From NCBI RefSeq assembly GCF_003003885.1, contig NZ_PVWN01000002.1:62001-126000 (forward strand): a DNA stretch of 64,000 bases. The letters are read 5' to 3'. The translations under genes were made by a program, and so were the position numbers. Within the stretch, counting starts at the first letter, position 1; each line of letters opens with the position of its first letter. Positions 1-64,000 of the stretch are shown here, piece after piece. The notes under the pieces are model-generated. The model made no database searches, was not told the origin of the DNA, and was given only the letters and a program-made list of their open reading frames with translations. This DNA is from Chlorogloea sp. CCALA 695 (GTDB lineage: Bacteria > Cyanobacteriota > Cyanobacteriia > Cyanobacteriales > Chroococcidiopsidaceae).

Positions 1-246
1 GCCGAAGTAAGAAGCGAAAATGATTATGGTGAAGCCGCAGAAAAAGCAATGGCTTCTAAGCGTAAAGATTATTTTGCCGCAGGTACTTTAGTTGTGTGGG
101 ATGTGGATGTTCTGAAAGAGGAAGTTGTTAGAGTTTATAGTGCTAATAATCCCGAACATCCGCAAATATATCGTTGTGGTGAGATGGCGGAAGCCCAAAG
201 CGCTTTGCCAGGGTGGGTAATGGCAGTAGATGATTTGCTTGTTTAG
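1..246 (+). CDS. Uma2-family (DUF820) putative endonuclease, C-terminal part
   Basis: The frame is open from base 1 and ends at TAG 244-246, so the 5' end lies outside the window. About 81 residues are visible. They contain the typical Uma2 C-terminal pattern: an Ala-rich turn (GEAAEKAMASKRKDYFAAG), then LVVWDVDVL, then a valine-rich strand and a closing Leu-Pro-Gly-Trp segment. The family has a PD-(D/E)XK nuclease-like fold; cellular roles are mostly unproven and copies are very numerous in cyanobacteria. An ATG at 49 is internal and is not the true start. The gene lies 50 bp upstream of a Dnd-associated gene, but a link is not implied because Uma2 genes are scattered widely. The family call is fairly sure; function is unknown. 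Confidence 0.8.
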   Translation, partial: AEVRSENDYGEAAEKAMASKRKDYFAAGTLVVWDVDVLKEEVVRVYSANNPEHPQIYRCGEMAEAQSALPGWVMAVDDLLV

Positions 247-296
247 GTGTGTGCGATCGCTTGCAAGGTAAAAAGTTTAGATTACGTATAAAAATA

Positions 297-761
297 ATGG
301 CTGAAAATAGAATTAAAATTGCTAAAGATAAAGCTAACTTAGTCAAAGCATTGAAAATTTCAGATACGGTAAGTGGAGTTTTTCAAACTTACGTAGATAT
401 AATGGTATTTGCGGCGGCGATAGGAATCAGTAGAAAAAAAAGAGTTCCTTTAGTTGAAATTGCTAAGGACTTAGATCCAATTAGACGAGATTATTTTAGC
501 AATAATAGATGTGAGTTACTTATAAATTTGCTGGCACTTTCTGAAAGTCAAAATCAAAGTATTTTATCAGATGATGAACAATCAGATGACCAGCGTATTA
601 ACATATTTGAAGAATACGCAAATGGCGGACTTGAGGTATTACAGCAAGAATTGCGTGGAGCCGTAGATTATTCAGAACAAATGTTGCTAATTCTTAGTTA
701 TGAACGATTTAAACCAGAATCGCCGGGGGAGGAATTTGATTTAACTAGATTCCTCTCTTAA
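297..761 (+). CDS. Dnd system-associated protein 4-like (DNA phosphorothioation-associated)
   Basis: This 154-residue acidic protein, starting MAENRIKIAKDKADL-like, resembles the family annotated as DNA phosphorothioation-associated protein 4, known only by its linkage to dnd genes. Visible landmarks are a Lys-rich N terminus, a VFAAAIGISRKKRVPL segment, the central IFEEYANGGLEVLQ motif, a hydrophobic LLILSYERF stretch and a DLTRFLS C terminus. There is no signal peptide or membrane segment. The open frame extends upstream to 249, but the ATG at 297 matches the family N terminus as I recall it and is preferred. It ends 26 bp from the convergent dndB stop. The role is unknown; the context says accessory or regulatory factor of the phosphorothioation locus. 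Confidence 0.75.
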   Translation: MAENRIKIAKDKANLVKALKISDTVSGVFQTYVDIMVFAAAIGISRKKRVPLVEIAKDLDPIRRDYFSNNRCELLINLLALSESQNQSILSDDEQSDDQRINIFEEYANGGLEVLQQELRGAVDYSEQMLLILSYERFKPESPGEEFDLTRFLS

Positions 762-787
762 ACTAGCTTGTAATTATAAATAAACTC

Positions 788-1981
788 CTATGTCCAACCT
801 AGTTGTGCTTTTGCGACACTGACTGCTATTCTTACTGCACTTGCTACCGCAGATATTTTGTATTTTTTAGCAGGATTTGTACAATTAGGATCGATTCTAA
901 TCACACTATCCTGCCACAGATGACTTTCTCGTGACCAATCAAGTTGAGCAATCTGCAATACTTTTTCAGAGTTAAAACAATAATTTTCTTGTTCATAGGT
1001 ACAGTACAACAATCTTCCTAAAATCTCTAGTCCAACACTTACACCTAGCAAACATTCTTGCTTAAAAGTATCTACCTGTTCAATTGTAAGAGCTTCAACG
1101 TTTGTATTAAAAATTTTCTCTGTTTGCTTGCATTCAGCAAATAATTCATTTAAGCAATTAATAAGAGCTTGAGATGATTCAGTAACATCGTAGTTTTGAA
1201 GCTTGTCATCAGGATTTTCAGAAAAAGCACAACTTACAGCCCTAGCAATGTAGTTATTTGTGTAAATTAATTTATTTTTAGTTGCAGGAGATGCTTTAAT
1301 TTTTTCTGTCTTACCTTGAAACATTGGCACTTGTTTTACTAAATTTTTAGTTATACCAACTCGACCTTCAAATTCCCCAAAAGAGACTAATAATGATTTA
1401 TCAAGTTGTCTTGTTTGAGCCATGTCTCTAAAATCTGTCTGACATTGATGAAAGTCCCCTTCTAAAACTAAGGTAATGGGAAAATCGTCATCCCCGATCA
1501 ATTCACCATCAGCACTCTCAATCAAATCATGAATAGCCTTTTTACGGTGCTGCCCATCAGTAATATCCAGTTTAACTTTTCCAGGAATAACAACTATGCA
1601 AATACCCCTCTGACCTAATTCAATAATCTTAATTTCGTCTGGCGATACATTCGCCGTCAGTGTACCTAAAATCCAAGGCTTTCCTTTTGTCACACGATCA
1701 ATAATATATTCTTTGACTTCATCCGCGTGACCTTTTACTTCTGGGCGATTTTTTCCTGAATCAGGATCGTTGCCAGTGGAGGGTTTCGCTTGAAGTAGAG
1801 TAGGCAAATCTCTAGCAGGGACATTAATTTGTAGCATCTGCCGCTTTCCTTGCCTAAATATTAATCCTAAATAGCACCGATCTCGACAGTTTGCTGAAAA
1901 ATGTGGCTCAACAATAGAGTCAATACGTTGGTTATTCTCTGATTGGACACCGTTGGTACTAAGATCGTGGGAGTTATACAT
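788..1981 (-). CDS. dndB: DndB, DGQHR-domain regulator of DNA phosphorothioation
   Basis: This 397-residue protein carries the diagnostic DGQHR motif (residues 142-146, in LDITDGQHRKKAI), the hallmark of the DndB/DGQHR family. Known members act as transcriptional repressors of dnd operons or tune modification frequency; some are reported to have ATPase activity. It is soluble with no signal peptide. It is transcribed away from dndCDE across a 69-bp gap, an arrangement that suits a regulator controlling a shared promoter. The first ~35 residues (before the LGLIFRQGKRQ segment) are poorly conserved-looking, so an internal start is possible. The family call is firm; a regulatory role here is inferred from context. 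Confidence 0.9.
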   Translation of the reverse strand: MYNSHDLSTNGVQSENNQRIDSIVEPHFSANCRDRCYLGLIFRQGKRQMLQINVPARDLPTLLQAKPSTGNDPDSGKNRPEVKGHADEVKEYIIDRVTKGKPWILGTLTANVSPDEIKIIELGQRGICIVVIPGKVKLDITDGQHRKKAIHDLIESADGELIGDDDFPITLVLEGDFHQCQTDFRDMAQTRQLDKSLLVSFGEFEGRVGITKNLVKQVPMFQGKTEKIKASPATKNKLIYTNNYIARAVSCAFSENPDDKLQNYDVTESSQALINCLNELFAECKQTEKIFNTNVEALTIEQVDTFKQECLLGVSVGLEILGRLLYCTYEQENYCFNSEKVLQIAQLDWSRESHLWQDSVIRIDPNCTNPAKKYKISAVASAVRIAVSVAKAQLGWT

Positions 1982-2050
1982 AAATCAATTAAGTTTTAGA
2001 AAAATTTATTAAGTTCATATTATGTACAATTTTATACTGGTAAGTAAGAG
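1982..2050. promoter_or_regulatory. Divergent dndB/dndC promoter region with paired ATTAAGTT repeats
   Basis: This 69-bp AT-rich gap separates two divergent start codons, so both promoters must lie here or run into the coding sequences. The octamer ATTAAGTT occurs at 1988-1995 and again at 2008-2015 in the same orientation, 20 bp apart, about two helical turns. Such phased direct repeats would suit a dimeric or tandem repressor such as DndB. A possible -10-like TTATACT lies near 2031-2037. The operator role is inference from spacing and context. Confidence 0.4.
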
Positions 2051-3610
2051 ATGACAACTGCTCCAAAGTCTAATATTGATAGTCAATATCAACGTACTGT
2101 TGGAGAGCTTGTAGAAGACATCCAAGCTCTTACTACTGAAATTCAAGAGCTATATTGCTTAGATTCTATCCCCTGGATTATTGGGTTTTCGGGAGGAAAA
2201 GACAGTACAACAGTATTGCAATTAATCTGGAATGCGATCGCAGCCCTTCCAATAAAAAAGCGCCGCAAGACAATATATGTAATTTCAACAGATACGCTAG
2301 TAGAAAATCCTATAGTATCTGCATGGGTAAGTAGATCCTTAGAATGGATGAAAGTTGCTGCTCAAGAACAACAACTACCAATAGAGCCTCATCTACTGCA
2401 ACCACAAATCCAGGACACTTTTTGGGTAAATCTTATAGGGAAAGGATACCCAGCGCCTAGATTACAATTTCGGTGGTGTACATCACGTCTCAAAATTAAT
2501 CCTGCTAACCACTTTACCCGTGAGGTAGTTCGAGCTAACGGTGAAACAATACTTGTCTTAGGTACTCGTAAAGCTGAAAGCATTAAACGAGCGGCAACAA
2601 TGGAGAAGCATGAAGAGGGTAGATTACGCAATCGCCTCAGCCCTAACTCAAGCCTACCTAACTCCCTAATTTACAGCCCCATAGAAGACTGGCGTAATGA
2701 TGAAGTGTGGCTTTACCTCAATCAGTACGAAAATCCTTGGGGACAAAGTAACAAAGACTTATTTGCCATGTATCGGGGCGCTACAGAAGATAATGAATGT
2801 CCTTTAGTAGTCGATACTTCTACCCCTAGCTGTGGTAGTTCTCGTTTTGGGTGCTGGGTTTGCACAATGGTTAGTAAAGATAAATCGATGGAGGCAATGA
2901 TCCAAAATGATGAAGAAAAAGAATGGATGCAGCCTTTGCTAGATATACGCAATGAATTAGATGTAGAAAACGATCGCGATCGCCGCGATTTTCGCCGTCT
3001 AACTGGTAATGTACAATTATTTGAGCGTAATATCGATGGTGAAATATCTGTAGAACCCATACCAGGCCCTTATACTAAAGAGTGGCGGGAAACTTGGCTA
3101 AGGAAGCTACTATCCGCCCAAACGCAAATTCGCCGCACCGCACCATTACAAATGCGCGATATTACTCTAATAACGGCGGAAGAACTTAGCGAAATTAGAC
3201 GCATTTGGTTAGAAGAAAAACACGAGTTTGATGATAGCTTACCGCGCATTTATCAAGAAGTTACGGGGGAAATTTTCCTAGATCCGCGCCCTGGGGCTGA
3301 TAATAGTCTTTTAGGTGCAGATGAGTGGACGGTACTAGAAGAACTCTGCCAGGGCGATGCTATGCACCTAGAATTGATGGCAAAATTGCTCGATACAGAA
3401 CGCCAATATCGGACAATGACCAGTCGTACAGGTATCTATAGTAAATTAGAAAAGTGCTTTGAAACAAGTTCTAGATCCCCGACGGATGCGATCGCAAATG
3501 CCCATTACAAGCGCGATTTAAAAACTGCTGCGGGTGATGGAAATGTGGAAACTGTTAAACAACTAACTTGGGCAGATTTAAAGTTTCAGGCAAAAAATGA
3601 TATTTCTTGA
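2051..3610 (+). CDS. dndC: DndC, PAPS-reductase-like phosphorothioation protein
   Basis: This 519-residue protein has an N-terminal PP-loop SGGKDST (residues 47-53), which binds and adenylates ATP, and an RWCTSRLK motif (141-148) as in PAPS reductases. Four cysteines at 250, 261, 268 and 271 fit the [4Fe-4S] ligands of DndC. In known systems DndC works with a cysteine desulfurase (DndA or IscS) and DndD/E to replace a non-bridging phosphate oxygen with sulfur in the DNA backbone. It overlaps dndD by 14 bp, showing translational coupling. No dndA is in the window, so a housekeeping desulfurase probably supplies sulfur. The length is typical and no key residue is missing. The call is firm. Confidence 0.95.
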   Translation: MTTAPKSNIDSQYQRTVGELVEDIQALTTEIQELYCLDSIPWIIGFSGGKDSTTVLQLIWNAIAALPIKKRRKTIYVISTDTLVENPIVSAWVSRSLEWMKVAAQEQQLPIEPHLLQPQIQDTFWVNLIGKGYPAPRLQFRWCTSRLKINPANHFTREVVRANGETILVLGTRKAESIKRAATMEKHEEGRLRNRLSPNSSLPNSLIYSPIEDWRNDEVWLYLNQYENPWGQSNKDLFAMYRGATEDNECPLVVDTSTPSCGSSRFGCWVCTMVSKDKSMEAMIQNDEEKEWMQPLLDIRNELDVENDRDRRDFRRLTGNVQLFERNIDGEISVEPIPGPYTKEWRETWLRKLLSAQTQIRRTAPLQMRDITLITAEELSEIRRIWLEEKHEFDDSLPRIYQEVTGEIFLDPRPGADNSLLGADEWTVLEELCQGDAMHLELMAKLLDTERQYRTMTSRTGIYSKLEKCFETSSRSPTDAIANAHYKRDLKTAAGDGNVETVKQLTWADLKFQAKNDIS

Positions 3611-5618
3611 ACTTGTAATTCAAAACTTTGGCCCTTATTGTGGCAGACAGGTGTTAAATTTGCGTCCGCAAGATCAGGATTCTCCACCAATTATTTTATT
3701 AGGTGGAATGAATGGCGGCGGTAAAACAACGCTAATGGATGCTATTCGTCTAGCACTTTACGGACATCGGGCGCAATGTTCTACTCGCAATAATTTAGGG
3801 TATAGCGAATTTTTAAATCAATCTGTCAATCGCCATACACCTCCCGGCGATCAAACTCGGATTGAGTTAACTTTTGAACATATTTTAAACAACGTTCAAG
3901 TAGAGTTTAAAATCGAAAGAGTTTGGACGAAAAACTCTAAAAGCGGTAAAGATAGTTTAGGCGTTTCTATTGACAACTATCAAGATTTAGCCCTTACTCA
4001 AATTTGGGATGAACGCATTGAAGATTTGTTACCTTTAGGCATTTCTAATTTGTTTCTTTTTGATGGCGAACAAGTAAAAGAATTAGCCGAACAAGAAACC
4101 CCTACTATTGACGTAACTAACGCCATAAAAACACTTTTGGGCTTAGAATTAGCTGAACGTTTAGCAGGTGATATTGAGATTTTAGTTAACCGCAAGCGTA
4201 AAGCTGTGGCGGATACTCAAGACTTGGCAAATTTAGAAAAAATTGAACAAAAACTAAATTTGCAAAAAGATAAGTTTGAAGCGGCAAAAGAGCAGTTAAA
4301 AATAACTCAAAAAGATATAGAAAAAGCTCAAAAACATTACGATGAAACCTCAGAAAAATTCTTATCTGAAGGTGGTAAAATTGCCAAGAACCGTAGCCAG
4401 CTAGAAACGCAGCTAAGTTATGGGAATGAAGCGATCGCACATCTTCGCAAAGACTTATCTGAAGTAGCGGCGGATGTTATTCCCCTAGCTTTAATTTCAA
4501 CCCTTTTAAATCAGGCGCAAACCCAAGCACAAAAAGAATCTAAACACTTGCAAGCAAAGATTGCTCAAGATGTGGTAAAAGCTAGAGACAATCGTTTTTT
4601 AAGTTGTATTGAAACTCTTGCATTATTACCAGAACAAGTTGAGCAAATAAACCTTTTCATTGAAGAAGAAAACAAAGCTTTAGAGCAAGATATTAACTTA
4701 ACTGAAAACCTCTATTTAGCTGGAGATTCTGAAACAAGCAATCAATTAACTAATAATATTGGTCGTGACTTACCAAACCAGATAAAGAAAGCAAAAGAAC
4801 AATTACTTAACTTAAAAAATAAAGAAGAAGAAACCACCGCTATTGAAAGACAATTATCCGCCGCCGCCGCCCCAGAAAGATACGAGAAACTCGCCGATGC
4901 TGTTAAAGTTTCTCAATCGCAATTAGTCCAAGCAAAATCTAATTATGAAACTACTAGAAAGCACTGTGAAGAATTAGGTAGATTCGTTGACAAAACTATC
5001 AAAGAACTATCACAGTTTGGCGATCAAAATATTGATCGCAAAAACGATGAACATATTATCAAAGCATCGGCAAAAGTTCAAAATACTCTTAAATTATTTC
5101 GGGAAAAACTAACATTAAGGAAACTCAATCAGCTAGAAACCGTAGTTACAGAATGCTTCCTATATCTGCTACATAAATCAGATTTGGTACATCGGATCGC
5201 TATTGATGCTCATACTTTTACCTTATCTTTGTACGATTATTCAGGAAAACCCGTACTCAAACATCGCTTATCGGCGGGAGAAAAACAACTACTAGCGATC
5301 GCATTTTTGTGGGGATTAGCCCGTGTCTCTGGGCGCAACTTGCCTGTAGCCATCGACACGCCGTTAGGTAGATTAGATTCATCCCACCGCAACAACCTGA
5401 TAGAACGCTACTTTCCCAACGCCAGCCACCAAGTAATATTACTATCTACTGATACTGAAATTGGGCAAACCGAAGTTCAACAGTTGCGGGATAATAAAGC
5501 GATCGCGCGTGAATATCTCCTAAAATACTCTCCAAGCACCAGACAAACCACCATAGAACCCGGCTACTTTAGCAATGGAACCTCCACTAACACGAATCCA
5601 ACTATCTCAAACGGCTAA
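3597..5618 (+). CDS. dndD: DndD, SMC/Rad50-like ATPase of DNA phosphorothioation
   Basis: This 673-residue ABC/SMC-type ATPase has Walker A GGMNGGGKTT (residues 36-45), a long central coiled coil (roughly 190-500, rich in Glu, Lys, Gln and Leu), an ABC signature LSAGEKQ (558-564) and Walker B PVAIDTPLGRLD (583-594). DndD is the ATPase of the DndCDE complex, thought to provide DNA access or nicking coupled to sulfur transfer. The start overlaps dndC by 14 bp, and the 3' end overlaps dndE by 44 bp in another frame, so the three genes form one compact operon. The Ser/Thr/Asn-rich tail lies in the dndE overlap and is probably not conserved. The call is firm. Confidence 0.95.
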   Translation: MIFLELVIQNFGPYCGRQVLNLRPQDQDSPPIILLGGMNGGGKTTLMDAIRLALYGHRAQCSTRNNLGYSEFLNQSVNRHTPPGDQTRIELTFEHILNNVQVEFKIERVWTKNSKSGKDSLGVSIDNYQDLALTQIWDERIEDLLPLGISNLFLFDGEQVKELAEQETPTIDVTNAIKTLLGLELAERLAGDIEILVNRKRKAVADTQDLANLEKIEQKLNLQKDKFEAAKEQLKITQKDIEKAQKHYDETSEKFLSEGGKIAKNRSQLETQLSYGNEAIAHLRKDLSEVAADVIPLALISTLLNQAQTQAQKESKHLQAKIAQDVVKARDNRFLSCIETLALLPEQVEQINLFIEEENKALEQDINLTENLYLAGDSETSNQLTNNIGRDLPNQIKKAKEQLLNLKNKEEETTAIERQLSAAAAPERYEKLADAVKVSQSQLVQAKSNYETTRKHCEELGRFVDKTIKELSQFGDQNIDRKNDEHIIKASAKVQNTLKLFREKLTLRKLNQLETVVTECFLYLLHKSDLVHRIAIDAHTFTLSLYDYSGKPVLKHRLSAGEKQLLAIAFLWGLARVSGRNLPVAIDTPLGRLDSSHRNNLIERYFPNASHQVILLSTDTEIGQTEVQQLRDNKAIAREYLLKYSPSTRQTTIEPGYFSNGTSTNTNPTISNG

Positions 5619-5958
5619 AGATCAATTAACCAAACTCAAGCGCAGCACCAAAATCGAGCAATGGAATATTCTTTGTCGCTGGGCGTTTTGTCGTTCTTTA
5701 GCCGAACCAACTATTCCTTCACCCGTACCAATACCCGCCGATAGCAACGTCGAAATGACTTGGCGAGTCTTCGGCGGTGAAATGTCCGATATCCTCCTGA
5801 TTGCCCTCAAACAGCGCTGCTACAACGACAATTTAGGCACAGACAAAGAAACCCTAGCAACGCAATTTCGCCTCCATCTGCATCGCGGGATTGGCTACTT
5901 AGCAGGGGATCCCAACATAAAAAAGATTGAAGATTTGATCTTACTTGCGATCGCATGA
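5575..5958 (+). CDS. dndE: DndE, DNA-binding component of phosphorothioation complex
   Basis: This 127-residue protein matches the DndE family: a basic N-terminal region (RIQLSQTAKDQLTKLKRSTK), the Trp/Cys-rich ILCRWAFCRSLAE helix and a C-terminal helical half. DndE structures are tetramers that bind DNA, preferably nicked DNA, through a positive surface, which agrees with the Lys/Arg cluster near residues 20-27. It starts 44 bp inside dndD, an unusually long overlap, implying coupled translation. It ends 10 bp before a convergent unknown gene; a weak 6-bp hairpin (5958-5976) is the only terminator-like structure. No dndFGH-type restriction genes follow. Confidence 0.92.
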   Translation: MEPPLTRIQLSQTAKDQLTKLKRSTKIEQWNILCRWAFCRSLAEPTIPSPVPIPADSNVEMTWRVFGGEMSDILLIALKQRCYNDNLGTDKETLATQFRLHLHRGIGYLAGDPNIKKIEDLILLAIA

Positions 5959-5968
5959 AGCATTTTCG

Positions 5969-6412
5969 TTATGCTTTGTCGCTAAGTTCCAGCAAAGTTT
6001 GTAAGTAAGGGGGACAGTTTTTAGCAAGGTTGATTAGACCACTGGTCATATAGTGCTTGCGAAATTCCTCAAATCCAATAGTGTTGTTCAGTAGTAGAGA
6101 TGGAGTAAAAATTTGATGACGCTTGTTTCCAGTAGCAAGAAACTGTCCATCGCTGCATTGCTTAACTTGTTCGATCTCAAATTTTTCCCAAAGAAAATAT
6201 ATTCGTTTTGAGGAGAGCGTTATTTCGGGTAGTTTTTGTTCAAATCCTACCTCACGATATTGCTTAGGAGTTCCTGTAACTACTAAAAAAACTAAACCCC
6301 AGTTCTCTTGTTTTTCAATCCAGCTTTTATTAGTATAGATTCCGCCCTCTCCTTCGGTGCTAGGTAATCCCCATAATTCAACTTTATGAGTTTGTAAATA
6401 AATCTTTGTCAT
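5969..6412 (-). CDS. Unknown 147-residue protein next to dndE
   Basis: I do not recognise a family. The protein is soluble, with no signal peptide or membrane segment, and is rich in aromatic residues and Lys/Glu. The N-terminal half looks like beta strands (ENWGLVFLVVTGTP), and the C-terminal half looks helical (GFEEFRKHYMTSGLINLAK). It is AT-rich like the dnd genes and convergent with dndE, with only 10 bp between stops. It could be part of the same accessory island, a resident gene beside recG, or a small defence-associated protein; nothing in the sequence decides. The long frame without an overlapping better candidate supports it being real. Confidence 0.6.
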   Translation of the reverse strand: MTKIYLQTHKVELWGLPSTEGEGGIYTNKSWIEKQENWGLVFLVVTGTPKQYREVGFEQKLPEITLSSKRIYFLWEKFEIEQVKQCSDGQFLATGNKRHQIFTPSLLLNNTIGFEEFRKHYMTSGLINLAKNCPPYLQTLLELSDKA

Positions 6413-6561
6413 TTAATAATCCTTACTAATATTACTAATATTGCTTTCTGTACATTATGAATCAGTTAATATCTCAAAAAATCAGCGACCGCTTTATCGT
6501 AAAAGAATACACGGATGAAGTAAAAAGATATTTTAAAAACTCTCCTAAGTCTAACTTCTTC

Positions 6562-9027
6562 CTAAGTCAAAATTGCCCCACCCATCAGCCTTTGATAACG
6601 ATACTCCAACTCCTTCCGCATCAACGACCAACGAGTTAACAAAGGATCTTTTTCAATCACCTTTTCCGCCGCTTGCCTAGCCAATTCTAAAATTTCTCGA
6701 TCTTCTACCAAACTTGCTAAAGTAAAATCTGCGACCCCCGATTGACGAGTCCCAATCACTTCCCCAGGCCCGCGAAACCGCATATCCATCTCAGAGATAA
6801 AAAACCCATCTTGCGACTGTTCCAAAACTTGCAACCGTTGACGCGCCGTTTCAGCCTTAGAACTACTCATCAATAAACAGTAAGATTGCGCCGCACCGCG
6901 TCCTACTCGTCCCCGCAATTGGTGCAACTGAGATAAACCAAAACGTTCGGCATTTTCAATCAACATCACCGTAGCATTGGGGACATCGACCCCAACCTCA
7001 ATTACCGTCGTCGAAACAATAATTTGCGTCTGATTGTCCCGAAATTGAGTTAACGCCGCATCCTTATCCGCCGAACTCATCCGACCATGTAGCAATCCGA
7101 CTTGAAACTGCGGAAAAACACTTTCTTGCAACCTTTGATGTTCCTCAACCGCCGCCCGAACATCTAATTTTTCTGATTCTTCTATTAAAGGGAAAACAAT
7201 ATAAGCTTGTCGTCCTTGGGCGACTTCACGGCTAATTAAATCGTAGGCGTTAGCGCGTTCTTTCCCTGTCAAAACTGTAGTATGAATCTTTTGCCGTCCG
7301 GGGGGCAATTCGTCAATCTGGCTAACATCCAAATCGCCGTGCAACGTCAGCGCTAAAGAGCGCGGAATCGGGGTTGCAGTCATAGTTAATACGTGGGGCG
7401 CTTCCCCTTTTTGCTGCAACGCCGCCCGTTGTCCCACCCCAAAACGGTGTTGTTCGTCAATAACTACTAAACCCAACCTTTGAAAATTTACCGGGTCTTG
7501 AATTAAAGCATGAGTTCCTACGAGTAGCGGCAATTCGGCGGTTTCTAACTGCGCGTGAATTTGTCGCCGTTTAGCAGCTTTAGTAGAACCCGTGAGCAAT
7601 TCTACAGGCAAATGCAGTAAATTGAGCCAGCTAACTAATTTACGATAATGCTGCTCTGCCAAAACTTCTGTAGGAGCCATCAAAGCCGCCTGGTAACCCG
7701 ATTGAATCGCCGCGAGAATGGCAACTACAGCCACAACGGTTTTTCCCGAACCTACATCCCCTTGAATTAAACGGTTCATGGGAGAAGATTTTTGTAAATC
7801 GTTGAGAACATCGTTAATTACCCGCGATTGAGCGCCCGTCATTTTAAAAGGCAATACTTCGTAAAACTGCTCAATTAGCTGCCCCGTTCGAGCAATAATA
7901 GCGCTAGTTTGAATTTGTTTAGCTTTGTATTGACGTTGCAGTAAACCTAGTTGTAAATAAAAAAATTCATCAAAAACTAACCGTCTCCTAGCAACAGCTA
8001 AAGCAGTATCATCGGCGGGAAAATGGATATTTGCGATCGCATTACTCAATTTATCTAGCTCGTAATGCTTACGCAGCGCCGCAGGTAACGGGTCTTTTAG
8101 TTGACTAGCGCAAGGCAAAGCCGCAATTACTGCTTGTCTGACCATATCCGCACTCACCCCCTCTGTAAGCGCGTATATCGGCACTACTCGCCCAATAGTT
8201 AGCGAATCAATCCCATCTCCGGGACTAGCCAAAACTTCTAATTCTAAGTCGTCTAAAGTTACGCCATACTTATTCTTTTTAACTAATCCTGAAGCCGCAA
8301 CCGTTGCATCTACTGGATAGTGGCGTTTTTGCTGTTCGTGCCAACCGCGATTTGAGTAACGACTACCAGCAAAAAAACGGTTGAGTTTAATTTGTCCGGT
8401 ATTGTCTTTTAAAATCACTTCCAAAATCGTCAACTTAGGATTGCGGGGACTGCTAAAGCAACTGCAACGATGAACTCTACCAACAATTGTTACCGTTTCC
8501 CCTTCCGCCAATTCCCGAATATTAACCTGACGCGCATAATCAATATGGTCACGGGGATAGTAAAACAGCACGTCTCGCACCGTAGACAAACCCAAACGAG
8601 TTAAATAACTTGCTCTCCTAGCGCCAATTTCGGGCAAGCTAGTCAAAGATTGGTCAAGAGTGGGAAGAAGGCGTTCATTTATTTCTGCCGCTAAAGGAGT
8701 TGTTTTTGCTAACTTTACCTTGGGCGTGTAAGGCTGCTCCTCTCCCGGTGTGGCTTGAAAAGTATTATAAATATATCGGCGTGTGGTAGCTACTAAACTC
8801 TGGCGCTCCTCAAGAGTTAATTGGGGATAGTTAGCAAATTCTAATGCCATTGATTGCCAGCGTTGGCGCTCCTCAAAAGGCAACCCATCCGGCGATTTAC
8901 CAAAGCTGAGACTGAGAAACTCACTAAAACGGTACTGTTTCCCCATCAGGTCAACAAAGCCCCTTTCTGCCTCTACTGCTAAGGCTTTTTGCAAGCGCAA
9001 CCAATCGGGTGAGTCAGTAATGTACAT
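6562..9027 (-). CDS. recG: ATP-dependent DNA helicase RecG
   Basis: This 821-residue helicase reverses stalled replication forks and branch-migrates recombination intermediates. It has an N-terminal extension of about 120 residues, usual in cyanobacteria, then the wedge/OB-fold region (VTIVGRVHRC onward). The helicase core follows: Walker A GDVGSGKT (423-430), DEQH box (524-527), motif TATPIPRSLALT with the fork-related HGDLDVSQIDELPPGR region, and motif VI LRGRVGRG. It lies downstream of an unknown coiled-coil gene (19-bp gap) on the same strand, suggesting co-transcription. It is complete and ordinary. Confidence 0.97.
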   Translation of the reverse strand: MYITDSPDWLRLQKALAVEAERGFVDLMGKQYRFSEFLSLSFGKSPDGLPFEERQRWQSMALEFANYPQLTLEERQSLVATTRRYIYNTFQATPGEEQPYTPKVKLAKTTPLAAEINERLLPTLDQSLTSLPEIGARRASYLTRLGLSTVRDVLFYYPRDHIDYARQVNIRELAEGETVTIVGRVHRCSCFSSPRNPKLTILEVILKDNTGQIKLNRFFAGSRYSNRGWHEQQKRHYPVDATVAASGLVKKNKYGVTLDDLELEVLASPGDGIDSLTIGRVVPIYALTEGVSADMVRQAVIAALPCASQLKDPLPAALRKHYELDKLSNAIANIHFPADDTALAVARRRLVFDEFFYLQLGLLQRQYKAKQIQTSAIIARTGQLIEQFYEVLPFKMTGAQSRVINDVLNDLQKSSPMNRLIQGDVGSGKTVVAVVAILAAIQSGYQAALMAPTEVLAEQHYRKLVSWLNLLHLPVELLTGSTKAAKRRQIHAQLETAELPLLVGTHALIQDPVNFQRLGLVVIDEQHRFGVGQRAALQQKGEAPHVLTMTATPIPRSLALTLHGDLDVSQIDELPPGRQKIHTTVLTGKERANAYDLISREVAQGRQAYIVFPLIEESEKLDVRAAVEEHQRLQESVFPQFQVGLLHGRMSSADKDAALTQFRDNQTQIIVSTTVIEVGVDVPNATVMLIENAERFGLSQLHQLRGRVGRGAAQSYCLLMSSSKAETARQRLQVLEQSQDGFFISEMDMRFRGPGEVIGTRQSGVADFTLASLVEDREILELARQAAEKVIEKDPLLTRWSLMRKELEYRYQRLMGGAILT

Positions 9028-9046
9028 TGATGTTCAAACTTTAAAA

Positions 9047-9838
9047 CTAGGATTCAAACCAACTTGCGCGCCATGCGGCTTCAGCTTGGGCTACATCTCT
9101 TTCGCGCTGCTTTTTTTGATACTCGCGCTCTAGCTTGCCTACTTTCCCCGATATACTACGAATTTGATTGCGTTTAGCCCGAACGGTAGTATCGGCAAAT
9201 TCAATCTCTATTAGTCGCAGATGAATAGCAATAATATGAGTAACATGAGATTCAGAAGACTCACTATCGCTATCGGTTTCTATTAATAAGTTTAATAGAT
9301 TTGGCGATGAGCCGCTCATCATTTCTGGCGCACCATCCGAGGCACTGGTAGCCGCTTCTAGCAAGGGCGCAAGGGGTAAATTGTTTGGTAATATTTCCGC
9401 TTTCTGGAGAACGCTATTAGTTTTGCTAGAGAGAGTTTTGAGCGTATGTGCGATCGCATTTTCTACCTGAAACTGCCATTTCATCAACTCCACAGGGTCA
9501 GAAAAGCTAATTGGTGCGGTTTCTTCTTCTGCCAAAAAAGAAAACTCTAAACTATCTTCTGTTTGAGTATGCCTAAGCAACTGGGCGGCGGCTTGCTGTG
9601 TCAATTGACGAATCTCTTGCTGTAATTGCTGTCTTTGGCTCATTGACAACCTAACAAACTCTTGTGGGTAGCCCTGAGTACACAGGTGATAAGTTGCCAA
9701 CATTAGCTGTTTTGACACCCCTTGCCCCAAAGCAGTGAGATAACTAATATAAGCATTTTCAAGTTCGGTGGCGATTACTTTTACCTTTTCTTCTAGCGCC
9801 GCAATATCCCGATTAATTTGTTCAACCATAACTACCAC
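9047..9838 (-). CDS. Conserved-looking coiled-coil protein upstream of recG
   Basis: This 263-residue protein has no family I can name. The N terminus is heptad-rich (residues ~5-35 and 70-100), a polar Ser/Asp/Glu-rich linker lies near 170-200, and a second basic helix at the C terminus (SGKVGKLEREYQKKQRERD, then AEAAWRASWF) completes it. There is no signal peptide or transmembrane helix. The start may be the second Met (9829), since the first residues MVVM offer two choices. It sits 19 bp before recG on the same strand, so the two are probably co-transcribed, but this does not show a shared role. Confidence 0.75.
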   Translation of the reverse strand: MVVMVEQINRDIAALEEKVKVIATELENAYISYLTALGQGVSKQLMLATYHLCTQGYPQEFVRLSMSQRQQLQQEIRQLTQQAAAQLLRHTQTEDSLEFSFLAEEETAPISFSDPVELMKWQFQVENAIAHTLKTLSSKTNSVLQKAEILPNNLPLAPLLEAATSASDGAPEMMSGSSPNLLNLLIETDSDSESSESHVTHIIAIHLRLIEIEFADTTVRAKRNQIRSISGKVGKLEREYQKKQRERDVAQAEAAWRASWFES

Positions 9839-9892
9839 AGCGCCAAGCTAGACTTAGGTACATTTGTACTTTTCATATTTTAAAATAGCTAC

Positions 9893-9933
9893 TCAAAATA
9901 AAGACAGGTCAGCTTTAATTCGTGCTTGACCTG
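9893..9933 (-). terminator. Rho-independent terminator after tsf
   Basis: On the minus strand, CAGGTCA (9927-9933) pairs with TGACCTG (9905-9911), leaving a 15-base loop, and is followed by the T-rich run TCTTTATTTTG. It lies about 30 bp beyond the tsf stop codon, where transcription of rpsB-tsf should end. Confidence 0.7.
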
Positions 9934-9964
9934 CCTAAAACACCGAGCCATCAGCCTTTAAAAA

Positions 9965-10624
9965 TTAGTTTTTGCCCATTTGTGCGGCTACTTCATCAGC
10001 AAAGTTGCTTTCTTGCTTTTCAATGCCTTCACCCAATACAAACCGAGCAAAGCGCCGGACTTTAATGTTTTCGCCCAAAGTCGCAATACTTTGTTTTACC
10101 AATTCTTCCACATTAATACTTTGATCGCGGATAAAGGGCTGATCCATCAAAGTCATTTCTTTCAAGCGCTTTTCAATTCGACCTTGAACAATTTTTTCTT
10201 TAATATTTGCTGGCTTATTGCCCAAATCATCCTTACCCATCTCAATTTCTTTTTCTTTTTCAGAAATTTCGGCGGGGATGTCTGCGACAGAAATATACTC
10301 AACATTAGGACAAGCTGCTACTTGCTTGGCAATATCTTGTACCAGTTTTTTAAACGCATCTCCACGCGCTACAAAGTCCGTCTCGCAGTTTACTTCTACA
10401 AGTACACCGACTCTACCGCCCGTGTGAATGTAACTGTCTACCAAGCCCTCGGCGGCAACCCTTGTACCTTTATTTGCCGCCGAAGCCATCCCCTTTTTCC
10501 GCAGCCAGTCCATTGCTTGGGTGAGGTCGCCGTCAGTTTCTTTTAGTGCTTTTTTACAGTCCATCATCCCCGCGCCAGTTTTTTCGCGCAGTTGTTTGAC
10601 AGCTTGTGCAGATATGTCCGCCAT
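9965..10624 (-). CDS. tsf: Translation elongation factor Ts
   Basis: This 219-residue EF-Ts recycles EF-Tu by exchanging GDP for GTP. The N-terminal UBA-like domain contains the diagnostic [18 protein letters not shown], followed by the [10 protein letters not shown] core motif that contacts EF-Tu. The length matches the short bacterial form with a single core subdomain. It follows rpsB by 179 bp on the same strand, the usual rpsB-tsf order. An AAGG sequence precedes the ATG. Confidence 0.98.
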
Positions 10625-10803
10625 CTTGCCTTAATCCCTACTTGAATTACAGTTATCTTTGTGCTTCAAGGGCTTTAAGGCAAACTCAAAGTTTGCCCTA
10701 AAACACTTACCAAATCATTCAAAAATTCATCTCGCGTTCAATTCTCTAAATTCCTAGAGTTTCAAACCTCAAATTAATCACCGATTGAATTTCCCCAATA
10801 AAG

Positions 10804-11598
10804 CTATGCTCCGGCTTCTTCTTCCGTGGGAGGTAACGAATCTGTATATCCGCTTTCCTCATCCTCAAAGTCTTCTGCGCCATCGTAGTCTGGGTAGTCT
10901 CCATCTTCTGGGACTTGACCGTGATGCCCTTCATAAATCGCATCAGCCAACTTACCTACTATCAACTTAATGGAGCGAATCGCATCATCGTTAGCAGGAA
11001 TTGGCACATCTACGACATCAGGATCGCAATTTGTATCTAACATTGATACAATCTCAATCCCTAGCTTTTGGCATTCTTGAACGGCGTTGTATTCCCGGCG
11101 TTGGTCTACAATTACCACTATGTCGGGGATTTTCCGCATTGTTTTAATACCACCAAGGTATTTTTGCAACTTAGTCATTTCCCGGCGCAACATGGAAGCT
11201 TCTTTTTTGGGTAATAAATCTAAGGCCCCAGTTTCTTCCCGGCGTTCTAAGTCTTTCAACCGTTCGGCGCGAGTTTTGATGGTTGCCCAGTTTGTCAACA
11301 TCCCACCTAGCCACCGTTGGTTAATGTAGTGAGAGCCACAACGAGTAGCTTCTTGGGCAATAATCCCCGCAGCTTGGCGCTTAGTGCCAACAAATAGAAA
11401 TTTCTTGCCTTGCTCTGCGGCTGTCCGCATATAGTTGTAGGCATTGTCCATCAATTGGGCTGTTTGCACCAAGTCAATGATATGAACGCCATTGCGGGAA
11501 GTGTAAATGTAACGATCCATTTTTGGATTCCACCGCCGGGTTTGATGCCCGAAGTGAACTCCCGACTCCATCATTTGAGCCAATGAAACTACTGGCAT
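10804..11598 (-). CDS. rpsB: 30S ribosomal protein S2
   Basis: This 264-residue S2 begins [20 protein letters not shown], the standard N terminus. The frame is open 14 codons further upstream, but AGGAG lies 8 bases before the ATG at 11598, which fixes this start. Core motifs [19 protein letters not shown] and the DTNCDPD loop are intact. The last ~35 residues are strongly acidic ([13 protein letters not shown]), a tail often seen in cyanobacterial S2. It is followed by tsf in the usual order. Confidence 0.97.
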
Positions 11599-11710
11599 AT
11601 TTTTTGCTCCTATTCGGGTTAATCCTCCATCCAGGCGCATTTCTAATTAAGAAACACCCGAAAAAACTGGATGTGTGAGTTTAGACAACCCTTCTAGTGT
11701 ATCACAAATG

Positions 11711-11745
11711 GGTAATGGGTAATTGGTAATTGGTAATTGGGAATT
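11711..11745. repeat. Short tandem repeat, GGTAATT/GGGAATT type
   Basis: Degenerate heptamers related to GGTAATT occur between rpsB and the downstream end of the glycosyltransferase gene. The 18-mer at 11715-11732 is repeated perfectly in inverted orientation at 12850-12867, on the other side of that gene. Heptamer tandem repeats (STRRs) are common in cyanobacterial intergenic DNA. Confidence 0.8.
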
Positions 11746-11752
11746 AAAATCA

Positions 11753-12694
11753 TTACGTAATCGGCGATGTTTGACGCATTTGAGCGTAGGCAGCATAAAC
11801 GCCCTTAACGTTGTACCAGTTAAGAAAAATCCGGGCAATTTCTAAAGCTAGTTGGGGTTTATTTTGGTTAATTAGCCACTGCAAAAAGGGAGCCATCGTT
11901 TTTTCGTTTAGTAATCCATTTACAGATAAGATGCTCCACAAAACCTTATGCAACGGGGTCATTTGAATCATCATCCTGACATCCCAAGTAGGATGCTTTT
12001 GATAGAATAAAACCCCCATTCGTCCCCGTTGGATTTCTTTATCAATTAGGTTAGGAATTTGAGCTAAAGCAAAAGGAGGATGCCAATGGTAGCCTACAGC
12101 ATCAGGACACTTAATTAATTTTAAGCCCAATTTTTTAAGTCTTACCCCCAATTCCAAGTCTTCCCAGCCGTAGAGTTGAAAGCGCCTATCGAATAAACCC
12201 GCTTTATCCAGCCAGTGACGCGCAATCGCTACATTTCCGGTAGCAAAATAAGCCGCCGAAAAGTCTGTCAGTTTATAAGGTTCAGAAGTAGGGGAATCGA
12301 AGTTACAAGTATTGATTACGCGCCCGTAGGTAAAAATGCGATCGCTCTCAGCATTAGTTAGAGCTTCAAAGTGAGCAACTAAGAAGGTTTCAGTCACAAC
12401 TAAATCGCTATCAATAAAAATAATTGTATCGCCCAACGCCTTCTCTACACCTAAATTACGTGCCGCCGCAGGGCCTTGGTGGTTTTGCAAGTAAGATTTT
12501 ACATGGGGAAAATCCGCCGCCGATGCTTGCAACCAGTCTAAAGTACCATCAGTAGAGCCATCATCTACAAGCACAATTTCATAGCCACTGATAGCACTTT
12601 GAGCCGGAATACGTTGATTTTCTAGCGCTTTAAGACATTTTTGTAAAATTGGTAAGCGATCGTAAGTTGGAATAACAATACTAAAAAACACCAT
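11753..12694 (-). CDS. Family 2 glycosyltransferase (GT-A fold)
   Basis: This 313-residue protein opens with FSIVIPTYDR and has the nucleotide-sugar signature IVLVDDGSTDGT (about residues 40-51), IIFIDSDLVV (the metal-binding DxD-like site, near 91-100) and an acceptor-side GWEDLELGVRLKKLG motif, all typical of GT2 inverting enzymes. The C-terminal 100 residues are helical with no clear membrane span. It probably adds a sugar to a surface polysaccharide or lipid; donor and acceptor are unknown. It stands alone between rpsB and argG, flanked by inverted copies of a heptamer repeat, which suggests insertion as a cassette. Confidence 0.92.
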   Translation of the reverse strand: MVFFSIVIPTYDRLPILQKCLKALENQRIPAQSAISGYEIVLVDDGSTDGTLDWLQASAADFPHVKSYLQNHQGPAAARNLGVEKALGDTIIFIDSDLVVTETFLVAHFEALTNAESDRIFTYGRVINTCNFDSPTSEPYKLTDFSAAYFATGNVAIARHWLDKAGLFDRRFQLYGWEDLELGVRLKKLGLKLIKCPDAVGYHWHPPFALAQIPNLIDKEIQRGRMGVLFYQKHPTWDVRMMIQMTPLHKVLWSILSVNGLLNEKTMAPFLQWLINQNKPQLALEIARIFLNWYNVKGVYAAYAQMRQTSPIT

Positions 12695-12849
12695 CTCCCC
12701 CTAATTAAACCCACTTAGTTCTAGTATGTCACTTGAAAAACAGAGCCTGGTGAGTTAATTTTATGGGCGTTGCCGAAAGTGTGATGATTTTTACCTTGCG
12801 CAACTTTCCTGTATCTTCCTCAATGAAAATTACTTACTGAAACTACTTT

Positions 12850-12898
12850 CAATTACCAATTACCCATGACCAATTTATCCATTACCCATTACCAATTT
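12850..12898. repeat. Short tandem repeat, inverted relative to 11711-11745
   Basis: AATTACC/ATTACCC-type units fill this stretch, and the 18-mer at 12850-12867 is the exact reverse complement of 11715-11732. The 12695-12993 gap around it (299 bp) also must hold the argG promoter and shows no other ORF or RNA structure that I can support. Confidence 0.8.
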
Positions 12899-12993
12899 AT
12901 TCATTGCCACAAATTCTGTACCATTGCTAACTGTGAATAGGGCGTAATTAGGTAGATAATATTGACTCGTTGTTTTGCGGGAAGTAAAAATTA

Positions 12994-14193
12994 ATGGGTC
13001 GTGCTAAAAAAGTTGTACTAGCTTATTCTGGTGGAGTAGATACATCTGTCTGCATTCCTTACCTCAAACAAGAATGGGGAGTTGAAGAAATAATTACCCT
13101 CGCCGCAGATTTAGGACAGGGAGATGAATTAGAACCAGTCCGGGAAAAAGCGCTAAAATCAGGGGCGAGTAAGTCTTTAGTTATTGATGCTACAGAAAAT
13201 TTTGTTAAAGACTACGCCTTTGCAGCCCTACAAGCAAACGCTTTATACGAAAACCGTTATCCTCTTTCCACAGCCTTAGCTCGTCCTTTGATCGCTAAAC
13301 TTTTAGTAGATGCAGCCAAAGAATACGGCGCGGATGCGGTAGCTCATGGATGTACTGGCAAAGGTAACGATCAAGTGCGTTTTGATGTCTCTATCGCCGC
13401 GCTTAACCCCAACCTCAAAGTTTTAGCACCAGCGCGAGAATGGGGAATGAGTCGGGAAGAAACGATCGCCTACGGGGAAAAATTTGGTATTCCTTCCCCA
13501 GTTAAAAAATCTTCTCCCTATAGTATTGATCGCAATCTATTAGGACGAAGTATTGAAGCTGGGCCCCTAGAAGATCCTAGCTACGAGCCATTAGAAGAAA
13601 TTTATTTAATGACTAAAGCGATCGCCGATACCCCAAACGAGCCAGAATACGTAGAGATTGGCTTCGAGCGTGGTATTCCCACTGCCTTAAACGGACAAAA
13701 CGTTGCTCCAGTAGAACTAATCAAGCAGCTAAACGAGCTTGTAGGTAGTCACGGAGTCGGACGCATCGACATGATCGAAAACCGTTTAGTTGGCATCAAA
13801 TCGCGGGAAATATACGAAGTCCCAGCGCTAATAGTATTAATTCAAGCTCACCGCGACTTAGAAAGCTTGACTTTAACTGCCGATGTAACCCATTACAAAC
13901 GCGGTATTGAGGAAACTTATAGCCAAATTATCTACAACGGGCTGTGGTACAGTCCCTTAAAATCTGCCTTAGATGCCTTTGTCCAAAAAACTCAAGAGCG
14001 AGTAACTGGAAGCGTCCGGATCAAGCTATTTAAGGGTAATGCCACCATTGTTGGACGCTCCTCCGCGCAATCGCTGTATACCCCCGATTTAGCCACCTAC
14101 GGAGCCGATGACAAATTCGATCATAGAGCCGCCGAAGGCTTTATCTACGTTTGGGGACTACCAACGCGAATTTGGTCGCAACAAAACTCCTAA
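12994..14193 (+). CDS. argG: Argininosuccinate synthase
   Basis: This 399-residue enzyme condenses citrulline and aspartate with ATP to argininosuccinate, the penultimate arginine step. The N-terminal PP-loop [10 protein letters not shown] (10-19), the [14 protein letters not shown] motif and the [13 protein letters not shown]-like segment are intact. The length is normal. The ATG at 12994 sits right before [13 protein letters not shown]. The gene is monocistronic: it ends at 14193 and a palindrome lies between it and the convergent dedA gene. Confidence 0.98.
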
Positions 14194-14199
14194 AAACCT

Positions 14200-14224
14200 G
14201 TAGAGGCGTAAGTTGCGCCTCTAC
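14200..14224. terminator. Palindromic repeat between argG and dedA
   Basis: GTAGAGGCG (14200-14208) pairs with CGCCTCTAC (14216-14224) around a 7-base loop. It is a diverged member of the GTAGAGACGTTGCA palindrome family seen elsewhere in the window. The right arm contains the dedA stop codon (14221-14223, minus strand). Its place between convergent genes suggests a bidirectional terminator. Confidence 0.65.
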
Positions 14225-14853
14225 TCTCCACTTTCTAACTCCTTAGTTTTACGAGCTTCTAGCCAAGGCGGGATAAACAGCCAAGCCGCAACCAAGCCAA
14301 AGGCTACAAGTGTAAATTGACCAACCCAAGCAATTAATTGTTCTAAAGCAACAACTCGCCCGACAAAAAACGCTAAAGTTACCATTACTGAAGCCCAAGC
14401 GATCGCACCCACAAGGTTATACAAAAAGAATTGTCCAAAAGGCATTTCGGCAATTCCCGCAAGTAAACCCGAAAAAACTCTAAGTAAAGCAACAAAACGT
14501 CCAAAAAATACCGCCTTACCCGCATTTTCACTAAACTGAGCTTTAATTTGTTCTAATTTTGTTTCTGGGATACGGAGAAACTTACCGAGTTTGAGCAAAA
14601 ATGACCATCCCGCATACCTTCCTATCCAGTAACCACACGTACCGCCAATTACCGCCCCCAAAATAGCGCTACCCAATACAAACCAGTAGCTTAATTGACC
14701 GCTACCTGCTAAAAACCCTCCTACTAGGGTGACGGTTTCGCCAGGGAGAGGAATACCAAGATTTTCTAGAAGTATTCCCCCGAAAACCGCCCAATAGCCG
14801 TAATGTTGAGCAATGTCTTGGATTGTTTCTAGTGAGATGACTTCAGCCAACAT
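14221..14853 (-). CDS. DedA-family membrane protein
   Basis: This 210-residue integral membrane protein of the DedA/SNARE-associated (VTT) superfamily has the diagnostic N-terminal motif ENLGIPLPGETV (30-41), the GYWIGRYAG turn, and FFGRFVALLRVFSGLLAG, containing the conserved FxRFxxxxR pattern. Several hydrophobic helices follow. DedA proteins are thought to be lipid scramblases or transporters, some linked to undecaprenyl-phosphate recycling. It is monocistronic and convergent with argG. The subfamily substrate cannot be told from sequence. Confidence 0.93.
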   Translation of the reverse strand: MLAEVISLETIQDIAQHYGYWAVFGGILLENLGIPLPGETVTLVGGFLAGSGQLSYWFVLGSAILGAVIGGTCGYWIGRYAGWSFLLKLGKFLRIPETKLEQIKAQFSENAGKAVFFGRFVALLRVFSGLLAGIAEMPFGQFFLYNLVGAIAWASVMVTLAFFVGRVVALEQLIAWVGQFTLVAFGLVAAWLFIPPWLEARKTKELESGE

Positions 14854-15447
14854 TCACTCGCTGCCTTTACAAAGTTTTACCTTTCTTTATCTTGGCGCGA
14901 TTCGATCGAGAGTGTCAAACTTAATTATCAGTAAGTGCGATCGCACTCATCCTTTCAACTTTTTTTGTAAGTAAGAACATAGACAAAAAAATCTTGAAAT
15001 TGGCTCCAAAACTGCTTCGGTGGCTTATGCTTCCAAAGTAATAGGCAATTCAACAGAGACGGAGCTTGCTTTCTTTACACAAACTTTACAAAAGCTCCTT
15101 ACAGCGATAAAGTTTCAATAAACACATCGGAAATTACTGACTTAGCTTCAGGGGTATGTTTACATTAAGGTAATTGATACAGAGGCTTAAAACATTTACA
15201 GTTACCCCCGAGAAACTCTTTATAGCTCCGTCTATTTTACCTAATTGTAAAAATGCGTTTTAACAGCATACAAATTATTTTCGTAGTTCTGTTAAATCAT
15301 TGGAAAGTTTAATTACGTTTTATTAGTTTGTTAAACAAACTAACTGTTAGTCGTCAATTACTACATCGCCCGGTTGTAAGAAAGATTACTTTGTTCGATT
15401 TAGCTAAGATTAGTCTCATTGAATATATTAACTATTAGGTAAAAGTT
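14854..15447. other. 594-bp intergenic region with a perfect 10-bp palindrome
   Basis: No ORF or recognisable RNA gene is visible in this gap between the divergent dedA and STAS-protein genes. It contains one HIP1 site near 14938 and a perfect palindrome, TTAGTTTGTT-A-AACAAACTAA, at 15323-15343, about 105 bp before the STAS start codon. This could be an operator or a transcript hairpin. The length is large for this compact genome, so a long leader or small RNA is possible. Confidence 0.5.
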
Positions 15448-15795
15448 ATGAATAATACACAGCAATATCAATCAATTCTGGTTCAACCACAGGGACGCTT
15501 AGACACACAGGGAGGTAGAGCTTTAGAAAAGCAATTAGTAAATTTAGCCACTAATCCTCAAACGCTTTTAATTGTTAACTTAGAGCAAGTTGAATTTATG
15601 AGTAGTTCGGGGTTAATATCTCTAGCAAGAGCCTTAAAAAATGCTCGAACAAGTGGCTGTAGACTTGTATTATGTAACTTGCAACCTTCAGTTAAGCTAA
15701 TCTTTGAATTAACTCAACTAGATTCAGTATTTGAAATATTTGATACCTGTGCTGCGGCTAAAGCAACAGTTGAAAAAGCTGTTTTAGTTGCCTAA
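15448..15795 (+). CDS. STAS-domain anti-sigma-factor antagonist
   Basis: This 115-residue protein is a single STAS domain of the SpoIIAA/RsbV type. The phosphorylation loop is visible as VEFMSSSGLISLARAL, with the Ser triplet at about residues 52-54 where the partner kinase/anti-sigma would act. In known systems an unphosphorylated antagonist binds the anti-sigma factor and frees the sigma factor. No partner kinase or phosphatase is adjacent, so the target is elsewhere. A long upstream region with a palindrome suggests dedicated regulation. Confidence 0.93.
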   Translation: MNNTQQYQSILVQPQGRLDTQGGRALEKQLVNLATNPQTLLIVNLEQVEFMSSSGLISLARALKNARTSGCRLVLCNLQPSVKLIFELTQLDSVFEIFDTCAAAKATVEKAVLVA

Positions 15796-15818
15796 GTAAA
15801 CTATTTAATTGGGAATTG

Positions 15819-15846
15819 AAAGGCAAAAGATTTATCTTTTGCCTTT
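15819..15846. terminator. Bidirectional terminator between STAS gene and rpsF
   Basis: A perfect 13-bp stem, AAAGGCAAAAGAT (15819-15831) with ATCTTTTGCCTTT (15834-15846), has a 2-base formal loop. It lies between the stop codons of two convergent genes, 24 and 28 bp from them, a classic shared terminator position. Confidence 0.8.
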
Positions 15847-15873
15847 GAAAACTATTGGTTTAGCAAAGAGCGG

Positions 15874-16209
15874 TTATTCTTCCCCTTCAACCTCATCGTC
15901 TTCAGGGGTTAATTTCTCGGAAACTTCTTGCTTGATAGTTAAGTAGCGGATGACTTCTTCACTTAACCGCATTGAGCGCTCTAAGGGAGCAATTACAGTT
16001 CCCGGCCCCTGGTAGTTCATTTGAATATAAATGCCTTCTCTTTGCTTGCCAATCTCGTAAGCAAGGCGACGCTTACCCCGATTTTGGATTTCGATTTGCT
16101 CCGCACCTTGATCTTGAATAAAGGTTTGATATTTGTTAACAGCTTGCTCTATTTGCTCCTCTCTTAAGTCGGGACGCAAAATATACATTGTTTCGTAAAC
16201 GATCTGCAC
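15874..16209 (-). CDS. rpsF: 30S ribosomal protein S6
   Basis: This 111-residue S6 reads (GTG)[14 protein letters not shown] with the core GKRRLAYEI and [10 protein letters not shown] segments and an acidic tail. The frame is open to 16290, but the family begins just before [10 protein letters not shown] and GGAG lies 10 bases upstream of the GTG at 16209, so that start is preferred over the upstream extension. S6 binds 16S rRNA with S18 in the small-subunit platform. The gene is alone here; rpsR and ssb, frequent partners in other bacteria, are absent. Confidence 0.93.
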
Positions 16210-16424
16210 AGGTCTTAGTCTCCTTATGGACAATTTGGCTGCTTCAACGCTAATAAAGCAACAAGGATTTTCTATTCTATCAGATTGCACTCTAAAATAT
16301 TGAATTTAAGTAATTATCAACTTTAGTGGCATATTGTAAGTTGATTGACTCTTAAAGTAAATAATCAAATAGGCAAGTTTATGACTAAACAATTAAAACT
16401 AACCTTTAAGTAGGAAGATGATTT

Positions 16425-17213
16425 ATGGCGCAACGCTACGTCCGAGTTCAAGACTTGCAGGGAAGAATTTATTACGGTTTGCTGCAACTTAACCAAAATG
16501 TTCAAGTATTAGACGCTCCCCCCTGGTTGCAAGGACAACCGATGGACTTAGAATTAGCACCAGAGTGCTATCAACTTCTAGCTCCTTGCGCGCCTTCAAA
16601 AATTGTTGCTGTCGGCAAAAATTATGTAGACCACGCCGCCGAAATGGGTACGCCTGTCCCCAAAGAACCTTTGTTATTTTTAAAGCCATCTACAGCGATT
16701 ATTTCTACTTCTACAGCTATTGTGTATCCCCCTCAATCTCAAAGGGTAGACTACGAGGGAGAGTTGGCGCTAATAATTGGCGATCGCACATCAAACTGTA
16801 CTCCCCAAGAAGCTGATAATAAAATTTGGGGCTATACCATTGCTAACGATGTCACCGCCAGAGATTTGCAACAAAAAGACAACCAATGGACGAGGGCTAA
16901 AGGTTTTGATACTTTTTGTCCTTTGGGCCCTTGGATTGTCCGCGAGTTAAACGCCGCCGCTACTTTACAAACTTTTCTTAACGACAATATAGTACCTGTA
17001 CAATCAACTTCCATTGAGCGGATGGTATTTTCGCCTAACTTTTTGGTTGCCTATATTAGTCAGATTATGACGCTACTGCCGGGAGATGTAATCCTTACGG
17101 GTACGCCTTCGGGAGTTGGAGCATTACAAATAGGCGATCGCATTCGTGTAGAAATTGAAGGCATTGGGCGCTTAGAAAACACTGTAGTTGCTCCTGCCAC
17201 AGTTATTAGTTAG
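16425..17213 (+). CDS. Fumarylacetoacetate hydrolase (FAH)-family protein
   Basis: This 262-residue protein has the FAH C-terminal domain: KIVAVGKNYVDHAAEMG, then LFLKPSTAI, VDYEGELALIIG with the metal-binding Glu residues, IANDVTARDLQ, and VILTGTPSGVG. Known members are acylpyruvases, oxaloacetate decarboxylases or hydratase-isomerases, so the substrate is uncertain. The ~60-residue N-terminal region is typical of the YcgM-like branch. The AGGA before the ATG supports the start. Its stop overlaps that of the convergent Tic20-like gene by 4 bp. Confidence 0.93.
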   Translation: MAQRYVRVQDLQGRIYYGLLQLNQNVQVLDAPPWLQGQPMDLELAPECYQLLAPCAPSKIVAVGKNYVDHAAEMGTPVPKEPLLFLKPSTAIISTSTAIVYPPQSQRVDYEGELALIIGDRTSNCTPQEADNKIWGYTIANDVTARDLQQKDNQWTRAKGFDTFCPLGPWIVRELNAAATLQTFLNDNIVPVQSTSIERMVFSPNFLVAYISQIMTLLPGDVILTGTPSGVGALQIGDRIRVEIEGIGRLENTVVAPATVIS

Positions 17214-17674
17214 CGCACCTGCATATAAACTGCTTCCGAGATTACTGGAACTTCCGCATAACGCCCTAAAGCCGACTGAATGACCGAATAACCAACGGCT
17301 GCAACTAAACCGATAAATACTGTATTGCTGAGGATTTCGCCAGCAAAACTAGCCCCAAAAATTTGTAAGCCAAAGCTACACAAAACTAAAACAATATCGA
17401 TCAAAATTGCTTGCATTGTATTAAAACGAATAAAGTGAGCAATAGATTCGTTTCTGACTACTAAGAAAAACAAGGCAAAAAATACGATTAAGCCAGCAAA
17501 AGGAACGCTTGTATAGATTTGAATCAACGGGAATAGGGGCGTAAAGGCTAAACCCAGCGCCGGAACTTGTTGAAATAGATAAGTGCCAAAAGCTAATCCT
17601 TCAATTAAGGGTAGCAAATAAGGTAAGCAAGCAAAAATTCGCTCTTTGATTGTTGTAGATCCGCGCAAACTCAT
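17210..17674 (-). CDS. Tic20-family membrane protein
   Basis: This 154-residue protein has four hydrophobic helices and the pattern ERIFACLPYLLPLIEGLAFG near the N terminus plus FIRFNTMQAILIDI in the middle, both typical of the Tic20 family. In chloroplasts Tic20 is part of the inner-envelope protein import channel; the cyanobacterial role is not established. It is convergent with the FAH-family gene and upstream of nothing on its own strand. The length matches bacterial members. Confidence 0.88.
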   Translation of the reverse strand: MSLRGSTTIKERIFACLPYLLPLIEGLAFGTYLFQQVPALGLAFTPLFPLIQIYTSVPFAGLIVFFALFFLVVRNESIAHFIRFNTMQAILIDIVLVLCSFGLQIFGASFAGEILSNTVFIGLVAAVGYSVIQSALGRYAEVPVISEAVYMQVR

Positions 17675-17734
17675 TGTTGCGTTCTCCTGAAACTAGGTCT
17701 AATAATTTTAGGATAACGCAGATACTAAGGAGCT

Positions 17735-17968
17735 TTACTCAATATTGGCAACGCGAAAACCCATCAAACACTGATACTGTTCTGGTTGCTCAATGGCAAA
17801 ATTGCTAATTGCAAGGCCGCAACGCAATTTACCCTTACTCCAACGGGGTTGACCCGTGCGATCAGCAAGTAGACAACTTGGACAAACCTGCTGAGGAGCA
17901 AGGATTTGATTTTCCATCAAAATCATTAACATCCTAATTTCTCCGGTAAGTGCCTTGATTTCAGTCAA
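17735..17968 (-). CDS. Small four-cysteine protein, unknown
   Basis: This 77-residue protein has a CPSC pair (residues ~29-32) and two later single cysteines (CGLAIS... and YQCLMGF) that could form a zinc-binding site. The N terminus is probably shorter: Met codons at about residues 13, 15 and 18 give a start near MENQILAPQQVCPSC. No family name is recalled with certainty, although the pattern looks like a conserved small cyanobacterial protein. It lies 60 bp upstream of the Tic20-family gene on the same strand and may share its transcript. Confidence 0.6.
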   Translation of the reverse strand: MTEIKALTGEIRMLMILMENQILAPQQVCPSCLLADRTGQPRWSKGKLRCGLAISNFAIEQPEQYQCLMGFRVANIE

Positions 17969-18160
17969 TTCTATTTTAGACTACTACTTATAACAGATTG
18001 TGAGAAAAAATACATAGTTTAATGAAGTAATCGCCCAAAACATCCCAAGTTAACAGGTTATGATGAATTATTCGGCAATGCAGAGCGGTAGTTGATGGCA
18101 ATTACTTTTTACCTTGCTAAAAAATTTATTCTTTTGTGAAATTTATAGGGATAGCCCAAA

Positions 18161-19444
18161 GTGAGCCTAAATAACTTAGATATTCTTGCCCAAACTGATA
18201 GCGCGATCGCCAATTTAATCAACGAAGAACTCCAACGTCAGCGCGACCATTTAGAACTAATTGCTAGTGAAAACTTTACCTCATCGGCGGTACTTGCTGC
18301 CCAAGGTTCGGTACTGACGAACAAATACGCCGAAGGCTTACCAGGGAAGCGCTACTACGGCGGTTGCGAGTATGTAGATAAAATTGAACAAATAGCTATT
18401 GAGCGCGCCAAACAGCTATTTGGCGCGGCTCATGCCAACGTGCAGCCTCATTCAGGAGCGCAGGCTAATTTTGCCGTCTTCCTGACGCTGCTAGAGCCTG
18501 GAGATACAATTATGGGTATGGACTTGTCTCATGGCGGACACCTGACTCATGGCTCTCCTGTCAACGTATCGGGAAAGTGGTTTAAAGCTTGTCACTATGG
18601 CGTTAACCAAGAAACTGAGCAGCTAGATTACGCACAAATCCGGGAATTAGCCCTGCAACATCGTCCCAAACTATTAATTTGTGGTTATTCGGCTTATCCG
18701 CGCATTATAGATTTTGCCAAGTTTAGACAAATAGCTGACGAAGTAGGCGCGTATTTACTCGCAGACATTGCTCATATTGCTGGCTTAGTAGCTACTGGGC
18801 TGCATCCTAACCCACTGCCTCATTGTCATGTAGTTACAACCACTACTCATAAGACTTTGCGCGGGCCTAGAGGCGGTTTTATTTTTACGGGCGACGAAGA
18901 ATTGGGCAAAAAGTTTGATAAATCCGTTTTTCCTGGGACTCAGGGCGGCCCTTTAGAACACGTTATTGCCGGGAAAGCGGTAGCTTTTGGCGAAGCTTTG
19001 CAGCCAGAATTTAAAACGTATTCGGCGCAAGTAATTGCTAATGCTCAAACTATGGCAACACAATTGCAAAATAGAGGCTTTAAAATTGTTTCTAATGGCA
19101 CGGACAATCATTTGATGCTGGTTGATCTGCGCTGCATCGGCATGACTGGCAAAGAGGGCGATAGATTAGTTAGTGGTGTGAATATTACTGCTAATAAAAA
19201 TACCGTTCCCTTCGATCCACAATCGCCTTTTGTCACTAGCGGCTTGCGTCTAGGTACGCCAGCAATGACAACTAGAGGCATGGGAGCAACTGAGTTTACC
19301 GAGATTGCCAATATAATTAGTGATCGCTTGCTTAATCCTCAAGATGAAACTGTAGCTCAAGATTGTCTAATTCGAGTCGCGGCATTATGCGATCGTTTTC
19401 CCTTGTATCCCCACCTGACAATTCCTGTACCTGCCCTAGTTTAA
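18161..19444 (+). CDS. glyA: Serine hydroxymethyltransferase
   Basis: This 427-residue PLP enzyme interconverts serine and glycine with tetrahydrofolate, feeding one-carbon metabolism and photorespiration. Landmarks are [22 protein letters not shown], and the PLP-lysine motif [16 protein letters not shown]. Translation begins at GTG (18161), with AGGGA upstream. A palindromic repeat and a heptamer array follow the stop codon. It is complete and ordinary. Confidence 0.98.
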
Positions 19445-19451
19445 ATACTGT

Positions 19452-19476
19452 AGAGACGTTGCAATGCAACGTCTCT
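19452..19476. terminator. Palindromic repeat after glyA
   Basis: AGAGACGTTGCA (19452-19463) pairs perfectly with TGCAACGTCTCT (19465-19476) around one base. It starts 7 bp after the glyA stop. It is a copy of the dispersed palindrome family also found at 35432, 38048 and 58492; here it probably serves as the glyA terminator. Confidence 0.75.
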
Positions 19477-19531
19477 TGGGAATTGGGAATTGGGAATTGG
19501 GAATTGGGAATTGGGAATTGGGAATTGGTAA
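19476..19531. repeat. Heptamer tandem repeat (TTGGGAA)7 plus one variant
   Basis: Seven perfect copies of TTGGGAA (19476-19524) are followed by one TTGGTAA. The array begins on the last base of the glyA palindrome and ends 18 bp before the cinA start codon. It is an STRR of the type widespread in cyanobacteria. The short distance to cinA means the array lies in its leader. Confidence 0.95.
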
Positions 19532-19549
19532 TTAAGCTAAAAAATATTT

Positions 19550-20821
19550 ATGAGTGCAGAAATAATTTGTGTGGGAACAGAGTTATTGCTAGGTAGCATA
19601 CTTAATAGTAATGCTCAGTTTTTAGCTAATCAATTAGCACTTCTGGGGATTAGTCACTACTATCAAACGGTTGTTGGCGATAATCCTAGCAGAATTAAGC
19701 AAGTTGTAGAAATTGCGATTTCTAGGACAGAAGACGCTACAAAAGAAGCCCAAGTGCTAATTTTTACTGGTGGACTTGGCCCTACCCCTGACGATCTTAC
19801 CCACGAAACTTTAGCAGATTTTTTTGGTGTAGCTTTAGTAGAGCATCCCGAAATTATTGCCGATATTACTAACAAATATGCCCAACGCGATCGCCTGATG
19901 ACCCCTAGCAATCGCAAGCAGGCGCTACTACCTCAAGGTGCGAAGATTTTGCCCAACGGGAGCGGCACTGCCCCTGGAGTCATCTGGGAACCCCAAGCGG
20001 GATTAATTATTTTTACCTTCCCTGGCGTACCTTCAGAAATGCACCAGATGTGGACTCAAAGCGCTGTACCTTACTTGCAAAGTCTCGGCTTTGGACAACA
20101 AATTATCTACAGCCAAACTCTAAAGTTTTGGGGAATTGGCGAGTCGGCTTTGGCTGAAAAAGTAGCGCCCTTTTTTGACCTATCTAATCCCACCGTTGCG
20201 CCCTATGCCAGTATGGGAGAAGTCAAGTTGCGGGTTTCGGCTTTAGCTCCTTCTATCGCCCAAGCACAGGAAATAGTACAGCCTGTAGCCGAAAAGTTAA
20301 AGCTAATTGCTGGGAAACATTACTTTGGCGCGGACGATGACACCTTAGCTTCAGTTGTGGGACAGTTACTACTTGCCTCTAGTCAAACTCTCAGCGTGGC
20401 GGAGTCTTGCACGGGCGGCGGCTTAGGACAGATGCTAACTACTGTATCTGGAAGCTCTCAATATTTTCTTGGTGGCATAATTTCCTACCACAATCGGGTA
20501 AAAACTGATTTGCTCAAAGTCGACAGTCAAGATTTGGCTCATAAAGGCGCTGTGAGTGCCGTTATTGCCGAGCAAATGGCGGTGGGAGTTCAAAATCTGC
20601 TGGGTACTACCTGGGGCTTAAGTATTACGGGTATTGCTGGCCCCGATGGCGGTAGCGATGATAAACCTGTAGGTCTAGTTTATATCGGTGTAGCCAAAGA
20701 AAATGGCGCAGTCAAAAGTTTTGAATTTCGTTTCGGGCAAACAAAAGACCGCCCTTTGATTCGTCACCTCAGCCTTTGTAGCGCCCTCGATTGTCTGCGC
20801 CTGCAACTATTAACAACGTAA
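19550..20821 (+). CDS. cinA: CinA, competence/damage-inducible protein (NMN amidohydrolase family)
   Basis: This 423-residue two-domain protein has an N-terminal molybdopterin-binding-like domain ([16 protein letters not shown]) and a C-terminal CinA domain with [22 protein letters not shown] and [13 protein letters not shown], the NMN deamidase-type active region. It is linked to NAD salvage and to natural transformation in other bacteria. No Shine-Dalgarno is seen; the leader contains the TTGGGAA array. Confidence 0.95.
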
Positions 20822-21014
20822 TGGGTCACAATGGTTTAAGATATATGTAGAAATGTTAAAAATACTCAGTTTTAAATTTATTTACCTTTCTTTAGTAGGA
20901 TGAATCTGCTCTAGAGTCGCATATAAGCTTAAGACAATATAATGTATCGCAAGATTTCGTTATTTTTAACGTACAGTAGAAAACTAAACAGATATTGTAG
21001 GAGCAACTGGCTCA

Positions 21015-21152
21015 ATGGACTACATTGAAAAGGTACTAGAAAATTTAAAAGACTGGGCGCGTAAGCTGATAGAAACTTTGTTAGGGCCAGAAGCGGAGCC
21101 AGAACCAGAACTTATCCCCATTCCTGTTAACGATCGCCATCGTCGTCGTTAG
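21015..21152 (+). CDS. 45-residue small protein upstream of aroQ
   Basis: A 45-codon ORF starts ATG 21015, with AGGAG at 20999-21003, and ends TAG 21150-21152. The N-terminal half is an amphipathic helix (MDYIEKVLENLKDWARKLIE), the middle is a Glu-Pro repeat (EAEPEPE), and the C terminus is basic (NDRHRRR). It lies 9 bp before aroQ, so the two are probably co-transcribed. Function is unknown. The good ribosome site and organised composition argue that it is a real gene despite its size. Confidence 0.7.
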   Translation: MDYIEKVLENLKDWARKLIETLLGPEAEPEPELIPIPVNDRHRRR

Positions 21153-21161
21153 TTTAATATT

Positions 21162-21641
21162 GTGCTGACATTAAATCTGTTTAGTATTTTAGTGCTGCAT
21201 GGGCCAAATCTAAATCTTTTGGGGAAACGCGAACCAGGGATTTATGGCGTTGTGACTTTGGATGAAATTAATCGCTCCTTAGAAGCAGAAGCTGCAAAGT
21301 TAGGGGCGAAAGTATTTGCGGTGCAATCAAACCATGAAGGCGTACTAATTGATACTATTCATAACGCCAGCGAACAGCAAGGAATTTTAATTAATGCTGG
21401 GGCGTACACTCACACGAGCATAGCAATTAGAGATGCAATTTCTGCGGTTAAATTGCCTACTGTAGAAGTGCATTTGAGTAACATTTATCAGCGCGAAGCC
21501 TTCCGCCATCACTCGTATATTGCACCCGTCGCTATTGGACAAATTAGCGGGTTTGGCGCAGAAAGTTATCGTTTAGGATTGCAGGCGTTGATTCATCATT
21601 TAGTTGCACAGCAAGAAATGAGCGCTGCTTACAACGTTTAG
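21162..21641 (+). CDS. aroQ: 3-dehydroquinate dehydratase, type II
   Basis: This 159-residue enzyme dehydrates 3-dehydroquinate to 3-dehydroshikimate in the shikimate pathway. Motifs seen are [18 protein letters not shown], with the catalytic Tyr, [21 protein letters not shown] and [12 protein letters not shown], with the catalytic His in the IHN/HLSN region. The start is GTG at 21162; a start a few codons later is possible, since family members begin close to ILVLHGPN. It follows a 45-codon gene by 9 bp and precedes a DraG-like gene by 12 bp. Confidence 0.96.
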
Positions 21642-21653
21642 TAATTTAATTCT

Positions 21654-22475
21654 ATGCGCTACTCAATAACTAGCCGATTTCACGGTGCTTTATTAGGCGC
21701 AACAATAGCCGAGACAATTACTAATCCCAGCCAATCAAACTCTACTGCGATCGCCAAAGTAATAATTCCAGGGGCGCAAAGCTTGATAGAATTGGGTAGA
21801 TTTGAGCGGCAAAGCTGGCTAAAAAAGCTTTTAATCCTAGAATTAACACCGTTGCAAGCAGTGGTAGCAACTTTACCATTGGCACTTTTTTATCACGATA
21901 ACAAAATTAACTTGCGCTCAAATTTGCTATCTGTAGCTAGTATTTGGCAGTATGAACCAGTTATTCAAGAAAGTATATTAGCAATTGGGTATGCGATCGC
22001 CCAAGCTTTGACAGAAAAACTTTACCCCACTAAGTTAATTCCTCAAATAGTTAGCTTTATAGACGCGCCAAATACAGAGTTAACTGACGCATTGCAACAA
22101 GTGCAGACTTTATTAGAGCAAAAAGCAGGGATAGAGAAAACTATAATTGCTAAGGGAAGTAGCGTTACAAACTCTGTGGCTTTAGCATTTTATTATTTTT
22201 TGAGTACCGTAGAAGATATTAACCTCAGTGTAAAAAGGAGTATTCAATCGCCCTTTACCAGTAGTGAAATTGTGGGCGCACTATCGGGCGCTTACAACAG
22301 CGCCGCCAATATTCCTAGTAGTTGGCAAATAGTTGCCGACTCGCAAACTAGCCCAAGGGCAGAAATGTTACAATTATCCGAGGATTTAGTTGCTGTATGG
22401 TCAGGAGTGTACGACAGCAAAGCCCAACTACTATCTACGGCGGTTGCTGCACCCCGCGTTATTCGTTCGCGTTAG
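21654..22475 (+). CDS. Degenerate ADP-ribosylglycohydrolase (DraG)-like protein
   Basis: This 273-residue helical protein resembles the DraG fold: FHGALLGATIAETI corresponds to the family's first helix (usually GxxxGDAxG), KGSSVTNSVALAFYYFL to the later metal-site helix, and EIVGALSGAYNSAANIPSSW to the C-terminal motif. The Asp residues that bind the two metal ions, and the T-D-D-T type motif, are not apparent. That suggests loss of catalysis, or a divergent subfamily known mainly from cyanobacteria. It sits 12 bp after aroQ. The fold call is moderate, and enzyme activity is doubtful. Confidence 0.6.
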   Translation: MRYSITSRFHGALLGATIAETITNPSQSNSTAIAKVIIPGAQSLIELGRFERQSWLKKLLILELTPLQAVVATLPLALFYHDNKINLRSNLLSVASIWQYEPVIQESILAIGYAIAQALTEKLYPTKLIPQIVSFIDAPNTELTDALQQVQTLLEQKAGIEKTIIAKGSSVTNSVALAFYYFLSTVEDINLSVKRSIQSPFTSSEIVGALSGAYNSAANIPSSWQIVADSQTSPRAEMLQLSEDLVAVWSGVYDSKAQLLSTAVAAPRVIRSR

Positions 22476-22583
22476 ACAATTTAAAGAGTTGTAAATTGGC
22501 CCGTGAGAATCCGCAACAGGTAGATAATTAGATGGAAAGCACCGAAAATTGTTTTTTTATTTACTTTGTAGCCAATGTAGTTA

Positions 22584-24989
22584 ATGAAAAAGCTGCGCTT
22601 GTTTGATTTTCCCAAGCCTAAACGCCAAAAAGAGTTGTTTTGCCAAACATCCGCCAGCCAAAAAACAAAAAAATTGGCTGATGGTGGGTTTTCTGTGATT
22701 AAATCAGGGTTGAAACTATGGAGGGGGCTAGAAAAGTATCATTCTATAGCCATTTTTTGTTTAACTGCGATCGCACTTACTACAGTTTTAGGACATAGAT
22801 TCTATAATCAGCCAAGGTTAGCTATAGGTACAATTGCGCCGCAGACAATCACCGCACCTTACAGCATAAGTGTAGAAGATATTGAAACAACAAAAGCCGA
22901 ACGTAAAGCCGCCCGTACCGTTGCTTCGCCTATATTAAAAATTAACGAAGTCGTAAATCAACAAGTTGAAGCCCAGCTTCAACAAATCCTGGTTGCCAGT
23001 AACGAAAGTCGACGGATAGCTGGGAGTTTTCCGTTTGTCGAAACATCAACTTTGTCAATTTCCGCGCAACGTTATTTGCGTAATTGCCCAGAATGGGAGT
23101 GGAAATTAGTAGTAGAAACTTTTAAAGCCCAATTAGCTAGTAAAAACAAGCCCAGTACCCCAGCAAATAACTCCACAGCCGAAGCAATCATAGAATTGCA
23201 AGCCTTGAGTTGGCGTTCACCAGAAAATGTTACTAAATTAATTAATAAAATTACGCAAATTCGGCAGCAATACGCCCAAGCAAAAACTAAACTTGCCCTT
23301 AATCCTAGAAATATTGACAAGTTAGTGCTGGAATTGTCAGAGGAGGAATGGAAAAAAACTCAAACGACAATCAATAGCAGCAAAGATCGGATTTTAACTC
23401 AAGGAATTGCCCCAGGACTACCGCCAGATATTATTAAAACTGCCGTAGATACACACCTGAAATCCCCTGATGTTAATAGTGCCTTACCAAAAACTGCTCA
23501 ATCGTGGGTAAAAGCACTACTTATTAACCTTTTGCAGCCAAACTTGATTGAAGACGTTGCTAAAACAAAATATCAAGCCGAACAAGCCGCGTCTTCTGTC
23601 AACCCCATAACATTAGAAGTGCAGCAAGGGGAAACTATTGTCAAAGCTGGGCAAGAAATCGACCATGCAGCCTTTTTATTGCTAGATCGTTTTGATTTGA
23701 GTCGGCGAGAAATTCGCTGGTACAGCTTGCTACAACTAGGAACTTTTGTAACGGGTTGTTTGGGGGTTTTTGTCTTAATCAAAAGACAATTAGGTTGTAC
23801 TTTAAAGCAGCGCGATCGCATTTTAGTTATGCTGCTAACTTTGAGTACAATTTTAATCACAACTTTAAGATTCAACTATACCAGCTTGCCAGCAATTGGC
23901 TTGCTTTTAGGCAGTTTTTACGCTCCCTCCTTGGGATTTACGGTGATAGCTTTAGTAATAGTGCTATTACCCGCAAGCTTGGGAATTAATATAGAGTATT
24001 TGCTGGCAGGGGCGGTTGGGGGCTTACTTGCTAGTAATTATGCCGGAAAAATGCGATCGCGCGAAGAATTAGCTTTACTCGGTGTTGCAGTTGGTTCAGT
24101 CGAAGCAATTACATTTTTGCTCGTAGATTTGATTATTAATCACACTAATATTGGTTGGTACGATTGGCAACAAGCTGGATTAGTGGGGCTTTCGGGGGTG
24201 GCTTGGAGTATTATAGCGATCGGCTTAAGCCCTTATTTAGAGTATCTATTTGACCTAGTAACGCCGATTCGTTTAGCAGAACTTGCCAACCCCAATCGAC
24301 CGCTCTTAAAACGCCTAGCAACGAATGCTCCTGGCACTTTTCAACACACTTTATTCGTGTCAACTTTAGCAGAAGCCGCCGCTAAGGAACTTTGTTTAAA
24401 TGTAGAGTTAGTAAGAGCAGGTACGTTTTATCATGACATTGGTAAATTACACGATCCCCAAGGATTTATTGAAAATCAAAGGGGCGGCCCAAATAAGCAC
24501 GATGAAATTAATAATCCCTGGTTGAGTGCAGAAATTATTATTAAGCACGTCAGTGAAGGCTTAATAATGGCGCGGAAATATCATTTACCCAAAGCTGTTA
24601 GGGCATTTATTCCCGAACACCAAGGCACGATTTTAGTTGCTTATTTTCACCACCAAGCCCAGCAATTAGCTGAGGTAGATAACCCGTCAGGTATAGTCGT
24701 TGACGAAAGAGAGTTTCGTTACGATGGGCCAATTCCTCAATCCCCCGAAACTGGAATTGTGATGTTAGCTGATGCTTGCGAAGCGGCGTTACGAAGTCTT
24801 AAAGAGGCAACTTACGAAGAAGCTTTAGCAATGGTTAATAAAATATTGCGATCGCGCTGGCAAGATAATCAAATGATAAATTCTGGATTAACCCGCGCCC
24901 AAATGTCTCGCATTGCCGAAATTTTTGTTGAAGTTTGGTTGCAATTTCACCACAAGCGGATTGCCTACCCCAAAGCCGCCAATAGCTGA
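22584..24989 (+). CDS. PgpH-like HD-domain membrane phosphodiesterase (c-di-AMP)
   Basis: This 801-residue protein has the 7TM-HD architecture: an N-terminal cytosolic stretch, one membrane helix near residue 55, a large extracytoplasmic 7TMR-HDED domain (about 75-370), a block of seven hydrophobic helices (about 380-560) and a cytosolic HD domain whose motif FYHDIGKLHDP places the metal His/Asp at 617-618, with HHQAQQLAE-type His residues further on. Members in Listeria and Bacillus degrade c-di-AMP. A cyanobacterial homologue would affect osmotic or day-night signalling, by inference. There is no close operon partner. Confidence 0.92.
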   Translation: MKKLRLFDFPKPKRQKELFCQTSASQKTKKLADGGFSVIKSGLKLWRGLEKYHSIAIFCLTAIALTTVLGHRFYNQPRLAIGTIAPQTITAPYSISVEDIETTKAERKAARTVASPILKINEVVNQQVEAQLQQILVASNESRRIAGSFPFVETSTLSISAQRYLRNCPEWEWKLVVETFKAQLASKNKPSTPANNSTAEAIIELQALSWRSPENVTKLINKITQIRQQYAQAKTKLALNPRNIDKLVLELSEEEWKKTQTTINSSKDRILTQGIAPGLPPDIIKTAVDTHLKSPDVNSALPKTAQSWVKALLINLLQPNLIEDVAKTKYQAEQAASSVNPITLEVQQGETIVKAGQEIDHAAFLLLDRFDLSRREIRWYSLLQLGTFVTGCLGVFVLIKRQLGCTLKQRDRILVMLLTLSTILITTLRFNYTSLPAIGLLLGSFYAPSLGFTVIALVIVLLPASLGINIEYLLAGAVGGLLASNYAGKMRSREELALLGVAVGSVEAITFLLVDLIINHTNIGWYDWQQAGLVGLSGVAWSIIAIGLSPYLEYLFDLVTPIRLAELANPNRPLLKRLATNAPGTFQHTLFVSTLAEAAAKELCLNVELVRAGTFYHDIGKLHDPQGFIENQRGGPNKHDEINNPWLSAEIIIKHVSEGLIMARKYHLPKAVRAFIPEHQGTILVAYFHHQAQQLAEVDNPSGIVVDEREFRYDGPIPQSPETGIVMLADACEAALRSLKEATYEEALAMVNKILRSRWQDNQMINSGLTRAQMSRIAEIFVEVWLQFHHKRIAYPKAANS

Positions 24990-25095
24990 GTTTATTCAAT
25001 ACTGACAAATACTAAATTTCTCTCCCCCCTTGCCAACTGCTCCACACAGTCAGAAACTAAACTTGGGAGTTGATTGGCAGTAAGAGCAGTTTTTT

Positions 25096-26385
25096 ATGAA
25101 AAGAGTATTATCGATCATTTTAGGGGGCGGTGCAGGCACTCGGCTTTACCCCCTCACCAAGCAACGCGCCAAGCCCGCCGTACCGTTAGCAGGCAAATAT
25201 CGCCTCATCGATATTCCTGTTAGTAATTGCATCAATTCAGAACTTTACAAAATTTATGTACTGACGCAATTTAACTCTGCTTCCCTTAATCGCCACATTG
25301 CGCGTGCTTACACTTTTCCGGGCTTTACCGATGGATTTGTGGAAGTGTTAGCCGCCCAACAAACTCCAGAAAACCCGAATTGGTTTCAAGGTACAGCCGA
25401 TGCGGTGCGTCAGTATATTTGGCTGTTAGAGGAGTGGGATGTTGACGAATACCTGATTTTGTCAGGAGATCATCTCTATCGCATGGATTATCGCTTATTC
25501 GTGCAACGCCACCGCGAAACCGGGGCAGATATCACGCTTTCGGTTGTTCCCATTTCTGAACGTTTGGCTTCCGACTTTGGGTTGATGAAAATTGACAACG
25601 CTGGACGCATAATCGACTTTAGCGAAAAGCCCAAAGGTGACGATTTGCGGCAAATGCAGGTTGATACAACAATCTTGGGCTTGACTAAAGAACAAGCGCA
25701 GCAACAACCCTACATTGCTTCGATGGGGATTTATGTCTTCAAAAAACAAGTTTTAATTAACTTATTAAAATCCTCTTTGACTCAAACCGATTTTGGTAAA
25801 GAGATTATTCCGGCGGCGGCAAAGGATCTTAACGTTCAAGCCTACTTGTTCAATGGCTATTGGGAAGATATCGGGACGATTGAAGCGTTTTATGACGCTA
25901 ATATGGCGCTGACAAAGCAACCCGACCCCCCATTTAGCTTTTATGATGAGGAAGCCCCAATTTACACTCGTTCGCGTTATTTGCCCCCTAGTAAGCTGCT
26001 AGATTGCCAGGTGACAGAATCAATTATTGGCGAGGGGTGTATTTTAAAAAGGTGTCGAATACAGCATTCAGTGTTGGGAGTGCGATCGCGCATTGAAGAA
26101 GGTTGTACCATTGACGATACTTTAATTATGGGAGCGGATTTTTATCAACCCTTTGCTGAGGAGAAATCTCAGCATGAAAGTACACAAATTCCGTTAGGAA
26201 TCGGCGCAAATAGTACCATTCGCCGCGCGATCATTGATAAAAATGCTCGGATTGGCTGCGACGTACAGATAATTAATAAAGATCGCGTCCAAGAAGCCGA
26301 GAAAGAAAGTCAGGGTTTCTACATTCGTAGTGGCATTGTTGTGGTACTAAAAAATGCTGTAATCAAGGATGGTACAGTTATTTAG
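25096..26385 (+). CDS. glgC: Glucose-1-phosphate adenylyltransferase
   Basis: This 429-residue ADP-glucose pyrophosphorylase is the committed step of glycogen synthesis. The N-terminal [42 protein letters not shown], and a C-terminal left-handed beta-helix with hexapeptide repeats ([10 protein letters not shown] onward) are all intact. The C-terminal Arg/Lys-rich [17 protein letters not shown] is the region that binds the activator 3-phosphoglycerate in cyanobacterial and plant enzymes. Confidence 0.98.
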
Positions 26386-26487
26386 ATAAAGAAAGACATT
26401 CCGTCAATGGTTCTCTAGAGGTATGTTGCAAGCCTCAGTAGCCACAGTAAAATCTCATTGGTAGGCGATCGTGGCAGGACTGAGGCG

Positions 26488-28068
26488 ATGCAAATAATAG
26501 ATAGTTCTCTTTTATCAGCACAAGAATTAGAATTTCGCCAGTTGCAGGCAAATTTGCGCGAATTTTGGCACACAGTAGAGGACTTAGATCGCAGTGATGG
26601 GGATATTTTAGTAATTCCTTCCTTGAGTTTAGATCGGCGGGAATTACTAAAAATTGACGGCGTTCACCACTACGAAGAAAGGCTACTTTTTTCCTTGATT
26701 CGCCTGCAAAATCCCCGCACGCGGCTAATTTATATTACGTCTCAACCTCTGCATCCCAGTGTTGTAGATTACTATTTGCAATTATTACCAGGGATACCTT
26801 TTTCTCATGCGCGCGATCGCTTATTATTACTTTCTACTTACGATTCTTCCCACAAACCCCTAACCCAAAAAATCTTAGAACGCCCCCGATTAATGGCGCG
26901 GCTACGTCAGGCTTTACGCCCCGGAAAATCTTTTATGATTTGTTACAACTCCTCGTCTTGGGAGCGAGATTTATCTATACAAATCGGCGTACCGTTGTAT
27001 GGTTGCGATCCCAGCTTACAAATTTGGGGAACAAAAAGCGGTAGCAGACAAATCTTTGCCGAAAGTGGCATTCCTTACCCAGACGGCACTAACGAAAGCC
27101 TGTGGAATGTAGAGGAATTAGTCTCAGCTATTGGTGAACTATGGGAAAAAAAGCCGCAATTGAAACGCCTGGTAGTTAAACTCAACGAAGGAATTTCTGG
27201 CGAAGCTAATGCTTTATTTGATTTAAGACCAATTCAAAATATATCTGATCCCATCGAAAAGCCAGCAGCAATCAAGCAGCAGTTACAGCAAATGCGCTTT
27301 CAAGCGAAATCGGAAAATTGGGATAATTTTTCGGGGCGGATTCCTGAAATAGGGGCAATAGTTGAGGAATTTATCGAAGGCGAAGAAAAGCGAAGTCCTA
27401 GCGTTCAGGGTAGAATAACTCCCGATGGGGAAGTAGAAATATTATCTACCCACGACCAAATTTTAGGAGGCCCCGACGGGCAAATTTATCTAGGTTGCCG
27501 TTTTCCCGCAGATATTGCTTACCGTTTGCGCCTTCAAGACTTGGGGTTGAAAGTTGGGAGACTACTAGCAGCAAAAGGCGCATTAGAGAGATTTGGAGTT
27601 GATTTTATTGCCGTCCGTCATCCTGGAAATGATGGCGATAAGTGGGATATTCAGGCAATTGAAATTAATCTGCGTAAAGGCGGCACTACTCACCCATTTA
27701 TGACTTTAAAATTGCTAACAAATGGACGTTACGACCTTTCTACAGGATTATTTTACAGCCAGCAAGGACGCGAAAAATATTACACGGCAACAGATAACCT
27801 CCAAAAAGAACGCTATAAGGGATTATTACCCAATGATTTGATGGATATTATCGCTACTCACAGGCTGCATTTTGACTCTGGTACAGAAACTGGGACAGTT
27901 TTTCACTTAATGGGTTGCCTTTCGGAGTTTGGCAAGCTTGGAGTCACAAGTATTGGCGATTCTCCCCAACAAGCACAGGAGATTTATAACCGTTTAATCA
28001 AAGTGCTGGATGACGAAACTCGCAGCTTAATCGAACCAGAGTTAGCCCTTAATCATAACTTTGTTTGA
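26488..28068 (+). CDS. ATP-grasp peptide ligase PGM1-related protein
   Basis: This protein of about 526 residues resembles the cyanobacterial family annotated as peptide ligase PGM1-related, with an ATP-grasp fold: LVVKLNEGISGEAN (nucleotide-binding lysine strand), AIVEEFIEGEEKRSPSVQG, and AIEINLRKGGTTHPF (Mg-binding Glu/Asn). PGM1 itself joins amino acids in pheganomycin synthesis; the substrate here is unknown. The frame can be read from a TTG at 26458, but the ATG at 26488 beginning MQIIDSSLL is more credible. It ends 2 bp before the convergent ureA stop. Confidence 0.85.
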   Translation: MQIIDSSLLSAQELEFRQLQANLREFWHTVEDLDRSDGDILVIPSLSLDRRELLKIDGVHHYEERLLFSLIRLQNPRTRLIYITSQPLHPSVVDYYLQLLPGIPFSHARDRLLLLSTYDSSHKPLTQKILERPRLMARLRQALRPGKSFMICYNSSSWERDLSIQIGVPLYGCDPSLQIWGTKSGSRQIFAESGIPYPDGTNESLWNVEELVSAIGELWEKKPQLKRLVVKLNEGISGEANALFDLRPIQNISDPIEKPAAIKQQLQQMRFQAKSENWDNFSGRIPEIGAIVEEFIEGEEKRSPSVQGRITPDGEVEILSTHDQILGGPDGQIYLGCRFPADIAYRLRLQDLGLKVGRLLAAKGALERFGVDFIAVRHPGNDGDKWDIQAIEINLRKGGTTHPFMTLKLLTNGRYDLSTGLFYSQQGREKYYTATDNLQKERYKGLLPNDLMDIIATHRLHFDSGTETGTVFHLMGCLSEFGKLGVTSIGDSPQQAQEIYNRLIKVLDDETRSLIEPELALNHNFV

Positions 28069-28070
28069 AG

Positions 28071-28373
28071 CTACAAAATTGGATTATGAACGGTAACTAA
28101 TTTTGTTCCATCAGGAAAAGTAGCTTCTACCTGTACATCGGCGATCATTTCTGGCACTCCTTCCATTACCTCGTCTCGTGTTAATAAAGTTGTGCCATAA
28201 CTCATTAGTTCTGCTACTGTACGCCCGTCTCTAGCGCCTTCTAAGATAGCGGCGGCAAGATAAGCCACTGTTTCGGGATAATTCAGCTTTAAACCTCTTT
28301 GCTTGCGTCTTTCGGCTACTAAAGCTGCCGTAAAAATAAGTAATTTGTCTTTTTCCTGGGGTGTAAGGTGCAT
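28071..28373 (-). CDS. ureA: Urease gamma subunit
   Basis: This complete 100-residue UreA starts [18 protein letters not shown] and has LKLNYPEAVA-like ([12 protein letters not shown]), [11 protein letters not shown] and the C-terminal VTVHNPI. It forms the trimeric urease core with UreB and UreC. It follows ureD by 7 bp, as in other cyanobacterial ureDABC clusters, but ureB and ureC do not follow: the next gene is convergent with a 2-bp gap. The rest of the urease genes must be elsewhere. Confidence 0.97.
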
Positions 28374-28380
28374 AATTTCT

Positions 28381-29232
28381 TTATAGTTGCCAAACTCTAG
28401 GCGGACAAATAGATCGGTTTAAATAGTGCGATCGCAATAACTGCCAAACTTCCGTAAACCAGTTTCGCACTTCTGTTGTAGAAGATCCACGATAACGACA
28501 CAATAAGCCTGTGGGTAAGCAAGTTACCCCTGCTTGGCTACTACTATGTTTGGGAAACAAAACCCTTGCTTTCTCTACTATTTCTGGTTCTACAGGTTGC
28601 CCAATCCAAGCTAAACTACCCACTATTGCAAGTCTGGCTAAACCATGAGGACTATCAATAATATTTTTTCCCCCAGGTAGCCATTGCCTGTCTATCCACA
28701 ATGGTAAGCCTTGCTGCCAAACTTCTGTAAAAGATTTCCAATCGCCAGTTAAAAACCTCTCCCCCCTAGCTGTGCGTCCAAATCGGGTAATTTCCCAACC
28801 TAACCATTTAGCGCCTGGTGCTAATTCAATGTGCAAGTCTTGCCGATAAACTGCCCCATCAAATACAATTGTTTCTTGAGGCAACCATTCTAAGCAAGCA
28901 TTAGTATCTACTTGCATTTGCATACTTTGAATTGCCTGCAAGCCATCACTACGATAAATTTTACCTGCTGTAGCGGTTGTAATTAAGGCTTGGGCGTTGG
29001 GCCGGAGATGAAAAGATAGATGATTGCGATCGCCTCCCACAATTCCCCCTGCCGTGTGCAACACTACGCTATGGCAAACCCCGCCTTCTGGATAAAACGG
29101 GCGCTGTACTTTTAGCGGCGCTTTCATTTGACTGTGAATTATCTGAGTTTTTCCCTGATGCTGGGCATAAACTAAGTTAAGGTTGCCATGCCAGTTATTA
29201 GATTTTTGTTCAACATTCCAAGAATTATTCAC
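28381..29232 (-). CDS. ureD: Urease accessory protein UreD
   Basis: This 283-residue protein is the UreD scaffold that helps load nickel with UreF and UreG. Typical segments are [47 protein letters not shown] and GRTARGERF. It is followed closely by ureA. Upstream on the same strand lies a DUF4926 gene, 33 bp away. No other ure accessory gene is in the window. Confidence 0.96.
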
Positions 29233-29265
29233 AATAAAAATATTGAGATGGCAAAGGTAGAATGC

Positions 29266-29514
29266 TTACGCTGTAACCATTTCAGGGGTTGAGTTAGGAG
29301 ATACTGGCTCAAAACGCAGAACCATAATTTGATTTAAACGTAAACCCATTGATTCGTAGGTGCGTCCGTTGCGATCGCTAAATTCTACTTCAAAAGCATT
29401 GCCATTAGCTAATATCTCCACTACTGTACCAACCTGTCCGCGCCACAAGTTGTCTTCGGGAACATCAACAGTAAGTGCAACTACATCTAATAATTTGATT
29501 TCCTTTACTGTCAT
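29266..29514 (-). CDS. DUF4926-family small protein
   Basis: This 82-residue protein starts MTVKEIKLLDVVALTVDVP and has the family pattern L-x(4)-RGQVGTVVEIL, then AFEVEFSDRNGRTYES, an SH3-like beta fold. The frame can begin at a TTG five codons upstream, but that overlaps a GAGG ribosome site, so the ATG at 29514 is chosen. It follows the DUF6883 gene by 18 bp and precedes ureD by 33 bp. DUF4926 genes often occur beside DUF6883 genes in cyanobacteria, as far as I recall; a toxin-antitoxin role is only a guess. Confidence 0.8.
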   Translation of the reverse strand: MTVKEIKLLDVVALTVDVPEDNLWRGQVGTVVEILANGNAFEVEFSDRNGRTYESMGLRLNQIMVLRFEPVSPNSTPEMVTA

Positions 29515-29532
29515 AGTTTTATACCTCAAAAG

Positions 29533-29865
29533 TTATACAGGGTAGCAGGTAGTTAATTTGGGAATATCAAACCCCTGTTCGATTATCCAGCCACTACGAA
29601 GGATTGCCCTTCTATCTTGCCATTCAAGCCTAAAATCTAGAGTATAGCGTTGTCCAAATTCATCTTGTCGCCCTAATTTAGCCTCATGAGTTTTGACAGC
29701 TTCTAGAATAATTTGGCGCAAATCTTCAGCATCTTCCGCCGTCATTCCAAATACTTTTGAAAACAATAAAGCTTTGTGTTTTCCTTCATCATGCTCAGGA
29801 TTCAGGCAATAATCGCGCAGCTTGCGAATATCTACTATTGCATTCTCCGCATTTGGAATTAGCAT
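29533..29865 (-). CDS. DUF6883-family protein, possible toxin-like partner
   Basis: This 110-residue protein opens MLIPNAENAIVDIRKLRDYCLNP-like and has NPEHDEGKHKALLFSKVFG, a helical middle, and the ending RSGWIIEQGFDIPKLTTCYPV. The pattern (I-D-x-x-K-L-x-x-Y-x-L, H-x-x-G-x-x-K-A, then W-x-I ... P-x-L-x-T-x-Y) is that of DUF6883. The fold is probably nuclease-like or barstar-like but unproven. It is 18 bp from the DUF4926 start and 30 bp after the DUF6887 gene. The family call is fairly good; function is unknown. Confidence 0.72.
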   Translation of the reverse strand: MLIPNAENAIVDIRKLRDYCLNPEHDEGKHKALLFSKVFGMTAEDAEDLRQIILEAVKTHEAKLGRQDEFGQRYTLDFRLEWQDRRAILRSGWIIEQGFDIPKLTTCYPV

Positions 29866-29895
29866 TAGAAAAACAAGTTTGCCACAATAATTACC

Positions 29896-30105
29896 TTACT
29901 TCTTTTTCATCTGTTCAACTTTCTGTTTAACTAATTTTGCAACTTGCTCAAATTCGTCGGGCGATTGAGGTAAAGTAAAGGTTTCTGAGGATAAGTTAGC
30001 TGTAAAGCGATCAACAAAGGCGTAAAATGCAGAGCGATCGCCCGGATTCGCAACTACATAAGCCCGGAGTTCCACTTTAATCATTGTAGTAAAGTCAGGA
30101 TTCAT
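29896..30105 (-). CDS. DUF6887-family small protein
   Basis: This 69-residue protein, beginning MNPDFTTMIKVELRAYVVANPGD, matches the cyanobacterial DUF6887 pattern: a KxELRAYVLxxPxD helix, then FYAFVDRF, then a Lys-rich C-terminal helix. A strong ribosome site GAGGAGGT lies 7 bases before the start, partly overlapping the stop of the upstream DUF6888 frame. DUF6887 and DUF6888 genes are frequent neighbours. Role unknown. Confidence 0.75.
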   Translation of the reverse strand: MNPDFTTMIKVELRAYVVANPGDRSAFYAFVDRFTANLSSETFTLPQSPDEFEQVAKLVKQKVEQMKKK

Positions 30106-30119
30106 TCTCAGAACCTCCT

Positions 30120-30281
30120 CTAGCCGTTGCGATAAATTTCTATCTCTATGTTATCGCCAGCCAAAATAAAAACATTACCTGTTCGTTTATCTAGGCGGAT
30201 AACGAAGATAGGCATAAAGGTATTCGTTAAGGATTGGCACAAGGTAATACAAATAATTCCTTGTTCGGCGGCTGGTAAAAT
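30120..30281 (-). CDS. DUF6888-family small ORF without a canonical start
   Basis: A 53-codon frame encodes ILPAAEQGIICITLCQS, then LTNTFMPIFVIRLDKRTG, then NVFILAGDNIEIEIYRNG, a clear DUF6888-like sequence. The first possible start in the right place is ATT (30281-30279); three codons further upstream is TGA, and no ATG, GTG or TTG precedes the conserved part. Either ATT is used, as in infC, or the start codon was lost and the gene is decaying. It ends 14 bp before the DUF6887 start. Confidence 0.6.
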   Translation of the reverse strand: MLPAAEQGIICITLCQSLTNTFMPIFVIRLDKRTGNVFILAGDNIEIEIYRNG

Positions 30282-30311
30282 TGTCTTATCTCACAATTAA
30301 ATAATTTTGCT

Positions 30312-30959
30312 TTAGATTATCAGACCTTTGATAAAGTCTTGATAAAACTCTGCATGATCACCTGTAAAATTGCTCATCCCTTCCTTTGTTAAATATCCGC
30401 TTTTTTTATTGGTGTGCGGATCTTTTATGTAGCTATAGATAGACTTAGGATAGGTTGGATTTTCATGCCAACTAACATTAAATGCTGCATATTTAGGAAA
30501 AAATGTCAAGTCGGCGTAATCTGGAATGCGATCGCAAATCCACCAAGCTAAAGCCGTCCAATCTCCTGTTTTTTCGTAGTAAGGTATAAACGAAGTGACA
30601 ATAATGCAAGCTGTCGCGCCCATATAACCGTCTGCGTCTCGTACATCCCAAATATGTTTTGCATAGTTTGATTCATTTTTTGCACAGTTATATTCTTTTT
30701 CTGCGCCTTTATTGTTCACTTCCCGCGAACGATAAGCCGAACGAATGCTAATTCTTCCTAGCTGCTGTTGAATTGGTTCTAATACTTTTTCACATAAGTT
30801 TTTGCCAGAGGCGATCGCAAGTTCTGGATTTTCGGGAATGTTAATAATGTTTTCTATTTGAGAAATCTCTGAATAAAGAAACTCCCGCATAAAAAAGCTT
30901 TTGGATAATTGAACGCGACCTAATTCTTCCAATGCTTCCACTGTTTGCGGAATTTTCAT
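30312..30959 (-). CDS. M15-like peptidase domain protein
   Basis: This 215-residue protein resembles the M15 (D-Ala-D-Ala carboxypeptidase-like) fold: an N-terminal helical segment, GRISIRSAYRSREVNNKG (the family's SxYRS-N motif), then SNYAKHIWDVRDADG where His and Asp could bind zinc, and a Trp-rich C-terminal half with GDHAEFY. The usual SxHxxGxAxD is altered to AKHIWDVRDAD, so activity is uncertain. There is no signal peptide, which is odd for a cell-wall enzyme and leaves a phage-like or intracellular role open. It lies 114 bp after a methyltransferase gene on the same strand. Confidence 0.65.
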   Translation of the reverse strand: MKIPQTVEALEELGRVQLSKSFFMREFLYSEISQIENIINIPENPELAIASGKNLCEKVLEPIQQQLGRISIRSAYRSREVNNKGAEKEYNCAKNESNYAKHIWDVRDADGYMGATACIIVTSFIPYYEKTGDWTALAWWICDRIPDYADLTFFPKYAAFNVSWHENPTYPKSIYSYIKDPHTNKKSGYLTKEGMSNFTGDHAEFYQDFIKGLII

Positions 30960-31073
30960 AAAAATAGCTCTGTATGTGCGGCGGTGTCACCTTAAATTTC
31001 TGCGGGTATCGTCCAAGGTTGATAAGGCTAGTATACAAATTGTTATTAATCTCCAGCACCTGGCAATTTAAAA

Positions 31074-32789
31074 CTATAATTCTTTTTTAGCCAAAATCGC
31101 ATAATCATCCAATCCATAATGTAAATCGTGTCCTTGATTCAAATACTTACGTAGCATTACACTCATATGTGTTTGTGTGTGTAAATTTTCCTTAGCAAAA
31201 ATTCCGAAGTTAGTTCCTGAAGGTATTCTTTTACCTGTAGATGTCATATATTTGTACCACTCAAGCTTTAAACCCAACTCATTTATAAAATCTTTAACTA
31301 ACCTCTCTTCTTGATCCTGATTTTCCGTTTGATATCGACTATACGCTTGAAACAATCTTCTTCCTTGAACAATTATCAATATATATCCGTCGTCCTTCAG
31401 GCTTTCGCTAAATATTTTTTTATACACTTGATGGGATTTTATTCTCTGTTTTTCATCTGCAAAAATACAATGGGAAATTACAACAAAATCAAAAAACTTA
31501 TTAGGAAGTTCTCTATTTTCATTGCCATTATCGCCATAGCTAAATAAATCAATTGTCTTAAATCGGTAGTAGGTATTAACAGCACTGATATTTTGTTTTT
31601 CGATGTATTGTTTCCAAAACTCTAACCCGTGATGCTGTAATAAATTTTGTTGCTCTAAAGAACAGTAAGAAACATGGGTTTCAGGCAATGTAGTAAAATT
31701 GCCAGCACTTTTAAACAATGAAAATAATCCATAAATCATTGCCCCAGAACCCGCACCAATATCCAAAATATTAACTTTAGTCTGTAGTAATTTAGATTCA
31801 TAGACTAAAAACCAAGCTAAATAAGCACTGTATACTCCTTCTAAAAAATACCTCATAAAATATACATGAGGAGTTAAATAAGAGTTGTATTCGGGATCTC
31901 GACCGTTTTGTAACGAAGAAATATCTTTGTAAGTGCCTATTAAATGTTGTTTTAGTTCTTCTTGTGGCGTATAAAGTTCAAATTGCGCTTTCAAATAATT
32001 AACAATATTTTCTTCTAAATCATAAAATATTTCTTTATCAATACCAGTACATTGCAGCAATTTATCGTTAATTTCGTTAAACTTAAATTTAGCTTTTACT
32101 GAATCATTGAAATCTTTATTTTGAGCGAGTAATGAATTATCAACTAACGGTTTAGATATTTGATTAAGTAAAACCTGTTTTTCTTGCTTATAAGCCTCTA
32201 TTTGCTGTTGAATTGAGATAGCTTGTTGTTCTTTACGCTTTACTTGCTCGTGCAAATCTTCGGTTTGCCGCCTAGATATTTCTAATTGTTTTTGAACTGA
32301 ACTGCTTTCTTGTTTACGGATTTCTAGTTGTTGTTGAATCAAGATAACTTCATATTCTTTATGCTTTAATTGGTTGCCTAAACCTTCTATTTGTTCAATA
32401 GATATTGCTAACTCTTTCTGAAGCGAACCATTTTCTCTGTCGAGGTTTTTTAATTTCTGTCGAATTAAAATAAATTCTTCTTCTTTATGCTTTACTTGAT
32501 TATGTGTAGATTCTATAGATTGTTCAAGTTGCTTATATTTAGTAGTCAATTGCTCAATAAGTTCCAAATTTTGGCTTGTTTGAGAGCGCAGAACAAGGAC
32601 TTCTCTTTCATAGTTTTTTGAACTTTCTTCTGACTGAGTTTTATCTCTAAAAGCCTTTTCTAAAAGCGATAATTTTGCTCCTACTCTTTGTTTGTTTTCT
32701 AATAATTCTTGAGCTACTTGAATATTGTTTTGATTAAGTGCGGCCCTAAATTTGCGACCTTGCAACCAATTAGTAAGCGGATTACTCAT
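31074..32789 (-). CDS. Coiled-coil protein with C-terminal SAM methyltransferase domain
   Basis: This protein of about 571 residues has two parts. Residues ~25-215 form a long coiled coil made of repeated QxxxxxKEEExxxIxQxL-like units (QVKHKEEEF, QLKHKEYEV, QVKRKEQQA). After a linker, a helical region (PHVYFMRYFLEGVYSAYLAW) precedes a class I methyltransferase with motif I NILDIGAGSGAM (about 341-352) and a later FDFVVISHCIF motif. The ATG at 32789 is preferred over a TTG upstream. It overlaps the radical SAM gene stop by 8 bp, so the two are translationally coupled. Substrate unknown; I recognise no named family. Confidence 0.8.
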   Translation of the reverse strand: MSNPLTNWLQGRKFRAALNQNNIQVAQELLENKQRVGAKLSLLEKAFRDKTQSEESSKNYEREVLVLRSQTSQNLELIEQLTTKYKQLEQSIESTHNQVKHKEEEFILIRQKLKNLDRENGSLQKELAISIEQIEGLGNQLKHKEYEVILIQQQLEIRKQESSSVQKQLEISRRQTEDLHEQVKRKEQQAISIQQQIEAYKQEKQVLLNQISKPLVDNSLLAQNKDFNDSVKAKFKFNEINDKLLQCTGIDKEIFYDLEENIVNYLKAQFELYTPQEELKQHLIGTYKDISSLQNGRDPEYNSYLTPHVYFMRYFLEGVYSAYLAWFLVYESKLLQTKVNILDIGAGSGAMIYGLFSLFKSAGNFTTLPETHVSYCSLEQQNLLQHHGLEFWKQYIEKQNISAVNTYYRFKTIDLFSYGDNGNENRELPNKFFDFVVISHCIFADEKQRIKSHQVYKKIFSESLKDDGYILIIVQGRRLFQAYSRYQTENQDQEERLVKDFINELGLKLEWYKYMTSTGKRIPSGTNFGIFAKENLHTQTHMSVMLRKYLNQGHDLHYGLDDYAILAKKEL

Positions 32790-33702
32790 AACCAAATCCT
32801 TCTTTACCTTCTTTAATTTCTACGCCTGGAAGTTGAGATAGTAATTTTTCTTTGAACATTATATAGCTTAATTGCTCGTCGTTATACCAGCAAGAGTATT
32901 TTTGCTTGATTTCTTCAGCTTCCTTGCGAGTTCCTGCTACAAGGGAGCGGCTATGACTGGCGTGAAATTCTTGAATAACAATTCTATCAGCAATTTTTAG
33001 CTTGTCAATAAAAGCGGCTTCATCAGATGGCAATGTAGGAAGCAAAGGCGTAATTGTAATAGAAATTTTTGGTTGATAGCCTTTTAAAGGATCGATTCTT
33101 TGTCTGATTGCTTTTATGGCATTAAGTCTAGCTTTAATACTAGGCGATCGCGGTTCAAAATCTTTTCTCACAGATTCACTACCTGTAGGAACACTCATAT
33201 TGATCCGCAAATACTTAAATCTCTGCAAAATATCAATGTCTCTAATAATTATCGGACTGCGAGTTTGAATTACAAGTATGGGGCAATATTCACGCATTAC
33301 CTCTAACAACTGGCGAGTTATTTGTGTTTTTGACTCGATTGGCTGATAAGGATCGGTAACACTACTCATATAAATAGTAGGAGGCTTATCTGGATTTTTC
33401 TGATACCATTTATCCAATTCTTTTGCTAAGATGTCTGCCGCATTTTGCTTAACAATTACCCACTTACCCCAGTCTTGACGCATCTGACTATTGGGACTAA
33501 ATGCCGCCGCATAACAATAGCTACATCCATATTGGCAACCCCGATAGGGATTGAGTGTAAAATCGTAAGCTGATATAAATCCACTAGCTTTTGTTAGTAT
33601 CGATTTAGCATCTTGGGCATAGACATTGGCATCTCCAAATTTTTCTTTGACTAAACTTGTAGGTACTCCTTGGCAATATCCTTCATATTGAAACTTCGCC
33701 AT
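32782..33702 (-). CDS. SPL-family (Rv2578c-like) radical SAM protein
   Basis: This 306-residue protein has the radical SAM [4Fe-4S] motif GCQYGCSYCYA with cysteines 56, 60 and 63, preceded by the FTLNPYRGC stretch typical of the spore-photolyase-related SPL family. Later, IYMSSVTDPYQPIE and IQTRSPIIIRDIDIL are also typical of this branch. Members cleave SAM to a 5'-deoxyadenosyl radical; most Rv2578c-like proteins have no known substrate. It is the first gene of a minus-strand group with a coiled-coil methyltransferase (8-bp overlap). DNA repair or RNA/protein modification are both possible. Confidence 0.88.
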   Translation of the reverse strand: MAKFQYEGYCQGVPTSLVKEKFGDANVYAQDAKSILTKASGFISAYDFTLNPYRGCQYGCSYCYAAAFSPNSQMRQDWGKWVIVKQNAADILAKELDKWYQKNPDKPPTIYMSSVTDPYQPIESKTQITRQLLEVMREYCPILVIQTRSPIIIRDIDILQRFKYLRINMSVPTGSESVRKDFEPRSPSIKARLNAIKAIRQRIDPLKGYQPKISITITPLLPTLPSDEAAFIDKLKIADRIVIQEFHASHSRSLVAGTRKEAEEIKQKYSCWYNDEQLSYIMFKEKLLSQLPGVEIKEGKEGFGYE

Positions 33703-33924
33703 ATTTAAACCTGTGAAAGTGCAAAATTTATCGCCATTGCTTTATTAAGATTAACTTTAATTTTCTAGCTTGAGTTAACTTAGTTTTCAAGATAACCGAG
33801 TGCTTTATAAAATTGCCTCTAATCTTAGCAACTGCTGAAATATCTAATAATTAATTGGCTGGGAACTTTTTATTCTATATAGATTAATATTAAAATATGT
33901 AAAGTACGCTTTCATAATTCATCT

Positions 33925-35436
33925 ATGCCTAGCCCAGCAAAAAGTAATAAATCCCGCATTGTCGTTATTGGGGCGGGAATTGGCGGTTTAACGGCGGGGG
34001 CATTACTAGCACATCGCGGCTATGAAGTCATAATTTTAGATCAAGCTATAGTTCCTGGGGGTTGTGCTTCTACCTTTAAACGTCAAGGCTTTACCTTTGA
34101 TGTAGGTGCAACTCAAGTAGCGGGTTTAGAACCTGGCGGGATTCATCATCGTATATTTGCCGAATTAGAAATAGATTTACCCGCGTCTACACCCTGCGAT
34201 CCAGCTTGTGCGGTATATTTACCGGGGGAAAGCAAACCAATTAATGTATGGAGAAGCCGGGAAAAGTGGCAAGAAGAAAGGTTAAGACAGTTTCCCGGTA
34301 GTCAAGATTTTTGGAAATTGTTAGAGGATTTATTTAAAGCTAGTTGGGCGTTTCAAGGGCGAGATCCGGTACTACCTCCCCGGAATTTGTGGGATCTGTG
34401 GCAGCTAACGCAGGCTGTACGCCCTGGAACTTTGATTACCTTGCCCTATACCTTTATGACTGTAGGAGATGCGCTGCGGGGCTGTGGACTAGAAAGCGAT
34501 CGCCGTTTGCGAACTTTTCTAGATTTGCAACTCAAGCTTTATTCTCAAGTAGACGCGGAAGAAACAGCGCTACTGTACGCTGCAACAGCGTTAAACGTTT
34601 CGCAGTTGCCCCAAGGATTGTTTCACTTGCAAGGTAGTATGCAGGTATTGAGTGACTTATTAGTAAAAGCTTTAGAACAAGATGGCGGTAAGCTGTTGAT
34701 GCGTCATACCGTTGAAAGCATCCAACTAAAAGATGGTAAACCTACGGGTGTAGTTATTCGCAATCAAAAAAATGGTGAAGTTTGGACGCAACCAGCCGAT
34801 GAAATAGTTGCTAATGTCACGGTGCAGAACTTGGTACAGCTACTAGGTGAAAATGCGCCCACTGGTTACACTCGCCGCGTAGAAAAACTCCCCCAAGCAT
34901 CCGGGGCTTTTGTTGTGTATTTGGGTGTAAAACAAGAGGCGATTCCGGCTAATTGTCCGCCACACTTGCAATTTCTCTACGACGAGGAAGGAGTTATTGG
35001 TGAAAATAATTCTTTATTTGTTTCTGTTAGTCACCCCGGCGATGGACGCGCCCCCGATGGATTTGCAACGATTATCGCGTCTTCTTTTGTAGATCCTAAC
35101 CCTTGGTGGAGTGGGGATTACGAGACAATGAAGCAAGAATATACAGAAAAAGCGATCGCCAAACTAGCTCAATTTTTCCACCTCACCCCCGAAACAATTA
35201 CTTTTCAAGAAGCTGCAACCCCCCGCACTTTTGCCAGGTATACCGCCCGTGACTTGGGCGTTGTGGGTGGAATTGGGCAAAGAGTGCCTACTTTTGGCCC
35301 TTTTGGTTTTGCTAACCGCACCCCGATTAAGCATCTATGGTTAGTGGGCGATTCTACTCATCCTGGAGAAGGAACCGCCGGGGTTAGTTATTCGGCTTTG
35401 ACTGTAGTTAGACAAATCGAGGCACAAATAATGTAG
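33925..35436 (+). CDS. crtD: C-3',4' carotenoid desaturase CrtD
   Basis: This 503-residue FAD-dependent desaturase of the phytoene-desaturase family begins with Rossmann motif IVVIGAGIGGLTAGALLA and has GGCASTFKRQGFTFDVGAT and the C-terminal LWLVGDSTHPGEGTAG. The CDPACAVYLPGE region is typical of cyanobacterial CrtD, which introduces the 3',4' double bond in myxol/myxoxanthophyll synthesis. A related family such as CrtO ketolase is less likely by length and by the GLEPGGIHHRIFAEL segment. Its TAG stop lies within a palindrome. Confidence 0.87.
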   Translation: MPSPAKSNKSRIVVIGAGIGGLTAGALLAHRGYEVIILDQAIVPGGCASTFKRQGFTFDVGATQVAGLEPGGIHHRIFAELEIDLPASTPCDPACAVYLPGESKPINVWRSREKWQEERLRQFPGSQDFWKLLEDLFKASWAFQGRDPVLPPRNLWDLWQLTQAVRPGTLITLPYTFMTVGDALRGCGLESDRRLRTFLDLQLKLYSQVDAEETALLYAATALNVSQLPQGLFHLQGSMQVLSDLLVKALEQDGGKLLMRHTVESIQLKDGKPTGVVIRNQKNGEVWTQPADEIVANVTVQNLVQLLGENAPTGYTRRVEKLPQASGAFVVYLGVKQEAIPANCPPHLQFLYDEEGVIGENNSLFVSVSHPGDGRAPDGFATIIASSFVDPNPWWSGDYETMKQEYTEKAIAKLAQFFHLTPETITFQEAATPRTFARYTARDLGVVGGIGQRVPTFGPFGFANRTPIKHLWLVGDSTHPGEGTAGVSYSALTVVRQIEAQIM

Positions 35437-35462
35437 AGACGTTGCACTGCAACGTCTCTACA
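35432..35462. terminator. Palindromic repeat between crtD and desA
   Basis: Perfect 15-bp arms TGTAGAGACGTTGCA (35432-35446) and TGCAACGTCTCTACA (35448-35462) surround one base. The crtD stop codon (35434-35436) is inside the left arm, and the convergent desA stop is 8 bp beyond the right arm. This is the best-preserved copy of the dispersed family, and it probably terminates transcription from both sides. Confidence 0.8.
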
Positions 35463-35470
35463 ACCCAGAT

Positions 35471-36517
35471 TTAGCGCTTAGATTGCTGATACTCCGAAAA
35501 GGATTGATAGCAATCTTTTTCTTCGTAAAGATGACATTTATCGGTAACGTCTTTAATCAAAGCCCAAGAAAAATTACATTCATTATGCAAATACGCCGCC
35601 CAATTTTCTTGAATACTGCGATAAGCCATCCGCAAATTGTAAGACGGAATCGCCGTAGAAATATGGTGGGGTACGTGGACGTTGATATCGTGACAAAGAA
35701 ATTCTACCCAACGTGGATAGTTGCAGTGGATAGTACCTGATAATTGCGCGATCGCAGCAAGCCATTTACTATCTTCCATAAACGGTACATCCGACGCTGT
35801 ATGGTGAAAATAAGTAAAGGTACTCATCCAGAAATGGTAGATTAGCCAAGGTATTAGCCAAAACTTGACTACACCCCAAAGACCTGTAGTTGCAAACAGT
35901 AAGGGAAAAGCGATCGCTGCAAAAACTACTACAACCGTAACGGAAAGCTTGATATCAGACCGTTCTTTGGGCTGATATTTAGACAAATCAAAGTGCGTTA
36001 CCGCCCAATGAGCAATAGATCCTACCCACCAAAAGCGATTTTTGGCAAATCCTTGAAACACTGACTGTCTAAAACTTCCCCAACCTTCGTATCTTTCGGG
36101 GGTAATTGGTCGCCAGGCGTTATCTTGTTCCAGGTGATTAGTGTAAACATGGTGATGGTTATGCTTAATTCGCCAGCCGTGAAAAGGGTAAATTAACGGC
36201 ATCATAAATATATGCCCCACCAAATCATTTACCCAACGCCGTTTTGCAAAAGAACGATGTCCGCAATCGTGAGCAATTACAAAAAATCCTGTTAACCCCG
36301 TACCTGTAAATACCCAGAATAAAGGCAAGAAGTACCAAGGAGCTAAGGCAAGTCCCGCATAGCCTAAGCCCACCATCAGCACGTTTACAAGCGCTCTTGA
36401 CCAGGCTTTGCGCTGATTTTGCTGAAAACACTCTTTGGGCAAAGTTTTGATAATATCTTTGAGAGTCAGATCCGACCTAGATGGTAGTGTCCGAAAATTG
36501 ATTTCTGATGTAGTCAT
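35471..36517 (-). CDS. desA: Delta-12 acyl-lipid fatty acid desaturase DesA
   Basis: This 348-residue membrane desaturase has the three His boxes HDCGH (near 84-88), HNHHH (in HGWRIKHNHHHVYTN) and HVPHH (near the C terminus), which bind the diiron centre, separated by membrane helices. The opening LKDIIKTLPKECF is characteristic of DesA rather than DesB or DesC. It puts a delta-12 double bond into membrane lipids, important for cold adaptation. It is monocistronic, convergent with crtD; its 177-bp upstream region holds no recognisable element beyond a probable promoter. Confidence 0.93.
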   Translation of the reverse strand: MTTSEINFRTLPSRSDLTLKDIIKTLPKECFQQNQRKAWSRALVNVLMVGLGYAGLALAPWYFLPLFWVFTGTGLTGFFVIAHDCGHRSFAKRRWVNDLVGHIFMMPLIYPFHGWRIKHNHHHVYTNHLEQDNAWRPITPERYEGWGSFRQSVFQGFAKNRFWWVGSIAHWAVTHFDLSKYQPKERSDIKLSVTVVVVFAAIAFPLLFATTGLWGVVKFWLIPWLIYHFWMSTFTYFHHTASDVPFMEDSKWLAAIAQLSGTIHCNYPRWVEFLCHDINVHVPHHISTAIPSYNLRMAYRSIQENWAAYLHNECNFSWALIKDVTDKCHLYEEKDCYQSFSEYQQSKR

Positions 36518-36694
36518 GAATCCCTAAAAAACACCTTAAGCAAGTCCCTGTTTTCAAGTCCTTGGCTGATAATATTAGCTTTAACAGAAGCTTCAAATTG
36601 AAGTGAACCACCACAAGTTATAGCTGGGGAGCAACACCCCCAATCAGCAATTAAAACAGGTAATCAGTTAAAAAAGAACTTCTGTTAAGTTATT

Positions 36695-37186
36695 TTAAGT
36701 TATTTTACGACCCATGATTAATAAATCGCGCTCAATTGCGTCTAAATTGGCTACTTGAGGCAAATGTCCCCAAATTTGAAAGCCAAATAGCTCAAATAAT
36801 TTTATGCTGGGCTGATTGTGGGCAAAAATGAAACCTAAAAGGGTGTTTAATCCTAAACTGGGACTAAGAGAAACCGCGCTCTCTAGCAGCTTGTACGCCA
36901 CGCGCTGACGTTGATAGACTGGGGAAACATAAATACTAATTTCTGCCGTTGCTTGGTAGGCTGGTCGTCCGTAAAATGATTGAAAACTCAGCCATCCTAG
37001 AATAACTTTGTCTGTTTCCATTACTAAGATTGGGCGGCTAGTAGAAGAATGCTGATAAAACCACTCTAGGCGACTTTCCACCGATACGGGGTTTAAGTCC
37101 GCCGTTGCTAGACGACCAGGGATAGAAGAATTATAGATAGTAACGATCGCCCTTAAATCGGCTTCTACCGCATTTCTGATATACAT
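36695..37186 (-). CDS. GNAT-family N-acetyltransferase (PAT-like)
   Basis: This 163-residue GNAT protein resembles phosphinothricin acetyltransferase-like enzymes: IRNAVEADLRAIVTIYN at the start, GWLSFQSFYGRPAYQATAE, the acetyl-CoA loop VSPVYQRQRVAYKLL (a Q-x-x-x-A variant rather than the usual R/Q-x-x-G-x-G/A), and HNQPSIKLFELFGF. The altered loop (AY where most have GIG) may weaken CoA binding. The substrate is unknown. It is divergent from the following methyltransferase gene with only 27 bp between start codons. Confidence 0.88.
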   Translation of the reverse strand: MYIRNAVEADLRAIVTIYNSSIPGRLATADLNPVSVESRLEWFYQHSSTSRPILVMETDKVILGWLSFQSFYGRPAYQATAEISIYVSPVYQRQRVAYKLLESAVSLSPSLGLNTLLGFIFAHNQPSIKLFELFGFQIWGHLPQVANLDAIERDLLIMGRKIT

Positions 37187-37213
37187 AAATTAGATGTGTA
37201 CCCATAGAACAAC

Positions 37214-37981
37214 ATGAATAGTAATGTTCAACAATGGAATGCCGACTTATACGATACTAAGCATAAATTTGTCTCTTCACTGGCTACAGAAACCGTTGAA
37301 TTATTATCGCCAAAAGTAGGAGAGCGCATCCTAGATATTGGTTGCGGTACAGGACATCTGACTCAGCACATTGCTAGTTGTGGTGCGGAAGTTTTAGGGG
37401 TTGATAGTGCGGAAACGATGATTTGGCAAGCACGTCAAAATTACCCTAATTTACAATTTGCAGTTATGGACGCAATAAACCTAGAATTTACAGGAGAATT
37501 TGACGCAGTTTTTTCTAATGCTGTGCTGCACTGGATTAAGCAACCAGAAAAAGTTATTGCAGGGGTTTGGAAGTCGCTTAAACCTGGGGGGCGTTTTGTG
37601 GCAGAATTTGGCGGAAAGGGAAATATTAATTCTATTCAAACTGCACTAGAACGAGCAATTTGTCAAGAAAGTTCTGCTTTTGAGAAAGTGTCAAATCCTA
37701 ACTATTTTCCCAGTATTGCGGAGTATAGCAGTTTATTAGAAAAACAGGGTTTTGAGTTGACTTTTGCGACATTATTTGATCGGCTAACTCCTTTAAATGG
37801 AGAAAGCGGAATGGTTAATTGGCTGAAAATGTTTAGAAATAGTGTATTAGCTGCTTTTTCTGAAGATACGCAAGCTAGAATTTTGGCTAATGTAGAAGAA
37901 CAGTTGCGTCCAACATTATATAAAAATATTACTTGGTTTGCCGATTATCGCCGCTTGCGTATAGTTGCAATTAAAAATTGA
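37214..37981 (+). CDS. Class I SAM-dependent methyltransferase
   Basis: This 255-residue soluble protein has motif I RILDIGCGTGHLTQHI, acidic strand-2 residue in VLGVDSAETM, and the FDAVFSNAVLHWI motif II/III region, typical of trans-aconitate methyltransferase-like enzymes. Substrate unknown. Its stop precedes the likely modA start by 40 bp. The divergent GNAT gene starts only 27 bp upstream, so its promoter must overlap that coding region. Confidence 0.9.
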   Translation: MNSNVQQWNADLYDTKHKFVSSLATETVELLSPKVGERILDIGCGTGHLTQHIASCGAEVLGVDSAETMIWQARQNYPNLQFAVMDAINLEFTGEFDAVFSNAVLHWIKQPEKVIAGVWKSLKPGGRFVAEFGGKGNINSIQTALERAICQESSAFEKVSNPNYFPSIAEYSSLLEKQGFELTFATLFDRLTPLNGESGMVNWLKMFRNSVLAAFSEDTQARILANVEEQLRPTLYKNITWFADYRRLRIVAIKN

Positions 37982-38021
37982 TGTTTGTTGCAAAAATTGG
38001 CGTTCTGAATTTAGGTATAAA

Positions 38022-38840
38022 ATGATTTTACGCGGTCGAAAAACCTTTGTAGAAACGTTGCATTGCAACGTTTCTACACTAATTAAATTAGGCGCGATCG
38101 CCTTACTATTTATCTTTCTAATAAGCTGCACTCCAAAGCAATCAAGCTCTTTAACTGTATCGGCGGCGGCTAGTTTGCGAAATGTGCTAGAAGAAGTAAA
38201 ACAAGAGTATGCTAAATCTCAGCCAGACGTAAAAATTAACTACAATTTCGGTGCTTCTGGAGCTTTACAGCAACAAATTGAGCAAGGCGCAGATGTAGAT
38301 ATATTTGTTTCTGCTGCTGCTAAACAAATGGATGCTTTGGAAAGTAAAAAATTACTAATTACTGACACTCGAAAAAATATTTTAGGCAATCAAATTGTAT
38401 TGATTGTCCCGAAGAATGCCGAGGAGATTTCTAGCTTTGCAGATTTAAAGGGCGATCGCATTACTAAAATTGCTCTAGGCGAACCTAAAAGCGTACCTGC
38501 GGGAAAATATGCTCAAGAAGTTTTAAGTTATTTTAAAATACTTGAAACTACTAAATCGAAGTTTGTTTTTGCTAAAGATGTTCGTCAAGTCTTAAGTTAT
38601 GTAGAAACAGAAAATGTTGACGCAGGCTTTGTTTATATTACTGATGCTAAACAGTCAAGTTTAGTAAAAATTGTTGCAATCGCTCCCGTAAAATCTCATT
38701 CTCCCGTAATTTATCCTGTTGCAGTTATCCAAAGCAGTAAAAATGTTGCTCAAGCTAGAATTTTTACAGGTTTTTTGTTGAGTAGGGAGGCTAATAATAT
38801 TTATAGAAAATATGGATTTAACAAACCATCCATCCAATGA
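38022..38840 (+). CDS. modA: Molybdate ABC transporter substrate-binding lipoprotein
   Basis: This 272-residue protein has a hydrophobic segment ending in lipobox LISC (lipidated Cys at residue 36), then the periplasmic binding domain: LTVSAAASLRNVLEEV, NFGASGALQQQIEQGADVDIF, SVPAGKYA and NVDAGFVYITDA, all standard for ModA. The ATG at 38022 is the most likely start; the frame is open 19 codons further. Residues 9-19, before the hydrophobic core, are encoded by a palindromic repeat, giving an abnormally long n-region. It overlaps modBC by 4 bp, forming one operon. Confidence 0.93.
   Translation: MILRGRKTFVETLHCNVSTLIKLGAIALLFIFLISCTPKQSSSLTVSAAASLRNVLEEVKQEYAKSQPDVKINYNFGASGALQQQIEQGADVDIFVSAAAKQMDALESKKLLITDTRKNILGNQIVLIVPKNAEEISSFADLKGDRITKIALGEPKSVPAGKYAQEVLSYFKILETTKSKFVFAKDVRQVLSYVETENVDAGFVYITDAKQSSLVKIVAIAPVKSHSPVIYPVAVIQSSKNVAQARIFTGFLLSREANNIYRKYGFNKPSIQ
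38048..38078. repeat. Palindromic repeat inside modA 5' coding region
   Basis: TGTAGAAACGTTGCA (38048-38062) and TGCAACGTTTCTACA (38064-38078) are perfect 15-bp arms around one base. This copy of the dispersed family reads in frame as [11 protein letters not shown] in the signal-peptide n-region of modA. All other copies in the window are intergenic. Confidence 0.9.
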
Positions 38841-40627
38841 ATCTAGACTTATCTCCCCTTTTGATATCTTTTAAAACTACTTTTATAGCTACAGTAATTA
38901 CATTTTTTTTAGGGATTGCGGCGGCGCAGTGGATATTTAACTATCGCGGCAAAGGTAAAAATTTAATCGATGGTTTACTTACGCTTCCGCTCGTTTTACC
39001 TCCTACAGTAGTAGGCTTTTTCTTATTATTAATACTCGGCAAGAATGGTTTAGGGCAACTATTGCAACCCTTGGGAATTACAGTAATTTTTACTTGGTAT
39101 GCAACTGTAATTGCAGCTATTGTAGTTGCTTTCCCGCTAATGTATAAAACGGCATTAGGCACATTTAAACAAATAGATACAAACTTGCTTGCAGCAGCGC
39201 GGACTTTAGGCGCATCCGAGTGGCGAGTATTTTGGCAAGTAACTTTACCTCTAAGCAAGTCAGGAATTATCGCCGGAACAATTTTAACTTTTGCTCGTGC
39301 TTTGGGCGAATTTGGGGCAACTTTGATGCTGGCGGGGAATATTCCCGGCGAAACTCAAACTATCCCTATTGCGATATTTTTTGCCGCCGAAGGTGGAGAA
39401 ATAGATAGCGCTTTGCTATGGATAGTAGTAATTGTGGCAATTTCTCTAATAGCGACGCTTGGATTAAATTATTGGTCAGATTTGCCAGAGATAATTAAAA
39501 CTTCTCCCCACTATCAAGAGAGAAATTATTTAACTCCTCAGATTCTTAGTTTTAAAAGAAGTGAAAATAATTTGCTTGTAGATATCCAAAAATCTTTGCC
39601 TAATTATACTTTGATAACTAGCTTTACTGCTGACAATTATCCCCTGGGATTATTAGGGGCTTCAGGCGCGGGTAAAAGTATGATTTTGCGCTGTATCGCT
39701 GGGTTAGAAAAGCCTAATAAGGGGTGCATTGTACTTAATGGACGAGTGCTATTTGACGAGCAAAAACAAATTAACTTACCTGTACGCGATCGCCATATTG
39801 GTTTTGTCTTTCAAAATTATGCCTTGTTTCCCCACCTAAATGTTGCTCAAAACATTGCTTTTGGGCTACAAAACTTATCCCCTCTAGAACGAAATCGGCG
39901 CGTAAACGAACTAATAACCCTAATGCACCTGCAAGGACTACAAACACGCCATCCCAAGAACTTATCGGGGGGACAGCAGCAACGAGTAGCCTTAGCGAGG
40001 GCTTTGGCAATGCAACCAGAGGTACTTTTATTAGACGAGCCATTTTCAGCTTTAGATACTCACCTCCGCAGCCAACTAGAAAAACAGCTAATAGCGATTG
40101 TGAATAACTACCAAGGTGTAACGCTATTTGTTACCCATAATTTAGAAGAAGTTTATCGAGTTTGTAAAAATCTTTTGGTACTCTCTGAAGGCAAAACGGC
40201 GGCGTATGAGAGTAAAGAAAGCATTTTCGAGCATCCCCGTACCTTTACCACCGCTCAAATTACCGGATGTAAAAACTTTTCTCGCGCTCAGGTTATTTCA
40301 CCTCAAAAAGTTCGAGCAATAGATTGGGATTGTACTTTGTACGTAACCAAGGCTATTTCTAATCCACTACATATAGGCATTCGCGCCCATCAACTAATTT
40401 TTACAGATACCCCAACTGTAAACACCTTTCCTTGCTGGGTTGTCCAAACGAGCGAAACGCCCCACCGCATGACAATTTATCTTAAACTACACAATTCGCC
40501 CACTCAACTTAACGATTATCATCTGCAAGCAGAAGTTTTTAAAGAAAAGTGGGCTGTGTTAAAAGATCGTCCTTTTCCTTGGCTTGTATACTTAGATCCC
40601 GTGCGGCTATTTTTGATGGAAAGCTAG
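38837..40627 (+). CDS. modBC: Fused molybdate ABC permease-ATPase ModBC
   Basis: This 596-residue fusion has an N-terminal ModB permease (residues ~1-215, about five membrane helices, with the EAA-loop-like AARTLGASEWRVFWQVTLP) and a C-terminal ModC ATPase: Walker A GASGAGKS, Q-loop FVFQNYALFPH, signature LSGGQQQR, Walker B VLLLDEPFSALD and the switch His in FVTHN. A C-terminal regulatory region of about 120 residues resembles a degenerate TOBE/Mop domain. ModBC fusions are known in cyanobacteria. The start overlaps the modA stop by 4 bp (ATGA). Confidence 0.94.
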   Translation: MNLDLSPLLISFKTTFIATVITFFLGIAAAQWIFNYRGKGKNLIDGLLTLPLVLPPTVVGFFLLLILGKNGLGQLLQPLGITVIFTWYATVIAAIVVAFPLMYKTALGTFKQIDTNLLAAARTLGASEWRVFWQVTLPLSKSGIIAGTILTFARALGEFGATLMLAGNIPGETQTIPIAIFFAAEGGEIDSALLWIVVIVAISLIATLGLNYWSDLPEIIKTSPHYQERNYLTPQILSFKRSENNLLVDIQKSLPNYTLITSFTADNYPLGLLGASGAGKSMILRCIAGLEKPNKGCIVLNGRVLFDEQKQINLPVRDRHIGFVFQNYALFPHLNVAQNIAFGLQNLSPLERNRRVNELITLMHLQGLQTRHPKNLSGGQQQRVALARALAMQPEVLLLDEPFSALDTHLRSQLEKQLIAIVNNYQGVTLFVTHNLEEVYRVCKNLLVLSEGKTAAYESKESIFEHPRTFTTAQITGCKNFSRAQVISPQKVRAIDWDCTLYVTKAISNPLHIGIRAHQLIFTDTPTVNTFPCWVVQTSETPHRMTIYLKLHNSPTQLNDYHLQAEVFKEKWAVLKDRPFPWLVYLDPVRLFLMES

Positions 40628-40633
40628 ATTTGC

Positions 40634-41503
40634 TTAAGTTTCTAGCTGTTGTTGGGCTTGAATTGCGATCGCTTTATTATGGCTAATGTTCGCTTCTTCT
40701 TTGCGCCCTATCTGTTCTAAAGCTAATCCTCGGTTGTACCATCCCCAATAATCGTTGGGGTTTAACTCTAATACTCGATCGAAAGCCGCGATCGCATCAT
40801 TGTAGCGGTTCATTTTTCCCAAAGATAACGCCAAGTTGTACCAAGTGCGATCGCATTCTGGCTGAATTTTTAAAGCTTTGTGAAAACTAGCTACAGCGTT
40901 TTCATGCTTTCCCCAATCGCTTAAAATTAAACCCCGGTGATACCAAGCTAAAAAGCCATCAGGTTTAAACTCAATCGAGCGATCAAAACTATTTAAAGCT
41001 TCTTCGTAACGCTGCAAATTTTTTAAGGCTGTACCTCGGTTGTACCATGCCCAATAAGCGTTTGGTTGTAATTGCAAAGCTCGATCAAAACTAGCAACAG
41101 CTTTTTCAAACATACCGCACTCACTCCAAGTAATGCCGCGATTGTGCCACACTGTAGGACTATCAGGATTAAATTCTAAAGCTCGCTCAAAGCTATTAAT
41201 TGCCTCAATATAGCGCCCCAACTTACCTAGGGCGATACCGCGATTGTGCCACAGGCAGAAAGCATCGGGGCAAATTGTCAATGCTCTATCAAAACTTGCG
41301 ATCGCATCCTTGTGTTTTCCTAAACTACCCAAAGCAAAACCTCGTTGCGACAACGCCTCGCTATAATCGGGTTTATATCTCAAGGCGCGAGTAAAACTAG
41401 CGATCGCTGCTTCGTACTTTTCTGCCTTGACTTGGTGTAATCCTTTGTGAAACAGAAATTCTGCTTCTAAGCTGGGTTTTAACATCATAATATTTGGCAT
41501 CAT
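40634..41503 (-). CDS. TPR-repeat protein
   Basis: This protein of about 289 residues is almost wholly eight consecutive 34-residue tetratricopeptide repeats of the W-x-N-R-G-x-A-L-x-x-L type with F-D-R-A-L-x-x-x-P-D. The strong repeat identity (WYNRG, WHNRG) suggests recent internal duplication. The frame is open to 41635, but that part would overlap the divergent aspA gene; Met codons at 41503, 41500, 41488 and 41485 are candidates. No signal peptide is visible. It is probably a protein-interaction scaffold; the partner is unknown. Confidence 0.9.
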   Translation of the reverse strand: MMPNIMMLKPSLEAEFLFHKGLHQVKAEKYEAAIASFTRALRYKPDYSEALSQRGFALGSLGKHKDAIASFDRALTICPDAFCLWHNRGIALGKLGRYIEAINSFERALEFNPDSPTVWHNRGITWSECGMFEKAVASFDRALQLQPNAYWAWYNRGTALKNLQRYEEALNSFDRSIEFKPDGFLAWYHRGLILSDWGKHENAVASFHKALKIQPECDRTWYNLALSLGKMNRYNDAIAAFDRVLELNPNDYWGWYNRGLALEQIGRKEEANISHNKAIAIQAQQQLET

Positions 41504-41539
41504 ACCTAAGACTGATATTACCTTTAAAGTTCCCAAAAA

Positions 41540-42952
41540 ATGATGAAGATCAATCAACAAATTATTGAGTTTCGTGTCGAACGCGATTCGATGGGCGAAC
41601 GACAAATTCCTAGTAGTGCTTACTACGGCATCCAAACCTTACGAGCAATAGAGAATTTCCCAATTAGTGGAATTAAACCTTTACCTACTTATATCGATGC
41701 CTGCGTAACGATCAAAAAAGCCACAGCCCTTGTAAATGGTGAGCTTGGCTGTATACCTCAACCTATTGCTGAGGCGATTGTCCAGGCGGCGGAGGAGATA
41801 CTTAGAGGGGATCTGCGCGATCAATTTGTAGTAGATATTTATCAAGCTGGGGCGGGTACTTCTCACCACATGAATGTAAACGAAGTATTGAGTAATCGCG
41901 CCTTGGAGATTTTAGGGGATGAAAAGGGCAATTATCAAAGAGTTAGCCCCAACGATCATGTCAATTACGGACAGTCTACTAATGATGTAATTCCTACAGC
42001 GATTAGGATTGGTGGATTGTTGGCACTAAGGCGCACTTTATACCCAGCTTTAGATAAAGTAATCGCATCTCTGCATATTAAAGCTGAAGAATTTATTGAT
42101 ATAGTCAAATCGGGTCGAACTCACTTACAAGACGCGGTTCCCGTAAGACTAGGCGAAAGTTTCCGGGCGTGGGCGCAAATCCTTACTGAACACAAAACCC
42201 GCTTAGAATTGGCACAAACAGATTTAACCCGGTTAGGATTGGGAGGCAGTGCGGCAGGTACGGGCTTAAATACTCATCCTGATTATAAAACGCGCGTCGC
42301 TGAAGTGTTATCGGAACTACTTAATCAACCACTGCAAAGCGCACCTCACATGATGGCTGCAATGCAAAGTATGGCTCCTTTTGTCAATGTTTCGGGGGCA
42401 ATTCGCAACTTAGCTCAAGATTTGGTTAAAATTTCCCACGATTTGCGCTTAATGGATTCTGGCCCAAAAACAGGGTTAAAAGAAATTCAATTGCCACCCG
42501 TACAGCCAGGATCTTCAATTATGCCAGGGAAATATAACCCCGTAATGGCAGAAATGACAGCAATGGTATGTTTTCAGGTGATGGGGTACGATAATGCGGT
42601 TTCTTTAGCGGCCCAAGCAGGACAATTAGAATTAAATGTCATGATGCCTCTAATTGCTTACGATTTAATCCACTCGATTGAGATTTTGGGTAATACCATT
42701 GCGGCGCTGACAGATAGTTGTATTGTCGGAATTACTGCTAATGGCGATCGCTGTCGAAGTTACGCCGAAGGTAGTCTTGCTTTAGTTACCGCTTTAAACC
42801 CTCACATTGGCTATCTAAACGCCGCCGCCGTAGCTAAAGAATCACTGGAAACAGGTAAATCTTTGCGGCAAATTGTTAAAGAGCGCAATTTGATGACAGA
42901 GGAAGAATTAGCCCAAGTGTTGAATTTAGAACAAATGAGCGCCATGTTGTAA
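41540..42952 (+). CDS. aspA: Aspartate ammonia-lyase
   Basis: This 470-residue enzyme of the fumarase/aspartase superfamily converts aspartate to fumarate and ammonia. Aspartase-type segments are SSAYYGIQTLRAIENF, YQAGAGTSHHMNVNEV, NDHVNYGQSTNDV, GRTHLQDAVP, and the flexible loop GSSIMPGKYNPV, with catalytic Ser; Tyr replaces the usual Val in this loop. The LRAIENF and QAGAGTS features favour AspA over fumarase. It is divergent from the TPR gene. Confidence 0.92.
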   Translation: MMKINQQIIEFRVERDSMGERQIPSSAYYGIQTLRAIENFPISGIKPLPTYIDACVTIKKATALVNGELGCIPQPIAEAIVQAAEEILRGDLRDQFVVDIYQAGAGTSHHMNVNEVLSNRALEILGDEKGNYQRVSPNDHVNYGQSTNDVIPTAIRIGGLLALRRTLYPALDKVIASLHIKAEEFIDIVKSGRTHLQDAVPVRLGESFRAWAQILTEHKTRLELAQTDLTRLGLGGSAAGTGLNTHPDYKTRVAEVLSELLNQPLQSAPHMMAAMQSMAPFVNVSGAIRNLAQDLVKISHDLRLMDSGPKTGLKEIQLPPVQPGSSIMPGKYNPVMAEMTAMVCFQVMGYDNAVSLAAQAGQLELNVMMPLIAYDLIHSIEILGNTIAALTDSCIVGITANGDRCRSYAEGSLALVTALNPHIGYLNAAAVAKESLETGKSLRQIVKERNLMTEEELAQVLNLEQMSAML

Positions 42953-42971
42953 ATTGTTACTTTAAAAGCTT

Positions 42972-43030
42972 GATCCCCCTTGAAAAAGGGGGGAAAATAA
43001 AAGAGCTATTTTTAAGCAGGTTGGGGGATC
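42972..43030. repeat. GATCCCCC inverted element downstream of aspA
   Basis: GATCCCCC (42972-42979) is matched by GGGGGATC (43023-43030), and an inner hairpin CCCCCTT-gaaa-AAGGGGG occupies 42975-42992. The outer and inner structures compete. Elements starting GATCCCCCT and ending GGGGGATC are common dispersed repeats in cyanobacterial genomes. It lies between convergent aspA and the GH13 gene and may act as a terminator. Confidence 0.7.
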
Positions 43031-43076
43031 TGGGCGTAAGTCTTGATAGTAAAGCTTTAACTATGCCAAGCTCTAG

Positions 43077-44744
43077 TTAGTTGCTTACAAATATCTTTGC
43101 TGTATAGGCTGGTAAGTCTACTGTTAAGCCTTCATTACTAATTTTGACTTCTGACGATTCTAACCATTCGCGCCATTCCCCCGTCGGAAAATTAGGAACT
43201 ATGTGTGTATCAAAAGTGCGATCGCCTAAATTAATAATTACAACTACTTCATGTGCCGAATCATCCCAACGCCTGTAAGCAAAAACTCTCGATTCTGGGT
43301 TTTCGTGGAAAAATTCAATGTTGTCGCTTTGCAAGGCTTTACCTTCTTTGCGTAAGGTAATTAATTGCTGGTAGTAAGCAAATAAATCTTTATTTTCCTC
43401 TCTTTCTAACAACGGCCAAGCAATTTTTTTTGGTTGAGTTACAGTTTCACTTTTGCGCTTGTGTTCGCCAAACTCCTCTCCCATCCACAACATCGGTACG
43501 CCAACAGCCGTCATTAGCAATACTGCGCCTAATTTAGCTCTTGTAAAAGCTGCCCGATCAAAAATACCGCGATCGCCTAATTCCCTCATGGTACGCTGGC
43601 GATCGTGGGTAGCTAAATAATTGACTACATTTATAGCGGTTGCATAACCTTGTAGTCTAGGATCTAAAACTTGCTTGAGATTATCTAATTCAAAAGTTTC
43701 GCCGCAAATATGAGGCATGATAAAGTAACGAAAACTCTCATGCCAACAAGCATCTAAAGGGCCTTTAGGAGCCGTAATGGTACTGGTATCAGGGATATTT
43801 TCGGCAATGTTGTAAAAGGGCTTATCGGCGGTATTTTTCTTTGATTGATGAGCTACCCATTCGAGAAATTCATTGTTAGCTAATTGGCGCACCGCATCAA
43901 AGCGAATCCCATCAATATGATATTCCTGCACCCAAAAGCGTACTATATCCCCTACATACTTCCAAGCTGGTTTAACATCTAGCTTTTCGTCGTAGTTGTC
44001 GTAATTAAATTCTGGCCCCCAATGATTTGCTGGATCTTCGGGGTAGTGCATATGCTCGTAGTACCAGTAATTTCGGTCTATCTGCATTAAAGGACATTCT
44101 TCGTCAGTATGGTTATAAATACCATCCATAATTACGCGAATACCTCTACCATGACATTCATCAATAAATTGCTTTAATTCTTCAGTAGTTCCATAGCTAG
44201 ACTCTGTAGCAAAGAAGTGACGAACTTTATAACCCCAACTATAATCGCCGGGATACTCATTGACGGGCATTAATTCAATTGCATTTATACCTAAGTCGCG
44301 CAAATAGTCTAATTTAGAAATCGCATCTGTATATTTTCCTTGGCGATCGCTATCTACTTCACCGCCTGTAAAATCTGCTATATGCAGTTCGTAAATAACT
44401 AATTCTTTATTTTCTGGCAATGGTGTATCGTCGTGTTGCCAAACGTAGGTATCGATTATGCGATCGCCACCTTTGATCCTAACTAAAGCATATTTCTTTT
44501 CGTCATCCACATCTGTAGCGTAAGGATCGATAACATCTATCCAGCTATCGGCTTCAAACTGCGGACTTTTTGTTTGAATCCGAAACTTATATTGATAGAC
44601 TCCATCCGCCAAATCTACTTTAGTGCGAAAGTAGCCATCTTCGCCTTTTTCCATTGGTACGTCTTCCCAGTTAGAAAAAGAGCCAATTAAAGCCGCTTGC
44701 TGATTGCGTGGCGCAAATAAATTAAACTCTATAGAACTTGCCAT
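43077..44744 (-). CDS. GH13 alpha-amylase-family glucanotransferase/hydrolase with CBM48
   Basis: This 555-residue protein has an N-terminal CBM48-like beta domain (GSFSNWEDVPM) and a GH13 barrel: GIRVIMDGIYNH, the nucleophile in GIRFDAVRQLA, the acid Glu in NIAENIP and the third acidic site in YLATHDRQR. It acts on alpha-1,4/1,6 glucans; branching, debranching or amylase activity cannot be separated here. There is no signal peptide, so it is cytosolic, perhaps in glycogen turnover with GlgC. It is monocistronic. A 246-bp AT-rich gap upstream probably holds only its promoter. Confidence 0.92.
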   Translation of the reverse strand: MASSIEFNLFAPRNQQAALIGSFSNWEDVPMEKGEDGYFRTKVDLADGVYQYKFRIQTKSPQFEADSWIDVIDPYATDVDDEKKYALVRIKGGDRIIDTYVWQHDDTPLPENKELVIYELHIADFTGGEVDSDRQGKYTDAISKLDYLRDLGINAIELMPVNEYPGDYSWGYKVRHFFATESSYGTTEELKQFIDECHGRGIRVIMDGIYNHTDEECPLMQIDRNYWYYEHMHYPEDPANHWGPEFNYDNYDEKLDVKPAWKYVGDIVRFWVQEYHIDGIRFDAVRQLANNEFLEWVAHQSKKNTADKPFYNIAENIPDTSTITAPKGPLDACWHESFRYFIMPHICGETFELDNLKQVLDPRLQGYATAINVVNYLATHDRQRTMRELGDRGIFDRAAFTRAKLGAVLLMTAVGVPMLWMGEEFGEHKRKSETVTQPKKIAWPLLEREENKDLFAYYQQLITLRKEGKALQSDNIEFFHENPESRVFAYRRWDDSAHEVVVIINLGDRTFDTHIVPNFPTGEWREWLESSEVKISNEGLTVDLPAYTAKIFVSN

Positions 44745-44990
44745 CGATTTTCCTTTGTCTGTTACGGAAAGAAAATTTTAGTAATTACTACTAACGCCCA
44801 ATTAAATTTACAAGCAAAACCAAGTTATTGCTTCTTTCCTAAGAAACATCCATAAGTTTAAGAGGGAATATTTTAATTATTCATGCTAATAAATAATACT
44901 ACAAAACGGACTTATTTTAGAATTAATAGCTATAAGGAAAGTAAATTTAGTCAATAAAATTCGTATTTTTTAGTAAAAGACTCAAGCTTA

Positions 44991-45578
44991 CTATTGTGTG
45001 ATACCAGCCATAAACTGTGTCATTGCTTCAAGTCGTGAAGGTATCAATACGCAACGCGCTAGTAAGTCTATGTCTAATTCGGGCAAAAGTTCGCTACGCG
45101 AGATAGTTTCATAATTATCGTCACGTAATCGGTATAAAGAAAGTTGATTATTTTCCCAAAACCAAACTTCAGAAATATTAAAACGTTTATATTTCTCTAG
45201 TTTTTTTGAACTACCACTACTTATAACTACTTCAAGTGCTAAGTCTAGATGTTCCTTCTTTTCATGCAAATAATAGGATTCATCGGGTTCAAAAGAAGCA
45301 CTTTTAACTTCCGATGCACGAGTGGCGCTACCTACAGGAATGAACTCAATTTTCAGGTATAAAAAGTAAGCTTCTAATAAAATAGCGATCGCTTTTTTAA
45401 TGAGTTCGTGCTGTTCGCTAATTGTCATAAATTCTATACAACCATCAAGGTAAGATATCCGCAACCCTGGCACTTCTGACATTAAGTCTTCAATAGCCTT
45501 AAATTGCTGCCAATTGCGATCGCCTGGTAAAACAAAATACTGTTCTTTAGCAACTTTTTCGACAATTTTTGTACTCAT
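44991..45578 (-). CDS. Uma2-family (DUF820) putative endonuclease
   Basis: This protein of about 195 residues is a complete Uma2 domain: ISYLDGCIEFMTISEQHELIKKAI, FIPVGSATRASEVKSASFEPDESYYL (the PD-(D/E)XK-like acidic site), then LALEVVISSGSSKKLEKYKRFNISEVWFWENN. The ATG at 45578 is preferred over a TTG 7 codons earlier. Function in the cell is unknown. It lies downstream of the transketolase-like gene, separated by that gene's terminator, so it is probably transcribed alone. Confidence 0.88.
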   Translation of the reverse strand: MSTKIVEKVAKEQYFVLPGDRNWQQFKAIEDLMSEVPGLRISYLDGCIEFMTISEQHELIKKAIAILLEAYFLYLKIEFIPVGSATRASEVKSASFEPDESYYLHEKKEHLDLALEVVISSGSSKKLEKYKRFNISEVWFWENNQLSLYRLRDDNYETISRSELLPELDIDLLARCVLIPSRLEAMTQFMAGITQ

Positions 45579-45608
45579 AATTAAACTTTGCTTTAGCAAT
45601 TAAATAAA

Positions 45609-45636
45609 CCCTACCTATACTTTTTTATAGGTAGGG
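45609..45636 (-). terminator. Rho-independent terminator after transketolase-like gene
   Basis: CCCTACCTATA (45609-45619) and TATAGGTAGGG (45626-45636) form a perfect 11-bp stem with a 6-base loop. On the minus strand it is followed by TTTATTTA. It lies 17 bp after the stop codon of the gene ending at 45653. Confidence 0.85.
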
Positions 45637-45652
45637 GCATAATATATTCAGT

Positions 45653-47866
45653 CTAACCAAGCAATTCCATCGCGCGTTCAACTAAGTTTTCCGCCGTTAA
45701 ACCATTAAACGCCATCAGCTCGGCGGGACTTGCGGTAGTTTCTCCCCGCTTCCAAGCAAAGGTATCGCGCTTTGAGTTGCTGCGTAACATAATTGGTTCT
45801 AGCATTCCACTTGCACCAGCAGTTACGCCAATCAGGGCATCACAGCCAAATAACTCCTCAAATCCTGCATCGCTTAAAAAGTCTCCATCTGGTTCGCTGC
45901 AACTATCCCAAGCTAAATCAGTAGGACGATAGAGACGACGAGGATTGACAACTGAGACAATGCGTACACCTATTTCTTGCGCTTCTAAATAAGTCGCTGC
46001 TTCAAAAACTGGCATAAGTACCATATCGCCAATTACAGCAAATACTACAGTTTTAGTGCCTTTTACGTCTTGTAGTGCGATCGCGCCCTTGGTTAAAGCT
46101 TGTCTACTTTGCTCAAAAGTAGTCCGAATCGGTAAAGGTGACTTACTAGCAGTAATTACAATCCCTTTATTTTTAGTAGATAGCGCCCACTCGTAGCAAG
46201 TTTGAATACTATTCGCATCTGGGGGAAATACAGGAAAAACGTTGCCATTTCGCATCATAGCGGCGAAATAAGCCTCAATTTCTGGGCGTTGGTGCGTCCA
46301 ACCGTTACGCCCTTGCTCTAAAGCCCCCGCAGTGAATAAAGTAACAATTGATGGTGTTGGACGGCGCAATTCTGCCATCGCTTGAGTTACAGTCTGCATA
46401 ATGGGCAAACCATTGATTGCAAAAGATTCGTAAGAACACCACAAAGTCCGGCTACCCATCAAACATAAGCCCACCGCTAAACCCGCACAAGCATCTTCAC
46501 TTAAAGGCTCATAAACTTGCCCTGTAGGGTTTTGATTGTACAAATCGTCGGTAGTGGGATGGACAATTTTTAAAGCTTGGTTAATGTTGGCAATACCTGA
46601 CGCTTCATTACCATCAGCGTTAGCAACAATAAAATTGCGATCGCTTTTCCCCACCATCCCCACAATTTTACCCATTGCAGTTGTAGCTACTTTTGGCTCA
46701 CCACCTACAGAGTATTCTTCTAAACCCAGTTCACCCAATTCTGATAATTCATAAACCGATTCTGTAACCGATGTGCGCCCCGCCGAGCCACCCCCAGAAC
46801 GTTCAAAGTTGTTGCGCACCAATTCCCACGCCGCCGGGGTTAAAGCACGGGTTTTTAGGGCATTGATAATGTCTGCATTATCGAGAGTGTGCATGGCATA
46901 GAGGTTATGAGATTTTGCCCCTTTAGCGTGGACTCCCGCGCCCTTTAGCTGCTTAATAATCATTACCGTTAATTTGCCCCCTAAAGCCAATTTAGCGGCG
47001 CTATCGGCGGCTACAAGTACCGCTTTGGTGAATTCTAAACGATGCTCGAAAGAGAAAGCCGTACTATCAACATAATCTCCTGGTTGATTTTTGTCGTCAA
47101 AGTCTTTGGCATTAACTAAAATTACTTCTTCAAAGCCGTTACCTTGCCAATAAGCAATCATCTCTGCATTCGATTTCGTCGAAACCATGCTGTGATGTTC
47201 TTGGCTAAAACCGTTCCAGACTAAAACAGGCAAAAAGTTAGTAACATCAGGGTAAGCGGTGTGGAAGTGCGCCATCGAACTTACAATATAAGGCTCCCCT
47301 AAGCCACCATCGCCGACAGTAAAGGGAAATAGCTTATCTCTATGCAGTTTAGCCGCAGACATGGCAAAGTGTTGTCCTTGTCCTAACGGGCCTGCGGGGG
47401 CGAGAATGCCGGGGATAAGTCCCGACAAGTGACCTAAAAGCCCGTGTTTTTCGCGGTATCTGTCGCGCAATTGTTGGACGTTGACAATTCCCATGTCTTC
47501 TAGAGATTTATCTAAAAACATCGCGCTGTAAAAACCGGGGGCGTGATGTCCGACTTCAGTAATAATATTTTTATGCCCTAGCATAACTAAAGCCGCGTAA
47601 GCCTCCGCTTGACTTGCAAAGCCTCCTGGATGTCCTGATGCTTTGCTGGCTGTAACTTGCAATGTTAGATAACGCAAGGCATCTGCTGCAAGTAAGGTTT
47701 GAAATACAGCATCGGGGGATTTTGGATCGGTAATGGCTGTTTGATTAGGAGCGATCGCACATTCTTTGCCATAAGTCTCAAATTCTGGCAATTCTTCGCC
47801 AAAATACTGAATTCCTTGACAAAAATCTGGAATTGACACTTTTATTTCTTGGGTCGATGCCGTCAT
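45653..47866 (-). CDS. Transketolase-like thiamine-diphosphate enzyme
   Basis: This 737-residue protein has the transketolase/phosphoketolase layout: SKASGHPGGFASQAEAY near residue 75, GHHAPGFYSAMFL, GHLSGLIPG, the ThDP-binding GDGGLGEPY (GDG...N motif ending at VLVWNGF), a central pyrimidine-binding domain around MGSRTLWCSYESFAI, and a C-terminal domain. It is longer than ordinary transketolase and lacks the typical phosphoketolase N terminus, so it is an atypical branch. The reaction is probably a ketol transfer or cleavage in sugar phosphate metabolism; the substrate is unsure. It has its own terminator. Confidence 0.8.
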   Translation of the reverse strand: MTASTQEIKVSIPDFCQGIQYFGEELPEFETYGKECAIAPNQTAITDPKSPDAVFQTLLAADALRYLTLQVTASKASGHPGGFASQAEAYAALVMLGHKNIITEVGHHAPGFYSAMFLDKSLEDMGIVNVQQLRDRYREKHGLLGHLSGLIPGILAPAGPLGQGQHFAMSAAKLHRDKLFPFTVGDGGLGEPYIVSSMAHFHTAYPDVTNFLPVLVWNGFSQEHHSMVSTKSNAEMIAYWQGNGFEEVILVNAKDFDDKNQPGDYVDSTAFSFEHRLEFTKAVLVAADSAAKLALGGKLTVMIIKQLKGAGVHAKGAKSHNLYAMHTLDNADIINALKTRALTPAAWELVRNNFERSGGGSAGRTSVTESVYELSELGELGLEEYSVGGEPKVATTAMGKIVGMVGKSDRNFIVANADGNEASGIANINQALKIVHPTTDDLYNQNPTGQVYEPLSEDACAGLAVGLCLMGSRTLWCSYESFAINGLPIMQTVTQAMAELRRPTPSIVTLFTAGALEQGRNGWTHQRPEIEAYFAAMMRNGNVFPVFPPDANSIQTCYEWALSTKNKGIVITASKSPLPIRTTFEQSRQALTKGAIALQDVKGTKTVVFAVIGDMVLMPVFEAATYLEAQEIGVRIVSVVNPRRLYRPTDLAWDSCSEPDGDFLSDAGFEELFGCDALIGVTAGASGMLEPIMLRSNSKRDTFAWKRGETTASPAELMAFNGLTAENLVERAMELLG

Positions 47867-48068
47867 GTCTACTTTCCTTTTAGTTAATTATTTAACGTTT
47901 ATTCTACAGTTGTGCTGTTGCTCAGATACTTTACTTTTGCTTATTAGTTCAATTAGTCCCGCACTCGGCGAATAATGTATTGATTATTTCTATCAGCTTT
48001 TAAAATTAGCTAGTAATTTTTGATAGCAAAACTTATAAGATCGTTTAGTCTCAAATTTTCAAACATTT

Positions 48069-49424
48069 ATGCAAGTAATTAATGGCCCTAGTTCACCACA
48101 ATTTATCCAATTGCTAGAAGCTGTCGCACGTCCTACCCAGCGTTTAGATGCCTATGCTAAAGAATACGGCGATGTTTTCGTTTCTAAGTTAAGTGGCTTT
48201 CGTCCTTTTGTCCTTTTTAGCCATCCCCAAGCAATTCAACAAATACTTACCGCCGATCCTAATCTATTTGATTCTGGAATAGCAAATCAAATCTTACATC
48301 CTTTAGTAGGTGATTATTCGTTACTACTATTAGATGGAAGTAGCCATCAACGCCAACGCAAATTGCTTACGCCGCCTTTTCATGGCGATCGCATGAAATC
48401 TTACGGAACGCTAATTTGTGAAATTACAGAACAAGTTATGAATCAGCAACCAATTGGTGAAATATTCTCTGTGCGATCGGCTACTCAAGAAATATCTTTA
48501 AAAATAATTTTAAGAGCCGTATTTGGCTTAGATGAAACGGAGCGATTTCAACAACTTAGAAAGCTTTTGAGTTCAATTTTAGATGCGGTAGGTTCGCCCC
48601 TAAGTTCTACTTTGTTATTTGTCCCTGCACTACAAAAAGATTTAGGTGCTTGGAGTCCTTGGGGTAAATTTGTCCGCCAAAGAAGAGCAATAAATCGGTT
48701 AATTTATGATGAAATTGAAACCCGTAAAACTGATAATAATATTTTTGGCGAAGACATTTTAAGCTTAATGATGTCTGCAAAAGATGAAAATGGGCAATCA
48801 ATGACAGATGTAGAACTACGCGATGAATTAATGACTTTGTTATTTGCAGGACATGAAACTACAGCCTCAGCTTTAGCTTGGGCTTTTTACTGGATTCATA
48901 AGTTACCAAACGTCAAGTCAAAGTTATTAGCAGAACTAACTACTATTGGTACTAATTTCGATCCTAATGTAGTTGTTAAACTGCCTTATTTAACGGCGGT
49001 TTGTCAAGAAACTTTGCGAATTTATCCCATAGCAATGTTTACCTTCTCGCGCATTTTAAAAGCACCCATGCAAATCATGGGTTATGACTTTGCTGAGGGG
49101 ACACAATTAACACCTTGTATATATTTAACCCATCACCGAGAGGATATTTATCCCGAACCAAAACAGTTTAGACCAGAACGTTTTTTAGAGCGTCAATTCT
49201 CACCTTACGAGTTTTTACCTTTTGGTGGTAGCAATCGGCGTTGTATTGGTATGGCGTTTGCAATGTTTGAAATGAAACTTGTACTAGCAAAAGTTTTATC
49301 GCAATGGCAAATGAATTTAGCTGAAACTAAGCTAGTGCAGCCTATACGTCGCGGTATTACTTTAGCGCCATCGGGAGCCATAAAAATGAGGCTAATCGCT
49401 AATAACCATGTTAACCTTGATTGA
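48069..49424 (+). CDS. Cytochrome P450, CYP110-like
   Basis: This 451-residue P450 has the oxygen-binding helix LFAGHETTA (AGxxT), the ExxR motif in QETLRIYP, the PERF segment in FRPERFLE, and the heme-Cys loop FGGSNRRCIGMAFAMFEM. CYP110 members in cyanobacteria hydroxylate fatty acids, alkanes or terpenes; the substrate here is unknown. There is no N-terminal membrane anchor. No redox partner is adjacent. It is divergent from the transketolase-like gene. Confidence 0.93.
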   Translation: MQVINGPSSPQFIQLLEAVARPTQRLDAYAKEYGDVFVSKLSGFRPFVLFSHPQAIQQILTADPNLFDSGIANQILHPLVGDYSLLLLDGSSHQRQRKLLTPPFHGDRMKSYGTLICEITEQVMNQQPIGEIFSVRSATQEISLKIILRAVFGLDETERFQQLRKLLSSILDAVGSPLSSTLLFVPALQKDLGAWSPWGKFVRQRRAINRLIYDEIETRKTDNNIFGEDILSLMMSAKDENGQSMTDVELRDELMTLLFAGHETTASALAWAFYWIHKLPNVKSKLLAELTTIGTNFDPNVVVKLPYLTAVCQETLRIYPIAMFTFSRILKAPMQIMGYDFAEGTQLTPCIYLTHHREDIYPEPKQFRPERFLERQFSPYEFLPFGGSNRRCIGMAFAMFEMKLVLAKVLSQWQMNLAETKLVQPIRRGITLAPSGAIKMRLIANNHVNLD

Positions 49425-49509
49425 TTTAAGTACAAAATCTTTGCGTCAATCGCCTAAAACCAGCGTAATTACTGAGATTTAGAGCGATCGCCTTTCTCAA
49501 CACAACTAT

Positions 49510-50877
49510 ATGAATAGTTTAAAACTAGCTTTTAAAAACTCTTTTAGCGATCGCGGTTTTGTTCTCCCGATTGCTTTAGCAATGGGAACTGTGATGATTT
49601 TAGTAGGAGTAGCAGCCGTTGCTAGATCCCAACAAACTCTCCTTAATGCGATCGCCCGCAAGCAAACTGCTGGTGGGGGAAGTTTAACGGTAGCGGAAGG
49701 AGGTATAGCTAGAACTTTGGCTCAACTTACTAAAGCTAATAATAGTGTACTACTAACAAGAAATTATGATTCTATAAATCCCAAAACTAATAAAACTTAT
49801 CTCGGAGTCGATGGGATTTTAAATAATGGTGACGAAGAAAATACTTTAGTAGATGAGTGGGCAAATGCAAGCAGTGTTGCCTCCTGCGGTGCGACTCCAG
49901 AAACTCCTGATGCTACCTACAATGGCATCATTGGTAATGGCAACTCTTATACGCTCAAAGCCTATCGTTATAACAATACTAATGGTACTGGCACTTTATT
50001 AATAGAGGGCAAACGAAAAACCTCAGTTTCACTGATTAAAGTAATCGTAACCGTTGACTCAATTGCTGGCGATTTTCCTGGTGTTGTTGCCTTTGAAAAA
50101 ATGGAACTGAGAGGGCGGGATGTGACTGGCAGCAATGGCAATGTCTACTACGATCCTGCCTTTTCTACTAATACTAGCTTGATAGCATCTGCTGCTCCCG
50201 GCGATGCTAATAGACCGGATTATTTAAACGCCATTATATCTGGTAACGATGATTATCCTAATGATGGTGATAGTGTCGATAATATAGAGGGAAAAATAGT
50301 TGCGTGCAAAATAAATCCTACTTTTCCTTACATTTTTCAAGGCACAAATTACTTAGGCAATCTTAACTATAATTTGAAACTTTTTGGCTCAAAAAACGGG
50401 ATTAGCTACTATCAAGCAATAAAGATACAGCTTAAAGAAAATAAAACTGTAGAGGTTGATACCACTGCTGGAGCAGTTTATATCTACGTTAACGGCTCTA
50501 TAAGAATTGAGAAAAATTCACTGATCCGCAATGTCCGCACTGATGGCATACCACCAAGAGTAGGTGATTTGAGGATTATCATTTCTACTAACGATAAAAC
50601 AGAGATTAAAGATACTGCTTGTATTCAAAATGCTTTTTTCTATGCTCCCCAAGGCGAATTGCAGCTAGAGGGTTCTGGCAATGGTTGCCCAAGTAATCTT
50701 AATTCAAATATTGATGGAGTTGTGTGGGCAAAAGAAATTATTAATAATTCAGATAGCGATCTTGGTATAGCTGTACCTGATGATATATCTAGTCTGTCAG
50801 ATGTTGCCAATAGTACAGGTCTCCCTGGAAGTAAAAAGTTTGGTAGTGTAAAAACTTGGCAGCGACAACAACAATAA
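49510..50877 (+). CDS. PilX-like type IV pilus assembly/pseudopilin protein
   Basis: This 455-residue protein has a prepilin-like N terminus: a short basic leader ending RGF, then VLPIALAMGTVMILVGVAAV, a membrane helix without the usual conserved Glu at +5, as in PilX/GspK-type proteins. The long C-terminal domain is beta-rich with Asn/Thr/Gly and several cysteines (ACIQNAFFYAP). It is the first of four pseudopilin genes; the next starts one base after this stop. It probably forms the tip complex of a pilus or of the polysaccharide (Hps-like) secretion apparatus. Confidence 0.75.
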   Translation: MNSLKLAFKNSFSDRGFVLPIALAMGTVMILVGVAAVARSQQTLLNAIARKQTAGGGSLTVAEGGIARTLAQLTKANNSVLLTRNYDSINPKTNKTYLGVDGILNNGDEENTLVDEWANASSVASCGATPETPDATYNGIIGNGNSYTLKAYRYNNTNGTGTLLIEGKRKTSVSLIKVIVTVDSIAGDFPGVVAFEKMELRGRDVTGSNGNVYYDPAFSTNTSLIASAAPGDANRPDYLNAIISGNDDYPNDGDSVDNIEGKIVACKINPTFPYIFQGTNYLGNLNYNLKLFGSKNGISYYQAIKIQLKENKTVEVDTTAGAVYIYVNGSIRIEKNSLIRNVRTDGIPPRVGDLRIIISTNDKTEIKDTACIQNAFFYAPQGELQLEGSGNGCPSNLNSNIDGVVWAKEIINNSDSDLGIAVPDDISSLSDVANSTGLPGSKKFGSVKTWQRQQQ

Positions 50878-51378
50878 ATGCTGCCATCAAAAAAGTCATA
50901 TCAAAAAGGTTTTACGCTCATTGAAGTATTAGTTTCAATGCTAATAATAGTCATGTTTCTGGGAATTGCCATGCACTTAATGGTAATAGCATCTATTTTT
51001 AAAGCCCGTGCCGAACAATACGATCGCGCAGTAGTTTGGATTCAAGAAGACTTAGAACAGACGATTTTTATTGCCCAAGGATACGAGCATGATGCTACCC
51101 CCTACTCGCTAAAATGCAATGCTACCGTAGCAAGTTCTGGGCTGGCGGCGGGCTTGCTTGAAGATCCTCACGGCATCGGTGGTACGCCGAAAAACTTTGG
51201 TACAAAAAGCATTGGTGGTACAACTTTTACAATGACACGTACCGCAGATTATACCAATTCTTTCGATCCGTTTAAATTGCTGACTCTAAATTATACTGTT
51301 GCGCCAGCCAATGGTGGCGCAGCGATCGTAACTATTAGTACAGAGGTAATAGCCAATGCCGTTTTTAAATGCCCGTAA
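50878..51378 (+). CDS. PilV-like pseudopilin
   Basis: This 166-residue protein has a class III signal: QKG followed by FTLIEVLVSMLIIVMFLG, where prepilin peptidase would cut after Gly and methylate Phe; Glu at +5 is present. The globular part is small with Cys pairs (SLKCNAT and the last residues FKCP). It resembles minor pilins of the PilV/GspI class. It starts directly after the PilX-like stop and overlaps the next gene by 23 bp, so the group is translationally coupled. Confidence 0.85.
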   Translation: MLPSKKSYQKGFTLIEVLVSMLIIVMFLGIAMHLMVIASIFKARAEQYDRAVVWIQEDLEQTIFIAQGYEHDATPYSLKCNATVASSGLAAGLLEDPHGIGGTPKNFGTKSIGGTTFTMTRTADYTNSFDPFKLLTLNYTVAPANGGAAIVTISTEVIANAVFKCP

Positions 51379-51991
51379 AAAAACTTTAGGTTTTACCTTA
51401 ATTGAACTTTTAGTAATTATTTTAATTGGGGGAATTTTAAGTGCGATCGCTATTCCTAGTTTTATTGGTCTTGTCGATAAAGCAAATCTAAACAATGCCG
51501 TTACTGAAGTAAGATCGGCCTTGCAAACAGGACAAAGAGAGGCTATTCGGAGAAGTCAAGTTTGTACTATTGGTTTAAGTATCGCAGAGCGCAAAGTCAC
51601 AGGTTATTGCTTAAGTGGCGATCGCAATTTGCCTGAGCGGGTAGCGTTGGCAACTAATATAAGTAAAAAGCCTAGCTCCCTTGACAAAACTGTTGAAATC
51701 AACTTTGGTATTTTGGGAACAGCCGAATTTATCCTCGAAGACTTGGACGAACCAGACGATATTAAATCTTCAAAAGTAGAAACAAAATACTTGGAGATGA
51801 GTTGGCAATCTCCCCAGCCAACAAAAGATCCTAGTGGCAAAATTGTTTTTTCCATAGCCAATAATTCTTCTCTAACTAAAAAATGTATTGCTATATCTAA
51901 TACCCTAGGATTAACCAGAATAGGTAATTACACAGGCAAAATTAAGAAAAATTATAAACTTACTAAAGAAGGTATTTGTACTGCCTCTTAG
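51356..51991 (+). CDS. GspH/FimT-like pseudopilin
   Basis: This 211-residue protein has LGFTLIELLVIILIGGILSAIAIPSF-type N terminus (cleavage after Gly, Glu at +5) followed by the typical helix region AVTEVRSALQTGQREAIRRSQ, matching GspH/FimT. The C-terminal half is beta-rich with two or three cysteines. Its start lies 23 bp inside the PilV-like gene. It is a minor pilin or pseudopilin that would prime assembly of a pilus or type II-like fibre. Confidence 0.88.
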   Translation: MPFLNARKKTLGFTLIELLVIILIGGILSAIAIPSFIGLVDKANLNNAVTEVRSALQTGQREAIRRSQVCTIGLSIAERKVTGYCLSGDRNLPERVALATNISKKPSSLDKTVEINFGILGTAEFILEDLDEPDDIKSSKVETKYLEMSWQSPQPTKDPSGKIVFSIANNSSLTKKCIAISNTLGLTRIGNYTGKIKKNYKLTKEGICTAS

Positions 51992-52042
51992 AAAAATAAT
52001 TATTTTTTCTTTAAATTCAAATTAACTTAGGTCATTAACTAG

Positions 52043-53074
52043 ATGCAAAATAAACTATTTAAGTTATTAAAAAAAGTAGCCAACTGGCAAAAACGCGATC
52101 GGGGCTTTACCTTAATCGAATTATTAGTAGCCATGACAATTAGCACAATTATTATTGGCATTGCTGGCTTTGGTATAGTAACGATTTTGACTATGAATAA
52201 TAGAGCAGAAGCCAGCATTGAGAGACAAGTTGACCTCAACCGTGCCTTTGATTTTTTGACTAATGAAATCCGCATGGCACAAAAAATCAATTCTACAGCT
52301 ACTACTGTTGCTGATGGCACAACAGTCACCGTTAATGATGTAGTGGCAAGTTCTGGGCTGAACCTTGCCGATCTAGGCAATTATGGCAATATGGTTTTAT
52401 ATTTAGAAATACCCACGGGCGATCCTCCGGGGGTTTGTCCTGCTGGTAGCCCAAATGCAGGGTTAGCGCCGCCTGCGCCTAGCAACTATGATCGCGTTGT
52501 CTACGATATTCGTGCCAATACTGGGGTATGGCTAGACCCCCAAGCAATCCACCGCTACGGACGTATCCCTAACAATAAAGGCACTATAGACCCTTGTAGC
52601 AACCCTGTAGCTGAGGATATTTTTGTTGATGCTATTTCTGATATTGATATCAACCCTACCAATTGCACTCCACCCGCCGTACTTTCTGGTAGTGGCGGCT
52701 TTTATGCTTGTACCGAAGGGCTAAAAATTGACCTTTATTTGCGTGGTAGAGGCAACAATGCAACGGCTTACAATATTGCCAGCAAAGCTGTTTCTAGGCT
52801 TAGTAGTACAACTAATATTGCCTTGACTCTATCGGGGACGCGATCTAACACCGATACCTTCAACTTAGCTTGGACGTGGACGGGTGCTAGTGGAGCAACT
52901 TTTAAGCTGGTGCAACGTGTAAATGGGGTTGACACAGAAATATATAACGGCGCTGATTTAAATGCCTCTAGCACTCTCTCTGGTAATCCTAATGACTCCA
53001 ACTGTTATACAGTTACAGCAATAGTTAACTCAAATCCCCAAGTTGACAGCAATCAAGTGTGCGAACCTAAATAA
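52043..53074 (+). CDS. PilW-like pseudopilin with C-terminal Ig/FN3-like domain
   Basis: This 343-residue protein begins with a basic leader ending DRG, then FTLIELLVAMTISTIIIGIAG, typical of PilW/GspJ-type pseudopilins, followed by NRAFDFLTNEIRMAQ, a family helix motif. The last ~85 residues (from about 255) look like a fibronectin-type III or Ig-like domain (FNLAWTWTGASGATFKL), which is unusual for PilW and may give adhesion. It is the last pseudopilin of the four-gene run. A diguanylate cyclase gene follows 81 bp later. Confidence 0.82.
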   Translation: MQNKLFKLLKKVANWQKRDRGFTLIELLVAMTISTIIIGIAGFGIVTILTMNNRAEASIERQVDLNRAFDFLTNEIRMAQKINSTATTVADGTTVTVNDVVASSGLNLADLGNYGNMVLYLEIPTGDPPGVCPAGSPNAGLAPPAPSNYDRVVYDIRANTGVWLDPQAIHRYGRIPNNKGTIDPCSNPVAEDIFVDAISDIDINPTNCTPPAVLSGSGGFYACTEGLKIDLYLRGRGNNATAYNIASKAVSRLSSTTNIALTLSGTRSNTDTFNLAWTWTGASGATFKLVQRVNGVDTEIYNGADLNASSTLSGNPNDSNCYTVTAIVNSNPQVDSNQVCEPK

Positions 53075-53155
53075 TTAGTTTGGTAAAAATACGGAGTTAG
53101 ATAACTTTAAAAAAAGGGAACACTAGATACTAAGCCTATCCTGCCTTAGCTACCC

Positions 53156-54481
53156 ATGACGCTGCCATCCTTGCACAAATTATCGGTAAAAACCCGCTTG
53201 GCGATCGCAATGGGCGCAATGTTTGTACCTTTAGTTGTGCTAGCAGGCGGCGCACTTTTTTATTTTGAAAGGGGTATCAATGCTTTTGAAAAAACAGAAA
53301 ATCAATATTTAGAAGTGTTGTTTCCCGTCGCTAATCTAGAATCGTTAATTCTTGAAAATTCTTCTCCTGTTAAAGATTACATGACTAACGGCGATTATGC
53401 GGCTCAAACTCGCTTTCTTCGTAGCAGTCAAAAAATAGAGCGAACCTTTGCATTACTCCTTGCTGTACCTTCTAATCTTCCCGAAAAAAAAATACTGATC
53501 CAAGCTAGCCAGAAACAATGGCAGCAAGCTTTAGTCGTTGGTAAGACAGTTTTTGCCTATCATCATCCCGCCACTAACCCGCGCGCTGTACAAGCCGCCG
53601 AAGGCTTCTACAAGCGTAATTCTCAAGCTGTTAGTAGCCTTGACCAGCTATACAAAATTTTCACTCATATCCAAAGCGCTGAAAACTTAAATCAAGCCGG
53701 GAATGTTAAAAGAAAAGTGAGAGCGATTGTTGTAGTAGCGTTTCTGTTAGGCACAGCAGTAGCAGTTGTAACTAGCACCATTGTAATTCGCTCAATTGTC
53801 CAGCCATTGAGCGTCCTAGAAAAAGGGGTAGCCCACCTAGGAAATGGTGATTTTTCTCATCGCATTAACCTCACAAACCAAGATGAATTAGGGCAATTAG
53901 CCGTAGCCTTTAATCTCATGATTGGAAAGTTAGAACAAAGTCAAACCGAACTCAAAAATTTAGCAACTCTAGATGAGCTAACAGGAGTATACAATCGCCG
54001 CGAGTTCAACTTACAGCTAAAAAATGAGTTAGAACGCTCCGGGCGTTACGACCATTGCTTTACTTTGCTGCTATTAGATATCGACTTCTTTAAAAAACTA
54101 AATGATACCTACGGTCATCAAGCGGGAGACTTGGCTTTGCGGAGTATTGCTGCCTTGCTCAAGCAAGAGTTTCGAGACTTAGATCGGGTATCCCGTTACG
54201 GAGGAGAAGAATTTATAGTGATTTTACCAGAAACATCAAGCGCTACTGCTTACTCGGTCGCAGAACGCATCCGCCAACTAATTTCTACCTATGCTTTATC
54301 TATTGATGAAAACCAGACGGTTAACGTAACCATTAGTGGGGGACTGGCAACTTTTCCAGAAGATGGGGTTGAGGCAAAATCTTTAATTCATTGTGCAGAC
54401 CAGGCTCTCTACGCAGCTAAATACTCCGGTCGAAATAAAATTATTGTTTATGATAGCTTAACCGTTAAAAAAATATCTTAA
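53156..54481 (+). CDS. Membrane HAMP-GGDEF diguanylate cyclase
   Basis: This 441-residue protein has an N-terminal membrane helix, an extracytoplasmic helical sensor (about 40-190), a second helix, a HAMP domain (VIRSIVQPLSVLEKGVAHLG) and a C-terminal GGDEF domain. The active motif is RYGGEEF, so catalysis to c-di-GMP is expected, and the inhibitory I-site RxxD (RDLD) lies at the usual place six residues upstream of it. LDELTGVYNRREF and LLLDIDFFKKLNDTYGH are intact. Next to the pseudopilin genes and a glycosyltransferase, it may control surface behaviour; that link is inference. Confidence 0.95.
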   Translation: MTLPSLHKLSVKTRLAIAMGAMFVPLVVLAGGALFYFERGINAFEKTENQYLEVLFPVANLESLILENSSPVKDYMTNGDYAAQTRFLRSSQKIERTFALLLAVPSNLPEKKILIQASQKQWQQALVVGKTVFAYHHPATNPRAVQAAEGFYKRNSQAVSSLDQLYKIFTHIQSAENLNQAGNVKRKVRAIVVVAFLLGTAVAVVTSTIVIRSIVQPLSVLEKGVAHLGNGDFSHRINLTNQDELGQLAVAFNLMIGKLEQSQTELKNLATLDELTGVYNRREFNLQLKNELERSGRYDHCFTLLLLDIDFFKKLNDTYGHQAGDLALRSIAALLKQEFRDLDRVSRYGGEEFIVILPETSSATAYSVAERIRQLISTYALSIDENQTVNVTISGGLATFPEDGVEAKSLIHCADQALYAAKYSGRNKIIVYDSLTVKKIS

Positions 54482-54484
54482 ACG

Positions 54485-55675
54485 ATGAAACTTAGCCTGT
54501 GCGCGATCGCTCTTAATGAAGAAGCTGCTTTACCTCAATGCTTAAGTAGTGTAATAGGGGTTGTAGATGAGATAGTTGTGCTAGACACGGGTTCAAGCGA
54601 TCGCACTAAAGAAATTGCTCAAAGTTTCGGCGCTAAAGTCTATGACTATAAATGGTGTAATGACTTTTCTGCTGCCCGAAATGAGGCGCTAAAGTACGTT
54701 AAAGGTGATTGGGTATTGGTATTAGATGCCGATGAACTGTTATTACCAGAAATTGTCCCTAGTTTGAAACAAGCAATAGAAAACGAAGCATATTTACTGA
54801 TTAATTTACTGCGTTTTGAAGTTGGGGCGGCAAGTTCTCCTTATTCTTTAGTTTCCCGTTTGTTTCTTCGTCATCCTAATATCTATTTTTCTCGTCCTTA
54901 TCACGCTTTGGTAGACGATAGCGTAACTCTAATTTTAGAACGAGAACCCCATTGGAAAATCGGCAATTTACCAGGAGTTGCGATTAATCACGCTGGTTAT
55001 CAAAAAAATGCGATCGTCTCTTTAAACAAGTTTAATAAAGCTAGAACAGCAATGGAAGGCTTTTTAGCCGCTCATCCTCAAGATCCCTACGTTTGTAGTA
55101 AGTTGGGTGCTTTGTATATTGAACAGGATCTATTACCTGAAGGTATGGAATTATTAGAACGCGGTTTACAAGCAAAAGATGTAAGTTCTGATATCGAATA
55201 CGAACTTCACTATCATTTAGGAATTGCGTGTAACCGCCGTAAACAAGCACAAAAAGCGCAGTTTCATTATGAAAGTGCGATCGCGTCTTCTGTCTATCCA
55301 ATGCTCAAACTAGGCGCTTACAACAATTTGGGGGCTTTAAAACGAGCCACTGGAGACTTAATTGCTGCAAAAACTGCTTTCCAAACGGCGATAGAAATCG
55401 ATCCTAATTTTGCCACTGGCTACTACAACTTAGGATTGACACTTAAAGCAATGGGAAACTTTACCGCAGCCGTAGCAGCTTACAATAGAGCGATCGCACT
55501 TAATCCGATTTACGCCGAAGCTTATCAAAATTTGGGCGTTGTCTTACTAAAAGCAGGTTTAGTAACCGATAGTTTAGCCGCCTTTAATAGAGCGATTGCT
55601 TTGCACGAGAGCCAAAACCCCGTTGCGGCGCAACAGTTACGCCAAGGCTTGCAAGACATGGGTTTAATTAAATAA
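54485..55675 (+). CDS. GT2 glycosyltransferase fused to TPR repeats
   Basis: This 396-residue protein has an N-terminal GT2 domain of the SunS-like type (LSLCAIALNEEAALPQCL, VLDTGSSDRTKEIA, DFSAARNEAL, VLVLDADELL) and C-terminal TPRs (from about 195; clear units ALKRATGDLIAAKTAFQTAI and NLGLTLKAMGNFTAAVAAYN). Such GT-TPR proteins often glycosylate proteins or peptides. It starts 3 bp after the GGDEF gene and is likely in the same operon; pilin glycosylation is a testable guess. Its stop overlaps that of the convergent carbonic anhydrase gene by 8 bp. Confidence 0.92.
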   Translation: MKLSLCAIALNEEAALPQCLSSVIGVVDEIVVLDTGSSDRTKEIAQSFGAKVYDYKWCNDFSAARNEALKYVKGDWVLVLDADELLLPEIVPSLKQAIENEAYLLINLLRFEVGAASSPYSLVSRLFLRHPNIYFSRPYHALVDDSVTLILEREPHWKIGNLPGVAINHAGYQKNAIVSLNKFNKARTAMEGFLAAHPQDPYVCSKLGALYIEQDLLPEGMELLERGLQAKDVSSDIEYELHYHLGIACNRRKQAQKAQFHYESAIASSVYPMLKLGAYNNLGALKRATGDLIAAKTAFQTAIEIDPNFATGYYNLGLTLKAMGNFTAAVAAYNRAIALNPIYAEAYQNLGVVLLKAGLVTDSLAAFNRAIALHESQNPVAAQQLRQGLQDMGLIK

Positions 55676-56357
55676 TCGTGACTTCCCCTGTATCCAAATC
55701 GTACCGCCCACCGACAATTTGTAGTTTGCCTTGGGTAACTAAATCTGTCAACAGTTTTGACTTGTTTAATACTTCTAGTTGATACTGGACGTTGGCAATT
55801 ACTGCGTTGTTAATGCGATCGCCCTCCAGATCCTTGACTCTAGCTAATGCAGGCTTGATATCTTCTACAAAAGTGCCGATTTCGCCATCTTCTATCGTAC
55901 CTTCAACGGCGGCGGTTACGGCTCCACACCTTTCATGACCTAAAATGACAATTAGTTGAGAGCCTAAGATTTTTGTAGAATACTCCAAACTGCCCATAAC
56001 TCTACGACTAACAACGTTTCCGGCAATTCTGACGACAAATAAATCGCCTAAACCAGCATCAAAAATCATTTCCGCCGGAACCCGCGAATCAGCGCAGCAA
56101 AGAATTGAAGCAAAAGGATGTTGCTCTGTAGCAATTTCTGCTAAACGTAACCGCGATTGATGGGGATTTCGCCGCTTGTCTTGAACAAACCTGCTATTGC
56201 CTTCTACAAGCTCTTGGAGCGCCAAAGTAGGACTAATGTTTGAAGTAGATTCTTGAGCTAAGGCGGCGCTCCCTAGCAATAATGGACTGCTAAGAGCCAC
56301 TATGCCTGCCATCTTGATAAAATCTCGACGACCAATATACCCATTAGTCCGACTCAT
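55668..56357 (-). CDS. Tat-exported beta-class carbonic anhydrase
   Basis: This 229-residue protein has a twin-arginine signal (GRRDFIKMAG then ALSSPLLLGSAALAQ) and a beta-carbonic anhydrase domain with zinc ligands Cys88, His141 and Cys144 and the catalytic dyad Asp90-Arg92 (CCADSR, GHERCGA). It would hydrate CO2 reversibly in the periplasm, like the exported cyanobacterial EcaB type. It follows an exported gamma-carbonic-anhydrase-like gene by 9 bp on the same strand, so the two form a unit. All catalytic residues are present. Confidence 0.93.
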   Translation of the reverse strand: MSRTNGYIGRRDFIKMAGIVALSSPLLLGSAALAQESTSNISPTLALQELVEGNSRFVQDKRRNPHQSRLRLAEIATEQHPFASILCCADSRVPAEMIFDAGLGDLFVVRIAGNVVSRRVMGSLEYSTKILGSQLIVILGHERCGAVTAAVEGTIEDGEIGTFVEDIKPALARVKDLEGDRINNAVIANVQYQLEVLNKSKLLTDLVTQGKLQIVGGRYDLDTGEVTII

Positions 56358-56366
56358 AGTTTTACC

Positions 56367-57503
56367 TTAACGACGTACTCGTTGCAGTTTATCAGCTTGA
56401 GCTTGAGTAGTAATTAGGGCATTATCGGGAACAGAAACGCGATCGCGCAAAGTTACCCCTACGACTATCGCACCAGTACCAATAGTTACATTATTTCCGA
56501 CAATAGATTTGAACAACACCGCATCGTCACCAATAGTTAAGTTATTGCCAACTTCCAAAGGGCCGTGAAAAACAATATTATCGTCAGTATTGAGATTATT
56601 ACCAATTTTGATATTTGTCCCTTTGAGAGCGTGGAATGTTACGCGATCTTCAATTTCAGCATTGTTACCAATAATAATTGGCGCACCTTCATCGGCGCGG
56701 ATTGAAGTCCGTTCACCAACTACGCTATTAGCTCCTAACCGCACATCGCCTACAATTCGAGCAAATTCTTCTAAGCGAACATTTTGACCTACTGTTGGTG
56801 CTACGGGTTTAGTATTCCAAGAAGTTTTTGGTGCAGCACTTACACCTGTTACCCCATCGTAGCCTTTTTCTTGATATAGCTCGTTGTAATGCTCGGCAAA
56901 TTCTTCGTTAACTTCTAATACTTCATTTTGAAACTCGGAGTTGGCTTCGGCTTTGGGTTGTAAAGCATTAGCTTGAGCTTGAGTTGTAATTTTAGCGCCG
57001 ATTGGCACAATGCGATCTTTGGGAATTCTTACGCCTGTAATTGTAGCGCCGTGTAATACAAACACGCCATCCTCAAGGGTGCTATTAATAATGCGCGCTC
57101 TAAAACCAATAAAATTGAAGTTGCCTAACTTAGAATTTTTGATTACGGCTTGGTGAGCAATACTAACTTTGTTTTGGGTGCTGCTTGATTTTGCTCCGCA
57201 ATTAGCCGCCGGAGCGGGAGCCTTACGCGTTGCTATAAAGTGAATATTGTCTTGCAAGTTAGTTTCATTACCGATACAAATTCTAGTGCCAGGTTCAGCG
57301 CTTAGAATAGTATTTGAGGCAACAAAGCTTTTTTCACCGACCGCAACATCCCCAAATAGTTCTACTAGCGGACTGACGAAGCTGGAACTTGCTGCAACCA
57401 ATTTGGGAACGTTGCCAGACTGAGCGAGTACGTCTACTCCTATAACCATAGCCCATGTGGACAGTCCAATAACAGCGATCGCTAACTGACGAAATTTGAA
57501 CAT
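56367..57503 (-). CDS. Exported gamma-carbonic-anhydrase/CcmM-like beta-helix protein
   Basis: This 378-residue protein has a Sec signal peptide (FRQLAIAVIGLSTWAMVIGV then VLAQ) and two left-handed beta-helix halves made of hexapeptide repeats (about 45-170 and 235-365), joined by a Glu-rich linker. FIGFRARI is as in CcmM gamma-carbonic anhydrase, and VTFHALKG and IVFHGPLEVG could supply metal His residues; the full three-His set is not certain. Both halves end with the same ITTQAQA segment, showing internal duplication. It precedes the Tat-exported beta-carbonic anhydrase gene by 9 bp. Confidence 0.8.
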   Translation of the reverse strand: MFKFRQLAIAVIGLSTWAMVIGVDVLAQSGNVPKLVAASSSFVSPLVELFGDVAVGEKSFVASNTILSAEPGTRICIGNETNLQDNIHFIATRKAPAPAANCGAKSSSTQNKVSIAHQAVIKNSKLGNFNFIGFRARIINSTLEDGVFVLHGATITGVRIPKDRIVPIGAKITTQAQANALQPKAEANSEFQNEVLEVNEEFAEHYNELYQEKGYDGVTGVSAAPKTSWNTKPVAPTVGQNVRLEEFARIVGDVRLGANSVVGERTSIRADEGAPIIIGNNAEIEDRVTFHALKGTNIKIGNNLNTDDNIVFHGPLEVGNNLTIGDDAVLFKSIVGNNVTIGTGAIVVGVTLRDRVSVPDNALITTQAQADKLQRVRR

Positions 57504-57605
57504 AAAATATGTTTTTGAGTCATAGAGTATTGCCCATGAAGATACAACACATTTGGCGGCAATTATTTGAAGAATTCTATCTATTAACTCAAATTTGGCA
57601 AACTT

Positions 57606-58472
57606 TTAGGCTTCCGGTCGAACTTCAAGAGCGATCGCGCCTAATGCCCCTTTACGAAAATCTGTCAACATCTGTCTGGCGGTGCGTTCTATATCTCCTT
57701 GGTGGCGTTTTTGCGCCAAGGCAATTAAGTAATCTTCCGCCGTCATAGCTACAGCATCTAAGTCGTACCGAGTCCCTAAAGGATTGTTTGGCAACAAACC
57801 TGGAGAATCAATCGCTAATTTTTGCAGTAACTCAATTAAAACCGTTGCTACTCGTTGATTGTCGTAGGAAGCATCGCCAATATCATCGCAAATAGCTAAT
57901 TTATTCGCATTTAGTTGATTATTTAGCTTACTAGGAATAATCCCCGGAGCATCTAATAGTTCTAGTTGGTCAGAAATCCTTACCCAGCGCAACTGACGAG
58001 TAACCCCCGCCCGCGCCGCACTTTCTACAACTCGCCGATTTAATAAGCGGTTAATTAAAGCCGATTTGCCCACGTTAGGAAACCCAATTACTACCGCCCG
58101 GACAGGACGGGGCAACATTCCGCGTTGTTGTCGCCTTTCGTTAAGTTCGATTCCTGCTTTTTGGGCGGCTTTGGCGATCGCAGTTATCCCTTTCCCGGCT
58201 TGCGCGTCGGTAAAATAAGGTTCTTCGCCTTGCTCTCTAAACCATCGCATCCACGCTTGTTGAGCAGAAGGCAAAATCATATCTACGCGATTGAGAATTA
58301 ATAACCGCTCCTTGTTACCTATCCATTCTTGGACTTGGGGATGATGGGTTGCTAAAGGGATTCTAGTGTCTCGTACCTCTAAAACTACATCGACAAGTTT
58401 TAGCTGTTCTTTGAGGGCTTTTTCCGCCTTGGCGATGTGACCTGGATACCATTGGATAGCGGGAGTTTTCAT
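57606..58472 (-). CDS. ylqF: Ribosome biogenesis GTPase YlqF/RbgA
   Basis: This 288-residue GTPase is circularly permuted: the G4 motif in ILNRVDMI comes before G1 GFPNVGKSALINRLL and G3 LLDAPGII, as in YlqF/RbgA. It assists late 50S subunit assembly. The N-terminal IQWYPGHIAKAEKAL is diagnostic of the family. It is monocistronic; a palindromic repeat lies just upstream at 58492-58522. Confidence 0.96.
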   Translation of the reverse strand: MKTPAIQWYPGHIAKAEKALKEQLKLVDVVLEVRDTRIPLATHHPQVQEWIGNKERLLILNRVDMILPSAQQAWMRWFREQGEEPYFTDAQAGKGITAIAKAAQKAGIELNERRQQRGMLPRPVRAVVIGFPNVGKSALINRLLNRRVVESAARAGVTRQLRWVRISDQLELLDAPGIIPSKLNNQLNANKLAICDDIGDASYDNQRVATVLIELLQKLAIDSPGLLPNNPLGTRYDLDAVAMTAEDYLIALAQKRHQGDIERTARQMLTDFRKGALGAIALEVRPEA

Positions 58473-58491
58473 GATTTTTATTATCTAGAAA

Positions 58492-58522
58492 TGTAGAGAC
58501 GTTACATTGCAACGTCTCTACA
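58492..58522. repeat. Palindromic repeat between universal stress gene and ylqF
   Basis: TGTAGAGACGTTACA (58492-58506) and TGCAACGTCTCTACA (58508-58522) pair with one mismatch around one base. It lies 29 bp after the stop of the universal stress protein gene (minus strand) and may terminate it. Confidence 0.75.
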
Positions 58523-58551
58523 AGGATTTGCGCGATCGCTCGTGCCTTTTA

Positions 58552-58956
58552 TCATGGCACTACCAGCACAGGACAAGGAGAAAGGTTAATTACTCGATTT
58601 GTAACGCTTTCAGAAGCGCCATCTTCGGTTAATCCTAGACCGCGACAGCCCATCACAATTAAGTCTGCCCCAATTTCATCGGCGACATCACAAATTGTAA
58701 AAGCTGGTTTGCCCTCTCTTTCTAAAACTTCCGCCTGTATACCTTGCTGACTAAATAAAGCTTGGGCTTTTTGCAATAACTGAGCTACGGCTTCGGGGGA
58801 AGTCATAATTTGTTCTGATTCATCACTGGGGGATTCTACGACCGATAGCAATACTAAGCGGCTACTGCAAAGCTGGACAACGTTTACAACAACTTGGGCT
58901 GCTTCTTGAGCTTCTCGGCTGCGATCGATGGGAAATAAAACAGTCTTAAACATCAA
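58552..58956 (-). CDS. Universal stress protein, UspA family
   Basis: This 134-residue single-domain Usp has FKTVLFPIDRSREAQEAA at the start and the ATP-binding GADLIVMGCRGLG ... VTNRVINLSPCPVLVVP (G-x2-G-x9-G-S/T-like) at the end. The second glycine position is altered (GLGLTEDGASESVTNRV), so nucleotide binding is probable but not sure. It is divergent from pgk with a 91-bp gap. Confidence 0.92.
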   Translation of the reverse strand: MMFKTVLFPIDRSREAQEAAQVVVNVVQLCSSRLVLLSVVESPSDESEQIMTSPEAVAQLLQKAQALFSQQGIQAEVLEREGKPAFTICDVADEIGADLIVMGCRGLGLTEDGASESVTNRVINLSPCPVLVVP

Positions 58957-59047
58957 TAGATACCTACGATACCTTGCTCCGGTAAAATGTGGACGGTGCT
59001 AAACCTTTGAATCCAAAAAATACAACCACCGTTAGGAGATTAACCCT

Positions 59048-60250
59048 GTGTCCAAAAAAACTTTAGCAAATTTGTCATCTTCTGATTTATCTGGCAAACG
59101 CGCTCTTGTCCGAGTAGATTTTAATGTGCCTTTAGATGACCAAGGCAACATTACTGATGATACCCGGATTCGGGCAGCCCTACCCACCATTCAAGACTTA
59201 ATGCAGAAAGGCGCTAAAACAATTTTAGCCAGCCACTTCGGTCGTCCCAAAGGTATTGATGATAAATTGCGCTTGACTCCTGTAGCTAAACGTTTGTCAG
59301 AATTACTCGGTCAAGAAGTGATTAAATGCAATGACTGTATTGGTGAGGAAGTTACAACCAAGGTGGGCGCAATGCAAAATGGTCAAGTGCTATTGCTAGA
59401 AAATGTCCGCTTCTATCCTGAAGAAGAAAAAAACGATCCCGAATTTGCTAAACAATTAGCTGCTAATGCTGATGTGTATGTAAATGACGCTTTTGGGACA
59501 GCACACCGCGCCCATGCTTCCACTGAAGGCGTAACTCACTACCTTAGTCCTTCGGTTGCTGGTTATTTAATCGAAAAAGAGTTGAAATACTTGCAAAACG
59601 CGATTGAAAATCCTCAGCGTCCTTTGGCGGCAATTATTGGCGGCTCTAAAGTTTCTAGTAAAATTGGCGTAATTGAAACTTTGATCGATAAGTGTGACAA
59701 ATTGCTCCTAGGTGGAGGGATGATTTTTACGTTTTACAAGGCGCGGGGAATTAGTGTCGGTAAGTCTTTAGTAGAAGAAGATAAGCTAGAACTTGCTAAA
59801 TCATTGGAAGCTAAGGCAAAAGAGCGCGGTGTGGCGTTATTATTGCCTACTGATGTAGTTGTCGCTGATAAGTTTGCTGCTGATGCTAATGCTCAAACAG
59901 TTAGTATTGACAACATTCCTGATGATGGCATGGGTTTAGATATTGGCCCCGACTCAATTAAAACTTTTCAAGAGGCTTTAGCAGATTGCAAGAGCGTGAT
60001 TTGGAATGGCCCAATGGGTGTATTTGAGTTTGATAAGTTTGCCAAAGGGACAGAAGCGATCGCTTATTCTTTAGCTGAACTTACCAAAACGGGCGCTGCT
60101 ACTATTATTGGTGGTGGTGATTCAGTAGCGGCGGTAGAAAAAGTAGGTCTTGCTGACCAAATGAGCCATATTTCTACTGGTGGTGGTGCTAGTTTGGAGC
60201 TATTAGAAGGTAAAGAACTTCCGGGAATTGCCGCTTTAGATGATGCTTAA
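59048..60250 (+). CDS. pgk: Phosphoglycerate kinase
   Basis: This 400-residue enzyme transfers phosphate between 1,3-bisphosphoglycerate and ADP in glycolysis and the Calvin cycle. [45 protein letters not shown] and the hinge/nucleotide loop [11 protein letters not shown] are intact. Translation starts at GTG (59048), with AGGAG 9 bases upstream. It is complete and ordinary. Confidence 0.98.
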
Positions 60251-60262
60251 GGGCGAATAATT

Positions 60263-60300
60263 AGCAGTTGTAGCGCGGCGATGCCTTAACTACAACTGCT
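60263..60300 (+). terminator. Hairpin after pgk
   Basis: AGCAGTTGTAG (60263-60273) and CTACAACTGCT (60290-60300) form an 11-bp stem with a 16-base loop, 13 bp after the pgk stop. No strong T run follows, so termination is likely but may need help. The rest of the 60251-60426 gap holds only the promoter of the next gene. Confidence 0.55.
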
Positions 60301-60426
60301 TAACAATTGAATGTACCTTTGGATAGTAGGCATGGGTAACATTTGTTGCGTAGTTTGAATTTAGTAACTGGGATACATTGCCTATTGGCACTGTAGCCTT
60401 ACACGTCAAAAAATAAGGAGCGTTTT

Positions 60427-60744
60427 ATGCAACAAGTTTTAGCTACTTTTTTGCGGAAAGTATTGGTAATTTTGTTAGTTAGTTTTATTAGTCTCTCTAG
60501 CTTTGCTGTTAGCAGTCAGCCAAGTTTTGCCGCAACTTCAACTATGCAGGAAATGGACAGTGAGCAATCGGTAAGCGATCGCGAACAAGCTTATGAAGAA
60601 CAAATAAAAGCTGAGAAAAACCTAGATAAAGTCTTTGAAGAAAACGTGAAGGAATACAGAAAAGAAAATCCTGAAGAAGGCATTATCGAAAAAACTATAG
60701 AGGGTGTAGAAAAAGTAGCTGATAAAGTTACTGGTAAAAAATAG
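60427..60744 (+). CDS. Small secreted helical protein
   Basis: This 105-residue protein has a Sec signal (VLVILLVSFISLSSFAVSS, cut near SFAA) and a mature part that is highly charged and helical (Glu/Lys-rich, ending in VEKVADKVTGKK), a common style among small cyanobacterial exported proteins of unknown role, some stress-induced. AGGAG lies 6 bases before the ATG. A palindrome follows the stop. It is probably periplasmic or lumenal; no partner is evident. Confidence 0.75.
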   Translation: MQQVLATFLRKVLVILLVSFISLSSFAVSSQPSFAATSTMQEMDSEQSVSDREQAYEEQIKAEKNLDKVFEENVKEYRKENPEEGIIEKTIEGVEKVADKVTGKK

Positions 60745-60763
60745 TTCTTAACACTTTTATCTG

Positions 60764-60784
60764 GAGACGTTGCCTAAACGTCTC
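60764..60784 (+). terminator. Short palindrome after small secreted gene
   Basis: GAGACGTT (60764-60771) and AACGTCTC (60777-60784) form an 8-bp stem with a 5-base loop, followed by TAATTTTTATAA. It is a shortened copy of the GAGACGTTGCA palindrome family and a credible terminator. Confidence 0.7.
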
Positions 60785-60796
60785 TAATTTTTATAA

Positions 60797-61294
60797 ATGA
60801 TACCTTTTGATTATTCCCTAGATTTTAAAACTATTGATTTTCGCGCTCGCCCGGATCTTTATCGAGTCGGTAAAGGCGAACAGGGCGTACTTTTAGTAGA
60901 ACCTTATAAATCTGAAATTCTCCCTTACTGGCGATTTAAAAATCCCGAAATTGCCCAGCAATCAAGTGAAAAAATCTATGAGATGTTTTTAGAATATCTT
61001 GACAAAGATGACTTTGTGGGGGCAGATATGGCGCGTAAATTTATCCAAATGGGTTATACGCGATCGCGCAGGTATGCAAATCATAAAAGCGGTAGAAAAT
61101 ATAAGCAAAATCCCCAGAAAGAACTAACAAAAGCCGCCGTAATGGCAGCAAGACAAGAGATTTTACCCAATGAAGTAGATCCAATTAAAGCCGAATCGGC
61201 GGCAATATTTAAACTAAAGTGGACAGAGGCAAAAACTAATCCTAAATACCTCCAGTTACTTGCTAAACATAAGCAAATGTACGAAAAAGAGTAA
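60797..61294 (+). CDS. DUF4385-family protein
   Basis: This 165-residue basic soluble protein matches DUF4385: FDYSLDFKTIDFRARPDLYRVGKGEQGVL-like start, LPYWRFKNPEIA, FVGADMARKFIQMGYTRSRRYANHKSGRKY. The Arg/Lys-rich middle suggests nucleic-acid binding, but no function is known to me. It follows a palindromic terminator and is 22 bp before a DUF4079 gene. Confidence 0.85.
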   Translation: MIPFDYSLDFKTIDFRARPDLYRVGKGEQGVLLVEPYKSEILPYWRFKNPEIAQQSSEKIYEMFLEYLDKDDFVGADMARKFIQMGYTRSRRYANHKSGRKYKQNPQKELTKAAVMAARQEILPNEVDPIKAESAAIFKLKWTEAKTNPKYLQLLAKHKQMYEKE

Positions 61295-61316
61295 GTAAAA
61301 CTAGAAATATTCATTT

Positions 61317-61742
61317 GTGGCTTTAAACTGGCTAATTTGGTTACATCCGCTAAGTGGATTAATAATTGTTGGATTAGCGGCAGTGGTAGCAACTTATGGG
61401 TGGCGCTACCGCAACGCCAGACTAGGTAAAAGTGGACTAGATGTAATGCAGACTTTTAACCAGATGAAAGTTCATAAATATCTGGGTCTTAGCTTATTGT
61501 CTTTAACTACAATTGTGTGGCTGCTAGAGGAATTTGCTTTAAAGTTAGTTTCTGGTGCTACTCATGGCTTAAGTGCGATCGCGCTTGTTACTTTACTATT
61601 TACTAGCGCCACAGTTATTTTACGTTTCCGTCGCCGCCAGTGGGCAACTCCCGTACATTTAACCTTAAATGGATTAATTGTTGTGCTATTAATGGTGCAA
61701 TTATTATCAGGATTAAGGTTAATCAATTATTGGCATAGCTAA
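61317..61742 (+). CDS. DUF4079-family membrane protein
   Basis: This 141-residue protein has about four membrane helices and conserved His residues (WLHPLSG, KVHKYLG, ATHGLSA, PVHLTLNG) in a layout like a small cytochrome b561-type heme protein, matching DUF4079 as I recall. It starts at GTG (61317), 22 bp after the DUF4385 gene, so the pair may be co-transcribed. Heme binding and electron transfer are plausible but unproven. Confidence 0.82.
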   Translation: MALNWLIWLHPLSGLIIVGLAAVVATYGWRYRNARLGKSGLDVMQTFNQMKVHKYLGLSLLSLTTIVWLLEEFALKLVSGATHGLSAIALVTLLFTSATVILRFRRRQWATPVHLTLNGLIVVLLMVQLLSGLRLINYWHS

Positions 61743-61761
61743 GATCAGTATTAAAAAGAAG

Positions 61762-62679
61762 CTAGTTTCTATGAGCAGCATACCAGGCGACAGTTTGCGC
61801 TAATCCATCTTCAAGAGATGTTTGAGGATGCCAACCTAAGCGATCGCTGGCGCTTGTAATATTGGCAATGCGGACTTGTTCCATGGGGCGATCGCTTAAG
61901 GCTCCAAACAATGGTTTAATGCTAGGGTCAATTAACTGGTTGAGGTGATGGACAATTGTAGAAATTGGAGTCAAGGTACTAGAACCCAAATCAAAGTTTT
62001 CACCATCAATGCTGCTAGTTTGGGCTGCCGCCATTAGACCATCTACTACATCACCAACATAAATCCAATCTACTGGACGCTGACCACTGCTCAATTTTGG
62101 CGCTTCACCTCGCAATAGAGAAAGCGTCACGTAGGGAATTAGCTTATTTAGATCCTTTTGCGCGGGGCCATACACCATAAATAGTCTCGCTCCAACTACC
62201 GGAACTTGATAAAGCTGATGAAACATTCGCGCATAGACGCTTGCAGACCATTTAGCCGCCGCGTAAGGCGACGAAGCAATAGGTAGTTCCCCTAATTCTG
62301 GTTCTTCGAGGGAGCCTGCCAAAACTAGCCGCCGACACCCCTGATCGGCAACTATAGTCAGCAAATTGACCGTACTAATCAAATTGCTATGCAAGGTCGG
62401 GAGTACAGCTTTGAGGCTGCGATCGCCAGAGACATAACTTGCCAAGTGAAAAATCACATCGGGCTTGAGCGCCGTTAAGATTCGCTGCATATCTGCTAAA
62501 TTTGCCCCGTCTCCCTGCCACCAACGCAAGGCATTGCTATCAGGCTGTTCGCTGCGAGAAATTCCGTGAACCTCAGCGCCAGTGCTATGCAGCCGAGCGC
62601 ACAAATGCTCCCCAATGAAGCCACTGGCTCCTGTCACTAAAACTGTTTGACCTGCTAATGACTCCGAAGAATATTGCAT
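61762..62679 (-). CDS. NAD(P)-dependent sugar epimerase/dehydratase
   Basis: This protein of about 305 residues is an extended SDR: Rossmann VLVTGASGFIGEHLCARL, VIFHLASYVSG, catalytic Tyr/Lys in SPYAAAKW, VYGPAQKD, and DWIYVGDVVDGLM. It probably makes a nucleotide-sugar for surface polysaccharide. The frame opens at 62706, but the second Met (62679, MQYSSESLAGQ) is closer to the usual start; neither has a strong ribosome site. It lies 89 bp after the ictB-like gene on the same strand. Confidence 0.9.
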   Translation of the reverse strand: MQYSSESLAGQTVLVTGASGFIGEHLCARLHSTGAEVHGISRSEQPDSNALRWWQGDGANLADMQRILTALKPDVIFHLASYVSGDRSLKAVLPTLHSNLISTVNLLTIVADQGCRRLVLAGSLEEPELGELPIASSPYAAAKWSASVYARMFHQLYQVPVVGARLFMVYGPAQKDLNKLIPYVTLSLLRGEAPKLSSGQRPVDWIYVGDVVDGLMAAAQTSSIDGENFDLGSSTLTPISTIVHHLNQLIDPSIKPLFGALSDRPMEQVRIANITSASDRLGWHPQTSLEDGLAQTVAWYAAHRN

Positions 62680-62768
62680 ACAAAATACACCGAGGTAGAA
62701 AAACAAAGGGAAAATGAAAGTGCTACTGTAACTGACTTAGTAAATACGTTAGTTGGTCTCTTTAAAAC

Positions 62769-64000
62769 CTACGACTTTAGAGGTAATTGTCCCGGTGGAT
62801 TAGAGTAATAGCTGGCAATTAAAGCCACCATTAACCACCAAACTGTATTAATTTCAGGACGATACCAAACCGTGTCTACGGCTCCATGAGCCAGCATACC
62901 GACAATAACTGCCGTCGCCCCAATTAACCAAAAACCTTCACGACTTCTTGTTTCCCGCAGCTTCATTAGTTGCACCCAGCCTTGATTTAAGGTGACAACT
63001 AATAACCACAGGAAACACGCCAAACCAACAAAACCTGTTTCTACAGCAATTTCTAGCAGCACAGAGTAAGCACTTAAAGCCGTGAACCGGGGGCGCTGGT
63101 AGAGAGGATAAATTTTATTAAAAGCATTATTACCAGGGCCAATACCCAAAAACGGGCGATCGCGGATCATCTCTATTACTGCCGCCCAAACATTTTGGCG
63201 GAAATTATTACTACTGTCGCCTCTACCCGCAAAAATAGTTAAAAGGCGATCGCGCAACGATTCACTCAAGACTATTGCCGCTAATAATAAAATAGCCAAA
63301 CTACCAATAAAAATTGCGATCGCCCATTTGCGCCAAAAACTCGGCAAGTATTGCGCCCACCACTGGCGCAGCAAAAATACCACCGCTACCATTGCTACTA
63401 CCGTCGCAATCCAACCGCCACGACTACCAGTAAAAGCCAAACAAGCAGCATTGACTAAAAACATAGTTAACGCTAAAGCTTTTGCCGTCCACCTCTGCCA
63501 CGCAAATATCGCCACAAAACTTAGAATCAAGGCGGGTAACAAGTACCCCGCCAGTAAATTAGGATTGCCTAAATAACTATAAACTCGCGTTGCCGTTGCT
63601 TGGGCTGAATTAGGATCGTTCCAAGTTGCTAGAGGTTCTACTTTATCGAACCATTGCTGCACCCCATAGACGCTGACAATTAGGGCAACATGGAGGTATA
63701 CGCCAATTACGAAACTTCGTAGCCGAGGAAATCGCAGCACCCGCGCTGACAACGCAAATAGCAATAAATAAGAAGTTAGCTTCATTAGCCCCGCAAAAGC
63801 GTCAGCCTTGACGGGGGATAAAGCCGTTGCCACCGTAGCAATTGCCCAATATAGCAAAACTAACCAATGAATTGGGGTAACTTTGGTTTTGGCATCGTCT
63901 GCCACAGTTAGCAGTATCCAAAAACTACCACAGGCAAGCAGCAACACTTTGACTAAATCGTTAGATACAAAAGGCGCTAGTCCAAATACTAAGCTAACTA
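62769..64000 (-). CDS. ictB: IctB-family membrane protein (O-antigen ligase/bicarbonate-transport related), 5' end outside
   Basis: About 410 residues are visible and the frame stays open to base 64000, where the reading LAPFVSNDLVKVLLLACGSF matches IctB, so the true start is outside the window. The protein has about ten hydrophobic helices, SYLGNPNLLAGYLLPAL, and the Wzy/WaaL-type motif FLGIGPGNNAF plus AHGAVDTVWYRPEIN. IctB was named for inorganic carbon transport in Synechococcus, yet the fold is that of O-antigen ligases, so the true activity is unsettled. Confidence 0.88.
   Translation of the reverse strand, partial: VSLVFGLAPFVSNDLVKVLLLACGSFWILLTVADDAKTKVTPIHWLVLLYWAIATVATALSPVKADAFAGLMKLTSYLLLFALSARVLRFPRLRSFVIGVYLHVALIVSVYGVQQWFDKVEPLATWNDPNSAQATATRVYSYLGNPNLLAGYLLPALILSFVAIFAWQRWTAKALALTMFLVNAACLAFTGSRGGWIATVVAMVAVVFLLRQWWAQYLPSFWRKWAIAIFIGSLAILLLAAIVLSESLRDRLLTIFAGRGDSSNNFRQNVWAAVIEMIRDRPFLGIGPGNNAFNKIYPLYQRPRFTALSAYSVLLEIAVETGFVGLACFLWLLVVTLNQGWVQLMKLRETRSREGFWLIGATAVIVGMLAHGAVDTVWYRPEINTVWWLMVALIASYYSNPPGQLPLKS

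Follow-up and report, generated by a model that had tools for sequence, protein, structure and literature searches.

What do a radical SAM protein (rSAM) and a methyltransferase (MT), encoded by overlapping genes in Chlorogloea sp. CCALA 695, do together, and which of the genes around them belong to the same system? The pair lies in a stretch of 64,000 nucleotides that was analysed as a whole (the window), with the following features:

28071..28373, minus strand: ureA, urease gamma subunit, after ureD (PF00547, 6.8e-47)
28381..29232, minus strand: ureD, urease accessory gene downstream of the pair (PF01774, 2.7e-61)
30987..33885, no strand: accessory slot containing the pair (blastn of L155 against the window, ORFs, Pfam)
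31074..32789, minus strand: coiled-coil MT gene (ORF, 571 aa from the ATG at 32789; AlphaFold2 pLDDT 86.6)
31077..32117, minus strand: Rsm22/METTL17-like MT domain, residues 225-571 (VIA fold match and hhalign to the G384 partner)
32145..32627, minus strand: lengthened coiled coil of the MT, about residues 55-215 (42-residue internal repeat)
32625..32789, minus strand: conserved N-terminal helical segment of the MT, about residues 1-55 (near-invariant alignment columns; helices 4-19 and 23-35)
32782..32789, minus strand: 8-nt overlap ATGAGTAA, containing both the start codon of the MT and the stop codon of the rSAM
32782..33702, minus strand: rSAM gene, first of the pair (ORF, 306 aa, similar to spore photoproduct lyase (SPL) and PA0069; PF04055, 3.8e-11)
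33514..33537, minus strand: CxxxCxxC cluster motif of the rSAM (C56, C60, C63), invariant in 52 of 52 aligned rSAMs

The original prediction held that an SPL-like rSAM gene overlaps the MT gene by 8 nt and that the products are partners, and both points were borne out. The two ORFs share 32782-32789 (an alternative TTG start at 32795 would give an MT of 573 aa), and homologues of the two genes, far from being rarely adjacent, stand side by side in most loci, with the overlap kept in 48 of the 61 loci that have an rSAM match, out of 65 named loci. Among 386 genomes of the phylum, the MT was found in 28, the rSAM in 29 and both in 26 (Fisher p 7e-35); the singles are three genomes with the rSAM only and two with the MT only (G065 and G108), which carry fragments only. 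In the pairs compared, dN/dS is about 0.10-0.25 for rSAM and MT alike, showing that both genes are under purifying selection. The rSAM and the MT thus form a real cyanobacterial module, in which the MT is the regular partner of one PA0069/Rv2578c-type subfamily, and the two genes are probably translationally coupled. There may be cases in which the rSAM does without the MT, since the MT is interrupted or short beside an open rSAM frame in 5 of the 65 loci (L021, L033, L039, L080, L085) and in G091, and G390 has an rSAM without an MT. Among the papers that the searches listed, none describes the pair in its title or the first part of its abstract, in agreement with the prediction, which knew of no such system.

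The pair also has the accessory character that had been proposed. It is patchy (28 of 386 genomes), and in the sister species G002 the corresponding slot, between flanks 92% and 88% identical to the window at the DNA level, contains a TetR gene and a zinc alcohol dehydrogenase instead. The region is AT-rich as claimed, with a GC content of 0.32 in the bins of 31-33 kb, the lowest of the window, against 0.352-0.473 in the other 1-kb bins. The M15-like peptidase, in contrast, had to be dropped from the set: it has no match in the stretches of flank covered at the 65 named loci, and in G002 it stands with the same DUF6883, DUF4926 and ureD, with two extra ORFs between, and without the pair. Among 60 related genomes, 7 have it, counting that of the window; the M15 label is itself a weak match (M15_3, E 0.033), and the G002 homologue has no Pfam match at 0.01. 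The small-DUF block was correctly seen as such (DUF6883 and DUF4926); ureD and ureA, which come directly after it, were missed. The original prediction had likewise overlooked that the pair is linked to urease genes and that the MT resembles Rsm22.

In the rSAM family the CxxxCxxC motif of the [4Fe-4S] cluster lies in a radical SAM fold, as in SPL, and this cluster is common to SPL, the nearest fold, and to the PA0069/Rv2578c family, the nearest NCBIfam profiles. The best NCBIfam matches of the window rSAM are all far below their cut-offs: PA0069 (136.3 bits, cut-off 360), Rv2578c (99.2 bits, cut-off 430) and radical SAM mobile pair protein B (TIGR04470, 93.5 bits, cut-off 410). No SPL model is among its NCBIfam matches up to E 1. 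Mobile pairs A/B (TIGR04471/TIGR04470) differ also in that the partner there is a second rSAM, whereas here it is a methyltransferase. In the AlphaFold2 model (pLDDT 83.6) the predicted fold is closest to SPL, the top Foldseek match (E 5e-7), with a VIA alignment at Z 14.9, rmsd 4.5 and 256 aligned residues; SPL is a DNA enzyme, and the RNA enzyme RlmN follows at Z 12.1. Among the papers that a search listed, no work on the function of PA0069/Rv2578c-type radical SAM proteins was seen.

The original prediction further proposed that the coiled coil could dock the enzymes on a large substrate. The predicted MT model does contain two long helices (42-119 and 124-211), followed by a Rossmann domain, but the window copy owes its length to an expanded 42-residue repeat (lag-42 self-identity 37%), and a long coiled coil was rejected as a general key device: 56 relatives (from loci L022-L085, picked as intact and at least 415 aa) are 426-468 aa long, against 571 aa in the window, and the G015 MT has 519 aa. 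Pfam gave solely a weak match to Methyltransf_23 (0.008) for the window MT. By VIA, the closest solved fold of the model appears to be Rsm22/METTL17, with which it would share a Rossmann MT fold with preceding helices. The best row has Z 17.6, rmsd 3.9 and 260 aligned residues, and the top eight span Z 16.5-17.6, rmsd 3.5-3.9 and 240-260 aligned residues, before a next row at 14.5; these eight are chains of mitoribosome small-subunit assembly entries that we took as Rsm22/METTL17, the chain identity being deduced from the title of entry 8om2, which names Rsm22, and for the other entries from PMC9892005, in excerpt. Foldseek ranked Rsm22 eighth, after xanthosine, fatty-acid, tea N9 and mRNA-cap methyltransferases among others.

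The MT family at the same time differs from Rsm22/METTL17. It lacks the four-cysteine Fe-S/zinc cluster (as defined in excerpts of PMC11046306 and PMC8171064), since its cysteines (57 rows: 441 invariant, 247 in 34, 321 in 50) are spread across the domain; it appears to lack the C-terminal OB-type domain, as the model stops two residues past the last Rossmann strand; and it differs by the adjoining rSAM gene. PF09243 had no match in the window MT at E 1 and was absent among the best 25 of 35 Pfam families matched by 57 MT members at 0.1. A Pfam Rsm22 search of related genomes matched other methyltransferases and not this one, and sequence searches of solved structures returned nothing useful.

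The link at the sequence level runs through one protein. G384 has a 41%-identical rSAM, followed by a protein with an MT domain that, alone among those searched, passes the PF09243 gathering score (1.3e-6, 28.5 bits, cut-off 23), and hhalign aligned this partner with the window MT family over 76 columns (prob 94.5, E 7.7e-8). The MT profile did not recover it by hmmsearch at E 1, nor did the reverse search recover window-family MTs at 0.001. Its propeller-like label comes from a weak Pfam match (4.6e-4, below cut-off). A second pair of this type was not found in the 386 phylum genomes, where the sole other match was a short protein in G298 at 3.9e-4, nor in nine genomes of G384's family, plasmids or viral contigs, so the variant is known from one genome.

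A comparable two-gene neighbourhood is that of the DUF5131 rSAM and TcmP, the three-Cys-motif partner, which we take to be MT-like. Neither was upheld as a homologue of the window's proteins: DUF5131 scores 22.4 bits against the rSAM (cut-off 28.9) and aligns in just 92 columns around the cluster (prob 82), TcmP was rejected as an MT homologue (hhalign prob 0.3), and TIGR04474 was not among the matches of 57 MT members at 0.1. In 5 of 11 TcmP loci inspected, an rSAM related to the window's (prob 99.1) stands in place of DUF5131.

The account that we tentatively favour, at somewhat less than an even chance, is that the two enzymes make up one tightly linked module for nucleic-acid modification. 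We infer that both enzymes act on the same substrate, a nucleic acid and probably RNA rather than DNA, in the following order. The rSAM would make a 5'-deoxyadenosyl radical at its CxxxCxxC cluster and so alter an unreactive base or sugar carbon; methylation by the MT would then follow, either there or at an adjacent position. Oligomer state or docking may be set by the N-terminal part of the MT, which takes several forms: short helical or coiled coil, long coiled coil and, in a single genome, propeller-like. Rsm22/METTL17 binds small-subunit rRNA (PMC9892005, in excerpt), and the yeast protein methylated mt-tRNA in vitro according to an extract of PMC8171064. Related rSAMs in the same order that adjoin TcmP also speak for this account, as do the plasmid relatives, two of which, out of five examined, have DNA-repair genes or a UvrD-domain helicase as neighbours. 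Against it count the interrupted or short MTs beside open rSAM frames, the sequence link to Rsm22 through a single protein, the eighth rank of Rsm22 by Foldseek and the absence of the cysteine cluster and OB domain, which bind RNA or hold Rsm22 together on RNA (PMC8171064 and PMC11046306, both in excerpt). A nucleic-acid module also leaves the urease linkage unexplained.

This linkage suggests a different reading, namely that urease, an accessory protein or a metabolite related to urea is what the pair modifies, and that this role keeps it in the urease cluster, which we regard as rather unlikely. In 34 of 65 loci, urease genes follow on the same strand at a distance of at most 6 kb, ureD is within 4 kb of the pair in 17 of 28 genomes, and the linkage crosses clades without common upstream genes (0 of 486 locus pairs, against 209 of 513). 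All 28 MT genomes have UreD, although its presence alone is weak evidence because 96 of 105 genomes of the order have it. On the other side, the MT is missing from 139 of 167 UreD genomes, 11 of the 28 genomes carry it away from ureD, about 10 linkage changes are needed on the tree, and G089, G108 and G176 have remnants of lost pairs ahead of a ureD whose frame is open. NtcA control was rejected, as sites are not in excess upstream: the strict form GTA-N8-TAC occurs in 1 of 51 upstream regions (shuffled mean 3.7) and a looser form in 8 (10.4 when shuffled).

It is similarly doubtful that the rSAM is an SPL-like repair enzyme that reverses DNA lesions, with the MT helping or marking the repaired site. 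The predicted fold, with SPL as top match, agrees with this, and one plasmid relative lies among genes for a 2OG oxygenase (Pfam Oxygenase-NA, damaged DNA, 6.9e-66), a DNA glycosylase, Ada and a methylated-DNA methyltransferase, while another overlaps the UvrD-domain helicase gene. Lipoyl synthase is, however, at most one Z unit from SPL in the VIA ranking, the fold family nearest to the MT acts on RNA, and no repair gene recurs beside the pair among the neighbour clusters listed. In the solved SPL, C140 is, we assume, the catalytic cysteine outside the cluster. No equivalent was seen in the rSAM, because only the three cluster cysteines are conserved; a fourth is found in no more than half of the 52 aligned rows (position 10 is Cys in 26). 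SplB-like rSAMs do occur in SOS-linked operons, as stated in a part of PMC3765255.

Many pairs of rSAM and MT work in natural-product pathways, and the fold list of the MT includes small-molecule methyltransferases. Tailoring of a peptide, another natural product or an unrelated metabolite is still improbable, as genes for precursors, transporters or synthases do not recur next to the pair from clade to clade (ORFs of at least 80 aa, listed clusters). An anti-phage or mobile-element conflict system is more improbable again: patchy presence, frequent decay, the slot swap in the sister species, more distant rSAM relatives (mobile-pair B) on plasmids and SPL-like rSAMs on viral contigs would suit it, but PADLOC matches are weak (at best 5.8e-4 with the rSAM and 9.4e-4 with the coiled coil), the distances of the rSAM and the MT track those of ureD in 27 ureD-linked loci (r 0.91 and 0.90), a correlation that fits mostly joint descent, no defence gene family recurs beside the pair among the clusters listed, and searches of plasmid, phage and viral collections did not recover the MT. 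Mobile-element or phage cargo was rejected on the latter ground. The viral rSAM matches are distant (24-34%), and the MT profile found nothing at those 13 loci, a profile that is not very sensitive because it also missed the G384 partner.

Returning to nucleic-acid modification, a bolder form of this reading, which we hold to be unlikely as a whole, is that the pair represents one form of an undescribed class in which SPL-type rSAMs and interchangeable MT-like partners (Rsm22-like with a coiled coil, with a propeller-like part, or TcmP) act as nucleic-acid writers. The cyanobacterial form would then make a new hypermodified nucleotide and be wired into the urease cluster, linking the mark to urea-nitrogen use. 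An Rsm22-type MT as regular partner narrows the possible chemistry of this rSAM subfamily, and the conserved urease link is a concrete clue. Finding a bacterial protein that resembles Rsm22 yet has no cysteine cluster is also relevant to the evolution of that family.

The two genes follow one another directly on the reverse strand of the window:

32782-33702, reverse strand, open reading frame of 306 aa, the radical SAM (rSAM) gene
31074-32789, reverse strand, open reading frame of 571 aa, the methyltransferase (MT) gene, directly after the rSAM gene and overlapping it

The stretch common to both, ATGAGTAA, contains the start codon of MT as well as the stop codon of rSAM. GC content falls to its minimum for the window (0.32) in the bins at 31-33 kb, which agrees with the original observation that the genes are AT-rich. 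According to Pfam, the order downstream is a 215-aa ORF, DUF6883, DUF4926, ureD and ureA. The 215-aa ORF had been called an M15-like peptidase; its sole peptidase match is a weak one to M15_3 (E 0.033). What had been called a carotenoid gene is the divergently oriented gene upstream, of FAD/amine-oxidase type by Pfam. The ureD and ureA genes stand alone at 28071-29232, convergent with an ATP-grasp gene; ureB and ureC are on a different contig of the genome, and a further contig carries a second set of ureABC.

Pattern scanning with an MT-domain alignment and confirmation by tblastn, a search that was not exhaustive, gave at least 65 MT loci in named genomes, all of them cyanobacterial going by the record titles. 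The expectation that rSAM and MT are partners was borne out, as homologues are adjacent at most loci: an rSAM match was present at 61 of the 65 loci, the other four being L037 and L077, which lie at contig ends, L058 and L084. At 48 of these 61 loci an MT start codon gives an overlap of exactly 8 nt with the rSAM stop. The 13 exceptions include two from Pseudanabaena (1 nt), one from Hyella (18-nt gap) and some from Okeania/Trichodesmium, whose gaps measure at least several hundred nt. One locus (L065, 5623-8397) has a single rSAM gene followed by two tandem MT genes. Among 386 genomes sampled across the phylum, MT was found in 28 and rSAM in 40 at E 1e-30, of which 29 (<1e-60) were counted and 11 weak ones, all of family f31, were dropped; both genes occur in 26 genomes (Fisher p 7e-35). 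MT without rSAM was seen as fragments in G065 and as a 66-residue remnant in G108. The genomes with rSAM and no counted MT were G176, with rSAM split over two frames and an N-terminal MT remnant, G384, with a different MT-bearing partner in its place, and G390, where MT was not found in this search. In the pairs compared, dN/dS was ~0.10-0.25 for rSAM and MT alike.

The best Pfam match of MT is Methyltransf_23 (17 of 57 members, best 1.6e-4), and no NCBIfam family fitted the 57 members. AlphaFold2, given an alignment of 57 sequences (the window's and those of the 56 loci that reach 415 aa among the 64 at L022-L085), returned a model with a mean pLDDT of 86.6. In VIA-align the eight best matches were chains of mitoribosome small-subunit assembly structures (Z 16.5-17.6, 240-260 residues, rmsd 3.5-3.9), the next entry scoring Z 14.5. 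METTL17/Rsm22 (PF09243, a small-subunit rRNA-binding family) is named in one of the eight titles; the remaining chains would be Rsm22/METTL17 too, going by PMC9892005, which lists these mitoribosome entries and puts Rsm22/METTL17 in such small-subunit intermediates. Foldseek ranked Rsm22 eighth, with xanthosine, fatty-acid, tea N9, mRNA-cap and other methyltransferases ahead. The tie to Rsm22 has sequence support through G384, where a divergent rSAM, 41% identical to that of the window, is followed by a 660-aa protein (L179, 2763-5709). The N-terminal part of this partner is propeller-like, from a weak Pfam match below cut-off, and its MT domain passes PF09243 (1.3e-6, 28.5 bits, cut-off 23) and aligns with the MT alignment over 76 columns including the DPxY and glycine motifs (probability 94.5, E 7.7e-8). 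Against the tie, the MT profile missed the partner in hmmsearch at E 1, and a search with the partner missed the window-family MTs at 0.001; G384 gave the one example found of such a fusion after rSAM. According to PMC8171064 and PMC11046306, two features define Rsm22 proteins: a cluster of cysteines and an OB-type domain at the C-terminus. The window-family MTs have neither of these; MT resembles Rsm22 but is not Rsm22 itself.

Among described arrangements, the pairing of DUF5131 rSAM proteins with TcmP (three-Cys-motif partner) comes closest, and by test neither window protein belongs to DUF5131 or TcmP. TcmP genes are present in 12 of 60 genomes of the window's order; six of 11 inspected loci have a DUF5131-like rSAM neighbour and five a window-related one, with profile scans made on one and two of the inspected loci. 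A second kind of TcmP neighbour, a PA0069-like rSAM in place of DUF5131, was seen at L185 and L190-L193.

For rSAM, a model from 52 sequences (the window's and 51 from L022-L085 that begin with ATG and are 295-325 aa long; pLDDT 83.6) had spore photoproduct lyase as its nearest predicted fold, both in Foldseek (E 5e-7) and in VIA (Z 14.9 vs. 14.0 for lipoyl synthase). Besides the three cluster cysteines, no cysteine is shared by over half of the 52 sequences. Plasmid relatives amounted to 72 records, and the five nearest (35-42% identical) were inspected. The rSAM gene of a Staphylococcus saprophyticus plasmid (L196, 3380-6989) lies among genes for a DNA glycosylase, Ada, a methylated-DNA methyltransferase and a 2OG oxygenase matching Oxygenase-NA, a Pfam family for damaged DNA (6.9e-66), which points to a function in repair for rSAMs of this group. 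On a Runella plasmid (L195, 4974-8287) the rSAM gene shares 4 nt with a gene for a UvrD-domain helicase, with HipA genes adjoining. Around the other three of the five, repair or helicase context was absent. For the pair itself, DNA repair is a less likely role, for which the Staphylococcus cluster speaks. Distant SPL-like rSAM proteins (24-34% identity) also occur on viral contigs L008-L020, with no MT found beside them.

When the genes around the pair were clustered, ureD, ureA, ureB and ureC proved to be its commonest neighbours, and the pair often leads a urease cluster. At 34 of 65 loci the first 6 kb downstream include a urease gene, in every case on the strand of the pair, the downstream DNA being short at several others. 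In 17 of the 28 MT-bearing genomes ureD follows on the same strand at a distance of up to 4 kb; in the other 11 it lies on the same contig at 13 and 20 kb (two) or 1.8 Mb (one), or on another contig (eight). As a control, 19 loci from one clade in the rSAM tree were set against 27 from its other clade: 0 of 486 locus pairs had upstream genes in common, and 209 of 513 had downstream genes in common, nearly all of them for urease. The linkage is therefore old and has outlasted other gene order, although about 10 changes of linkage are needed on the rSAM tree. UreD is present in all 28 MT genomes, which alone means little, since it is also present in 96 of the 105 genomes related at the level of the order or more closely. 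A urea-linked role for the pair is, like DNA repair, a less likely reading. Urease genes persist without the pair: MT is missing from 139 of 167 UreD genomes, and in G089, G108 and G176 an open ureD frame comes after remnants of a lost pair. Short C-terminal MT remnants stand immediately before ureD at L164 (756-827) and L177 (5653-5856), in genomes from which the pair has been lost, and among 20 MT-negative genomes checked upstream of ureD a remnant was found in one (G089).

MT is lost more readily than rSAM, because it is interrupted or shorter than 415 aa at L021, L033, L039, L080 and L085 and in G091, some of which are draft assemblies, and the rSAM frame in each of these is open. In G018, which has the nearest relative found for MT (79% domain identity, genome 73% complete), MT carries stops. 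In the sister species (G002), TetR and zinc alcohol dehydrogenase genes lie between the upstream gene and the peptidase (L155, 1061-2924), with flanks 92% and 88% identical to the window at the DNA level, and the pair thus occupies a swappable gene slot. The same locus has a PIN-domain gene between DUF4926 and ureD.

Taken together, proteins with SPL-like and Rsm22-like predicted folds form a tightly linked pair, cyanobacterial as far as searched. The two enzymes would act on a common substrate, most likely nucleic acid, since that is what each enzyme's nearest relatives work on; the nature of MT tips the balance towards RNA rather than DNA.
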